A stretch of 44,406 nucleotides of DNA from Thioploca sp. Lineage in GTDB: Bacteria > Pseudomonadota > Gammaproteobacteria > Beggiatoales > Beggiatoaceae. The notes below the pieces were generated by a model that had not been told where the DNA came from, made no database searches, and saw only the letters and a program-made list of their open reading frames with translations. The stretch lies in NCBI GenBank assembly GCA_012032555.1, contig JAAUSR010000040.1:1-44406 (forward strand), given 5' to 3'. The translations under genes and the position numbers were made by a program. Below, in pieces: positions 1 through 44,406 of the stretch; positions within the stretch are counted from its first letter, which is position 1, and each line of letters begins with the position of its first letter.

Positions 1-26
1 GGTAACATTTTTTAACCACCCCCTAG

Positions 27-49
27 CCCCCTCCTTGAGAAGGAGGGGG
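27..49. repeat. Short perfect palindrome, dispersed-repeat type
   Basis: A 10-bp perfect inverted repeat (CCCCCTCCTT and AAGGAGGGGG) around a GAG loop. G/C-rich palindromes of this kind occur as dispersed intergenic elements in filamentous sulfur bacteria and cyanobacteria. It could form a hairpin in RNA. No gene adjoins it on the left within the window. Confidence 0.6.
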
Positions 50-59
50 AATGATCTCT

Positions 60-200
60 TAACTTAATGGCAGTGCCCGGTAGGGTGGGCAACATGCCGT
101 CCGTTGAACTGAATTGAGATACGGGACTAACACGGCATGTTGCCCACCACTCCATCAACGAAATAGAATAATGGTGGGCAACACTTCACTTTTGCCCACC
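60..200. repeat. Dispersed repeat cluster built on GGTGGGCAA inverted units
   Basis: A 17-bp perfect inverted repeat links 84-100 (starting GGTGGGCAACATGCC) and 132-148. A second, 9-bp pair GGTGGGCAA/TTGCCCACC lies at 173-181 and 192-200. The 11-mer at 60-70 (TAACTTAATGG) recurs in reverse complement at 11076-11086, so this is a multi-copy family. From 201 to the end of rnhA at 481 I see no gene I can support. Confidence 0.6.
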
Positions 201-480
201 TTACTGAGAAAAAGTTGAATCCATCGTGGCATGGATAGTATTGGAAAAATTGAACAGAGCAAAACTTAAAAATTCAGTGTTGGATTAATCGTTAACTGAT
301 TGTGATACCGTGTCAAGATAGCTTTCCCAAGGCGCAGTAAAGTTTCTTTACTTTCGTCAACAAAACCAATAATAATGCCATAAGTAAGATGAGATAACTT
401 TGCACTGAGAATGACTTTAATAATTTCACAATGTTCCTGCCAACACAATAATTTTTTATAGTTTTCTCGTCGGTGGAGTA

Positions 481-930
481 TTATTTATCTCGCAAAACCA
501 ACTCAATGCCTTGATTAGCTAGTTGATCAGCCATTTCGTTTTCGGGATGTCCGTTGTGTCCTTTTATCCACAGCCATTCCACTTGATGCTTTTGAGTCAC
601 TTTATCTAGGCGTTGCCATAAATCTTCATTTTTAACAGGTTCTTTATTAGTTCTTTGCCAACCGCGTTGTTTCCACTGCGTAATCCATTCAGTAATTCCT
701 CTTTTGACATATTGAGAATCCGTGGTTAAACGAACGTGGCAAGGACGGATTAATGTTTCCAAAGCCATAATAGCCGCTAGTAATTCCATACGGTTATTAG
801 TTGTGTGGGATTCCCCACCATATAATTGTTTTTCTTTATCTTTATAACGCAATAATATTCCCCAACCACCTGGTCCGGGATTACCCCGACAAGCACCATC
901 AGTAAAAGCTTCAACCCAAGATTGAGTCAT
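481..930 (-). CDS. rnhA: Ribonuclease HI
   Basis: RNase HI cleaves the RNA strand of RNA-DNA hybrids, for example in Okazaki primers and R-loops. The 149-residue length is normal. The acidic catalytic set is visible: D in [15 protein letters not shown] in [11 protein letters not shown] in TTDSQYV, the loop histidine in [13 protein letters not shown] and the final D in that motif. Its ATG overlaps the end of the upstream methyltransferase by 4 bases (ATGA), which suggests translational coupling. A yafS-like methyltransferase beside rnhA matches the order known from enterobacteria, although dnaQ, the usual other neighbour, is not seen. Confidence 0.97.
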
Positions 931-1670
931 CGGTGATCTTCAAAATGAGTGCTCATGGCGCCAGTTACTAAAGTTTGTTTGGGCCACCATTTCGGTTTAA
1001 GGGGGGTAAGGGTTGCTACCCGTTTTTTAGCGACGATAAGATAGACAGCACCAAAATTATTTAACCAATGAGCACTCATCTTTTCTAAAAGGATTGTGAA
1101 ATTTTTAAGACGGTCATTATGAAAAGGAAGTGCATAAAAAAAAGTTCTTTGATTGGTTACTTCAAAATCAAGTAAAGTTAACCAATCTTTTAGACGTAAT
1201 AAGGGTAAAAAACGCCCACACCAGGGTGCCACTGGTTTATAACGTGCCCTTAACCAATGCCACACTCCCCATAAGCTAATGGGATTAAAACCTAAGATAA
1301 CGATATAACCTTCCGGGATTAAAATTCGTTCGACTTCTCGTAAGATTTCATGCGGATTCTCTTCAAATTCCAAAGTATGGGGTAACACCACCACATCTAA
1401 ACTATCTTGAGCAAAGGGTAATGTTGTTACCGCAGCATGGACATGAGAAAAAGCCGAATGAGTCACTGATGTGGTTGTCGTTAAGATACAGCGGTGCATA
1501 ATACGACTACTTTCTAATAAACAGCCCGCTCCTATCGATCCGATTTGCAATAAATGATAACCAAACAATTGTGGTAAAACTTGTTGCAAAGTCTCCGCTT
1601 CTTCTTGTAATAAGCGTTTCCCCAAAGGGGTATGAAACCAATGGTTCAATTGGGTAGAGCGAATGCTCAT
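927..1670 (-). CDS. Class I SAM-dependent methyltransferase, YafS-like
   Basis: A 247-residue protein with a Methyltransf_11-type core. The glycine-rich SAM loop is [13 protein letters not shown] near residues 40-52. The segment [19 protein letters not shown] (about 83-101) is the usual acidic motif and post-motif, and [18 protein letters not shown] (about 113-130) is the late beta strand seen in ubiquinone/menaquinone-type methyltransferases. The substrate is unknown; YafS itself is uncharacterised. It lies 14 bp after ybaB and overlaps rnhA by 4 bp, so dnaX-ybaB-methyltransferase-rnhA is probably one operon. The cysteine in the SAM loop and the loose GxGxG make the exact cofactor contacts uncertain. 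Confidence 0.85.
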
Positions 1671-1684
1671 TAATCTGATAATGA

Positions 1685-2008
1685 TTAAAAAGGTAATTTA
1701 AATCCTTCAGGTAATCCTAATCCACCAGCCATGTTAGCTAATTTATCTTGACTAGTTCTTTCCACTTTACGCACGGCATCATTGACAGCTGCCGCGATCA
1801 AATCCTCTAACATTTCTTTGTCTTCTTTCATCAATTCTGGATCAATTTCAACGCGTCGGACATCATGTCGTCCGGTCATCACAATTTTAACCATTCCTCC
1901 TCCGGCTTCACCGGTGATTTCTAAGTGAGCTAATTCCTCTTGTGCTTTTTGAAAGTTACTTTGAATTTTTTGTGCTTGTTTCATTAAATTGGAAATTCCG
2001 CCTTTCAT
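1685..2008 (-). CDS. ybaB: YbaB/EbfC family nucleoid-associated protein
   Basis: A 107-residue dimeric DNA-binding protein, the standard length. It has an N-terminal coiled-coil helix (about residues 5-30, [18 protein letters not shown]), then the family core [20 protein letters not shown] and a C-terminal helix. The ATG has a reasonable Shine-Dalgarno (AGAGGA) 8 bases upstream. It sits downstream of dnaX as in most gammaproteobacteria, but recR, which normally follows, is missing and replaced by the methyltransferase gene. Confidence 0.95.
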
Positions 2009-2172
2009 ATATTCTGTCCTCTAATCATTTTAAAGTAGACGTCTTCTTACACTGATTGTGAAAACTAATGGGTCTCTTCATGACGTAATAAATTTTAGGT
2101 AGTATACTGAATATTTTGCACTTCTTCTATAATGAGAGCAAGTTAAGAAGAGTAAATAAAATACTTAAAAAG

Positions 2173-3750
2173 TTATTTAATATCGAGTTGGGCATCACCA
2201 TTTTCCTTTAAATAATTTACAAAAGGATCATTATTAATTTCTTGTAACACATATTGTTGACGAGATTCTTCAATACGTTGTTGTTGTTCTGCTGGTGTTA
2301 CTGTTTGAGGGATTTCCACCCGAATATGAATTTGTTGGGGGCTACCATAATGTTGCTGTAACAATTCTTCTAATTTATTTTTGCGTTCCTGGGTCAGTAA
2401 AAGTTTATGTTGTGGTGGTAAAACCAGTTCCCAATTATTACCGTCATGTTGCTTAAGTTCGCAATTGAAAGCGAGCTGTTTAATAATGCCTTTCAGTTCT
2501 AAAGTATGTACGAGTTGATTCCATTGTTCAGTTAATGGAGCAATAGGCGAAACTGGAGTTGGTATGGCAGCCGCTGTTATTGAGGTGTCCGTTGTGGCTT
2601 CCCAAACGGGCTTTGCTGATGGTATATGGTTAGATTCCTCAATCGGAGCCGGTGATAGTGTGAAAGTATCCGGATGGAAGGCTAACATGCGTAGCATAAC
2701 CATTTCAAAACCACCCCGTGGTTCTGGGGCGAGCGGTAAATCACGTCGTCCTAATAAGCCGATTTGGTAAAATAATTGTACTGTTTCTGGCGTTAATTGC
2801 CGAGACAGTTGTAAGATAGCTTCACTGTGAGGTTGATTGAGATCGATTGCGCCTGGAACCAGTTGAGCTACAGCAATTTGTTGCAGTAAAGACAGTATTT
2901 CTCCCAGGAGATTTATAAAATCAGGGTTATATTCTGCTAATTGGGTAATTTGATTTAATAGCCCCGGTGCGTCTTGAGCCGCTAATGAATTAATCAGTCC
3001 AATCACGCTATCTGGGTCAAGCGTACCCAACATTTGATTCACGTCAGTACTGGAAAGTTGCCCACCACTATAAGCAATGGCTTGCTCTAATAAACTTAAG
3101 GCGTCTCGTAAGCTTCCTTCTGCCGCTTGAGCTAATGAATAAATTGCTTTAGATTCGTAAGGAATACTCTCTTCAGTCAAGATTTTAGTTAACTGTTGAG
3201 TGATCAATTCTACGGGCAGTCTTTTCAGATTAAACTGTAAACAACGTGATAAAACCGTGGCCGGAATTTTTTGCGGGTCGGTGGTGGCTAATAAAAATTT
3301 AATATGCGGTGGTGGTTCTTCCAACGTTTTCAATAGCGCATTAAAACTATGGGTGGATAGCATATGCACTTCGTCAATTAAGTAAACTTTATAACGTCCT
3401 CGAGTGGGTGCATATTGTACATTTTCTAAGAGATCACGGGTATCTTCTACTTTAGTACGGGAAGCTGCGTCGACTTCAATTAAATCGATAAACCGACCCT
3501 CATCAATTTCACGACAAGCTAAACACTGTCCACAAGGATAAGCGGTCACACCCTGTTCACAATTCAGTGACTTTGCCAAAATACGAGCCACCGTAGTTTT
3601 TCCCACGCCACGGGTACCCGTAAATAAATAGGCGTGATGTAACTTATTATTTTCCAATGCATTAATCAAAGCACGTAAGACATGAGTTTGTCCTACCATG
3701 GCAGAAAAATAACGCGGACGCCATTTGCGGGCAAAAACTTGGTAAGTCAT
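2173..3750 (-). CDS. dnaX: DNA polymerase III subunit tau (clamp loader)
   Basis: Clamp-loader ATPase and organiser of the replicase. Walker A is GTRGVGKTT (about residues 45-53), the zinc module has four cysteines (CEQG, PCGQCLAC), Walker B is LIDEVHML and the SRC motif is LSRCLQF. Domain III ends near residue 375, a short proline-rich linker follows, and residues about 410-525 are the tau-specific C-terminal region. At 525 residues it is shorter than E. coli tau (643). I found no A-AAA-AAG-type slippery heptamer near codons 340-420, so a separate gamma product made by frameshifting is not supported. The start has no strong Shine-Dalgarno. Confidence 0.95.
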   Translation of the reverse strand: MTYQVFARKWRPRYFSAMVGQTHVLRALINALENNKLHHAYLFTGTRGVGKTTVARILAKSLNCEQGVTAYPCGQCLACREIDEGRFIDLIEVDAASRTKVEDTRDLLENVQYAPTRGRYKVYLIDEVHMLSTHSFNALLKTLEEPPPHIKFLLATTDPQKIPATVLSRCLQFNLKRLPVELITQQLTKILTEESIPYESKAIYSLAQAAEGSLRDALSLLEQAIAYSGGQLSSTDVNQMLGTLDPDSVIGLINSLAAQDAPGLLNQITQLAEYNPDFINLLGEILSLLQQIAVAQLVPGAIDLNQPHSEAILQLSRQLTPETVQLFYQIGLLGRRDLPLAPEPRGGFEMVMLRMLAFHPDTFTLSPAPIEESNHIPSAKPVWEATTDTSITAAAIPTPVSPIAPLTEQWNQLVHTLELKGIIKQLAFNCELKQHDGNNWELVLPPQHKLLLTQERKNKLEELLQQHYGSPQQIHIRVEIPQTVTPAEQQQRIEESRQQYVLQEINNDPFVNYLKENGDAQLDIK

Positions 3751-4189
3751 GATGTTATTATCGGTAGTTGTTAGTGATGAGCTATGATTAAATTTGGGAT
3801 CAAGGAATGAATTATTGCCAGATACTTTTTGATAATATTAACAGTTTAGAATTAAATCGGCTATCTTTCATAGCGGCGAAACACGAGAATTCTTTCCTAC
3901 TTTGACTTAAGAGCTAATTCATTCAGTGAAATAAATAACCGATCTTGACTGCTAATGAGTCCTACTAATAGTAGTTATGTGGTTTAATAATCGCATTATT
4001 TTCAGTTTAATACCCAATTGGTAAAGAAGCTGTGCATAATCAGAGCTAATTATTGTAAAATAATATTTCTTCATTCAACTGAAACTCAATGAATGTAAGA
4101 AATAAGGCAAAGTTGCTAGGCGTGGTAAAGTCTCTGCGTAGGTAGCTAGTCTGTTTTTGAAAACAAATCTCAAAACGGATAACGAACAC
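3751..4189. other. Divergent intergenic region, dnaX versus membrane protein
   Basis: About 440 bp of AT-rich DNA separate two divergently transcribed genes, so promoters for both should lie here. The 4.5S RNA gene, which adjoins dnaX in many gammaproteobacteria, was looked for: the conserved GGTCAGGNCCGGAAGG apical sequence is absent on both strands. No other gene or clear repeat was seen. Confidence 0.4.
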
Positions 4190-7100
4190 ATGACTTCTAT
4201 TTTCCACAGCTTATTCAAACTCGAACGTGGTGAGGAGAAATTAGTTGTACTCAACTTTCTCCAAGCCGTACTGATTGGATTGCCGCGCTTATTCACCATG
4301 ACGGTAGCGAGTGCACTCTTTCTAGAAAAATATTCCGCCGATAAATTACCTTACGTGTTTATTGCCTCAGCATTGCTAGTGGCGTTGATTGGTCTGGTTC
4401 ACCTCAATTTAGATCGATACATTAGCTTTATTCGCTTACAAAGCAGTAGCTTACTGTTCCTCGCCCTCGCTTCGGCTAGTTTTATTGCCTTGCTATGGAT
4501 ATTACCGGATGCGGGCTGGCCCCTATTTTTGCTGTGGGTATGGTTTGATATCGAATGGATTTTGACCAACATCGTGTTTTGGGGAACAGCTAATCGCCTG
4601 TTTACCGCCCGCCAGGGGAAACGTTTATTTGGCTTAGTGGGTGCTGGGGAAATTTTCACGATGGTTATTGGCGGGTTGTTAGCGCCTTGGCTAGTTGGTT
4701 TACTAGGTACCCGTAATCTCTTGTGGTTTTCCTTAGTAGGATTGGTGTTAGCTTTTTTCAATCTCAATTACTTACATCACAACTTCCGGCTGAAATTTGT
4801 TGAACCTCAAAGTCATGATGCGATTGGTGGACAACCGGTTACCACTCACACGATTTCATTACGAGATCTATTCAAAATTCGTTATGTTATCTTGATATTT
4901 CTGTTTTACGCTTTCTTGCGCCACGTCATTGATTACTTTCTTAATAATTTATTTTTCGCCCAAGTCAATAGTCAATACCCCAATGCGGATCAAGTCGCGG
5001 GGTTCATGGGTCAATTCTTGGCTATCCTGGGATTTTTTAGTTTATTTTTCCGCCTGTTTATTTCGAGTTATTGGTTAACCCGCTTGGGATTGTTTATTAG
5101 CTTAATCACGGTACCTTTGCTGGTTATAATCGGCTCAGTAATGGTAACCGGCACTGCCCACTGGTTCAACGAAACAATATTACTTTTCTGGTTGGTCGTT
5201 GGCATAAAAGCCTTGAAAGATCTCTTGGCTGGCTCAGTTACTTTTCCGGCTTATTACATGTTGTATCAACCGCTATCTTATGAACAACGCGGACGGGTTC
5301 AAACGACGGCTGAAACTATCGTTGGTCCGGTACTGGGCATTATCGCCGGTATTTTTATCCTGCTGCTTCTAGAATATTTTCGTATTTCACCAATCCAATT
5401 GGCTCCTTGGCTAGCTGCTATAGCTATTCTTTGGTTAGTCATTGGGGTACTCGCTAATCATGAATACCGCCGCACCTTAACGGCCCTGCTTAAACTTTGG
5501 GGTGAAAGTCGCACACCTCGTAGTACCGATGAAGCTTGGACTTTAGAGATACTCACTCGGAATTTAGCTGAACGCCCACCAACAGAATTACGTTATTGCC
5601 TAGAACTGCTAGAACAAATACAAACGCCACTCATTCGTACCCGGGTTGAACACTTATTATTGGAGTTGCTTGGACATGCTGATGCTGAAGTACGCACTAG
5701 CGTCTATGCTAGTTTAGAACGACTAGCACCCACGAATGCTTTTATTCCTTTACGCAGCCGCTTAGAGGTAGAAGACGTTATCCCGGCCAAAGTTGCATTA
5801 TTACGTGCGCTAGCAGCTACCGAAGGCCAAGTCGAAGCAATAGAAAATTCTACCATTCCAACTCATGATGGCAGTTCCTTAGCACCATTTACCTCTGAGT
5901 CTTTAAATTTGATTAGCGCTTATTTAGCGAGTGACAACCTAGAACTCCAACGTGGTGCCATGGTCGCCTTGATTTTGCATGGTGGTATGGAAGGTGTTGT
6001 CAAAGCCGGACCATTCCTCATCGGTCTGGAAGAATCAGCGGATCCGCAACAACGGGCTTTTGCCGCTGAAGTGTTAGGAGAATTGGGCCTTGCTTCGTTA
6101 TACCGCACCTTAGCACCATTACTTTTAGATGACGATTTACAGGTACGCCACATGGCATTACAGGCTGCTGGACGCCTAAATAATCCCCGCTTATGGCCCT
6201 TAGTCATTGAAAATCTCCAATGGATTGGGGTGCGAGAAAGCGCGGTGCAAACCCTGATTCAAGCAGGTGCTTCAGCCTTACCGGCTTTAGAAGCCGCTTA
6301 CCCAACTCAATCAACCCCAGTACGTCGCCAAATTATTCGTATTTATGGACGCATCCAACATCCTCAAGCTATTTCTCTGTTGTATAGTAACTTTGAGGAA
6401 GCTGATCGCAACTTGCGCCAGGAGATTCTCTGGTCGTTGCACCAATTACACTATCAAGCGCCGGATCAGGCACGTATTGACGCACTACTACATGAAGAAG
6501 TCGAGTATGGTAATACCTTAATGGTGGCTAGTGTCGAACTGGATGGGCCTAAAGCAATGGAATTGTTACATACTGCGCTAGACTATGAATTAGAAAAGAC
6601 TCGAGTCCGAGTTTTTCTCCTGTTGTCTTTCATCTACGCTCCAGACCTAATTGCGCGGATTCGCTACCATAGTGATACTGATTTGCGGGATCTGGCATTG
6701 GAATTATTTGATACCGTTATCTATAAAAAGCATAAACACCTCATTGCACCATTGCTGTTTGGTGACACTACCGTAACACCACAGCATCAACCACTAGAAC
6801 GCATTAAGGATATGTTGGCACATCCTAACCGGTGGAACAACCCTTGGCTCATTGCTTGCGCGATCGAAGCGGCAGATGCGGCACTAAAAATGACGATGGA
6901 TAATCTTCGCCACCATTTGGCACCGTTACTCGAAGTAGATAATGCCTTGATTCGAGAAACCGCTCGTTATACCACTCAACTGTTAGGCCGAGAATATCTT
7001 GGACAATTACATGATCAACCGCAATTACATTTACCGACGATTGAAAAAGTCAGATTATTACAGCATTTCAGTTTATTTGCTGAATTACCAGCAGAAATTC

Positions 7101-7939
7101 TAGCAGAAGAAGCCGAACTCTTTGAAGAAGTCGTGGTAGCCAGCGGAGAAACTTTACTTCACCAGGGACAAGCTGGTAATGCTATGTATGTCATTGCTGA
7201 AGGTAGTTTACGCGTACATGATAATGAACAAACCTTAGCTGAACTCGGTCCTGGACAAAGTTTTGGCGAACTCAAAGCATTAGAACCAAAAGCACGCACG
7301 ACTTCAATCACCGCCCAACGTCGTAGTTATTTATTTCAGCTAACCCATGATAATCTGCAAGCCCTAGAAGAAACCCGTATCGAAGTTGCTCGCAGCGTAC
7401 TAAAATACTTACACACTCGCCTATACGAATTAACTGCGCAACATAAACTGCCCTTGTCGCTGTTATCCTTACCAGCAGCAGAAAATGAACAGCAGCCTAT
7501 CCCACCAACTAATAAAGTATTAGAACCTTTATCATTGCTAGAAAAACTAATTATTTTCAAAGGTACTACTGTATTTACCAATACTTCAGATGATTTTCTC
7601 TCTGAACTCGCCCAATTGGCACAAGAACGTTACCTACACTCAGGCCAATCTTTATTTAAAGCCGGAGAAACGGACATGGCATTTTATCTAGTAGTAGAAG
7701 GTGCATTGATTTTATATGATGGCGAACAACCACTTGGGCTACTAGGTCAACGCATGAGTATGGGAGAAATCAGTTTATTGCTACCGATATCTCATCTATT
7801 CAGCGCTACGGCAGTTGGTGAAACGCGGTTGTTGGTATTACATCATCAAACCGTAGTAGAACCTATTCGGGAACGCCATGAGGTTATCCGCGGCATTATT
7901 CAAACTTTAGTTCAACGGTTACGGGAAGCTAAACAATAA
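4190..7939 (+). CDS. ATP/ADP translocase-like membrane domain fused to HEAT repeats and two cNMP-binding domains
   Basis: A 1249-residue protein. Residues about 20-440 hold roughly ten to twelve hydrophobic segments resembling the ATP:ADP antiporter/MFS-type fold. Residues about 455-940 are helical repeats of HEAT type (for example RVEHLLLELLGHADAEVR and DDDLQVRHMALQAAGRL). Two cyclic-nucleotide-binding folds follow at about 950-1075 and 1115-1245. The first keeps a cassette-like FGELKALEPKARTTS with an arginine; the second (MGEISLLLPISHLFSA) lacks it and probably does not bind cNMP. The frame opens at a TTG (4157), but the ATG at 4190 is the more likely start. Transport substrate is unknown; nucleotide transport is not demonstrated for such fusions. 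Confidence 0.75.
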   Translation: MTSIFHSLFKLERGEEKLVVLNFLQAVLIGLPRLFTMTVASALFLEKYSADKLPYVFIASALLVALIGLVHLNLDRYISFIRLQSSSLLFLALASASFIALLWILPDAGWPLFLLWVWFDIEWILTNIVFWGTANRLFTARQGKRLFGLVGAGEIFTMVIGGLLAPWLVGLLGTRNLLWFSLVGLVLAFFNLNYLHHNFRLKFVEPQSHDAIGGQPVTTHTISLRDLFKIRYVILIFLFYAFLRHVIDYFLNNLFFAQVNSQYPNADQVAGFMGQFLAILGFFSLFFRLFISSYWLTRLGLFISLITVPLLVIIGSVMVTGTAHWFNETILLFWLVVGIKALKDLLAGSVTFPAYYMLYQPLSYEQRGRVQTTAETIVGPVLGIIAGIFILLLLEYFRISPIQLAPWLAAIAILWLVIGVLANHEYRRTLTALLKLWGESRTPRSTDEAWTLEILTRNLAERPPTELRYCLELLEQIQTPLIRTRVEHLLLELLGHADAEVRTSVYASLERLAPTNAFIPLRSRLEVEDVIPAKVALLRALAATEGQVEAIENSTIPTHDGSSLAPFTSESLNLISAYLASDNLELQRGAMVALILHGGMEGVVKAGPFLIGLEESADPQQRAFAAEVLGELGLASLYRTLAPLLLDDDLQVRHMALQAAGRLNNPRLWPLVIENLQWIGVRESAVQTLIQAGASALPALEAAYPTQSTPVRRQIIRIYGRIQHPQAISLLYSNFEEADRNLRQEILWSLHQLHYQAPDQARIDALLHEEVEYGNTLMVASVELDGPKAMELLHTALDYELEKTRVRVFLLLSFIYAPDLIARIRYHSDTDLRDLALELFDTVIYKKHKHLIAPLLFGDTTVTPQHQPLERIKDMLAHPNRWNNPWLIACAIEAADAALKMTMDNLRHHLAPLLEVDNALIRETARYTTQLLGREYLGQLHDQPQLHLPTIEKVRLLQHFSLFAELPAEILAEEAELFEEVVVASGETLLHQGQAGNAMYVIAEGSLRVHDNEQTLAELGPGQSFGELKALEPKARTTSITAQRRSYLFQLTHDNLQALEETRIEVARSVLKYLHTRLYELTAQHKLPLSLLSLPAAENEQQPIPPTNKVLEPLSLLEKLIIFKGTTVFTNTSDDFLSELAQLAQERYLHSGQSLFKAGETDMAFYLVVEGALILYDGEQPLGLLGQRMSMGEISLLLPISHLFSATAVGETRLLVLHHQTVVEPIRERHEVIRGIIQTLVQRLREAKQ

Positions 7940-8016
7940 TGACTTAGGTAAATATATTCTGAATCTTTGCCTACTATTTTGCATTGAAGTAAAACTTAAC
8001 ATGAGGTTTATAACTG

Positions 8017-8829
8017 ATGAACTATCAACTCATTAAAGAAATTCAGGGTGACTTAAAAGCAGTAGTACGTGAGGAGATCGTTTCTTACTTTCGTGCCCTA
8101 TCCACTAGAAAAATGAAATTGCCTCGCCACAATTTTGTTATTTTTACTCAAGGTAGAACGGGAAGTAATTTACTGAGAAATCTGCTCAATTCACATCCAA
8201 ATATTTTCTGTATTAAAGATCCCTTTGTGCGTTGGCATATTAAGGTTTTATTTCCTAAGTTACACATTCGAGGACGATTAGCTAAGTATTCTAAAAGAGC
8301 AACAGTGTGCGGTTTATTGCTTCACGATGTACACTTAAATTTCCAAAAAATAGCGCATAAAGAAATCTTATCTTATTTCTATAACCAGGATTGGAAAATC
8401 ATCCATTTAAGAAGAGCAAATTTTTTCAACCAAATCGTTTCGGCTCGATTCGCATTTAGTCACCGGCAATGGCACTATCGTTCGGCAACCGATTGTGAAT
8501 CAATCCGCTCAAAAAATATCTCTATTAATCCGACTGAAATGATCCAATTATTGGAAGAGAGAGAAGCGCGTTATTTGAAAGAGCGAGAAATGATGGCACA
8601 ATTTCCTCATCTAGAAATAGTTTTTGAAGAGGATTTATCAACAGCAGAACAACACCAGCAAACCGTTGATAAGATTTGTGACTATTTAGGGATGCCTTCT
8701 GCACCGATTCAAACTGATATGATGAAAACACCTCGTAAAACCGAGAAACTGCTGCAAAACTATGAAGAATTAGCGGCATTTTTGAAAAATACCCGATATG
8801 CTCATTTTCTCGAAATGAATTGCAACTGA
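8017..8829 (+). CDS. Sulfotransferase family protein (PAPS-dependent, Stf0-like)
   Basis: A 270-residue soluble protein. TQGRTGSNLLRNLLNSHP (about residues 44-61) is the 5'-phosphosulfate-binding loop and IIHLRRANFFNQIVSARFA (about 128-146) matches the 3'-phosphate-binding segment of PAPS sulfotransferases. The C-terminal part (IVFEEDLSTAEQHQQTVDKI) resembles the conserved EDL region of Stf0/LPS-type enzymes. The acceptor is unknown, perhaps a surface glycan or lipid. A GAGG lies 13 bases before the ATG. The preceding membrane-protein gene ends 77 bp upstream on the same strand. A second, divergent sulfotransferase lies at 39517-40368. Confidence 0.8.
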   Translation: MNYQLIKEIQGDLKAVVREEIVSYFRALSTRKMKLPRHNFVIFTQGRTGSNLLRNLLNSHPNIFCIKDPFVRWHIKVLFPKLHIRGRLAKYSKRATVCGLLLHDVHLNFQKIAHKEILSYFYNQDWKIIHLRRANFFNQIVSARFAFSHRQWHYRSATDCESIRSKNISINPTEMIQLLEEREARYLKEREMMAQFPHLEIVFEEDLSTAEQHQQTVDKICDYLGMPSAPIQTDMMKTPRKTEKLLQNYEELAAFLKNTRYAHFLEMNCN

Positions 8830-9111
8830 AATTATTCTGGAGACAATTGCAGAATTTTTAGCGAGTGGGTACGGGGTTCTTACTATTCTAATAGAAGTAG
8901 AATTATTGTTAATATTAATTAGTTACGCATATAATTGCTATTTGGTAATGCACCAATATTGAAGTATATTTAAAAATTTTGAAATAGGACGAGCTCAGTG
9001 TCTTTATTCACTTCTAATTCATAAATATTATACTATAATGCGGCTTATCACTATTCCAACTCCATTTCGGCACCGGGTTACCAACCGACGCTGATTTTTT
9101 CTTAGGTCAAG

Positions 9112-9810
9112 ATGATAATGAAATCAAATAAAACTTTCTCTATTAATGCGCTTGAATTGGGACCAATGGAAAATTTTGTTTATTTAATTCAAGATCATCG
9201 TTCAAAATGTGCTGCAGTGGTTGATCCGGCTTGGGAAGTTACTAAAGTAGTGGCTTTGATGCAGCATCAAGGATTTAAAATTACTGAGGTATTATTGACT
9301 CATAGTCATCATGATCATACCAACGGTTTAGATGATCTGTTAAATGTCTTTGATGCTCAGGTACATTTGTTGAAACCAGAAGCTCAATTTTGGGAACATG
9401 AATTAAAAAATCCGACTTTACATCATGGTGGCGATACGATTCAATTGGGGGATACTGAAATTGCCATCTGGCATACACCGGGACACACACCAGGTTCGGC
9501 TTGTTATTATTTAGATGGTCATTTATTAACCGGCGATACTTTATTTGTATACGGTTGTGGACGATGTGATTTAAGTGGTGGTGAGCCGGAACAGATGTAT
9601 CATTCATTGAAAAAGCTTGCTACTGAATTAGCACCATCAACGGTTATCCATCCTGGACATCACTATGCTCATCAACCTTCCTCTACCTTGGCAGAACAGA
9701 TAGCCGGTAACCCGTTTATGCATTTTAATAATATAACGGATTTTGTTTACTATCGTATGCATGGACATCATCGTCAAACCCCTTATACCCCGGTTATTAA
9801 CACACGTTGA
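9112..9810 (+). CDS. MBL-fold metallohydrolase, glyoxalase II-like
   Basis: A 232-residue metallo-beta-lactamase-fold hydrolase. Metal ligands are visible: THSHHDHTNG (about residues 63-72), HTPGHTPGSACYYL (about 122-135), GDTLFVYGCGRCDL (about 143-156) and the late histidine in HPGHHYAH. These belong to the glyoxalase II/persulfide dioxygenase branch. The CGRCDL motif and the shortened C-terminus (no full glyoxalase II substrate domain) leave the substrate open: a thioester or a glutathione persulfide are both possible, the latter attractive in a sulfur oxidiser. Starts at 9112 and 9118 are both possible. ygfZ begins 10 bp downstream, so the two are probably co-transcribed. Confidence 0.85.
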   Translation: MIMKSNKTFSINALELGPMENFVYLIQDHRSKCAAVVDPAWEVTKVVALMQHQGFKITEVLLTHSHHDHTNGLDDLLNVFDAQVHLLKPEAQFWEHELKNPTLHHGGDTIQLGDTEIAIWHTPGHTPGSACYYLDGHLLTGDTLFVYGCGRCDLSGGEPEQMYHSLKKLATELAPSTVIHPGHHYAHQPSSTLAEQIAGNPFMHFNNITDFVYYRMHGHHRQTPYTPVINTR

Positions 9811-9820
9811 ACTAAATAAA

Positions 9821-10858
9821 ATGATGATAGAACAATGGCAACGGTATTTACAGCAAAATGGGGCCCAATTTGAAGAGCATGTCGTTCTTCATTTTGGTTC
9901 TCCGGCAATCGAGAGACAAGCCGCTTTACAAAGTAATATTCTCACTGATTTATCCTATTTTGGTATTATTAAAATCAGTGGTAGTGATGCCGCTAAATTT
10001 TTACAAGGTCAATTGACTAATGATGTCTTGCAAGTCAATACTGACCAAAGTCAATTAAGTGCTTGGTGTAATCCGAAAGGTCGAATTATCGTTAATTTTC
10101 GGTTATTCCAACGCCAGGATGCTTATTATTTATTCCTTCCTCAAGCGAGTGTTGAAATGACGCTCAAACGGTTGCGAATGTACATATTGCGTGCGGCAGT
10201 TCAATTGGAAGAGGTCAGTCATCAATTCGTTCGGCTGGGGATTGCCGGTGAGCAAAGCGTTTCATTAATCGCTGATAGCTTAAACTGTACTCCTCCAACC
10301 AGTATTAATGCGAGTCTTACCTTAGAAACAGCAACTATCATACGAGTTCAAGGTGTACAACCTCGTTATCTATTATTCACTGAAACACCTCAAACACTTT
10401 GGTCACGGTTAGCTCAATCTGCACACCCAGTAGGTACAGCAATTTGGCAATGTTTAGATATTTTGGCGGGGTTACCGCAAGTTGTCCCGGCGACCAGCGA
10501 AGAATTTGTGCCACAGATGATAAATTATTCGCTAATTGGTGGTGTTAGTTTTAACAAAGGCTGTTATACCGGTCAGGAAATTGTTGCACGAATGCAATAT
10601 TTAGGAACACTCAAACGGCGAATGTATTTGGCAAAAATCGATACAACCTCATTACCACAACCTAGTGATGCACTTTATGTGAGTAACGAACCACAAAGTG
10701 TAGGCAAAATTGTCAATGCGCAATGGCATCCGCACGGTGGAGTAGTCGTATTAGCGGTCATTCAAGTTACTCAAGCCGAACAAAATGAAGTTTATTGGCA
10801 AACACCACCCAGCGAAAAGCTACACTGGTTAGATTTACCGTATTCAGTTACGGGTTAA
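9821..10858 (+). CDS. ygfZ: YgfZ-type folate-binding Fe-S cluster repair protein
   Basis: A GcvT-like tetrahydrofolate-binding protein that helps maintain iron-sulfur enzymes. The diagnostic motif KGCYTGQEIVARMQYLG is present near residues 244-260, with the conserved cysteine. The N-terminal part shows FLQGQLTNDV and AWCNPKGRII, also typical. The open frame extends upstream into the MBL gene, but the double ATG at 9821/9824, 10 bp after that gene's stop, is the sensible start. This gives 345 residues, normal for the family. Confidence 0.93.
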   Translation: MMIEQWQRYLQQNGAQFEEHVVLHFGSPAIERQAALQSNILTDLSYFGIIKISGSDAAKFLQGQLTNDVLQVNTDQSQLSAWCNPKGRIIVNFRLFQRQDAYYLFLPQASVEMTLKRLRMYILRAAVQLEEVSHQFVRLGIAGEQSVSLIADSLNCTPPTSINASLTLETATIIRVQGVQPRYLLFTETPQTLWSRLAQSAHPVGTAIWQCLDILAGLPQVVPATSEEFVPQMINYSLIGGVSFNKGCYTGQEIVARMQYLGTLKRRMYLAKIDTTSLPQPSDALYVSNEPQSVGKIVNAQWHPHGGVVVLAVIQVTQAEQNEVYWQTPPSEKLHWLDLPYSVTG

Positions 10859-11359
10859 AGGCAAACCTATCAACTACCCGTTATGACGTCAACACGTTGA
10901 AGGGTAGTTATCAACCGGTCAATGACGATAAATCAATTCATTAAGTTTGCTATAAGAATCCTAAACGCTTTGTGAAAAAGAGCCGATATATAAATAAAGC
11001 TTTTTGAAATCAAATGGATTAAAGTCTAATTTTTATCAAAGCGTCTACCGAGAGAATTTTTACTCTACCTCAATACCATTAAGTTAGGGATAAACACCTC
11101 GGTTTGCCCCTACCCAACCAATACCGCCTCGGTCGGGACGAATCTACGTGTTCGCCATTTTATTCAACAGCTTAACTGATCCCATACCTTGGTTCGGTGC
11201 ATGACGCTAGCGCCAATCCACTCCCATTTTTTGCTACACCAGCTTCAACTGATATTAATTTTAAATATTGGTATAAATATTGCCAAAATATATTTAATTT
11301 TGATATAACATCCTGAATTCTGTTAATTAGACTATGATTTCTAAATAAAAATTTTTATA
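10859..11359. other. 500-bp non-coding stretch with dispersed repeat
   Basis: An inverted repeat (AACTACCC at 10872-10879 and GGGTAGTT at 10902-10909, long loop) follows ygfZ and may be a weak terminator. At 11076-11117 lies a repeat module (CCATTAAGTTAGGGATAAAC then GGTTTGCCCCTACCC), whose first 11 bases are the reverse complement of 60-70. The last 100 bp are very AT-rich and presumably hold the kinase promoter. No gene was recognised. Confidence 0.45.
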
Positions 11360-13990
11360 ATGAATAATATACAAGAAAAAATTTGGAGCCATGATTGGTT
11401 TATTAGCTTAACTATCGGTATTATTTTATTCATCATGGCTCAACTCAACTTATTACAACCGCTCGAACAAGCTCTCTATGACGCTCATATCCGCTGGTTC
11501 AACCGCACAGCGGGTGATCAAGTTGCTGTCATTGCTATTGATGAACGCAGCTTGGCGCAATTAGGTGATTGGCCATGGTCACGAACCACTTTAGCACAAT
11601 TAATCGACTTATTATCACCACAAGCACAAGTTATTAGTACAACACTCCCATTTAATCATTTCCAACCAGAACTCGGTTTAGTTTATTTCAATGAGTTAGT
11701 TAAGTTCTATACTCATTCCAAGTTACTCAACCCCTTACCTAAACAATTAGAACAGTTAAATACTTTTTTAAAAAAACTAAGTGAATTACGTACCCGCCAG
11801 AGTAATAAACAATTTATTAAAGCTATCGATGAATTTTATAAAAATTCTATATTTCCTCATGAACTCGTTGATACTTTAACTACATTTGAAGATAAGTTAC
11901 AATCAGTTCGTATTGACTTAGAAAGTGATCAACGACTGGCTACCAGTTTCAAAACCGCCGGCCAAGTTGTCCTCGGGATACCTTTTACTTTAGCTCAAAC
12001 TAATCATGAGGAACCCGTACCTAATTTACCAAACTATATTACCGCATATCGTCTTAAAAATATTCGCGATCAATTTGATCACTACAATTTAACACCGCAA
12101 CCACCCACAGCAATTCACGCAACTTCACCATTAGCTATTTTTAGTGAAAATGTGACCGGACTAGGTTATTTTAACGCTGAGCAACTCACTAATCCACGTC
12201 GAATACCACTGGTCATTAAATATAATCAGGCTTATTTTCCCTCACTGCCTTTGTTACTGGCTGCTAAAAGTCTACACTTAGATAATAACCAAATTGAAAT
12301 TAGTTTAGGTAAAGGGATACGTTTAGAAAAATTAACCATTAAAACGGAACCTTCTTTACAGATACAACCTTTTTTCTATCGTCATGCGCCTCCGCCGGAC
12401 TCATTTGTTGATGTATTAACTGGAAGGGTTCCGATACAGAAATATCAAGGCAAAACCGTGTTACTTGGCATAACAGTACGTCATTATACTTCCTTTCACT
12501 CAACCCCAATCGGTAAAATACCCGCTATCTTAGTTTTGGCGCATACTTTAAGAAGTCTACTTAACCAAGATTTTTTTAGAATTCCTCAGTGGGCAACTTG
12601 GTTACAAATTAGCCTATTGCTTTTAGTTGCAGCCACTGTCGGTTTATTATTGCCTCATTTAAGACGACGGCAAGCCTTGGTTACTGGTCTAGGATTGATG
12701 GGGGTACTTTATCTACTTTATTTTAGTCTATTAAATCAAGGGCTATTGGTACAATTAATGCATGGAATTTTATTAGTACCCTGTGGATATCTTGCTTTAC
12801 AAATTAAACAAGGAATTGTAGCTTATCAAGATGCTTTTCGTTCACATCCTGATGCAGTTGAAAGTAATCGTTTACTGGGGCTAGCTTTCCAAGGACAAGG
12901 ACAGTTAGACATGGCATTTGAAAAGTTTCGGTTGTGTCCACCGGATAATGCAATTATGGGGTTACTTTATAATCTAGCACTGGATTATGAACGGAAACGT
13001 CAATGGAGACGCGCTAGTGCAGTCTACCGTTATATGCTTAACTATATTGCTCACTTTCGTGATATAGAACAACGTCTAGAACGATTAAATCGCTTAAGAA
13101 AACCTCATTTATCAAAGGGAGCTATCAATGATTGGCTATCACCAGAAGACAATAATGACAAACCGATTTTAGGACGTTATCAGATAGAAAAGCCGCTAGG
13201 TAAAGGTGCTATGGGTACAGTCTATCTCGGTAAAGATTCCAAATTGAATCGATTAGTAGCAATTAAAACTTTACCTTTATCACAAGAATTTGAAGCAGAG
13301 GGATTACAAGAAGCGACTATCCGATTTTTCCGCGAAGCTGCCGCTGCTGGACGATTAAAACACCCTAATATTGTTTCCATTTACGATGCGGGTGAAGAAC
13401 AAGACCTAGCCTTCATTTCAATGGAATTCTTTAAAGGCGGTAATTTAGTTCCTTATACACAATCAGATAATTTGTTAGCTATTGCCACGGTCATTAAAAT
13501 AGGAGTCTACATAGCAGAAGCTTTAGATTATGCACATAGTCAAGGTGTAGTCCATCGAGACATTAAACCGGCTAACATCATGTATAATCCAGCGACTGAT
13601 CAAATTAAAATAACTGATTTTGGAATTGCTCGCATCACGGACTCCAATAAAACTAAGACCGGTATTATTTTAGGAACACCTTCATATATGTCACCAGAGC
13701 AATTGGCTGGTAAGTCACTTGATGGACGGACTGATTTATTTTCTTTAGGTGTTATGTTATATCAGCTATTAACCGGTATATTACCGTTTCAAGCTGATTC
13801 AATGGCTACGTTGATGTTTAAAATTGCTAATGAACCTCATCCTGATATGATCAGCATCCGTCCTGATATTCCACCTAGTTTAAAACAAGTCGTCGATATC
13901 ACTTTACAAAAAAATGCTCAAGATCGTTACCAAAATGGTGCACAATTGGCTCAAGCATTGCGTGATTGCGGCAATCTTAATGAGGATTAG
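11360..13990 (+). CDS. CHASE2-domain transmembrane serine/threonine protein kinase with TPR linker
   Basis: An 876-residue receptor-like kinase. A first membrane helix at about 13-30 leads into an extracytoplasmic CHASE2 sensor (DQVAVIAIDERSLAQLGDWP) reaching about residue 410. Three hydrophobic helices (about 412-490) bring the chain back to the cytoplasm, and a TPR-like segment (about 495-570, RLLGLAFQGQGQLDMAFEKF) precedes the kinase (about 604-870). Hallmarks are GKGAMGTVY, VAIKTL, the catalytic HRDIKPAN, ITDFGIA and GTPSYMSPEQL, so it should be active. No Shine-Dalgarno is seen at the start. The first phosphatase gene begins one base after its stop, so the kinase and its likely antagonist are translated together. 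Confidence 0.93.
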   Translation: MNNIQEKIWSHDWFISLTIGIILFIMAQLNLLQPLEQALYDAHIRWFNRTAGDQVAVIAIDERSLAQLGDWPWSRTTLAQLIDLLSPQAQVISTTLPFNHFQPELGLVYFNELVKFYTHSKLLNPLPKQLEQLNTFLKKLSELRTRQSNKQFIKAIDEFYKNSIFPHELVDTLTTFEDKLQSVRIDLESDQRLATSFKTAGQVVLGIPFTLAQTNHEEPVPNLPNYITAYRLKNIRDQFDHYNLTPQPPTAIHATSPLAIFSENVTGLGYFNAEQLTNPRRIPLVIKYNQAYFPSLPLLLAAKSLHLDNNQIEISLGKGIRLEKLTIKTEPSLQIQPFFYRHAPPPDSFVDVLTGRVPIQKYQGKTVLLGITVRHYTSFHSTPIGKIPAILVLAHTLRSLLNQDFFRIPQWATWLQISLLLLVAATVGLLLPHLRRRQALVTGLGLMGVLYLLYFSLLNQGLLVQLMHGILLVPCGYLALQIKQGIVAYQDAFRSHPDAVESNRLLGLAFQGQGQLDMAFEKFRLCPPDNAIMGLLYNLALDYERKRQWRRASAVYRYMLNYIAHFRDIEQRLERLNRLRKPHLSKGAINDWLSPEDNNDKPILGRYQIEKPLGKGAMGTVYLGKDSKLNRLVAIKTLPLSQEFEAEGLQEATIRFFREAAAAGRLKHPNIVSIYDAGEEQDLAFISMEFFKGGNLVPYTQSDNLLAIATVIKIGVYIAEALDYAHSQGVVHRDIKPANIMYNPATDQIKITDFGIARITDSNKTKTGIILGTPSYMSPEQLAGKSLDGRTDLFSLGVMLYQLLTGILPFQADSMATLMFKIANEPHPDMISIRPDIPPSLKQVVDITLQKNAQDRYQNGAQLAQALRDCGNLNED

Positions 13991-13991
13991 C

Positions 13992-14789
13992 ATGCGTATC
14001 AAAATCATTGGTCTTTCCGACACCGGACGAGTTCGTGAACATAATGAAGACTGCATTGCCAGTGATGAATCCTTAGATCTAGTGATATTGGCTGATGGCA
14101 TGGGTGGATGTCAAGCCGGGGAGGTGGCTAGTGCGATGGCAGTCAAAACCATTTTACAAGAACTGAGAGGACTTCTAAAAAATTTATTCCGTAACCAGCG
14201 TCATACTCAACAACATTATCACTATGCCACTATCCAACTAGAACAGGCGATATTGAAAGCTAATCAAGTTATTTATGAGACATCAGCACAGCAAACCCGT
14301 TACCATGGCATGGGTACAACCATCGTGGCTGCCTTGTTTAATAAGCGTTTTGTTAGTATAGCTCATGTTGGTGATTCACGCTTGTATCGGCTTCGTGGTG
14401 ATGAATTTCGCCAACTCACCAAGGATCATACGGTGGTACAAGATTTAGTAGATGCGGGTCTATTAAAGCCTGAGCAAGCCCATGATGATGCGCGCAAACA
14501 TTGGGTAACTCGGGCATTAGGTATCGATAAACAAGTCAAAGTGGATATTCAAGAACAAAATACTGCTGATCAAGATATTTATTTATTATGTTCTGATGGT
14601 TTAAGTGATATGTTAGATGATACAGAGATACATGTCGTTCTCAAGGAAACGAAGCGTTCGCTGGAATCATCGGCACGATTATTGATAGAAATGGCTAATA
14701 AGAAAGGGGGAGACGACAATATCTCTCTTATTTTAGTTCGTCCCCTACCATTACAAAAAAGTTGGTTACAACGATTATTTAGAGGTTAA
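13992..14789 (+). CDS. PP2C-type serine/threonine phosphatase, copy 1
   Basis: A 265-residue Stp1-like Mn/Mg-dependent phosphatase. Metal-binding and core motifs are present in order: DTGRVREHNEDC, LADGMGG, HVGDSRLYRLRG, LCSDGLSDML and GGDDNISLILVRP. A frame runs further upstream inside the kinase gene, but the ATG at 13992 has a GAGG at the right distance and aligns with the start of the second copy (both preceded by TAGC). It lies 1 bp after the kinase stop and probably reverses phosphorylation by that kinase. Confidence 0.94.
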   Translation: MRIKIIGLSDTGRVREHNEDCIASDESLDLVILADGMGGCQAGEVASAMAVKTILQELRGLLKNLFRNQRHTQQHYHYATIQLEQAILKANQVIYETSAQQTRYHGMGTTIVAALFNKRFVSIAHVGDSRLYRLRGDEFRQLTKDHTVVQDLVDAGLLKPEQAHDDARKHWVTRALGIDKQVKVDIQEQNTADQDIYLLCSDGLSDMLDDTEIHVVLKETKRSLESSARLLIEMANKKGGDDNISLILVRPLPLQKSWLQRLFRG

Positions 14790-14984
14790 GGCAACCATCC
14801 TTAGCAACAACTTATTTGTTAATCATAGTATTTTCCATGCAAAATACCTTAAGAGAAATAGCAAATTGGCTAATATTTTTTATCCATGACTCATTAATTA
14901 TACCAAGGATTATTATTAAAAATGGTACCCTCTTTTTCGCTCAAGCACGATATGATTGCCATAACCCGTTTGGAGAGGTCTAGC

Positions 14985-15791
14985 ATGGGTATAGAAATTA
15001 TCAGTCGCTCTGATACTGGACTAGTCCGTGACCATAATGAAGATTGTATTGCGAGTGATGAATCCTTAGGGTTAGCCATTGTTGCTGATGGCATGGGCGG
15101 ATATCAAGCCGGTGAGGTAGCGAGTCAAATCGCAGTAAGTACTATTAGAGAACAATTAGATACGCCCCTAAAAACTTTACCTCGCGTCAAACGTCATGCC
15201 AATCACAGTTTGCATTCCACGACGGTGTTACTTGAACAAGCTATTCTTAAAGCTAACCAAGCGATTTACGAAACTGCTGAACAACAAATTCAATACCAAG
15301 GAATGGGAACTACTGTGGTAGCAGCGGTATTTCATCGTAATTTTATTAGTGTTGCTCATGTAGGCGACTCACGGTTATATCGACTTCGTGGTAAAGATTT
15401 TCGTCAAATTACTAAAGACCATTCGGTTAGACAGGAATTGATTGATTGTGGTTATTATACCCCAGAACAGGCTCGTCATTCGCCTAATAAAAATTTAGTC
15501 ACTCGAGCACTCGGGGTTGGAACTAAAGTCAATGTTGAGATTCAAGAGTGCAACTTATTGCCTAAAGATATTTATTTACTCTGTTCAGATGGTTTAAATG
15601 ATATGTTGGACGATCAAGAAATTTATGGCATATTGAGTAATAATGACTATTCTCTTGAAGAAGCAGCCCAATTACTAATTGATACAGCTAATGACAAAGG
15701 GGGAGAAGATAATATTTCCTTAATTTTAGTTCGCCCCTCACTGATTGCTCTTAAACCTAAAGGCTGGTTACAACGTTTACTGAGTTGGTGA
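14985..15791 (+). CDS. PP2C-type serine/threonine phosphatase, copy 2
   Basis: A 268-residue paralogue of the preceding gene with the same motifs: DTGLVRDHNEDC, VADGMGG, HVGDSRLYRLRG, LCSDGLNDML and GGEDNISLILVRP, and the same C-terminal GWLQRL ending. ATG 14985 follows GGAGAGG by six bases. Both copies share the ATGAAGA/CATTGC(C/G)AG region at DNA level, so this is a tandem duplication. The 195-bp spacer after copy 1 has no gene and may carry its own promoter. Regions between the metal motifs have diverged, so the two may differ in substrate. Confidence 0.93.
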   Translation: MGIEIISRSDTGLVRDHNEDCIASDESLGLAIVADGMGGYQAGEVASQIAVSTIREQLDTPLKTLPRVKRHANHSLHSTTVLLEQAILKANQAIYETAEQQIQYQGMGTTVVAAVFHRNFISVAHVGDSRLYRLRGKDFRQITKDHSVRQELIDCGYYTPEQARHSPNKNLVTRALGVGTKVNVEIQECNLLPKDIYLLCSDGLNDMLDDQEIYGILSNNDYSLEEAAQLLIDTANDKGGEDNISLILVRPSLIALKPKGWLQRLLSW

Positions 15792-15814
15792 TTAAATCGC
15801 TATTTTATTGATTA

Positions 15815-16423
15815 TTAATCTTCCGTTACCACATCCACACCTGCTGGTGGTGTGAATATAAATAAACTCTCTTCTAACTTTTGATTACGCTCAGTTTGTT
15901 TAAAAGTAATTAAAGTCGTTTGTCCTAAATTATCTACCAACTCAAATCCGAGTAAAGTTTCTCCTCGAAGATTAAGGCGTATACTATCAAACTGCGCTTG
16001 TGCATCTTTAGGCAACAGTTCTAATCGTGTTATATCTGCTTTGGCTGGTAAAGGATTAACAAAGAAATCTTCTTCAATCGGACGGTTGCTGCTCAATAAT
16101 AACGCCGGTGTTTTACCTAAAGCTTTAGTCAATTTTTTCATGGTAACCTGTTCTAAATCCGGGTCATATATCCAAACATTTTCGCCATCAGCTACAATCA
16201 ACTGGTGATAAGGTTTTTGATAATCCCAACGAAACTGATTAGGACGTTTAATATACATCTGTCCTTGTGATGTTTCGATCAGTTTACCGGTTTCATTAAA
16301 TAACTGTTGCTCAAATTGCGCATGTAAACTACTTAAATCTTTCAAAAAATTATCTAAACTGGGCTGCGCAAAACCGCTTGGAGAGAATAATAAGCAGAAA
16401 AAAATCACCGTCACTTGCTTCAT
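15815..16423 (-). CDS. lolA: Outer-membrane lipoprotein carrier protein LolA
   Basis: Periplasmic chaperone that ferries lipoproteins from LolCDE to LolB. It has a signal peptide (hydrophobic VIFFCLLF, cleavage likely after the A of GFAQ), then typical LolA strands: FEQQLFNETGKLIETSQG, KRPNQFRWDYQKPY, DGENVWIYDPDLEQVT. The 202-residue length is normal. It is convergent with the PP2C gene and lies 33 bp downstream of the V4R-like gene on the same strand; the usual ftsK and rarA neighbours are absent. Confidence 0.93.
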   Translation of the reverse strand: MKQVTVIFFCLLFSPSGFAQPSLDNFLKDLSSLHAQFEQQLFNETGKLIETSQGQMYIKRPNQFRWDYQKPYHQLIVADGENVWIYDPDLEQVTMKKLTKALGKTPALLLSSNRPIEEDFFVNPLPAKADITRLELLPKDAQAQFDSIRLNLRGETLLGFELVDNLGQTTLITFKQTERNQKLEESLFIFTPPAGVDVVTED

Positions 16424-16456
16424 AACACTTTTATACTCTTGGCAAAAATAATTTAT

Positions 16457-17644
16457 TTAAGTAACCACAAAACGGTCATATTCATCACCGGCTGCAATAG
16501 CATGTGTTTGAGTTACTTGATAATCGTTATCGTCATTATTAAATTTAGCTAAATAAAAATCCCACGTCAAGGGTGGTTTTGCTCTGATATCAATTTTCCA
16601 TAATAGCCGAGCTAAGCCGATACAACCCCCCATCGCTAAAAAAGAGATATTTTTGTCCGTCGTGGGTGGATACATTCGCCGATAACCAATACCTTCGTAA
16701 GAATTATAAACACGAACAATTAATTTTTTTGGTGGTTCAAGTCGTTCTAATCGCCAAATTCCCCAACCCAAAGTATTCACAATCGCAACCATCGCATGTA
16801 TCCAATCTTCCCGAGTTTGGCACTGAGGTACTATAATATTATACCATTCTTCACTTTCCATAATGCCACCGTAGGTAAAAAAGGCACAGTAAATACCCGC
16901 TTGAATAAAAAGTGCTTTAGCTTCCATTTCCGGAACACCGGCTCGACGCATACAAAAATAAGTTTCATAAGAAATACGGTTCAAATAATCCGCAAAATGA
17001 TGAGTCAGTAACACCCCGAAGATATCAATTAACCCATTATCACCTGGATCAGCTTTACCATAAAAAGGCAACTGTTTAATCGCCGCTATAATTTTATCTT
17101 CATCAACGGTGGTCGTGAAATTTTGAGTATCTTTAAAAGCAAATCTGCCAGGGACCAAGGTAAATGGTGGCTCATAAAGCAAATAATTATCACTGGACTG
17201 GGGTTCAAAAACGTTAAAAATATCTACCGGATTGCCCAACATTTGGCAAGCCATTTCTTCCACTCGCCGATTAGTAATGCCTTGTAAATAACCCGCCGTA
17301 AAGAAACAATTATGACGGGGCTTTTCTTGAAAACAACTCGCTTCACTATAATGTGAATGAGGCGTTTCCCAAATCACTGAATTGATCTGACGTAACTGAC
17401 CAAAGCCACCGGTACTAAATTCTTTAACTAGATCTTGTTCAGAATAACCCTGTTGTTTTAAATAGTTAACGAGCGGAGTCACAGCAGTTTTTAATAATGG
17501 CTTAGGAGCACATTCACTCATTCCATCGGATAATAATACCGTCATTTGTAAAAAAGCATTGTAATAATTACAATGAAAAACTCGGTTTAAACCCTCGATG
17601 AAATGTTGTCCACTTATGGTCATTTGACGTTGATTTTTCATCAT
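16457..17644 (-). CDS. Hypothetical protein with two V4R-like domains
   Basis: A 395-residue soluble protein of unknown function. Residues about 80-143 (SVIWETPHSHY, then HNCFFTAGYLQGITNRRVEE) have the shape of a V4R (4-vinyl reductase) small-molecule domain: a beta hairpin, then an aromatic-glycine helix and a short acidic strand. Residues about 285-348 (GWGIWRLERLEPPKKLIVRV, then ISFLAMGGCIGLARLLW) look like a second, diverged copy. The usual V4R cysteine cluster is incomplete. Its ATG overlaps the end of the 102-residue upstream gene by 4 bp, so the two are coupled. V4R domains often bind ligands or assist tetrapyrrole or hydrocarbon chemistry; which applies here is unknown. The domain call is by eye. 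Confidence 0.5.
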   Translation of the reverse strand: MMKNQRQMTISGQHFIEGLNRVFHCNYYNAFLQMTVLLSDGMSECAPKPLLKTAVTPLVNYLKQQGYSEQDLVKEFSTGGFGQLRQINSVIWETPHSHYSEASCFQEKPRHNCFFTAGYLQGITNRRVEEMACQMLGNPVDIFNVFEPQSSDNYLLYEPPFTLVPGRFAFKDTQNFTTTVDEDKIIAAIKQLPFYGKADPGDNGLIDIFGVLLTHHFADYLNRISYETYFCMRRAGVPEMEAKALFIQAGIYCAFFTYGGIMESEEWYNIIVPQCQTREDWIHAMVAIVNTLGWGIWRLERLEPPKKLIVRVYNSYEGIGYRRMYPPTTDKNISFLAMGGCIGLARLLWKIDIRAKPPLTWDFYLAKFNNDDNDYQVTQTHAIAAGDEYDRFVVT

Positions 17645-17949
17645 CGATAAGCATTTTTAATTTGTTGATAGACTGGAGATTGTCCGGCAATCAAAGCAAA
17701 GGGTTCAATCGCACCTTGTAATTCAACATTAAATTTTTCCCGACAAATCATTTCAATAATATTGATCTGTTCACCGGTAATGCCAATAAATTCTTTTTTA
17801 AAATCAATCCATTCTTTAGTAAGTGCCATAAAAGCCATACTAAAAATAATAGCCATAGCGCGATTTTCAAACACTTTCTGATGATTTTTTTGTCGTTGTT
17901 CATTAACCAAATTAAATAAATCTTGAGTGCGAATACCTATATTATTCAT
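17641..17949 (-). CDS. Small conserved-looking hypothetical protein, partner of V4R-like protein
   Basis: A 102-residue mainly helical protein I do not recognise. It has an amphipathic N-terminal helix (TQDLFNLVNEQRQKNHQKVF), a hydrophobic helix (MAIIFSMAFMALTKEW) and a C-terminal segment with KFNVELQGAIEPFALIAGQ. There is no signal peptide. GAGAGAG stands before the ATG. The 4-bp overlap with the V4R-like gene suggests the two proteins act together. Confidence 0.65.
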   Translation of the reverse strand: MNNIGIRTQDLFNLVNEQRQKNHQKVFENRAMAIIFSMAFMALTKEWIDFKKEFIGITGEQINIIEMICREKFNVELQGAIEPFALIAGQSPVYQQIKNAYR

Positions 17950-18288
17950 AGTGCTCTCTCTCTTTTTATATTTATAAATTAGATTTGCTTAGCCAGAAAA
18001 TAACCAAAATAGATTGAAAAGCCAGCGAAGCGGTGTCAAATCGGCTAACAATCGAATTTACTTCTAATTAGTTCAGAAATAGAAGTAAACATTATATCTG
18101 AAAACCCCAAAAGTTGAACCTAAAGAAATTTTTTGTCGTTTAGTCAAATCACTCGCTACCCAGTTCAGCTTGGTAGTGTTTACCCTCAAGGTTTTGCTTC
18201 GTTAAGTTCGCCAAGCTGAGCTTGGCTAGTAGACATTATCATTCATAAATGTGGAGATGTTCAGAGTGCCATTTTGGTACTCGGCATC
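17950..18288. repeat. Non-coding region with inverted repeat
   Basis: The stretch upstream of the V4R operon holds a 9-bp inverted repeat (TCAGCTTGG at 18165-18173, CCAAGCTGA at 18211-18219) inside a diverged repeat that repeats CAGCTTGG/GAGCTTGG motifs. A minus-strand frame without a start is open for about 50 codons from about 18400 down to 18248, but I recognise nothing in it. Confidence 0.4.
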
Positions 18289-18357
18289 TTAAATGATATA
18301 CCTGACTAACAATCCGTAAAGTGATATGTAACACCGGATCAATTTGTCGTTGAGCAT
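18289..18357 (-). CDS. Possible 22-residue hydrophobic peptide with perfect Shine-Dalgarno
   Basis: A 22-codon frame, beginning MLNDKLIRCYISLYG and ending LVRYII. A perfect AAGGAGGT lies at 18365-18372, seven bases from the ATG. It follows the 67-residue gene on the same strand by 44 bp, so it could be a second cistron. Such a short frame is weak evidence alone; the ribosome-binding site is the argument. Confidence 0.3.
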   Translation of the reverse strand: MLNDKLIRCYISLYGLLVRYII

Positions 18358-18401
18358 TCCCCAAACCTCCTTCATGAGCTGTTACAGCAATAGACCACTT
18401 C

Positions 18402-18605
18402 TTATTGGCTCATCTGTATAAGAAAGTTTTTAGCTTGGATTTTAGCGTTATCATGATTGTTGGTTACATTTTCAAGTAAGTCATAAATCACTTCTGGAGA
18501 AAATTTCTGATAAGTGCGTCGGGTAGGATTTTTCTCTTGGAACTGTCTTTTATGATCATACCTATTTAAGACTTTTATCCGCAGTATCGAATTTCTTATC
18601 ATCAT
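18402..18605 (-). CDS. Small basic hypothetical protein
   Basis: A 67-residue protein (starting MMIRNSILRIKVLNRYDHK) of unknown function, rich in lysine and arginine, with a helical C-terminal half (PEVIYDLLENVTNNHDNAKI). The open frame extends 8 codons upstream, but the strong AAGGAGGAG immediately before ATG 18605 fixes the start there. No domain was recognised. It is isolated between repeats and the possible 22-residue frame. Confidence 0.5.
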   Translation of the reverse strand: MMIRNSILRIKVLNRYDHKRQFQEKNPTRRTYQKFSPEVIYDLLENVTNNHDNAKIQAKNFLIQMSQ

Positions 18606-18710
18606 ATTTATCTCCTCCTTTAGTTTCATAATGAGCAGACCAGGACAAAAATAAAGGAAATTACTATAACTAATTGATTATTCGTAATTAATACAGTCAT
18701 CTCAGTTCAG

Positions 18711-18880
18711 TAGGTTGTGTTAGCTACGCTAACCCAACAATTTATCTAGCCAATGTAATCGTCTTCAAGTCATGCATGCTTTACAGGTTGGGTTAGCGTA
18801 GCTAACCCAACAATTTATCTAGCCATGAATTAAAGAACGAATGAAGGTCGGGTTATGGCTAGCGTCTAACCTGACCTACT
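18711..18880. repeat. Tandem-spaced palindromic repeats (GGTTGGGTTAGC type)
   Basis: Two near-identical copies at about 18712-18753 and 18785-18826 each contain a palindrome (GGGTTAGCGTAGCTAACCC in the second) followed by the same AACAATTTATCTAGCCA tail. A third, diverged copy lies at 18845-18880 (AGGTCGGGTTATGGCTAGCG and its complement). These are dispersed intergenic repeats able to form hairpins. They sit directly downstream of the gspL 3' end. Confidence 0.7.
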
Positions 18881-18960
18881 TGGCTTGGTGGCTAGTAGTA
18901 GCAGGCTGAAAGCACGAGTTATGAATAGAATCTATCTAACCGCTTGCCAAACTTGTCGAT

Positions 18961-19857
18961 TTAATGTTGTGGTGAACGGGTAATTCGCAAACGACTTTCT
19001 ACAACTTGACTACGACTGGTAGCTGATTGTATATCTACGGTGAAACCCAGGCGACTAAGACGCTGTTTTAAATGTTCTAAAGCTTGTAAATTATCTATTT
19101 CTAGGTAGAGATCCAATTGTCCCGATTGATAATCAATTTGCTTCAGATTAAAACCGGGGGTGTGTTGTAGTGGTGCACTCAATTGATTTAACCAATAGAG
19201 AAAATGATCGGTTGAGGTGGGCTGATTTTTTTGGGTACGCCATTGTTGTAATTGTTGTTCCATTTGTACAAGTGGATTAACGATTTTATGTGCTTGAGGA
19301 AAAGTTTCACGGTATATTTTTTCAATTTGTGCCGATAAAATTTGACGTTGTTGAACTAATTGTTGATATGTGAAAATCTGTTTCACAATATGTAATCCAC
19401 CCAACAAGATTAATAACATCGCTGTTAATCGCCAAGGACGCCAGAAATTAACGATTTTGTTGTGGGGACGATAGATACCTTGTAATAAATTTAACTCATT
19501 ATTTTTAGCAATGCTTTGCACTAACCAAGCGAATCTATGGGTTTCATGTATTTCTTCAATAATGGGAATTTCTAATTCGAGTAAGTCCGGTAATAAACTG
19601 GGGGTATGGGTGTCAGTAAAGATGACTAATTGCTGCGGTAAGTCGGTTTTATATTCCAGTAAAGCCAAGGATAAGGCTGTTGTTAAGCACTGAGGTTCTA
19701 TGGCAAAACCGGCTTGTGCGCCAGTCCGTACTAAAACGATATTGTCAATCGGTAATATTCCCCACCCTTGTTCTGGTTGAGGAACAGCCAAAATATCTGG
19801 CATTAATACGGTTGGAGTTAAATTAAGGGTGGTTAGCTGTTGTAAGTAGGTTATCAT
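18961..19857 (-). CDS. gspL: GspL C-terminal part (type II secretion inner-membrane platform protein)
   Basis: A 298-residue frame covering the second half of the GspL cytoplasmic domain, the single membrane helix (LTAMLLILLGGLHIVKQIF, about residues 144-162) and the periplasmic ferredoxin-like domain. The signature NLLQGIYRP before WRPWR is typical of GspL. It begins with ATG overlapping the stop of the upstream frame (ATGA), and the sequence LTPTVLMPDILAVPQPEQGW continues the GspL fold exactly where the upstream frame ends. So gspL is either split into two coupled genes or carries a one-base deletion. gspM, which normally follows, is not present. Confidence 0.8.
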   Translation of the reverse strand: MITYLQQLTTLNLTPTVLMPDILAVPQPEQGWGILPIDNIVLVRTGAQAGFAIEPQCLTTALSLALLEYKTDLPQQLVIFTDTHTPSLLPDLLELEIPIIEEIHETHRFAWLVQSIAKNNELNLLQGIYRPHNKIVNFWRPWRLTAMLLILLGGLHIVKQIFTYQQLVQQRQILSAQIEKIYRETFPQAHKIVNPLVQMEQQLQQWRTQKNQPTSTDHFLYWLNQLSAPLQHTPGFNLKQIDYQSGQLDLYLEIDNLQALEHLKQRLSRLGFTVDIQSATSRSQVVESRLRITRSPQH

Positions 19858-20192
19858 TGTTCATGGGCAATAATGGCTACCGCAATATTACCCATTGCAT
19901 CGCGTTTGCCGAGAGCAAAATGTAAATTATCAATGTCTTGCGCTAACTGTTCTTCGAGAGCATAAGGTACAGCTTGGACAACGCGTTGCCATTGCTTACT
20001 TGGAATATCAACCGATGTTAATACCATATCAGTACTGGGAATAAGAACGACTACGGCACGATTGACGGTTGGAATGGGACTTAATGCCGTTTGAACCTCA
20101 TTTTCTAAGAGAGCACTATGGGAATCAAAACGAGTCCAACTAATGGGACCATCGGGCTGATGAGATAAACGAACGAGTACAGAATGAGGCAT
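19854..20192 (-). CDS. gspL: GspL N-terminal part (cytoplasmic actin-like domain, first half)
   Basis: A 112-residue frame matching the start of GspL. The family motif AVPYALEEQLAQDIDNLHFA is near residues 75-94. In intact GspL (about 400 residues) the chain runs on into the segment that here starts a new frame; adding one base near 19856 would fuse 112 + 298 residues to about 410. No slippery heptamer for programmed -1 shifting is seen at CATGAACAATGATAACC. It is divergent from the Nudix gene. Confidence 0.8.
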   Translation of the reverse strand: MPHSVLVRLSHQPDGPISWTRFDSHSALLENEVQTALSPIPTVNRAVVVLIPSTDMVLTSVDIPSKQWQRVVQAVPYALEEQLAQDIDNLHFALGKRDAMGNIAVAIIAHEQ

Positions 20193-20197
20193 ATATT

Positions 20198-20230
20198 CAG
20201 TTATCAGTTATCAATTATCAGTTATCAGTA
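20198..20230. repeat. Short tandem repeat of (A/C)AGTTATC
   Basis: Four to five units of a TTATCAG/TTATCAA heptamer just upstream of gspL on its promoter side. Copy-number change here could alter promoter spacing; that is inference. Confidence 0.7.
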
Positions 20231-20329
20231 GACAACTGTTCAAAAATCCTGGTCTAATTATAATTTTAAAGCGGATAAGATAAAATAGATAATATTTACT
20301 CTGTTTCTAAAATCAATGGATTATAAAAT

Positions 20330-20767
20330 ATGGATTGGACACCTCACTTAACTGTTGCCGCTATCATTGAATCAAAACAGCAATTTTTATTAGTTGAAGA
20401 GCAATCGGAAGGATTAATTGTGATTAATCAACCGGCTGGACATTGGGATGAAGGAGAAACCTTAATTGAAGCGGTAATCCGTGAAACTTTAGAAGAATCC
20501 GCATGGTACTTCAAACCTGAAGCCATTGTTGGTCTTTACCAATATACGAGTCCATGGAAAATAACTTATCTTAGAATTTGTTTTTGTGGATCACCCGTTA
20601 GCCACGATCCCCAGCAACCGTTAGATACTAATATTTCACGTGCGCTATGGTTAAGCCGGGCAGAAATTATTCAGTTACCTAATTTACGCAGTCCAATGGT
20701 ATTACGTTGTCTAGATGATTATTTAGCCGGGGTTCGTTATCCACTCTCCCTAATTAGTCAACTCTAA
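20330..20767 (+). CDS. nudJ: Nudix hydrolase, NudJ-like
   Basis: A 145-residue Nudix protein. The box is GHWDEGETLIEAVIRETLEE (about residues 37-56) followed by SAW, where alanine replaces the usual last glycine; the metal-binding glutamates REtlEE are intact. NudJ acts on thiamine pyrophosphate precursors and nucleoside di- and triphosphates. In gammaproteobacteria nudJ stands directly before mnmA and hflD, as here: mnmA begins 32 bp downstream. This context is the main reason for choosing NudJ within the Nudix family. Confidence 0.88.
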   Translation: MDWTPHLTVAAIIESKQQFLLVEEQSEGLIVINQPAGHWDEGETLIEAVIRETLEESAWYFKPEAIVGLYQYTSPWKITYLRICFCGSPVSHDPQQPLDTNISRALWLSRAEIIQLPNLRSPMVLRCLDDYLAGVRYPLSLISQL

Positions 20768-20799
20768 TTTGTTAATCCAAATTATAGATAGAAAAAACT

Positions 20800-21873
20800 A
20801 TGATAATTGTTGGTATGTCTGGCGGGGTTGATTCTTCAGTTACCGCTTGGTTGTTAAAAAAACAAGGCTATGAAGTACAAGGCTTGTTTATGAAAAATTG
20901 GGAGGAAGATGATAGCGAAGGTTATTGTAGTGCCGCTGCTGATTTACATGATGCGCAAGCGGTATGTAATATTCTCAATATTCCCTTACATACCATTAAT
21001 TTTGCAACAGAATACTGGGATAATGTATTTGCGCATTGTCTGCAAGAATATCAAGCCGGTCGTACTCCCAATCCAGATATATTATGCAACCGTGAAATTA
21101 AATTTAAAGTTTTCTTAGAACAGGCATTGCGGTTGGGTGGCGAGAAAATTGCTACGGGGCATTATGTGCGATCAAGTAAAATTAATGGGCAATATCAGCT
21201 ACTCAAAGGAGTAGATCCCCATAAAGATCAAAGTTATTTTTTATATCTGTTAGTCCAGTCACAATTAGCCTCAAGTTGTTTTCCTTTGGGCGAGTTATCT
21301 AAGACCGTCGTCCGAAATCTGGCTATCCAAGCGGGGTTACCTACTCAAGCGAAAAAAGATAGTACCGGTCTCTGTTTTATTGGCGAACGTCCGTTTAAAG
21401 CTTTTCTTTCCCGTTTCTTACCTTCGCAACCGGGTACCATTGAAACGCCTGAAGGGAAGTGTTTGGGACAGCACGATGGACTGATATTTTATACTATCGG
21501 GCAACGACAAGGGTTAAAAATTGGTGGTCAGATTAACGGTAGCGGTGAACCTTGGTATGTCGTTGCTAAGGATCTACCGAATAATCGCTTGATTGTCGTT
21601 CAGGGACACAACCACCCGCTATTATTGAGTCGCCATTTGGTTGCTCAGCAAATCCATTGGATCGCGAAACCCATTCCTTCGATTCCCTTTGCCTGCTTGG
21701 CTAAAACGCGCTATCGGCAACGCGATCAACCCTGTCTGATTACGGCCTTAGATCAAACCGTTGGCCAAGTGAGTTTTCCTGAGCCACAACGTGCTATTAC
21801 ACCAGGACAATCTATTGTGTTTTATCAAGACGAAATTTGTTTAGGTGGGGGTATTATTGAGACAAGCTATTAG
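20800..21873 (+). CDS. mnmA: tRNA-specific 2-thiouridylase MnmA
   Basis: Makes 2-thiouridine at the wobble position of tRNA Glu, Gln and Lys using sulfur relayed by TusBCDE. The PP-loop MSGGVDSS is at residues 6-13. The two catalytic cysteines are C96 ([10 protein letters not shown]) and C192 (STGLCFIG). The family motifs ATGHY, DQSYFL and [10 protein letters not shown] are all present, and 357 residues is the normal length. Its last 20 bases overlap the convergent hflD gene. Confidence 0.97.
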
Positions 21874-22477
21874 TCAACAAAGATTGAGCAGCGCGTAGAA
21901 TTTTAGCGCGTGAGAAAATGAATTGTAGTCGCTTGCCCCCTTTTTGCCGCCATAATACAGCTGAACGAATTCCGGCTAACAACAGGGCACGGATTTTGTC
22001 GGCATTATGAGGATTTTCGAGGAACCGCTGTTCACCGCTCACTTTAATTCGATAGTCAAAAGTACTCAGCGTTTGAGTATATAAACGAGCCAGTTGCTCA
22101 ATAATTTGCGGATGAGTAGTGGCATAAATTTCACTTTCAGCAACCGCTTTTTCAAGGCTAACTCTAATTGTTGCTAACATATCTTGCCGCTTAGCTAATT
22201 TACGTTCTAAAAATACGACTCCTAAGACATATTGCATTACCTCTAAATTTCGCTTGGTTTCATTACCCAGTTGTTGACATAATACTTGCAGACCCATTTT
22301 TATACCACTTAATCCACCATACACATCCATAATCGAGTCGGCATTAATCTCCAACACACTTTGAATACTAGTTTCAAAAGGCTCTTGATCTAGCATCCCT
22401 TGTCTGGCAATTTGTCTGACGAGTTCAGAAGCCTGGAAAATGCCGGCCAAAGCAATTGTATTATTTTCTATACTCAT
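21854..22477 (-). CDS. hflD: High-frequency lysogenization protein HflD homologue
   Basis: A 207-residue, mostly helical protein of the HflD family, peripheral to the inner membrane. It has family-like segments [20 protein letters not shown] near the N-terminus and [11 protein letters not shown] in the middle. The position next to mnmA supports the call; unusually it is on the opposite strand and overlaps the end of mnmA by 20 bp, whereas in enterobacteria it follows mnmA in the same direction. The tmRNA terminator lies 57 bp upstream of its start. Confidence 0.9.
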
Positions 22478-22533
22478 TTATTACTTCGTTCTTTCCGGAA
22501 ATGAGAAAATAAAGGGAGGAAAACCGGTTAGAC

Positions 22534-22570
22534 AAAAAAAGTGTGTACGTCAAATAATGATATACACACT
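22534..22570 (-). terminator. Rho-independent terminator of tmRNA
   Basis: On the minus strand an 8-bp stem (AGTGTGTA/TACACACT) is followed by seven T residues (22534-22540). It starts about 32 bases after the tmRNA CCA end, which is the right place for its terminator. Confidence 0.8.
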
Positions 22571-22618
22571 CGCTTAAAATGATTTTACTTAATTTAAAAT
22601 ATGGTGGAGGCGGCGGGA

Positions 22619-22880
22619 CAGTTAACCTACTATTTTCATAGTAGACTGGACTATTCCTTCATCTGGTTAAATCATTTTTCCAGATGGAGAGCATTTATGG
22701 GAACGATATGTTTCCATCTTAGTAATTCATAGGAAGATACCCTTAGAATCCTATCAGTCTCTAGCGGGCTTACCTGTTTCCAGTTTACCCGACGGCGTTA
22801 GCTTATCTTTTCTAGACTTAGCGTTCACCGTTTGAGCTCTCTTTTTCCATTAAACATCGCTGTTTAAGGCGACCTTATTG
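22619..22880 (-). ncRNA. Group I self-splicing intron in the tmRNA T-loop
   Basis: A 262-nt intron. The 5' exon ends in U (22881), which pairs U.G in P1 (exon CGAU with intron GUCG across a CAAUAAG loop); the last intron base is G (22619). P3 is GAGAGC/GCUCUC (22836-22841 and 22687-22692). P7 pairs GACU of the R element AGAGACUGA (22754-22762) with AGUC of the S element AAUAGUCC (22648-22655). P8 is a 7-bp hairpin (22660-22686), and P9 is CUACUAU-GAAA-AUAGUAG (22627-22644). Two extra hairpins between P7 and P3' look like P7.1/P7.2, suggesting subgroup IA. No homing endonuclease is encoded. Subgroup is inference. Confidence 0.93.
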
Positions 22881-23092
22881 ATCGAACCCGCGTCCGTAAG
22901 TCCTCCGCCCTTGGTTCTACGTGCATAGCCCTATCTTTATTCTAGCTGCTAGTCATCCGACAGGCAGGACAATCTAACAGTGAGTTTGGTTATGTCTAGC
23001 AAAACCACCCCAAACAAATGGCTCTACGATCTTGTGAAGGTTGACCCCTGTACTGAACGCACAAGCACGGCTCCAGGCAGCGGCTAGCCGGT

Positions 23093-23125
23093 TTAAGCAG
23101 CTAGGGCGTAGTTGTCGTCGTTGGC
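23093..23125 (-). CDS. tmRNA tag-peptide reading frame
   Basis: The resume codon is GCC, and the encoded tag is ANDDNYALAA followed by TAA, a close relative of the E. coli tag ANDENYALAA. The ALAA end is the ClpXP recognition signal. It is preceded by the usual A/T-rich TATAGTT. Confidence 0.93.
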   Translation of the reverse strand, partial: ANDDNYALAA

Positions 23126-23302
23126 AACTATATTTTTTGCAGATAAGCTTTACGAGGTAATCTGCACCTCGGCACGCCCCTCAGGTTTTGCAACCCACGT
23201 CGAAACCATGTCGCCCCCCAATTTCAAGAAAAATTAGGAAAAAAGTACTTAAATGAATTAAGCCTTAGCTAACAAGACTGATTTCTTTTAAAATACACTG
23301 TT

Positions 23303-23330
23303 AATATAGTGTAGTTACTTGAATTTTCAA
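23303..23330 (-). promoter_or_regulatory. Possible sigma-70 promoter for tmRNA
   Basis: On the minus strand TTGAAA (23325-23330) and TATATT (23303-23308) are separated by 16 bases, pointing toward ssrA. The predicted start is about 78 bases before the mature 5' end, which would need RNase processing. Other weak boxes exist closer to the gene. Confidence 0.3.
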
Positions 23331-23396
23331 GTTATATAAAAAACCAACTGAGGATTAATGCGAGGACATGTTATCAATTAAAAGTTTAGTAGTGCA

Positions 23397-23429
23397 GAAT
23401 GGGTAGAACGCGTTAGCGCGAAACCCATC
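23397..23429. repeat. Palindromic intergenic repeat (GGGT-CGCG type)
   Basis: GATGGGTTTCGCGCTAACGC with its imperfect complement (GGGTAGAACGCGTTAGCGCG) forms a hairpin between ssrA and the ferritin-like gene. Its composition, richer in G+C than the surroundings, fits a dispersed element. Confidence 0.6.
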
Positions 23430-23457
23430 ACAACATACTCGAAGAAGTACCGGTGAT

Positions 23458-23489
23458 ATTGTACATTGGAGATTATCTTACTGTACAAT
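23458..23489 (+). promoter_or_regulatory. Inverted repeat ATTGTACA-N16-TGTACAAT upstream of ferritin-like gene
   Basis: A perfect 8-bp inverted repeat with a 16-base spacer, centred about 120 bp before the ATG at 23594. It could be a dimeric-regulator operator or an RNA hairpin. It does not match Fur-box sequence well. Confidence 0.3.
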
Positions 23490-23593
23490 ACCAAATTCAA
23501 GAAATAATAATGTAGGGTATCGAATGAATTTCTAAACTAACAGCAGTTGAAGACGATCTCAATAACTTTGATTATATCTAGGAGAATTAGGAT

Positions 23594-23881
23594 ATGGCCA
23601 ACGAAGGTTTACACGAACGTTTTGAAGATCTCTGTGATGAAACCCGAGACATGCATCGAGCTATTGTGTCACTCATGGAAGAATTAGAAGCGGTAGATTG
23701 GTATAACCAACGAGTGGATGCCTGCAAAAATGCAGAATTAAAAGCCATCTTAGCGCATAACCGAGATGAGGAAAAAGAACATGCGGCAATGGTACTAGAA
23801 TGGATACGCCGTCAAGATCCCGCTTTCGATAAAGAATTGAAGGATTATTTATTTACTAACAAGTCGATTACCCATGAATGA
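23594..23881 (+). CDS. Encapsulated-ferritin-like protein (EncFtn family), short form
   Basis: A 95-residue two-helix ferroxidase subunit. By alignment from memory with Rhodospirillum rubrum EncFtn, the di-iron ligands E32, E62 and H65 correspond to E30 (SLMEELEAVDW), E60 and H63 (LAHNRDEEKEHAAM). Members oxidise Fe(II) as decamers and normally deliver iron into an encapsulin shell. Here the protein stops at TNKSITHE and lacks the C-terminal cargo-loading extension (GSL-type), and no encapsulin gene is adjacent. GGAGAAT precedes the ATG by 6 bases. It lies between ssrA and wecB with no co-directional partner. Confidence 0.93.
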   Translation: MANEGLHERFEDLCDETRDMHRAIVSLMEELEAVDWYNQRVDACKNAELKAILAHNRDEEKEHAAMVLEWIRRQDPAFDKELKDYLFTNKSITHE

Positions 23882-24055
23882 ATCTCGATAAGTTAATGAG
23901 TTGGGAAAGATAAGCAGATAACAATGGTTAGTCCGAACATGCTGATGAGGGAGTCGCTGTATAAATCAAGCCAGTTTTCATTTTTCATCCGTTCCGGTTC
24001 GCTTAGCAATTAGCCCAGACGAGACGAAGTGAAATCTAGGGGATCATTATCGCTT

Positions 24056-24087
24056 CCTGGGATTCCGCTATGCTTCATCCAGGCTAC
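24056..24087. repeat. Common proteobacterial intergenic repeat (GTAGCCTGGATGAAGC type)
   Basis: The minus strand reads GTAGCCTGGATGAAGCATAG then CGGAATCCCAGG, a widespread imperfect palindrome of proteobacterial intergenic DNA. The TAG at 24084-24086 inside it is the stop codon of wecB. A related, diverged stretch lies just upstream, at about 24013-24042. Confidence 0.65.
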
Positions 24088-25226
24088 ATTGACTCTGATA
24101 TAAAATACTGTTTGATTCTTTGTACAATTCTTCTAGCCGCTTGACCATCTCCATAAAGATTAATCGGCTGGTTCATATTAGTATTGTCATTGGATAACAA
24201 TTGCTGAACGGTTTGGAAGATGGATTCCGTATTGACGCCAACCAAGTGTGTTGCCTTCATGGCGATTCCCTCAATTCGCTCGGTAACTTCACGCATCACT
24301 AACACCGGTTTACCTAAGGAAGGTGCTTCTTCTTGCACACCACCGGAATCGGTTAAGATTAACTTTGAATCCCGCATTAACGTTACAAATTCACTATAAT
24401 TAACTGGTGAAATCAATTTGATATTACTTAAATGGCCTAATTTTTGGTAAACCGGTTGTTGCACATTGGGATTTAAATGTACGGGATAAATGAAGTTATG
24501 ATCTAGAAAAGATTCAGCCAGTAAAATTAAAGCATTACAAATTTGCTCAAATCCCGTTCCAAAATTCTCGCGACGGTGTCCCGTGATGAGAACAAAGGGC
24601 TTAGTATTCCAATCTTCCCCAAGGATTGGGTTTAAACTTTGATAGATTTGTTGGCGTACTCCAGGCGAATCTTGACGTTTAACTTCAGTTAATAAGGTAT
24701 CAATACCCGTATTGCCTGTTACCAGGATATTGGCTTCTTTCACGCCTTCCTGCAAAAGATTAAGGCGAGCCGATTCAGTTGGTGCAAAATGTAAAGTAGC
24801 AATAGGTGTAATTAGCCTTCGATTGCACTCTTCGGGAAAGGGTGAATAAATATTGTTAGTGCGAAGTCCCGCTTCGACATGACCAACTGGAATACGTTGG
24901 TAAAAACTAGCTAAAGTCGCTATAAAAGCGCTCGTCGTATCACCTTGAACCAACACCATCTGGGGATTGATATTCTTGAGACCATCATCAATATCCATGA
25001 TTAAATTAGCAGTCAGTGGGGCGAGTTGCTGATGGGGACGCATGATTTTTAAATCAACATCAATTTCTATATTAAATAGCCCGATGACTTGTTGTAATAG
25101 TTCTTGATGTTGACCAGTTGAAACCACGATTGGATGAAAGTCGGCGGTGGTTTTTAATAGGCTGATAATAGGTACTAGCTTAATTGCTTCCGGGCGGGTA
25201 CCTATAAAAATGACGATTTTTTTCAT
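24084..25226 (-). CDS. wecB: UDP-N-acetylglucosamine 2-epimerase (non-hydrolysing)
   Basis: Converts UDP-GlcNAc to UDP-ManNAc for surface polysaccharides. Family motifs are clear: GTRPEAIKLVPI at residues 9-20, VQGDTTSAFI, HVEAGLRT, TGHRRENFG, and the UDP-binding TDSGGVQEEAPSLGKPVLVM. The length of 380 residues is normal. The ATG overlaps the upstream glycosyltransferase stop by 4 bp, so the two are coupled: one makes the ManNAc donor and the other may use it. The stop codon falls within a dispersed repeat. Confidence 0.96.
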   Translation of the reverse strand: MKKIVIFIGTRPEAIKLVPIISLLKTTADFHPIVVSTGQHQELLQQVIGLFNIEIDVDLKIMRPHQQLAPLTANLIMDIDDGLKNINPQMVLVQGDTTSAFIATLASFYQRIPVGHVEAGLRTNNIYSPFPEECNRRLITPIATLHFAPTESARLNLLQEGVKEANILVTGNTGIDTLLTEVKRQDSPGVRQQIYQSLNPILGEDWNTKPFVLITGHRRENFGTGFEQICNALILLAESFLDHNFIYPVHLNPNVQQPVYQKLGHLSNIKLISPVNYSEFVTLMRDSKLILTDSGGVQEEAPSLGKPVLVMREVTERIEGIAMKATHLVGVNTESIFQTVQQLLSNDNTNMNQPINLYGDGQAARRIVQRIKQYFISESM

Positions 25227-25993
25227 TTGTGTAAACCATTAACGTTTTTTCCCCACCATTCACGCCAAACTGACCCGATAAAAAGCGTATTGACTACCAG
25301 ATGACGCTTCAATAATTTTCTCGGTTCCATCATCACCCGCCAAAACCATTCCATACCTATCTTTTGCATCCATTGAGGTGCTCTGCGAATAAAGCCAGCT
25401 AATACATCGAAACTACCACCAACGCCCAAAATGACTGGAACACCAAATTTATTTTTATATTGATAAGACCAAACTTCTTTGAAGGGAGTCGGCATCCCGA
25501 TAAAAAGAAAATCGGTATGACTATTCTGAATTTTCTCGATAACCGCAGGATATTCTGCTTCACTAAAATAACCATCCTGATATCCCACCACGAGAACACC
25601 AGGATATTTTTCCCGACATAAAGTTACCAGCTTGGCTAATACATCGCGTTTTGCCCCTAGAAAATATACCCGCAGCTGATGTTTAGAACTTTCGGCTAGA
25701 AGGCGACCGAGTAAATCTACACCGGCTACCCGTTCTGGTAAAGGAGTACCTAATAGTCGACTAGCCCACACCACCGGTACACCGTCCGCTACGACTAAAT
25801 CAGCATTGGTACAAGCTTCGTATAGTTTGGAGTCAGTTTGCATCATAACTAGGGTGGTTGCATTGACGGTAACGATTGTTTGTGATTGCTTGGGTTTACG
25901 GCACCATGTTATACATTGATTAATAACTTGATCCATTGTAACGGGGTCAATTGGGCAATTTAAAAATTGAATACGGTCGCTACCTTTTTCCAC
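25223..25993 (-). CDS. WecG/TagA/CpsF-family glycosyltransferase
   Basis: A 256-residue GT26 enzyme that transfers a ManNAc-type sugar to a lipid-linked acceptor. The signature NADLVVADGVPVVWASRLLG (about 83-102) includes the catalytic-type aspartate. Later motifs are LPERVAGVDL, FLGAKRDVLAKL and LFIGMPTPFKE. The C-terminus (WFWRVMMEPRKLLKRHLV) is a basic amphipathic membrane-binding tail typical of the family. Pairing with wecB suggests an exopolysaccharide or teichoic/ECA-like step with UDP-ManNAc or ManNAcA as donor. WecC is not in the window, so ManNAc itself is likely. Confidence 0.92.
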   Translation of the reverse strand: MEKGSDRIQFLNCPIDPVTMDQVINQCITWCRKPKQSQTIVTVNATTLVMMQTDSKLYEACTNADLVVADGVPVVWASRLLGTPLPERVAGVDLLGRLLAESSKHQLRVYFLGAKRDVLAKLVTLCREKYPGVLVVGYQDGYFSEAEYPAVIEKIQNSHTDFLFIGMPTPFKEVWSYQYKNKFGVPVILGVGGSFDVLAGFIRRAPQWMQKIGMEWFWRVMMEPRKLLKRHLVVNTLFIGSVWREWWGKNVNGLHK

Positions 25994-26099
25994 TCGTATT
26001 TACTCTTCTGCAATAGCTATCAAAATAGCTTAGTAATAAGGTATGGGTATTATAGTTAAACAATTAATAAAAAAACAGTTAATTTTGACAGATTTAATT

Positions 26100-27218
26100 T
26101 CACACCAGATGAAGTTTTTTATTTCTATTCATTTCGATAGCGCCAGCATAGAGACACCAGCCCCATTCATAAGGACGTGTTTCGTAATTTAGTACTAATT
26201 TTTTAGCCATAGCAGTGGTTTCATAACTGGGATGACCCAGTAGAGAGTGCACTTTACGGGATACCGATTTAAGCCGGCTTAACCGGAAATCAATATCTCG
26301 CCAAATGGTTTGAGCTTGGTTATCAATAAGATTTATATTTAATTCATTATGGCTAAGCCAAGTACGACCACGTTCAATCGACGCGCTCAGATCTTGACCG
26401 GTAGCTCGATTGAGTGCCGCAAAGGCCATCGGTGCCATACTATGTTGATGTACTGAATAAACCGGGTAACTTTGAACAACACTGCCATGGCGCGGATTAT
26501 AATGCCACCACCATTGTCCCCATTCACCTTGAAGTTTCACTAATTGGTTAGCTAAATTGTCTGCAATTTGCTTAGCTCTATCATCGCTAGTTTTCACCGC
26601 TATCAAAGCCAATGCTTGTACTGTGTAGATCTGATCAGCAAAATTAGCAACCCACCGACGTAACCGCTGGCGCCAAGGTGATTGTGGATCAGCATGTATC
26701 ATGAGATGGGTATTGCGCTGATAACGACTCATTAAGGCTTCCAAGGCTATATTCATATATTGTTCGGTTTTCACGTCTTGGGTACGATTATATTCGTGAA
26801 GTAATCCACTGACTAACCACGCTGTTTCCATCGAAGTGATCGAAGTCATATAGTCAGCAAAGTGATTAAACGGAATATCGATTTGTTGTTGAAGTTCTTT
26901 GAGTGAAATACCGTCATACACCGCATTAGCCCAAATAATTAATCCGGTCCCGCCAGGGTAGGGGCGATAGCTAGCTAATTTGAATACGGCATTAAGGGTT
27001 TGGGCCGGTTTTAAACCAATCGCCTCTAAATTAATTCCCGCACGATCAATTCCAAGCAAACAAATACAGGTACTGGTTAGATTTTCAGTACCTTGAGTTG
27101 CTTCCCAACGACTATTACGCAATTGACGGTCATAGAGATGAGTTTCAGGATTAAGCGCTTGTTTTAAATTGAAACAACAAAAATTTTCTAATGATTTATA
27201 AAAAGTGATTGGATTCAT
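26100..27218 (-). CDS. Hypothetical protein, possibly an alpha/alpha-barrel
   Basis: A 372-residue protein I cannot name. It has many aromatic and tryptophan residues and regularly spaced helices (for example FADQIYTVQALALIAVKTS and SVHQHSMAPMAFAALNRATG), reminiscent of (alpha/alpha)6 barrels such as glycoside hydrolases, polysaccharide lyases or prenyltransferases. The motif WGQWWWHYNPRHGSV around residues 220-235 is distinctive. No signal peptide. The frame extends to a TTG at 27236, but ATG 27218, with AAGG upstream, is preferred. Location just upstream of wecG and wecB hints at polysaccharide metabolism. Confidence 0.6.
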   Translation of the reverse strand: MNPITFYKSLENFCCFNLKQALNPETHLYDRQLRNSRWEATQGTENLTSTCICLLGIDRAGINLEAIGLKPAQTLNAVFKLASYRPYPGGTGLIIWANAVYDGISLKELQQQIDIPFNHFADYMTSITSMETAWLVSGLLHEYNRTQDVKTEQYMNIALEALMSRYQRNTHLMIHADPQSPWRQRLRRWVANFADQIYTVQALALIAVKTSDDRAKQIADNLANQLVKLQGEWGQWWWHYNPRHGSVVQSYPVYSVHQHSMAPMAFAALNRATGQDLSASIERGRTWLSHNELNINLIDNQAQTIWRDIDFRLSRLKSVSRKVHSLLGHPSYETTAMAKKLVLNYETRPYEWGWCLYAGAIEMNRNKKLHLV

Positions 27219-27496
27219 GAGCGGCAACCTTATCAATTTTAGTTCTAAGTAAAATAGACGCTTTCATAGGAAAATCGCTCGTTTCCTACCAGGCGGGGAG
27301 AATTTTTTTATAATCGCTTTGAGGCCACACTCATTTAGGATAAAGAAAAAAATTAACTCTACAGCAATAAGGTAAAACATTTGCCTTGTCCATTACATTA
27401 ACTTAATGAAGTTTTGCTTTTAGCCGGTGAAAAATTCAACTCAAGTTGATGGATATGAACAAGGCATTTAACAATATTAAAAAATTATTACCATTA

Positions 27497-29572
27497 CTAT
27501 AAAGGTAAGAGCGGTACAATTAACAAGGCGACAATGTTAATGATTTTGATCAATGGATTAACCGCAGGACCGGCCGTGTCTTTGTACGGATCACCAACGG
27601 TGTCGCCGGTGACGGCGGCTTTATGCGCATCAGAGCCTTTACCACCATGATTGCCGTCTTCAATGTACTTCTTAGCATTATCCCAAGCACCACCGCCGGT
27701 GGTCATGGAAATGGCTACAAATAAGCCGGTGACGATGGTACCGAGTAATAAACCACCTAATGCTTTTGGTCCTAAAGTCAGACCAACTATAATGGGAATT
27801 AGAACCGGTAGCAAGGAGGGAATCATCATCTCTTTAATAGCCGCTTTAGTCAACATATCGACAGCTTTACCATACTCAGGTTTAGCCGTTTTTTCCATGA
27901 TGCCAGCAATTTCTTTAAATTGACGCCGAACTTCAATAACCACACTGCCGGCCGCACGTCCAACCGCTTCCATTGCCATCGAACCAAAGAGATAGGGAAT
28001 CATCCCGCCAATGAACAAGCCAATGATAACCATCGGATCGGATAGATCAAACTTAGTTACTGCGGCTAAGGCATCTCCTTCCAAACCTTTAGCATGGGCA
28101 AGCTGCTCTACTTTATGCGTGTAGTCCGCAAATAAGACTAGGGCAGCCAGACCGGCTGAGCCAATCGCATAACCTTTAGTGACCGCTTTCGTGGTATTGC
28201 CAACCGCATCGAGCGGATCGGTAATTTTACGAATTTTATCGTCTAATTCAGCCATTTCGGCAATACCACCGGCATTATCGGTGACTGGACCATAAGCATC
28301 TAAAGCCACGATAATTCCAGTCATGGAGAGCATAGTTGTTGCCGCAATCGCGATTCCGTATAAGCCAGCTAATTCATGAGCACCCCAAATACTGGCACAA
28401 ACGGCTAACACCGGTAAAGCTGTTGATTTCATAGAAATACCTAAGCCAGCAATGATGTTGGTGGCATGTCCAGTGGTAGAAGCTTGAGCAATATGCCGCA
28501 CTGGGTTGAATTCAGTTGCAGTATAGTATTCCGTGATCACGACCATCAAAGCGGTTAATATCAAGCCGATAAAGGCCGCTGCATAGAGATTCAACACCGG
28601 ATAGACGCCGTTATCGCCCATCATCCAGGCAATAATTGGGTAGAAAGCCACGGCAGCTATAGCACCTGCAACGATTAATCCTCGATAAAGGGCATTCATA
28701 ATTTTGCCGCCTTCAGTAGCCTTCACAAAGAAAGTACCAATAATAGAGGCAATAATGGAAACACCACCGAGTACTAGCGGTAATAAAACGGCTTGGTTAG
28801 CAGCTTCTCCGGAAAAGGCTAAACCCGCGACTAACATGGTAGCAATAATAGTAACGGCGTAAGTTTCAAACAAGTCTGCAGCCATACCGGCACAGTCACC
28901 GACATTATCACCAACATTATCCGCAATAACGGCTGGATTACGCGGATCATCTTCGGGAATACCAGCTTCCACTTTACCGACTAAGTCAGCGCCAACATCA
29001 GCACCTTTAGTAAAAATACCACCCCCTAACCGAGCGAAAATGGAGATTAACGAGCCACCAAAACCTAAACCCACTAAGGGGCCTAAATCTACCACAGTTT
29101 GACCTTCTGGCAACATCGAATGTAACACCGCATAATAGCCGGTAACACCCAGTAGCCCTAGACCCACGACTAATAAGCCGGTAATGGCACCACTACGAAA
29201 AGCGAGGGCTAAAGCTGCATTCAATCCTTCATGAGCGGCTTGAGCGGTACGGACATTAGCGCGTACCGAAATATTCATCCCAATATAACCAGCGGCAGCA
29301 GAACAAATCGCGCCAATCGCAAAACCAATCGCCGTTAATTGACCTAAGAAATAAGCAATCACTGCTCCGATTACAATACCGACAATTAAAATAGTCGTGT
29401 ATTGACGATTTAAATAAGCTTGTGCCCCTTCTTGAATCGCTTTAGCAATTTCCTGCATACGCTCATTGCCGGCGGGCTTAGCTAACACCCAGCTGATGGA
29501 AACAATACCATAAAGTAGTGCTCCTATTGCACAAAGGAGTGCAATCCACAGTTCTATTGAAATACCTAACAT
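27497..29572 (-). CDS. hppA: Membrane-bound H+-translocating pyrophosphatase, K+-independent type
   Basis: Couples pyrophosphate hydrolysis to proton pumping (or works in reverse). The 691-residue protein has about 16 membrane helices and the catalytic loop with [20 protein letters not shown], then [20 protein letters not shown]. The motif GNTTKA carries lysine at residue 462, the position that is alanine in K+-dependent enzymes, so it should be K+-independent and proton-pumping. The C-terminal loop [19 protein letters not shown] is intact. In vacuolate sulfur bacteria such a pump could energise vacuole or acidocalcisome membranes; that is inference. AAGGAGAATAAC precedes the ATG. Confidence 0.97.
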
Positions 29573-29622
29573 AATTAGTTATTCTCCTTAAAGATTAAGT
29601 CAAAATTTATTGTTATCAGCCC

Positions 29623-29724
29623 ATGACTAACACAGCTTTCTGGGCTATGGCAATCATCCTGATTATCATCGGATGGATTATCCAGTTTTTATCAGGGTTA
29701 GTTAGGCGATTAGCCGCTAGATAA
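29623..29724 (+). CDS. Possible 33-residue single-span membrane peptide
   Basis: A frame starting MTNTAFWAMAIILIIIGW and ending LVRRLAAR. It has one strong hydrophobic helix followed by three arginines, like many small membrane proteins with positive-inside topology. There is no Shine-Dalgarno, so the call is weak. It lies divergent to hppA, in the hppA 5' leader. Confidence 0.25.
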   Translation: MTNTAFWAMAIILIIIGWIIQFLSGLVRRLAAR

Positions 29725-30159
29725 CTCGATGTTCAAATAGCTTATTAACTCACGCTTTCCTAAAACGCGAAATCGTTCTTGCAACGGTGCATTCAAAAAA
29801 AGATAGGGGTATAAAGTCAAAGCGGAAGTGCGATATCAACCGATTGGGAATGTTTAAGTCAATCACTATACACATGAGCGTCTTTGCTGAAAGTATGAAA
29901 ACGAGATAATATCAATCCTTGAACATTGAAAGGAATTTATTGTACCAAATTTATTCCTGTGTGCCATCACACTTATCCATACTTTATTAAATAATAATTC
30001 ACTTATCTTCATATCAAAATAAGTATTAAGCAGTTCAGTTTTATCGTTATTGAAACTCTGTCATAATAACTATTTTCAGCTAAACTGTAGGTAATAGTGA
30101 GTTCTACATTGTTAACCTTCATTTTAAAGCTAATTTTAATAATACCATAGGGAGTTTTT
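29725..30159. other. Intergenic region before lipoprotein gene
   Basis: About 435 bp of AT-rich DNA between the divergent hppA leader and the lipoprotein gene. GGGAG stands 6 bases before the lipoprotein ATG. I see no gene or repeat. Confidence 0.4.
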
Positions 30160-30624
30160 ATGAAGATTAAATTGATTCATTTTATCTTAATAATTAATTT
30201 ATTTTTAGTCGCTTGTGGCAGTGAAATGATGCCTTCTAAACAAACAACTGGCGCTGTTATCGGTGGTCTGGGTGGTGGCATTGCCGGCTCTCAAATTGGG
30301 AAAGGAAGAGGACGCGATGTTGCTATGGTCGTCGGTACTTTATTGGGTGCCGCTATTGGTGGTTCGATAGGTTCTTCTATGGATCAAACTGATGTGTTGC
30401 GTACCCAACAGGCTTTGAATTATAACCGTACCGGTCAACCGGTGTCATGGCAAAATCCGGATACTCAAGCACAATATACCGTCACCCCTACCCGCACTTT
30501 TAAAGATAATTTTGGTCAAGATTGTCGTAGTTACACCACAGTTGCCATTATTGATGGTAAACGAGAAGAGTTACATGGAACAGCTTGTCGTCAACCCGAT
30601 GGTACTTGGAAAGCAACTAACTAA
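30160..30624 (+). CDS. Glycine-zipper surface lipoprotein (17-kDa antigen type)
   Basis: A 154-residue outer-membrane lipoprotein. The lipobox is LVAC with Cys19. Residues about 29-70 form a glycine-zipper double helix (TTGAVIGGLGGGIAGSQIGK, then GTLLGAAIGGSIGSSMD), and the C-terminal half (SWQNPDTQAQYTVTPTRTF, then CRSYTT, GTACRQPDGTW) matches the surface-antigen RT0821/Lpp0805 family, including its two conserved cysteines. Its role is unknown; members affect envelope integrity. A good terminator follows. Confidence 0.9.
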   Translation: MKIKLIHFILIINLFLVACGSEMMPSKQTTGAVIGGLGGGIAGSQIGKGRGRDVAMVVGTLLGAAIGGSIGSSMDQTDVLRTQQALNYNRTGQPVSWQNPDTQAQYTVTPTRTFKDNFGQDCRSYTTVAIIDGKREELHGTACRQPDGTWKATN

Positions 30625-30641
30625 ATTTACCAAACGATATT

Positions 30642-30674
30642 AGCGACTTGTTCAGTTTAGGTTGACAAGTCGCT
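30642..30674 (+). terminator. Terminator-like hairpin after lipoprotein gene
   Basis: A perfect 10-bp stem AGCGACTTGT/ACAAGTCGCT with a 13-base loop, followed by TTAAATTA. It lies 18 bp after the stop codon. Confidence 0.7.
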
Positions 30675-31095
30675 TTAAATTATCCTGATACTATCAGATC
30701 TTATTTCCTGGACGATATATTATCTATCGGAAATAAAGTTTAATTTTAAGCATCGAATAATTTATAGCTTACCTTGAATTAATTCAAACTGGGTTGTGAG
30801 AATAAGACCATCAATAAATTATATTTTCAATCAGGGTGTATTGAAAGGCAATTTATTAGATTCTTACAATATTTCATTACTGCCTTCCATAAAAAAAGAG
30901 ATGATTGTCTTACCGAATCACTATAACGAGATCTTCTAAAAGTAACCCAATTTAGAATGATTTGAGGCTAACCTTTTTCATAAAAAGTACATCAAATACC
31001 CTACTCACTTTAGTTAGGGTTTATCTCTTCATTTCTTTACCATCAAAATTAAAAATAACTAAAAATAAAAAATTTTAGGATACAAGGAGTAAATT
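30675..31095. other. AT-rich leader region of the giant protein gene
   Basis: Contains an 8-bp inverted repeat (TTATTTCC at 30701-30708, GGAAATAA at 30729-30736) and a weak hairpin around CCCTA/TAGGG (about 31000-31020). The Shine-Dalgarno AAGGAG is eight bases before ATG 31096. No gene is seen. Confidence 0.4.
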
Positions 31096-34000
31096 ATGTT
31101 TATAAGTAAAATGATTACTGAAAGTAGGATTTTATTTTCAGGGTTTATTATATCTCTGATGTTAACTTACTCTATAAGTTATGCTAATACACCTCCCATT
31201 GCCGGCTTTGGCTACACTTTAGGTTTTGAGGGTAACCCCAAAGAGTGGTACGTTTTAACTGATGAAGTGTCTCACTTGACACTAAAAAAGCAAGTCACTA
31301 TAGAAGTTTGGTTTAAAACGACTGATATAGAAAATAATCAAATTTTGGTTGAACTCGAAAATCAAATTAACCCCAACACGTGGGATTCTACTATCGAACT
31401 GGCTGTTGAAAATGAAGGACGGGTACGTGCCAGCGCCCGTTCATCTAAAGGCTGGACCAACGTCATTTCGGCTTCTTCTGGACCTTTTGTCAGCGATGGT
31501 TTATGGCATCATGCGGTTGGTATTGTCAGTAAGCAAGCCGTCAGTTTGTATATTGATGGACAATTTATTCATTCCGAAAAGGGAATGTCTAAAGAAGAAA
31601 GTGATTTAGAAAATGATTTCTTCATTAGATTAGGCAATGATAAAACGAACGAACGACCTTTTAGTGGACAAATAGATGAAGTTCGGATTTGGGATATGGT
31701 TCGCAGTGAAGAAGAAATCAAAGCTACTCGCTATAAAATTTTGCCTCAGAATGAACCGGGGTTAGTTGCTTATTTTAATTTTGATGAGGGAACTGGAGAA
31801 CAAGTTTTTGATAAAATTAACGGTTGGGTAGGTCACCTCAATAAGGGCCAAGATTTAATCTTTTGGGGTATTTCTGACCTAGACGCTTTTCCTATCATTA
31901 TCCAGGAAGACACTGTTTTCAACGGTGTGTTACCCGCTTATGATATGGATGGCGATCTGCTCAATTATCGTCTTATTAATAACAGTAGCAATGGAACCAT
32001 TCAACTGGATACGAGCGGTAGTTTTATTTATACACCTTATTCAGATGTTTATGGTTCAGATAGCTTTAGTTATCAGGTCAATGACGGTCAGGTTGATTCT
32101 AATCTAGCCCAAGTCCAAATTATTATTGAAGCTGTCAATGACGCACCGTACTTTCTAGCCACTGACCCGCCCATCGTCAATGAAAATGCTGGTGCACAAC
32201 TTATCCCACATTGGATAGAATTCAATCCTGGAGCCAGTAACGAATCTGAACAGCAAGTTAATTCTTATTTTGTTACTCAAATCAGTAATAGTAGTTTATT
32301 TGCACAAGAACCAACCATCGATGTTAATGGAAATCTTTACTATACGCCAGCACCGAACCGGTCGGGAACTTCTACTTTTCAGGTAACCGTTAAAGATAGT
32401 GGTAATACTGATTACGGTGGGAACAATCTCTCTTCACCACAAATCTTTACTATTCAAGTTAGACCGATTGCCACTACACCCACAGTTAGTCCGGCAGTAA
32501 CCCAGGAAGATGTCCAAACCATTCAGGAATTAATCATTGATTCTCAGGGTGATCTTTCCGTTACCCATTTCAAAATTAATCATATTATTGGTGGTACTTT
32601 ATTCCAAAGCAATGGTATTACACCGATTAAAGACAACGAATTTATCACCGTTGCTCAAGGCAATCTGGGTCTTCGTTTTACACCAACCCCTAATCAATTT
32701 GGTCAAGCAAGTTTTGCTATCCAAGCCGCTACTGGTCATCATGATAGTGAATTAGGTGGTGATATTGTCCAAGCGAATATCACGATTCAACCGGTGGCTG
32801 ATAATCCTACTATCACGCCAGCTAGTACGGTAGAAGGTACTCAAACGACGCAGGGCTTAGTTATTTCACGTCATCCGGCAGATGGTGAGGAAGTCACTCA
32901 TTTTAAAATGACCCAAATAACTAACGGTACCCTATTTCACCAGGATGGCGTAACACCAATTCATGAAGGTGACTTTATTACTTTTGCTCAAGGTCAAGCT
33001 GGACTTAAATTTACCCCAGCTTCAGTAGCTGATGGTTATTTTCAAATACAGGCTGCTATTAGTGACCAAGATAGTGGTTTAGGTGGTTCTCCTATCACCG
33101 CCACGATTGAGGTCAGTCCCATTAATGAACCACCGATTCTTAATCCGATTGGTAATCAGATCGTTTCTCCAGATCAATTAATTGATTTTAAAGCTATTGC
33201 GATTGATCCAGATGTTCCAGCGCAAAATTTAACTTTTAGTCTAGTAAACGCACCGGTCGGCGCGATTATCGATTCTAAAACTGGCCAATTTATTTGGACA
33301 CCAACCACTAATGGCGTTTTTGAAGTGACTGTAGTTGTGACTGATGATGGTATAAATCCAAATAATCTGAGTGATAGTGAAACCATCATGATTAAGGTAA
33401 CTACTGCACCAGTGTTAGAGCCGATTGCTGAGCAAGTTGTACCCGTTGAAATGACCCTCGCTTTCACGGCTAAAGCGACTTATTCTGGTCATGAATCTCT
33501 CCTTTTCAGTTTAATTGAAGCGCCAGCAGGAGCTAGCATTGATGAAAAAACCGGTGAGTTTATTTGGACACCTTTGCAAATAGGTACTTTTAATATCATC
33601 CTTCGAGTAACCGAACCAATTAGTCATTTCAGTACTGAAGCAACTATTCCCATAACGGTTATACCAATAGAGACCCGGCTTGATTTAAATTTAGATAGTG
33701 TAGCGATTTTTCAGAATGGCACTTTGAAAGTCAGTGGTCAGTTGCATCTATTTCCGCGCCACAGTATAAAAGAAGATCTAATTATTCAATTGGTTGTGAC
33801 TGAACCTGCCGGTCAGGTGATAACGAAAACCACCACTACTGCAGCGAGTGGTGAATATACTTTTACGGATTTACCGGTGTTTGACCAACTGGGACGATAT
33901 ATTTTTCAAACAACTTTTGCCGGTACCAACACGGTGTTGGCTTCGCAATCAGCATCACAATCACTGGTAGTCAGTGCGTTAGCGGGTTATGCGGTACTCA

Positions 34001-37000
34001 TTCAAGGACGAATTGCTGATGGTAGTGGGATGGAATCCTATAACAAATCTTTAAATCGGGTTTATCAACACTTAAAAAATCGTTACTGGATTGATCAAAA
34101 TATTGACTATTTTAACTACAACTTGGAACAAACTGGCGTAGATGCTATTCCAACTAAAGCGGATATTGCCACAACTTTACAACAATTACCGCAACGCTTA
34201 AACGCTAATCCAGCACCACTTTATCTGATTATGATTGATCATAGCGATTTGGCCGGTCACTTTTATTTAGATAATGGAAATGGCGAAAAAATAACGCCTA
34301 ATGAATTGAATACTTGGTTAACTCAATTAGAACAAACTTTAACGCCGCCAGCATTAGCACAACCCCGAATTATTATCATTGGTTCTTGTTATTCGGGTAG
34401 TTTATTGCCAGTGTTATCCGCACCGGGGCGAGTGATTATCACCAGTACGGCACCAGGAGAAGAATCTTATAAAGGTCCTAAGGAACCGGATGAGATTCGG
34501 AGCGGTGAATTTTTTGTTGAAGCTTTGTTTGCACATTTAAGCAAAGGTCGATTGTTAAAAACAGCTTTTGAATTAGCGAGTGCTAGTACTGAAGCCTTTA
34601 CGCGGATAAATGATTCTGCTGTAGTTAATCCATGGTTTCAAGATCAGGCTGCTCAGCATCCATTACTAGATGATGATGGTGATAAACAAGGTCATCATCG
34701 GCTGTATAACGGTGCGGATGGTGGTCAGGTTGATAACATTTACTTAGGTTTAGGAACCAAATATGATGAGTATGCTGATCACAATCCTGCAGAAATCTGG
34801 ACAGTAACACCGCATTTACCATTAGGAACGCTAGAAACTTCAGCTAATCTATTTGCCATCGTTAACCATCCAGAACGCGTGAAAGAAGGGCAAGTGATCG
34901 TTGACATTCGATCCCCTTCCTTACAATTAAATACAGATGGAACCGAACAAACTGAACAACTCGAAATTCAGCCACTAGCAAGAACTTACTTAACCTTAAC
35001 GGAAGGGAATCGCTTTACTGGTCATTTTGATCAATTTACAGAAGTGGGTCAATACGAGGTTTTTTACTCCGTTAGAGATAAATTCACCGGGGAACTTTCA
35101 CCCTTGCACTCGTCGATGGTCTATAAAGCAAAAATGGGTAACCAACCTCCGCAGCCATTTAAATTGTACACACCTAAAAATGGTCAAAAAACCGCAACAA
35201 CTTTGATATTGGATTGGGAAAATACGTTCGATCCAGAAGGTGATATGGTCAGCTATACCTTGATTATGGCAACGGATCCCACATTTCATCAAGAAATATA
35301 TCGCCAAACTCAACCTATTTCTATGGCTTATATCAATCGAGAAACGTTCATTCGAGATCCCTTTAACCCCAATAAACGGGGTTTACGCGACGGTACTACT
35401 TATTTTTGGAAAGTACAAGCGATTGATAAATATGGCGCCATGGCAGAAAGTACCATTTTTTCCTTTCAAACTAATAATACCAATGCCCCACCTAGCCTAG
35501 CGAGTATTCAAATCTTTAGTGCGATTAACTTTATTTCCTTGGAAAATGCCCGCCTAGACTTTTGGCAAGTGGATGAATTTGGCCATTTGGTCTTAGACGA
35601 GTTGGGTAATCCCCTTCCCCTAGAACAACCACCGGGGTTGTACCAAGATCAAGGCTTCTATAACTTGTTACTTCCTTATGGTAGGCGTCGAGCGACTATT
35701 CAGGTAGCGGGTTATCGATCCCAAGAAATTGAACTGAATACGGAAAGTGGATTAATGACGCTTAATGTGGCTATGACACCAATCGGTGGCAGTTTAGTTA
35801 ATCATGGTCAATTGCAATTTGCGGTGGCTCAAACGACTTTGGCAGAAGCAAGTGGTGAAATTAATTTGATTGTTAATCGAGTGGGTGGTGATGATGGGGA
35901 AATAAGCGTGTCATATGATATCTTAACTGGAGAAACAACGATAGGCCGTGATTATTTACTAACACCAGGAAAGTTAATTTGGTCTGATAAAGACAGTCGC
36001 TCTCAAAAAATACCCTTCACTCTTCTTGACGACGATCAATTTGAAGGGAATGAATCTTTTACTTTGATTTTACATACGCCCACGGGTGGTGCCAGTTTAG
36101 GAATGAATAACCCACTCGTGATTACAATTATTGACAATGAGCCAATTATCGATGCCGATTTTTCGAAAATACCACCCCAGTTACCTCAAACCAGTTCATC
36201 TGCGGGTACCGTCCAATTTCTCGCCAGCACTTATTATGTCAATGAAGGAATTGGTCCGGTGACTGCTTTTACGGTTACTCGGAATGGAGGTAGTCATGGT
36301 GCGATTACCATTCAATATACGATAACTCAAGAAGGTACGGCCAATATTGGTTTAGATTATCTCGGTGGTATGGGAATATTATCTTGGGCTGATGGTGACA
36401 ATACCCCTAAAGCGATTGATTTGACTCTCATCGATGATCAATTGATAGAAGATCCGGAAACCATTCAACTACACCTCGAAAATCTAGCTGGTGAAGCGAC
36501 ACTAGGTCTTTATCAATCAGCGACTTTAATTATTATTGACAATGAAAAAATGCCTGAAGTAACGGAGCCAACTCATGAAACGGCTCAGTTACAATTTACT
36601 TCGGCGATCTATTGGGCCCAGGAAGAAGAAAAATCTTTGGAATTGAGTGTCACTCGAACGGGAAGTTCTCAGGGCGAAATTTCAGTACAGTATGTTGCTA
36701 CGGTTAATAGTACCGCGACGGTAGGAGAAGATTATCTTGGCGGTAGTGGCACATTGTCTTGGTCAGATGGTGATGAGCAAGCGCAAACTTTTACCATCAG
36801 CTTACGAGATGATGACGACGCGGATGAAGAATTTATCCATATTATCTTGTTTAAACCAACGGGTGCGGCTCAACTGGGGATACCCAGCGAGACTATCTTA
36901 GTCATTCAAGACGAGGATAAAGAAACCCCTCTTAATCAACCGCCTACTGCCAGCATCCAATTTATTAAACCCGCTGATTTTGTTAAGGAATCCAGTAACG

Positions 37001-37782
37001 AAGTCCTCATTACCGTTATGCCTACCGGAGAAAATACCGAACCCATTACGGTTAATTATGAAACCATTGATGATACAGCGATAGCCTACCAAGACTATTT
37101 ACCTCGCCAAGGGCAATTAACTTGGTTAGCGGGTGAAAACGGGATAGCCAGTATCACGATACCGATTCTAGAAGACCGGTCAGTTGAAGCAGAAGAAAGT
37201 TTTATAGTTAAACTTTCTAATCCCAGTGCCAATGCTCAGTTAGGGACACTATCTCAATTTGAGGTACGCATTCAAGATGATAATGCCTTGCTAACAACTG
37301 CTCCATTATGGTTACCTAGCTTGGGTCAAGGTGTTACTTTTAATACTAACCCCGGTGTCAATTCTGAAGTAATTAATCCCGACGCTTTCACTTTTTGTTA
37401 TGAGCAATGCCCCCTTGCAACCACTTTTCGCGGTGGAATTTCGCTGAATGGGTTGAGTTATCATAATTCACTGAGCATACATTTTGATCAAATGGTTAAG
37501 ATAAAAGGTGAAATGGATATTGATCCGCAACATGTCAATCAAATGGCCGATATTTTAATAGTTGCCGGTTGGAAACCACTACCGATAGATGACGTTGAAA
37601 ATTATTTCCTACGCGATGATCAAGGCCAAATTCAACCCTGGGATTTAAATTTGGCTCATTTAGCTGCTGCTCAACACCAAGTGAAGTTAGCACCGACTCA
37701 ACCAGTAGAAATTTATAGTGGCTTATTAAGCCGTGGAAATCTCACCATTTTTTTGGTTACCGGCTTGAGGATGGTACGTTAA
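31096..37782 (+). CDS. Giant secreted multidomain protein: LamG, cadherin-like, caspase/C13-like protease, Calx-beta
   Basis: A 2228-residue exported protein. After a signal peptide (to about residue 30) come a LamG/concanavalin-like domain (about 36-235), a cadherin-like VCBS region (about 255-350), CSPG-like repeats (350-690) and two putative-Ig/cadherin modules (about 690-860). A legumain/caspase-like domain follows (about 985-1190) with dyad H1049 (MIDHSD) and C1098 (GSCYSG). Then come a fibronectin-like region (about 1350-1450), four Calx-beta domains (about 1574-1685, 1705-1815, 1832-1940, 1955-2065) and a C-terminal module. The last 15 or so residues are out of frame: one more T in the run at 37748-37754 gives FFGYRLEDGTLIFNGKQPIE and extends the gene to 37823. 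Likely surface-attached, calcium-binding. Confidence 0.88.
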   Translation: MFISKMITESRILFSGFIISLMLTYSISYANTPPIAGFGYTLGFEGNPKEWYVLTDEVSHLTLKKQVTIEVWFKTTDIENNQILVELENQINPNTWDSTIELAVENEGRVRASARSSKGWTNVISASSGPFVSDGLWHHAVGIVSKQAVSLYIDGQFIHSEKGMSKEESDLENDFFIRLGNDKTNERPFSGQIDEVRIWDMVRSEEEIKATRYKILPQNEPGLVAYFNFDEGTGEQVFDKINGWVGHLNKGQDLIFWGISDLDAFPIIIQEDTVFNGVLPAYDMDGDLLNYRLINNSSNGTIQLDTSGSFIYTPYSDVYGSDSFSYQVNDGQVDSNLAQVQIIIEAVNDAPYFLATDPPIVNENAGAQLIPHWIEFNPGASNESEQQVNSYFVTQISNSSLFAQEPTIDVNGNLYYTPAPNRSGTSTFQVTVKDSGNTDYGGNNLSSPQIFTIQVRPIATTPTVSPAVTQEDVQTIQELIIDSQGDLSVTHFKINHIIGGTLFQSNGITPIKDNEFITVAQGNLGLRFTPTPNQFGQASFAIQAATGHHDSELGGDIVQANITIQPVADNPTITPASTVEGTQTTQGLVISRHPADGEEVTHFKMTQITNGTLFHQDGVTPIHEGDFITFAQGQAGLKFTPASVADGYFQIQAAISDQDSGLGGSPITATIEVSPINEPPILNPIGNQIVSPDQLIDFKAIAIDPDVPAQNLTFSLVNAPVGAIIDSKTGQFIWTPTTNGVFEVTVVVTDDGINPNNLSDSETIMIKVTTAPVLEPIAEQVVPVEMTLAFTAKATYSGHESLLFSLIEAPAGASIDEKTGEFIWTPLQIGTFNIILRVTEPISHFSTEATIPITVIPIETRLDLNLDSVAIFQNGTLKVSGQLHLFPRHSIKEDLIIQLVVTEPAGQVITKTTTTAASGEYTFTDLPVFDQLGRYIFQTTFAGTNTVLASQSASQSLVVSALAGYAVLIQGRIADGSGMESYNKSLNRVYQHLKNRYWIDQNIDYFNYNLEQTGVDAIPTKADIATTLQQLPQRLNANPAPLYLIMIDHSDLAGHFYLDNGNGEKITPNELNTWLTQLEQTLTPPALAQPRIIIIGSCYSGSLLPVLSAPGRVIITSTAPGEESYKGPKEPDEIRSGEFFVEALFAHLSKGRLLKTAFELASASTEAFTRINDSAVVNPWFQDQAAQHPLLDDDGDKQGHHRLYNGADGGQVDNIYLGLGTKYDEYADHNPAEIWTVTPHLPLGTLETSANLFAIVNHPERVKEGQVIVDIRSPSLQLNTDGTEQTEQLEIQPLARTYLTLTEGNRFTGHFDQFTEVGQYEVFYSVRDKFTGELSPLHSSMVYKAKMGNQPPQPFKLYTPKNGQKTATTLILDWENTFDPEGDMVSYTLIMATDPTFHQEIYRQTQPISMAYINRETFIRDPFNPNKRGLRDGTTYFWKVQAIDKYGAMAESTIFSFQTNNTNAPPSLASIQIFSAINFISLENARLDFWQVDEFGHLVLDELGNPLPLEQPPGLYQDQGFYNLLLPYGRRRATIQVAGYRSQEIELNTESGLMTLNVAMTPIGGSLVNHGQLQFAVAQTTLAEASGEINLIVNRVGGDDGEISVSYDILTGETTIGRDYLLTPGKLIWSDKDSRSQKIPFTLLDDDQFEGNESFTLILHTPTGGASLGMNNPLVITIIDNEPIIDADFSKIPPQLPQTSSSAGTVQFLASTYYVNEGIGPVTAFTVTRNGGSHGAITIQYTITQEGTANIGLDYLGGMGILSWADGDNTPKAIDLTLIDDQLIEDPETIQLHLENLAGEATLGLYQSATLIIIDNEKMPEVTEPTHETAQLQFTSAIYWAQEEEKSLELSVTRTGSSQGEISVQYVATVNSTATVGEDYLGGSGTLSWSDGDEQAQTFTISLRDDDDADEEFIHIILFKPTGAAQLGIPSETILVIQDEDKETPLNQPPTASIQFIKPADFVKESSNEVLITVMPTGENTEPITVNYETIDDTAIAYQDYLPRQGQLTWLAGENGIASITIPILEDRSVEAEESFIVKLSNPSANAQLGTLSQFEVRIQDDNALLTTAPLWLPSLGQGVTFNTNPGVNSEVINPDAFTFCYEQCPLATTFRGGISLNGLSYHNSLSIHFDQMVKIKGEMDIDPQHVNQMADILIVAGWKPLPIDDVENYFLRDDQGQIQPWDLNLAHLAAAQHQVKLAPTQPVEIYSGLLSRGNLTIFLVTGLRMVR

Positions 37783-37824
37783 TTTTTAATGGCAAACAAC
37801 CGATTGAGATTCAAGTACAGTAGC

Positions 37825-38811
37825 TTAACTGCTTGACGATACTAATTTATGACAGATCTCGTTTAAATTATTACTTTCATTGAAGATAATTTGCTCAGCT
37901 AATTTTTCTAAATTCCTAATATTTTTTGGCTTAACATTATCTAGTTTTTGGATTTCTGGATCATGAGGTAAATCAATTTGTAACCGATAATAAGCACTGC
38001 CCTCGCGTGCGGAAAAAATTTCTTTGAGTTGATAATTAACCGTTTCACTATTCCCATTCATCATGAGATAAATGAGGGGACGAACCCATTGAATTAACCC
38101 CCAATTAATGGCATTTTCATAGGTAATTTCTATTGTTCTGGCTCCAGTTCCCAATGAAACCATTAATATATTGGCTTGCGAATGAGAGTTCATGGCTTCA
38201 GCGAAAGCACACATAGCGGGATTATTAGCAAAAATACCCCCATCAAGCAACGAATAGTAATATTCATCTCGAGTCGTTGTAAGTTTAAAGGGTTCAAAAT
38301 AAGTCGGTGCGGCTGAAGTCGCTCGAGCAATCCATTTCATTTTAAAATTTCGGCGTGGATTGATCTTAGCTTGTCTGCTTTTGAAAAAGAAGGGTTGCCG
38401 CATTTGTTCAAAATCATAACTGGTAATTAAAAGATCCGTTAATGCTGATTTTAATTCGCTTTCCCCAAAATATTCTTCTAGCGTAGCTTCAATTCCTTGA
38501 GAAGAATATTTTTCATCGATTACACCTAACAAACTTTTAAAATTTCGCCGGAAAATCAAATGGCCTCTTTCTTGATATAATTTGCTAATTTCTTCAGCAG
38601 AATATTTAGCTTTGCCAGTGTTCTCATCGGGTACGGTAAGACCTAATGCCAATATACCCCCGGTTGAAGTACCCGCAATGAGATCGAATAGCTCACTAAT
38701 AGCTTTTCCAGTTCGTTTCTCGATTTCAACTAAAATTAATCCGGCAATGAGGCCACGAATACCGCCACCATCAATAGACAAAATTTTATAAAACTGGTTC
38801 TTATCTGACAT
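37825..38811 (-). CDS. Patatin-like phospholipase
   Basis: A 328-residue cytosolic acyl hydrolase with the Ser-Asp dyad. The oxyanion loop DGGGIRG is at residues 14-20, the nucleophile elbow GTSTG has S49, and the catalytic aspartate is in LLDGGIFANNP near residue 190. It resembles CapV-type patatins in size and motifs, but no cGAS-like cyclase or other CBASS gene adjoins, so a defence role is not supported. It is convergent with the giant gene, with 1 bp between that gene's probable true end (37823) and this stop. Lipid substrate unknown. Confidence 0.92.
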   Translation of the reverse strand: MSDKNQFYKILSIDGGGIRGLIAGLILVEIEKRTGKAISELFDLIAGTSTGGILALGLTVPDENTGKAKYSAEEISKLYQERGHLIFRRNFKSLLGVIDEKYSSQGIEATLEEYFGESELKSALTDLLITSYDFEQMRQPFFFKSRQAKINPRRNFKMKWIARATSAAPTYFEPFKLTTTRDEYYYSLLDGGIFANNPAMCAFAEAMNSHSQANILMVSLGTGARTIEITYENAINWGLIQWVRPLIYLMMNGNSETVNYQLKEIFSAREGSAYYRLQIDLPHDPEIQKLDNVKPKNIRNLEKLAEQIIFNESNNLNEICHKLVSSSS

Positions 38812-38981
38812 AAAGTTAAAATCCCTTGGTTGGTTAATTGAATGCTTTATAATGGTTGCCCATTAACGTGAGAGAGAGTCTATTTAGGATTATTTTTCAG
38901 CACTTAACGGAGTGGAAAATGAATTAATTGAAACGTGCTATAATTATAATTAGTTATCACCATTTTTTTGAGGAAAACCGA

Positions 38982-39497
38982 ATGAAAAATACTTGTTTTA
39001 TCCTGTTGAGTATGGTCTTCGCAAATTTAGCTTATAGTTATAACAATGCAATAAGTTACTTGACACCCATGCCGATGCCCCCTCAGTACAATAACCTTGA
39101 ACAATATCAACAAGCACTTCAAATTTGGGAAAAGGTGAATAAAGCCATTGTGATACGCAATGGTTCTGTTCAGCTACCACCCATGCCAATGCCCACACAA
39201 TACAAAAATTTGGACCAATATCAACAGGCACTCCAAGTATGGCAAAATGTCGCTCATTCCCAAACGGGAGAGTTAAAAGCCGATCAGACTACTTGGATTC
39301 CGCCCATGCCTAAACCAACTCAATATTCCAATTTAGATCAATACCAACAAGCGCTGCAAATCTGGGTACAGGTTTACCAGCCAATGGTAGCACGAAATCC
39401 TAATATTCAACCACCATCAATGCCTATGCCAACTCAATATGAAAATTTAGAACACTACCAAATGGCTTTACAAGCATGGGAAGAAATATTCAAATAG
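38982..39497 (+). CDS. Secreted protein with four PMPMPTQYxNLxQYQQALQxW repeats
   Basis: A 171-residue protein made almost entirely of four repeats after a signal peptide (hydrophobic CFILLSMVFANLAYS, cleavage about residue 19). Each repeat has a proline-rich part (PMPMPTQY) and an amphipathic helix (NLDQYQQALQVW). Spacing between successive repeats is 114, 123 and 114 bp, all whole codons. The frame begins at 38928, but ATG 38982 with GAGGAAAA upstream is preferred. No family was recognised. It is a candidate for binding a periplasmic or cell-wall partner. Confidence 0.8.
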   Translation: MKNTCFILLSMVFANLAYSYNNAISYLTPMPMPPQYNNLEQYQQALQIWEKVNKAIVIRNGSVQLPPMPMPTQYKNLDQYQQALQVWQNVAHSQTGELKADQTTWIPPMPKPTQYSNLDQYQQALQIWVQVYQPMVARNPNIQPPSMPMPTQYENLEHYQMALQAWEEIFK

Positions 39498-39516
39498 AAT
39501 AACTCTGTTTCATCAA

Positions 39517-40368
39517 TTATTTGCGGTTATAGCCTTTAATTTCCGGAAAATATTTAGCCATTAACTCATTACAATGCAAATTTGCTTTTGCTTCTACAAA
39601 ATCTCTGTCTATTTGAGAAAGGAGATGAAGTTTTTTGTCGGTCTTATTGCCATGAATATGAGTTGGGAGGCTATGGGGTTCTATTCCTAGAAAGCTTTCA
39701 ATTTGGAGAATACTTTGGTTAATTTCCCGGGTTTTTACTACTAATAATTTATCTGCCGGAACCGTCGTAAAAATTTTAGTGTGGCGCTTGGTCCACCAGG
39801 AGAAATAACTATCCAAAGGATATATGCCGTGGTCAGCTAAAACTTGCTCTTCTTTGGCATAGTTTATTACTTTACCCGTTTGATGAATAAATTGACTTAA
39901 AGCTTTGTGAGGACGCCTGGTCCAACGATGATACCCAGAAGCGTGAGCAAAACGATGGTTTATCTGTGAATCTAACCAAGAATAACAATCCCTCATGGTC
40001 AAAATAAATTTCGCCTCATTAAATTCTTTAACTAAAACATCCAGCAAAAAATAGTTCAAATGAGAGGAATCCATTTCTAAACTGAGGCGTCTATCCCGAT
40101 GTTTGACATATTGAGTGAATTGATTTGCATCGATTTTACCCTGACCAAAAGCTAGAATCTTCTTAATAAGAAATCGACTTTCGGCTTCATGTGCAGATCG
40201 ATAGTGATGGCTAAAAATAATGTGCATAGATATCGTGCCCGTTTTGGGCAAACCAATACAGTAAGCTTTGAATCTTAACGGTCGTTGTAGAAAAAGCTTT
40301 GAAGGAAGACGTTCACAAAGAGGAGTAGCCCAATAATGTGTTTTATGAATAACTTGTTCAAATTTCAT
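39517..40368 (-). CDS. Sulfotransferase family protein
   Basis: A 283-residue PAPS-type sulfotransferase. The phosphosulfate loop is CIGLPKTGTISMHIIFSHHY (about residues 37-56), and KFILTMRDCYSWLDSQINHR (about 118-137) carries the 3'-phosphate-binding arginine and serine. The C-terminal LLVVKTREIN is also family-like. The frame reaches a TTG at 40440, but the ATG at 40368 is the better start. Different from the sulfotransferase at 8017-8829. Acceptor unknown. It is convergent with the repeat-protein gene, 19 bp away. Confidence 0.85.
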   Translation of the reverse strand: MKFEQVIHKTHYWATPLCERLPSKLFLQRPLRFKAYCIGLPKTGTISMHIIFSHHYRSAHEAESRFLIKKILAFGQGKIDANQFTQYVKHRDRRLSLEMDSSHLNYFLLDVLVKEFNEAKFILTMRDCYSWLDSQINHRFAHASGYHRWTRRPHKALSQFIHQTGKVINYAKEEQVLADHGIYPLDSYFSWWTKRHTKIFTTVPADKLLVVKTREINQSILQIESFLGIEPHSLPTHIHGNKTDKKLHLLSQIDRDFVEAKANLHCNELMAKYFPEIKGYNRK

Positions 40369-40610
40369 AATGTGGTCCGTTTGGGTACTAATTTGTTGAG
40401 TTAATGTGTGAGAGAATCTACCATTTTTTAAAATTAACAAAAGGAGCCAACAAGTGTTCGATCAAACCCGTTTTCAAGAGTAAGGTGACGAGATATGAAC
40501 TAACTAGATAATAGTATAAGCAGGCCGTTAGAAGATTTGTAGGTATTTACCTTTTGAATCTCTACTCGGTATGATGACAATTCATCAAAACAATAATTTT
40601 TGTTTAAATT

Positions 40611-41405
40611 ATGAAATGCTATTTAGACTTAATGCAAGACATTTTAGATAATGGTGTGGTCAAGGCTGATCGAACCAGAACCGGTACCTTATCGGTATTT
40701 GGACGACAACTGCGATTTGACTTATCAGCCGGGTTTCCGTTGTTAACCACTAAGAGATTGCATGTTCGTAGTATTATTTATGAACTACTCTGGTTTTTGA
40801 AAGGCGAAACCAACATCAAATTCTTGGTGGAACATCATGTCCATATTTGGGATGCCTGGGCAAATGAACAAGGGGAATTAGGGCCAATTTACGGTTATCA
40901 ATGGCGATCTTGGCCCACTCGAAGTGGTCAATCGATTGATCAACTCAGTGAGATCATTACTCAAATTAATCATAATCCTGATTCCCGGCGATTAATTGTT
41001 TCTGCTTGGAATGTGGAAGATATCGATAAAATGGCTTTGCCACCTTGTCATTTATTATTTCAATTTTATGTTGCTCAAGGTCGATTATCTTGCTTAGTAA
41101 TTCAGCGTTCGGCAGATTTATTTATTGGTGTACCCTTTAACATAGCCAGTTATGCGTTATTAACGCATCTAATTGCTCAACAATGTCAATTAGCCGTTGG
41201 TGAATTGGTATGGACCGGTGGTGATGTACACATTTATTTGAATCATTTAGAATCCGTTAAACTGCAATTGACTAGAACGCCTTACCCTTTACCGAGTTTG
41301 ATCATTAAACGTCAACCGAATTCATTGTTTGATTATCAATTTGCAGATTTTGAAATTGTTAATTATCGGGCACATCAACATATTAAAGCCACCGTAGCAG
41401 TTTAA
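40611..41405 (+). CDS. thyA: Thymidylate synthase
   Basis: Makes dTMP from dUMP with methylenetetrahydrofolate. The catalytic cysteine is C146 in [13 protein letters not shown]. Other family motifs are [40 protein letters not shown] and [19 protein letters not shown]. The 264-residue length is that of E. coli ThyA. Its usual neighbours lgt and folA are absent; a DNA methyltransferase gene starts only 4 bp downstream, which suggests co-translation. Confidence 0.97.
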
Positions 41406-41409
41406 TTGA

Positions 41410-44280
41410 ATGAAATACTCAACGCCTCACTTACCGATAGCCGCTGAACCCACCTCGCCGGTAAAATGTTTAGGTCTTATTTTTGAAAATGACCAATTGC
41501 GGCGTGCTTATTTTGTAGAAAAACTCAGAGACCAGTTAACTAATCCGGAATTTAGAAATCAAGTCGGTTTTCCGCAAGCAACCTCGGAAGCCATTTTGGC
41601 CTTATCTGACCCACCTTATTATACCGCTTGCCCCAATCCGTGGTTAGCTGATTTTCTCAATGAAGAACCCGCTACACCAGTAGCAAATTACCATCGTGAA
41701 CCCTTTACCGCTGATGTGCGTGAAGGTAAAAATGATCCGATTTATAACGCCCATTCTTACCATACCAAAGTGCCTCATAAAGCTATTATGCGTTATATTT
41801 TACACTACACCCAACCTGGTGATGTGGTGTTGGATGGTTTTTGTGGGACTGGGATGACCGGCGTAGCTGCCCAACTCTGTGGTGATAGGAGAGCCGTTGA
41901 GGAATTAGGTTATCGGGTTTTAACGGATGGAACCATTGAATCGGTGCAAGCAGATCCCGTGGGTAATCGAATTTGGCAACCGTATTCTCGTTTAGGAACA
42001 CGACGAGTTATTTTAAATGATCTCTCCCCGGCAGCAACTTTTATTGCTTACAACTACAATACTCCATTGAATAGCATTCAATTTGAACAGGAAGCCAAGC
42101 GGTTATTACAAATAGTCGAAACTGAATGTGGCTGGATGTATCAAACTTTACATGCTTGTACGCAAGAAATTTCGGCACACACTGAGGAAATCCAAGCGGT
42201 AGTTTTAGGTGAGCAAGCTTGTCCCGCCTGGATCCAGTTGGGACGAGTTCACTATACTTTATGGTCCGATGTATTTAGTTGTCCCGAATGTACTGGTGAA
42301 CTGATATTTTGGCAAGTCGCCGTTGATCAAACCATCGGGCAAATTAAAACGACCTTTTCTTGTCCTCATTGTGACGCCTTATTAAATAAGCCTCGTTTAG
42401 AACGTGTTTGGTTAACTCAATTTGATAAAGCCCTTCAACAAACACTAAAGCAAGCGAAACAAATCCCCGTTCTCATCTATTATTCAGTAGGCAATACCCG
42501 CTTTCAAAAAACCCCAGATATTTTTGACTTGGCTTTACTAGACAAAATCGCGCAAACTGAAACGACTTATTGGTTTCCAACCGCGCCATTACCAAGTGGG
42601 TACAATACTCGTCAACCAATGGAATCGCATGGGATTACCCATTTACATCATTTTTATACACCGCGTAATTTGCAAACCTTAGCTTGTTTTCATGATAAAG
42701 TTAAACGATATCCACGTGCTTTATTTATTTTAAGCGGGATTGTTAATCGTTCCACCAAAATGAATCGAATTCATTTAAAATATTTTTGTCTCGGTGGTGG
42801 TGGTTGGAATGCGGGTTATTTAAAGGGAACTTTATATGTTTCATCCCTACCCATCGAAACCTCGATTATTGAACAAATTGAAGATCGTATTAAAAGTATC
42901 AAAAATGCCTTTAGTGGTTTAAGCCGGTATTCTCAGCAAGTCATCATCTCAGCATCCTCTGCTCATGCTATTAATATTGCAGATAATTCCATTGATTATA
43001 TTTTTTTAGATCCACCCTTTGGTTCTAATTTGATGTACTCAGAATTGAATTTCTTATGGGAAGGTTGGTTACAAGTATTCACGCACAATTCAATGGAGGC
43101 CATTGTAAATAAAGCGCAAGGTAAAGATTTAAACGATTACCGGCGTTTAATGGCGGCTTGTTTTCAAGAAGCTTTTCGTGTTCTCAAGCCGGGAAGATGG
43201 ATAACTATTGAATTTTCTAATACTCAAGCTAAAGTTTGGAATGTCTTACAATCAGCTTTGCAACAGGTTGGTTTTATTATTGCCAATGTGTCCGCCTTAG
43301 ACAAAAAACAAGGTAGTTTTAAAGCCGTTACTACCACCACCGCCGTGAGACAAGATCTGATTATCTCCGCTTACAAACCCGATAACCAATTAGCCGCAAT
43401 CGCGACAACAGCAGCACAGCTAGAAACCGGTGTGTGGGAATTTGTCCGTCATCATTTAAAACAAGTGAGCCTAACTAAAATCAAAGACGGTACTCTCGAA
43501 TTTATTACCGAACGTGATCCGCGTATTCTTTATGATCGCACCGTGGCTTATTTAATGAATCAGGGTTATTCCATCCCTTTTTCCAGTCAAACTTTTCAAA
43601 TCCAATTACGTGAACATTTTTTGGAAAGTGATGGCATGATATTTTTACCAGAACAATTTGAAAGCTACCAGCAAAAGAAACAACAAGTTAAACAACATTC
43701 GCAATTAGAATTATTTGTGTGTGATGAACGCAGTGCTATTAATTGGTTACAACATTTCCTCACCCAACAGCCAGCGACTTACCAAGAAATTCATCCGCAA
43801 TTTACTCAATTATTAGGCGCTGGCTGGAAAAAACACGAACCGGTTCTGGAATTGGAAACCTTATTAGAAATTAATTTTTTAAAATACGATGGTCATGGTC
43901 CAGTCCCAGAACCAATTCAACATTATTTATCCAACCAATTTGAAGCCTGTCGTCATTTAGCTCCAGATAATCCGAATTTACAACAAACAGCTACTGAACG
44001 TTGGTATGTTCCCGATCCGCAAAAAAATCACGATTTAGAAAAAATCCGTGAAAATCACCTACTGCGTGAATTTAAACACTATTGTCAACCTAGCGTTAAA
44101 AAATTAAAACTATTTCGCCTAGAAGTGCTACGAGCCGGTTTCAAAATGGCTTGGGTACAAAAAGATTACCAAACTATTATAGCCGTAGCGAAGAAAATTC
44201 CAGAGCCGATTTTGTACGAAGATGAGCAACTATTGCAGTTTTACGATCTCGCCATAACTAGAACGAAAAAACAGAGTTAA
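41410..44280 (+). CDS. Large Zn-ribbon DNA methyltransferase (N6-adenine/N4-cytosine type, COG1743-like)
   Basis: A 956-residue amino-methyltransferase. It has SDPPYYTACPNPWL near residue 66 (a DPPY motif IV), then the SAM motif I VVLDGFCGTGMTG near 137, then a zinc ribbon with two CxxC pairs (SCPECTG and SCPHCDA, about 290-320), and a second DPPF motif (FLDPPFGSNLMYSE, about 532). The order motif IV before motif I is that of beta-class enzymes. The family is often part of restriction or other defence modules. No nuclease is visible before the window ends. The C-terminal 300 residues are unassigned and may be target recognition. Confidence 0.8.
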   Translation: MKYSTPHLPIAAEPTSPVKCLGLIFENDQLRRAYFVEKLRDQLTNPEFRNQVGFPQATSEAILALSDPPYYTACPNPWLADFLNEEPATPVANYHREPFTADVREGKNDPIYNAHSYHTKVPHKAIMRYILHYTQPGDVVLDGFCGTGMTGVAAQLCGDRRAVEELGYRVLTDGTIESVQADPVGNRIWQPYSRLGTRRVILNDLSPAATFIAYNYNTPLNSIQFEQEAKRLLQIVETECGWMYQTLHACTQEISAHTEEIQAVVLGEQACPAWIQLGRVHYTLWSDVFSCPECTGELIFWQVAVDQTIGQIKTTFSCPHCDALLNKPRLERVWLTQFDKALQQTLKQAKQIPVLIYYSVGNTRFQKTPDIFDLALLDKIAQTETTYWFPTAPLPSGYNTRQPMESHGITHLHHFYTPRNLQTLACFHDKVKRYPRALFILSGIVNRSTKMNRIHLKYFCLGGGGWNAGYLKGTLYVSSLPIETSIIEQIEDRIKSIKNAFSGLSRYSQQVIISASSAHAINIADNSIDYIFLDPPFGSNLMYSELNFLWEGWLQVFTHNSMEAIVNKAQGKDLNDYRRLMAACFQEAFRVLKPGRWITIEFSNTQAKVWNVLQSALQQVGFIIANVSALDKKQGSFKAVTTTTAVRQDLIISAYKPDNQLAAIATTAAQLETGVWEFVRHHLKQVSLTKIKDGTLEFITERDPRILYDRTVAYLMNQGYSIPFSSQTFQIQLREHFLESDGMIFLPEQFESYQQKKQQVKQHSQLELFVCDERSAINWLQHFLTQQPATYQEIHPQFTQLLGAGWKKHEPVLELETLLEINFLKYDGHGPVPEPIQHYLSNQFEACRHLAPDNPNLQQTATERWYVPDPQKNHDLEKIRENHLLREFKHYCQPSVKKLKLFRLEVLRAGFKMAWVQKDYQTIIAVAKKIPEPILYEDEQLLQFYDLAITRTKKQS

Positions 44281-44289
44281 AAAACTCCC

Positions 44290-44318
44290 GGGACGTTAAT
44301 ACTTAATGCTTACGTCCC
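44290..44318 (+). terminator. Possible terminator hairpin after methyltransferase gene
   Basis: A 7-bp stem GGGACGT/ACGTCCC with a 15-base loop 9 bp after the stop, followed by TCAATTTAATTT. The loop is long and the T-tract is imperfect. It would argue against co-transcribed genes beyond the window. Confidence 0.4.
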
Positions 44319-44354
44319 TCAATTTAATTTAACTATCATGGTTAGTTATTAATT

Positions 44355-44406
44355 ACAGGACTTACGCAAGAACCATGTTACAGTAGGATTCTTTAACTGC
44401 TGTATC
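44355..44406 (+). mobile_element. Possible insertion-sequence end
   Basis: ACAGGACTTACGCAAGAA resembles the terminal inverted repeat of several bacterial insertion sequences (GGACTTACGCA-type). Only the first 50 bases are in the window, so no transposase can be seen. Confidence 0.3.

Follow-up and report, generated by a model that had tools for sequence, protein, structure and literature searches.

The tmRNA gene of Thioploca sp. is split in its T-loop by a group I intron, which is predicted to self-splice and to have been mobile

tmRNA is the RNA that releases stalled ribosomes, and SmpB is its cofactor. Genes for this RNA can carry introns: as far as its main text reports, a 2025 catalogue (PMC11915505) holds 883 unique intron-form tmRNA genes, all interrupted in the T-loop at four sites and most of them at position 7, with position 7 introns in 21 phyla and homing genes in 36 of the 883. 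According to the same text, position 7 introns share with the intron described here the phosphate at which they lie, after the U of TTCGAU, a −1 U paired with G and a terminal G; the founding average of 293 bp is similar to the 262 nt that we find. Judged by these features, our intron belongs to the catalogued position 7 tmRNA introns, and the site is already known. The main text of the catalogue makes no mention of Proteobacteria or Pseudomonadota, and the host group may be in its supplementary tables. An earlier note on this DNA had called such introns known but rare; known they are, but with 883 catalogued in the text of PMC11915505 and one in 20 of 369 genomes of the host's class (below), they can hardly be called rare.

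Two further systems are close. The tmRNA gene of Clostridium botulinum has a 287-nt intron that the available text of PMC2729099 describes as self-splicing; like ours it is a small intron in tmRNA behind a 338-nt 5′ exon, but in another phylum. The intron of one Clostridia metagenome-assembled genome (MAG; L050) is 55.1% identical to the one described here. In giant sulfur bacteria, the main text of PMC4853749 lists introns in 16S, 23S, tRNA and dsrA genes; these, like ours, are of group I and interrupt essential genes in sulfur oxidisers of the Beggiatoaceae type, but that main text does not mention tmRNA. Among the matches listed in searches of the tmRNA-intron and Beggiatoa literature, which reached the smaller part of the subscription literature, we found no earlier report of the present intron.

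The DNA analysed is a 44,406-nt stretch from Thioploca sp. (contig JAAUSR010000040.1), hereafter the window. Our main reading, to which we assign a probability of roughly 0.93, is that position 7 of the T-loop in its tmRNA gene is occupied by a group I intron of 262 nt that would self-splice to leave a normal 355-nt tmRNA and that was mobile in the past. The features are as follows.

22602–23218, minus strand: tmRNA (ssrA) precursor, 617 nt, from the RF00023 match and ends read from the sequence.
22881–23218, minus strand: tmRNA 5′ exon, 338 nt, with the T-loop TTCGAT at its end, read from the sequence.
23093–23140, minus strand: tag reading frame AKNIVANDDNYALAA plus stop, from translation, with coordinates read from the sequence.
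22619–22880, minus strand: group I intron, 262 nt, from RF00028 (32.3 bits, below the cut-off), model R1 and covariation.
22870–22884, minus strand: P1, exon CGAT plus intron C+1 with GGTCG, with a U.G pair at the splice site.
22847–22869, minus strand: P2 hairpin, both-side changes in 6 of 8 pairs.
22836–22841, minus strand: 5′ strand of P3 (partner 22692–22687), both-side changes in 4 of 6 pairs.
22792–22831, minus strand: P4 and P5, both-side changes in 4 of 8 pairs.
22765–22791, minus strand: P6 and P6a with a GAAA loop, both-side changes in 4 of 7 pairs.
22756–22761, minus strand: 5′ strand of P7, GAGACT, identical in 22 of 22 introns.
22697–22753, minus strand: P7.1 and P7.2, the region of the antisense LAGLIDADG-like ORF in relative G003.
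22687–22692, minus strand: 3′ strand of P3, from structure and alignment.
22660–22686, minus strand: P8, 61% of cells paired in the window's register.
22648–22652, minus strand: 3′ strand of P7, AGTCC, from structure and alignment.
22627–22644, minus strand: P9 with a GAAA tetraloop, both-side changes in 6 of 7 pairs.
22602–22618, minus strand: tmRNA 3′ exon, TCCCGCCGCCTCCACCA, read from the sequence.

The Rfam tmRNA model (RF00023) matched the minus strand at 23210–22879 with 170.4 bits (E = 9.3e-68), the match ending at the insert, and ARAGORN found no tmRNA in the whole window; both the blank ARAGORN result and the halt of the model at 22879 follow from the split T arm. The last letters of the 5′ exon, ...GCGGGTTCGAT, end at 22881, and the insertion lies between T-loop nucleotides 6 and 7 (TTCGAT/T), numbered as we understand the text of PMC11915505. 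Joining the exons gives a GCGGG-TTCGATT-CCCGC T arm and a 355-nt RNA. The earlier note had claimed a gene split after TTCGAT by a 262-nt insert whose removal restores this T arm and this length, and it proposed a tmRNA model search on the minus strand; the split is confirmed to the exact base, the restoration follows from the joined exons, and the model agrees up to the insert.

The failure of ARAGORN and of the plain tmRNA model across the insert, together with a general intron model score below its cut-off, could be taken to indicate a decayed intron or a gene-breaking insertion, in which case the gene would be a tmRNA pseudogene or its RNA functional unspliced. Several observations argue against this reading, which we consider scarcely credible. 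By eye, the acceptor ends GGGGGCG/CGCCTCC, the CCA and the tag are all kept in the spliced tmRNA. Relative to the congener G001, the exons are conserved to much the same degree as the intron (311/327 or 95.1% and 242/258 or 93.8% identical, respectively), and the helices are maintained by covariation across introns. Moreover, this is the only tmRNA above the Rfam cut-off in a genome that is 99.7% complete, and smpB is present there with an open reading frame.

On the 3′ side of the tmRNA gene lie a DUF489 gene (PF04356), which we take to be hflD, and a tRNA methyltransferase-family gene (PF03054), which we take to be mnmA-like. Upstream of it, on the opposite strand, is a gene for an EncFtn-like protein (23594–23881, plus strand; PF22277, 146.6 bits), presumably an encapsulated ferritin, and elsewhere in the window an ORF of 2228 aa spans 31096–37782 (plus strand).

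The insert has all the group I elements that the earlier note had named: a U.G pair at the 5′ splice site (U22881.G22873 in P1), P3, P7, which we take to be the guanosine-binding site of the intron, P8, a GAAA-capped P9 and a terminal G (G22619). The Rfam Intron_gpI model, which the note had proposed to run, scores it at 32.3 bits (E = 2.2e-6 for the 701 bases searched), short of the curated cut-off of 50, so that the intron does not appear among matches at that threshold.

Comparison with introns at the same site puts the assignment to a stricter test. A pattern scan of the genome collection, in which the T-arm halves, the −1 T and the terminal G were fixed and the insert could measure 207–267 nt, yielded 19 named records with an insert of 237–267 nt at the same phosphate. 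Twelve are labelled Gammaproteobacteria or a subgroup of it (three Parahaliea, a Methylophaga, Chromatiales, Chromatiaceae and MAGs), and the other seven are labelled "Proteobacteria" (one), Betaproteobacteria (one), "Muproteobacteria" (one), Clostridia (one), Omnitrophota (two) and Actinobacteria (one). The tmRNA 5′ end was recognized by script in 15 of the 19 (the exceptions being L054, L055, L056 and L063). These records, the window and two family relatives gave an alignment of 22 T-loop introns, onto which we placed a 65-pair P1–P9 structure, with P3 and P7 crossing, read from the window intron.

Across the alignment, 91.5% of cells were paired, whereas shuffled alignments gave 76.1% and slid partners no more than 43.8%, although a structure taken from the window row has an inherent advantage over its slid versions. 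Both-side changes occurred in 37 pairs and 208 cells, against 25.8 and 60.8 in shuffles, counts that are inflated by related rows; on all five measures, the observed value was reached by none of 500 shuffles. Pairs with both-side changes number six each in P2, P7.1 and P9 and four in P3. The paired fraction of cells is 100% in P4, P6 and P7, 90.9% in P9, 89.4% in P3 and 61.0% in P8, where pairing in the window's register is weak because P8 is shorter and displaced in most of the other rows. The P1 U.G is present in 22 of 22 rows, in 19 of which the −1 U was fixed by the search pattern. P1 and P7 themselves lie beyond the reach of covariation because P7 does not vary at all among the rows and P1 hardly does. 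Its structure and alignment identify the insert as a group I intron. We take P7.1 and P7.2 between P7 and P3 to be the criterion for subgroup IA, and pairing in these helices reaches 90.8% and 93.8% of cells over the 22 introns, in a region that aligns poorly in rows from other phyla; the extension suggests that the window intron belongs to subgroup IA.

A covariance model built from 21 introns, R1, with the window and its congener G001 in the training set, scores the window intron at 250.6 bits, the window itself being a training member. In the host's family, R1 found tmRNA introns (at least 148 bits) in 5 of 42 genomes: the window's own (G000), G001, and G022, G003 and G056, the last three of which the training set excludes. 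A tmRNA above the cut-off is present in 37 of the 42 genomes, and in G012 a T arm can be read near a contig end; G043, G046, G050 and G055 have no readable tmRNA gene. The comparison across Beggiatoaceae tmRNA genes that the earlier note had proposed thus finds both states, with 5 of the 38 readable genes split and 33 intact. In the class, R1 reaches at least 165 bits in 20 of 369 genomes, six of which are taken as training members (window, L049, L051, L054, L058 and L064). The split T arm was read in all 20, by script in 18 (including G022 and the window), separately in G280 and via L054 in G200.

Only weaker R1 matches were found in 13 of the 42 family genomes (up to 37 bits) and in 34 of the 369 class genomes (up to 78 bits). 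Sixteen weaker loci were read, 15 of them tRNA genes with an interrupted anticodon loop and one a 16S rRNA-like locus, L076; the 11 matches read among those of the 34 class genomes are anticodon-loop tRNA introns. Like the tmRNA intron, these tRNA introns are small, belong to group I and interrupt genes for structural RNAs in the same bacteria, but they occupy another gene and another loop, and their 15 loci score 35–78 bits with R1, compared with at least 165 bits for the tmRNA introns of the class. A 49.8-bit match in G003 is another part of the same long intron that gives its 148-bit match.

The window's genome has a second group I intron (G000:C159:16760-16954; L009 1501-1695; L048), matching Intron_gpI at 61.9 bits and lying, by eye, in the anticodon loop of tRNA-Leu(UAA); at this place ARAGORN lists only the adjoining tRNA-Cys and tRNA-Gly. 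By eye, class relatives (L098-L107, L073-L075, L110 and L115) likewise have anticodon-loop group I introns, splitting tRNA-Met, -Thr, -Asp, -Leu, -Arg and possibly -Ile, with the identity of L075 unsure. The insert at L076 (G023:C7) is intron-like, in an apparent 16S rRNA gene, and perhaps has an internal ORF.

Two pairs of close relatives differ in the presence of the tmRNA intron. Within one genus, G056 has a 281-nt intron and G017 none, their exons being identical at 350 of 352 positions (99.4%); of the flanks, the 800 bases that lead to the site agree at 771 of 797 positions and the 500 that follow it at 481 of 496. Within another, G003 has a 646-nt intron and G049 none, with 338 of 350 exon positions and 673 of 725 (before the site) and 213 of 222 (after it) flanking positions identical. 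The empty sites are exact in both genera, and in either pair the direction may be gain or loss, both being compatible with the sequences.

A 133-codon ORF also runs antisense to the tmRNA through the P7.1–P7.2 region of the G003 intron (intron positions 555 to 154; locus L108, G003:C9:174720-175118), with the motif AGLFDGEGTV recognized by eye. It matches Pfam LAGLIDADG_3 and LAGLIDADG_1 with E-values of 0.0027 and 0.0041, at 18.4 bits against cut-offs of 22.5 and 23.1, and because these matches lie below the cut-offs we call it only LAGLIDADG-like. The ORF is homing-endonuclease-like, with a putative homing function. Its place agrees with the main text of PMC11915505, where homing genes are mostly in the P7.1 region (19 of 23). 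No such ORF is present in the other 41 family genomes, and tblastn found no relative of it in viral contigs. The G056 intron resembles that of G003 but lacks 358 nt (G003 177-534); the 44 nt of the frame that remain include the first seven codons of the ORF (MEDDIYT). G056 is most simply read as having a deleted homing gene, although the gene may instead have been inserted into that stem in the G003 line. The window intron has a short P7.2. The P7.1 region of the G022 intron (L042, G022:C259; 348 nt) contains a 20-nt repeat twice; as a candidate dispersed element this repeat was dismissed, being absent elsewhere in G022 and in six other genomes at up to two mismatches.

Mobility is one of two ways to account for this distribution. 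The intron could instead be an old inherited resident of the site that was lost many times and never transferred between lineages, which would change its history only and leave its splicing the same. The similar identities of intron and exons between the window and its congener would fit such inheritance, as would the intron tree, in which the five family introns are not monophyletic although the AU test does not reject their monophyly (p-AU 0.257); the G003 and G022 inserts were trimmed for this tree, and the window, G003 and G022 rows are of unusual base composition. However, introns are closer than exons in other comparisons: G003 and G056 share 85.1% in the intron and 75.3% in the exons, and the widest gap among pairs from the class is 28.8 points (L052 versus L067, 84.2% versus 55.4%). 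The gap is suggestive of transfer, although a slowly evolving catalytic core could mimic it. The homing-gene-like ORF of G003 also argues against pure inheritance, as does the exon tree, which needs four changes in intron presence within the family, its bootstrap support being unsettled and 32 of its 61 inner branches poorly supported. We therefore regard descent by loss alone as rather unlikely, and favor an intron that was mobile historically, of which the window would carry a form without a homing gene that is common to its congener G001.

An origin in a phage or plasmid was rejected as a candidate: the intron and its flank had no blastn match (E 1e-5) in 50,697 phage or 72,556 plasmid records. 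A lone motif match in a viral contig coincides in part with the end of a protein frame; its locus matches no RNA family at curated thresholds, and it was taken as chance.

In the proposed mechanism, the intron would fold into P1–P9 within the transcript, a guanosine at P7 would attack after U22881, and the T-loop halves would then be ligated to yield a standard 355-nt tmRNA. By analogy with the C. botulinum tmRNA intron, ordinary self-splicing with a normal tmRNA product is most likely. The earlier note had gone further, proposing that splicing gates ribosome rescue on the grounds that unspliced RNA should not be aminoacylated. Splitting the T-loop does leave the precursor without a normal T arm, and if the unspliced RNA were inactive, conditions could set the spliced fraction and with it the level of rescue; if this were true, a once-selfish intron would have become a switch on trans-translation. 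Yet the intron is absent from 33 of the 38 readable family genes and is exactly present or absent between relatives as close as G056 and G017, whose exons are 99.4% identical. Because species with nearly identical tmRNA differ in this exact way, the intron appears dispensable in the family. Nor was the argument from aminoacylation borne out: in the computed precursor fold, which is rough and cannot hold the P3/P7 crossing, the 7-bp acceptor stem closes. Regulated splicing as a gate on rescue is thus very unlikely, although a gate confined to this one lineage would be compatible with these observations, and we hold it equally improbable that condition-dependent splicing, responding for example to guanosine, Mg2+ or temperature, sets the capacity for ribosome rescue. 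We infer that a regulatory role is most likely absent and that the intron would simply splice out of an ordinary tmRNA.

In summary, the window provides an example of a tmRNA gene that ARAGORN misses and that the plain Rfam model truncates. Our analysis adds to the known position 7 introns a covariation-supported set that is mostly gammaproteobacterial, together with two natural pairs of occupied and empty sites, one antisense homing-gene-like ORF and one remnant. Gain, decay and loss of an intron at the tmRNA gene thereby become testable.
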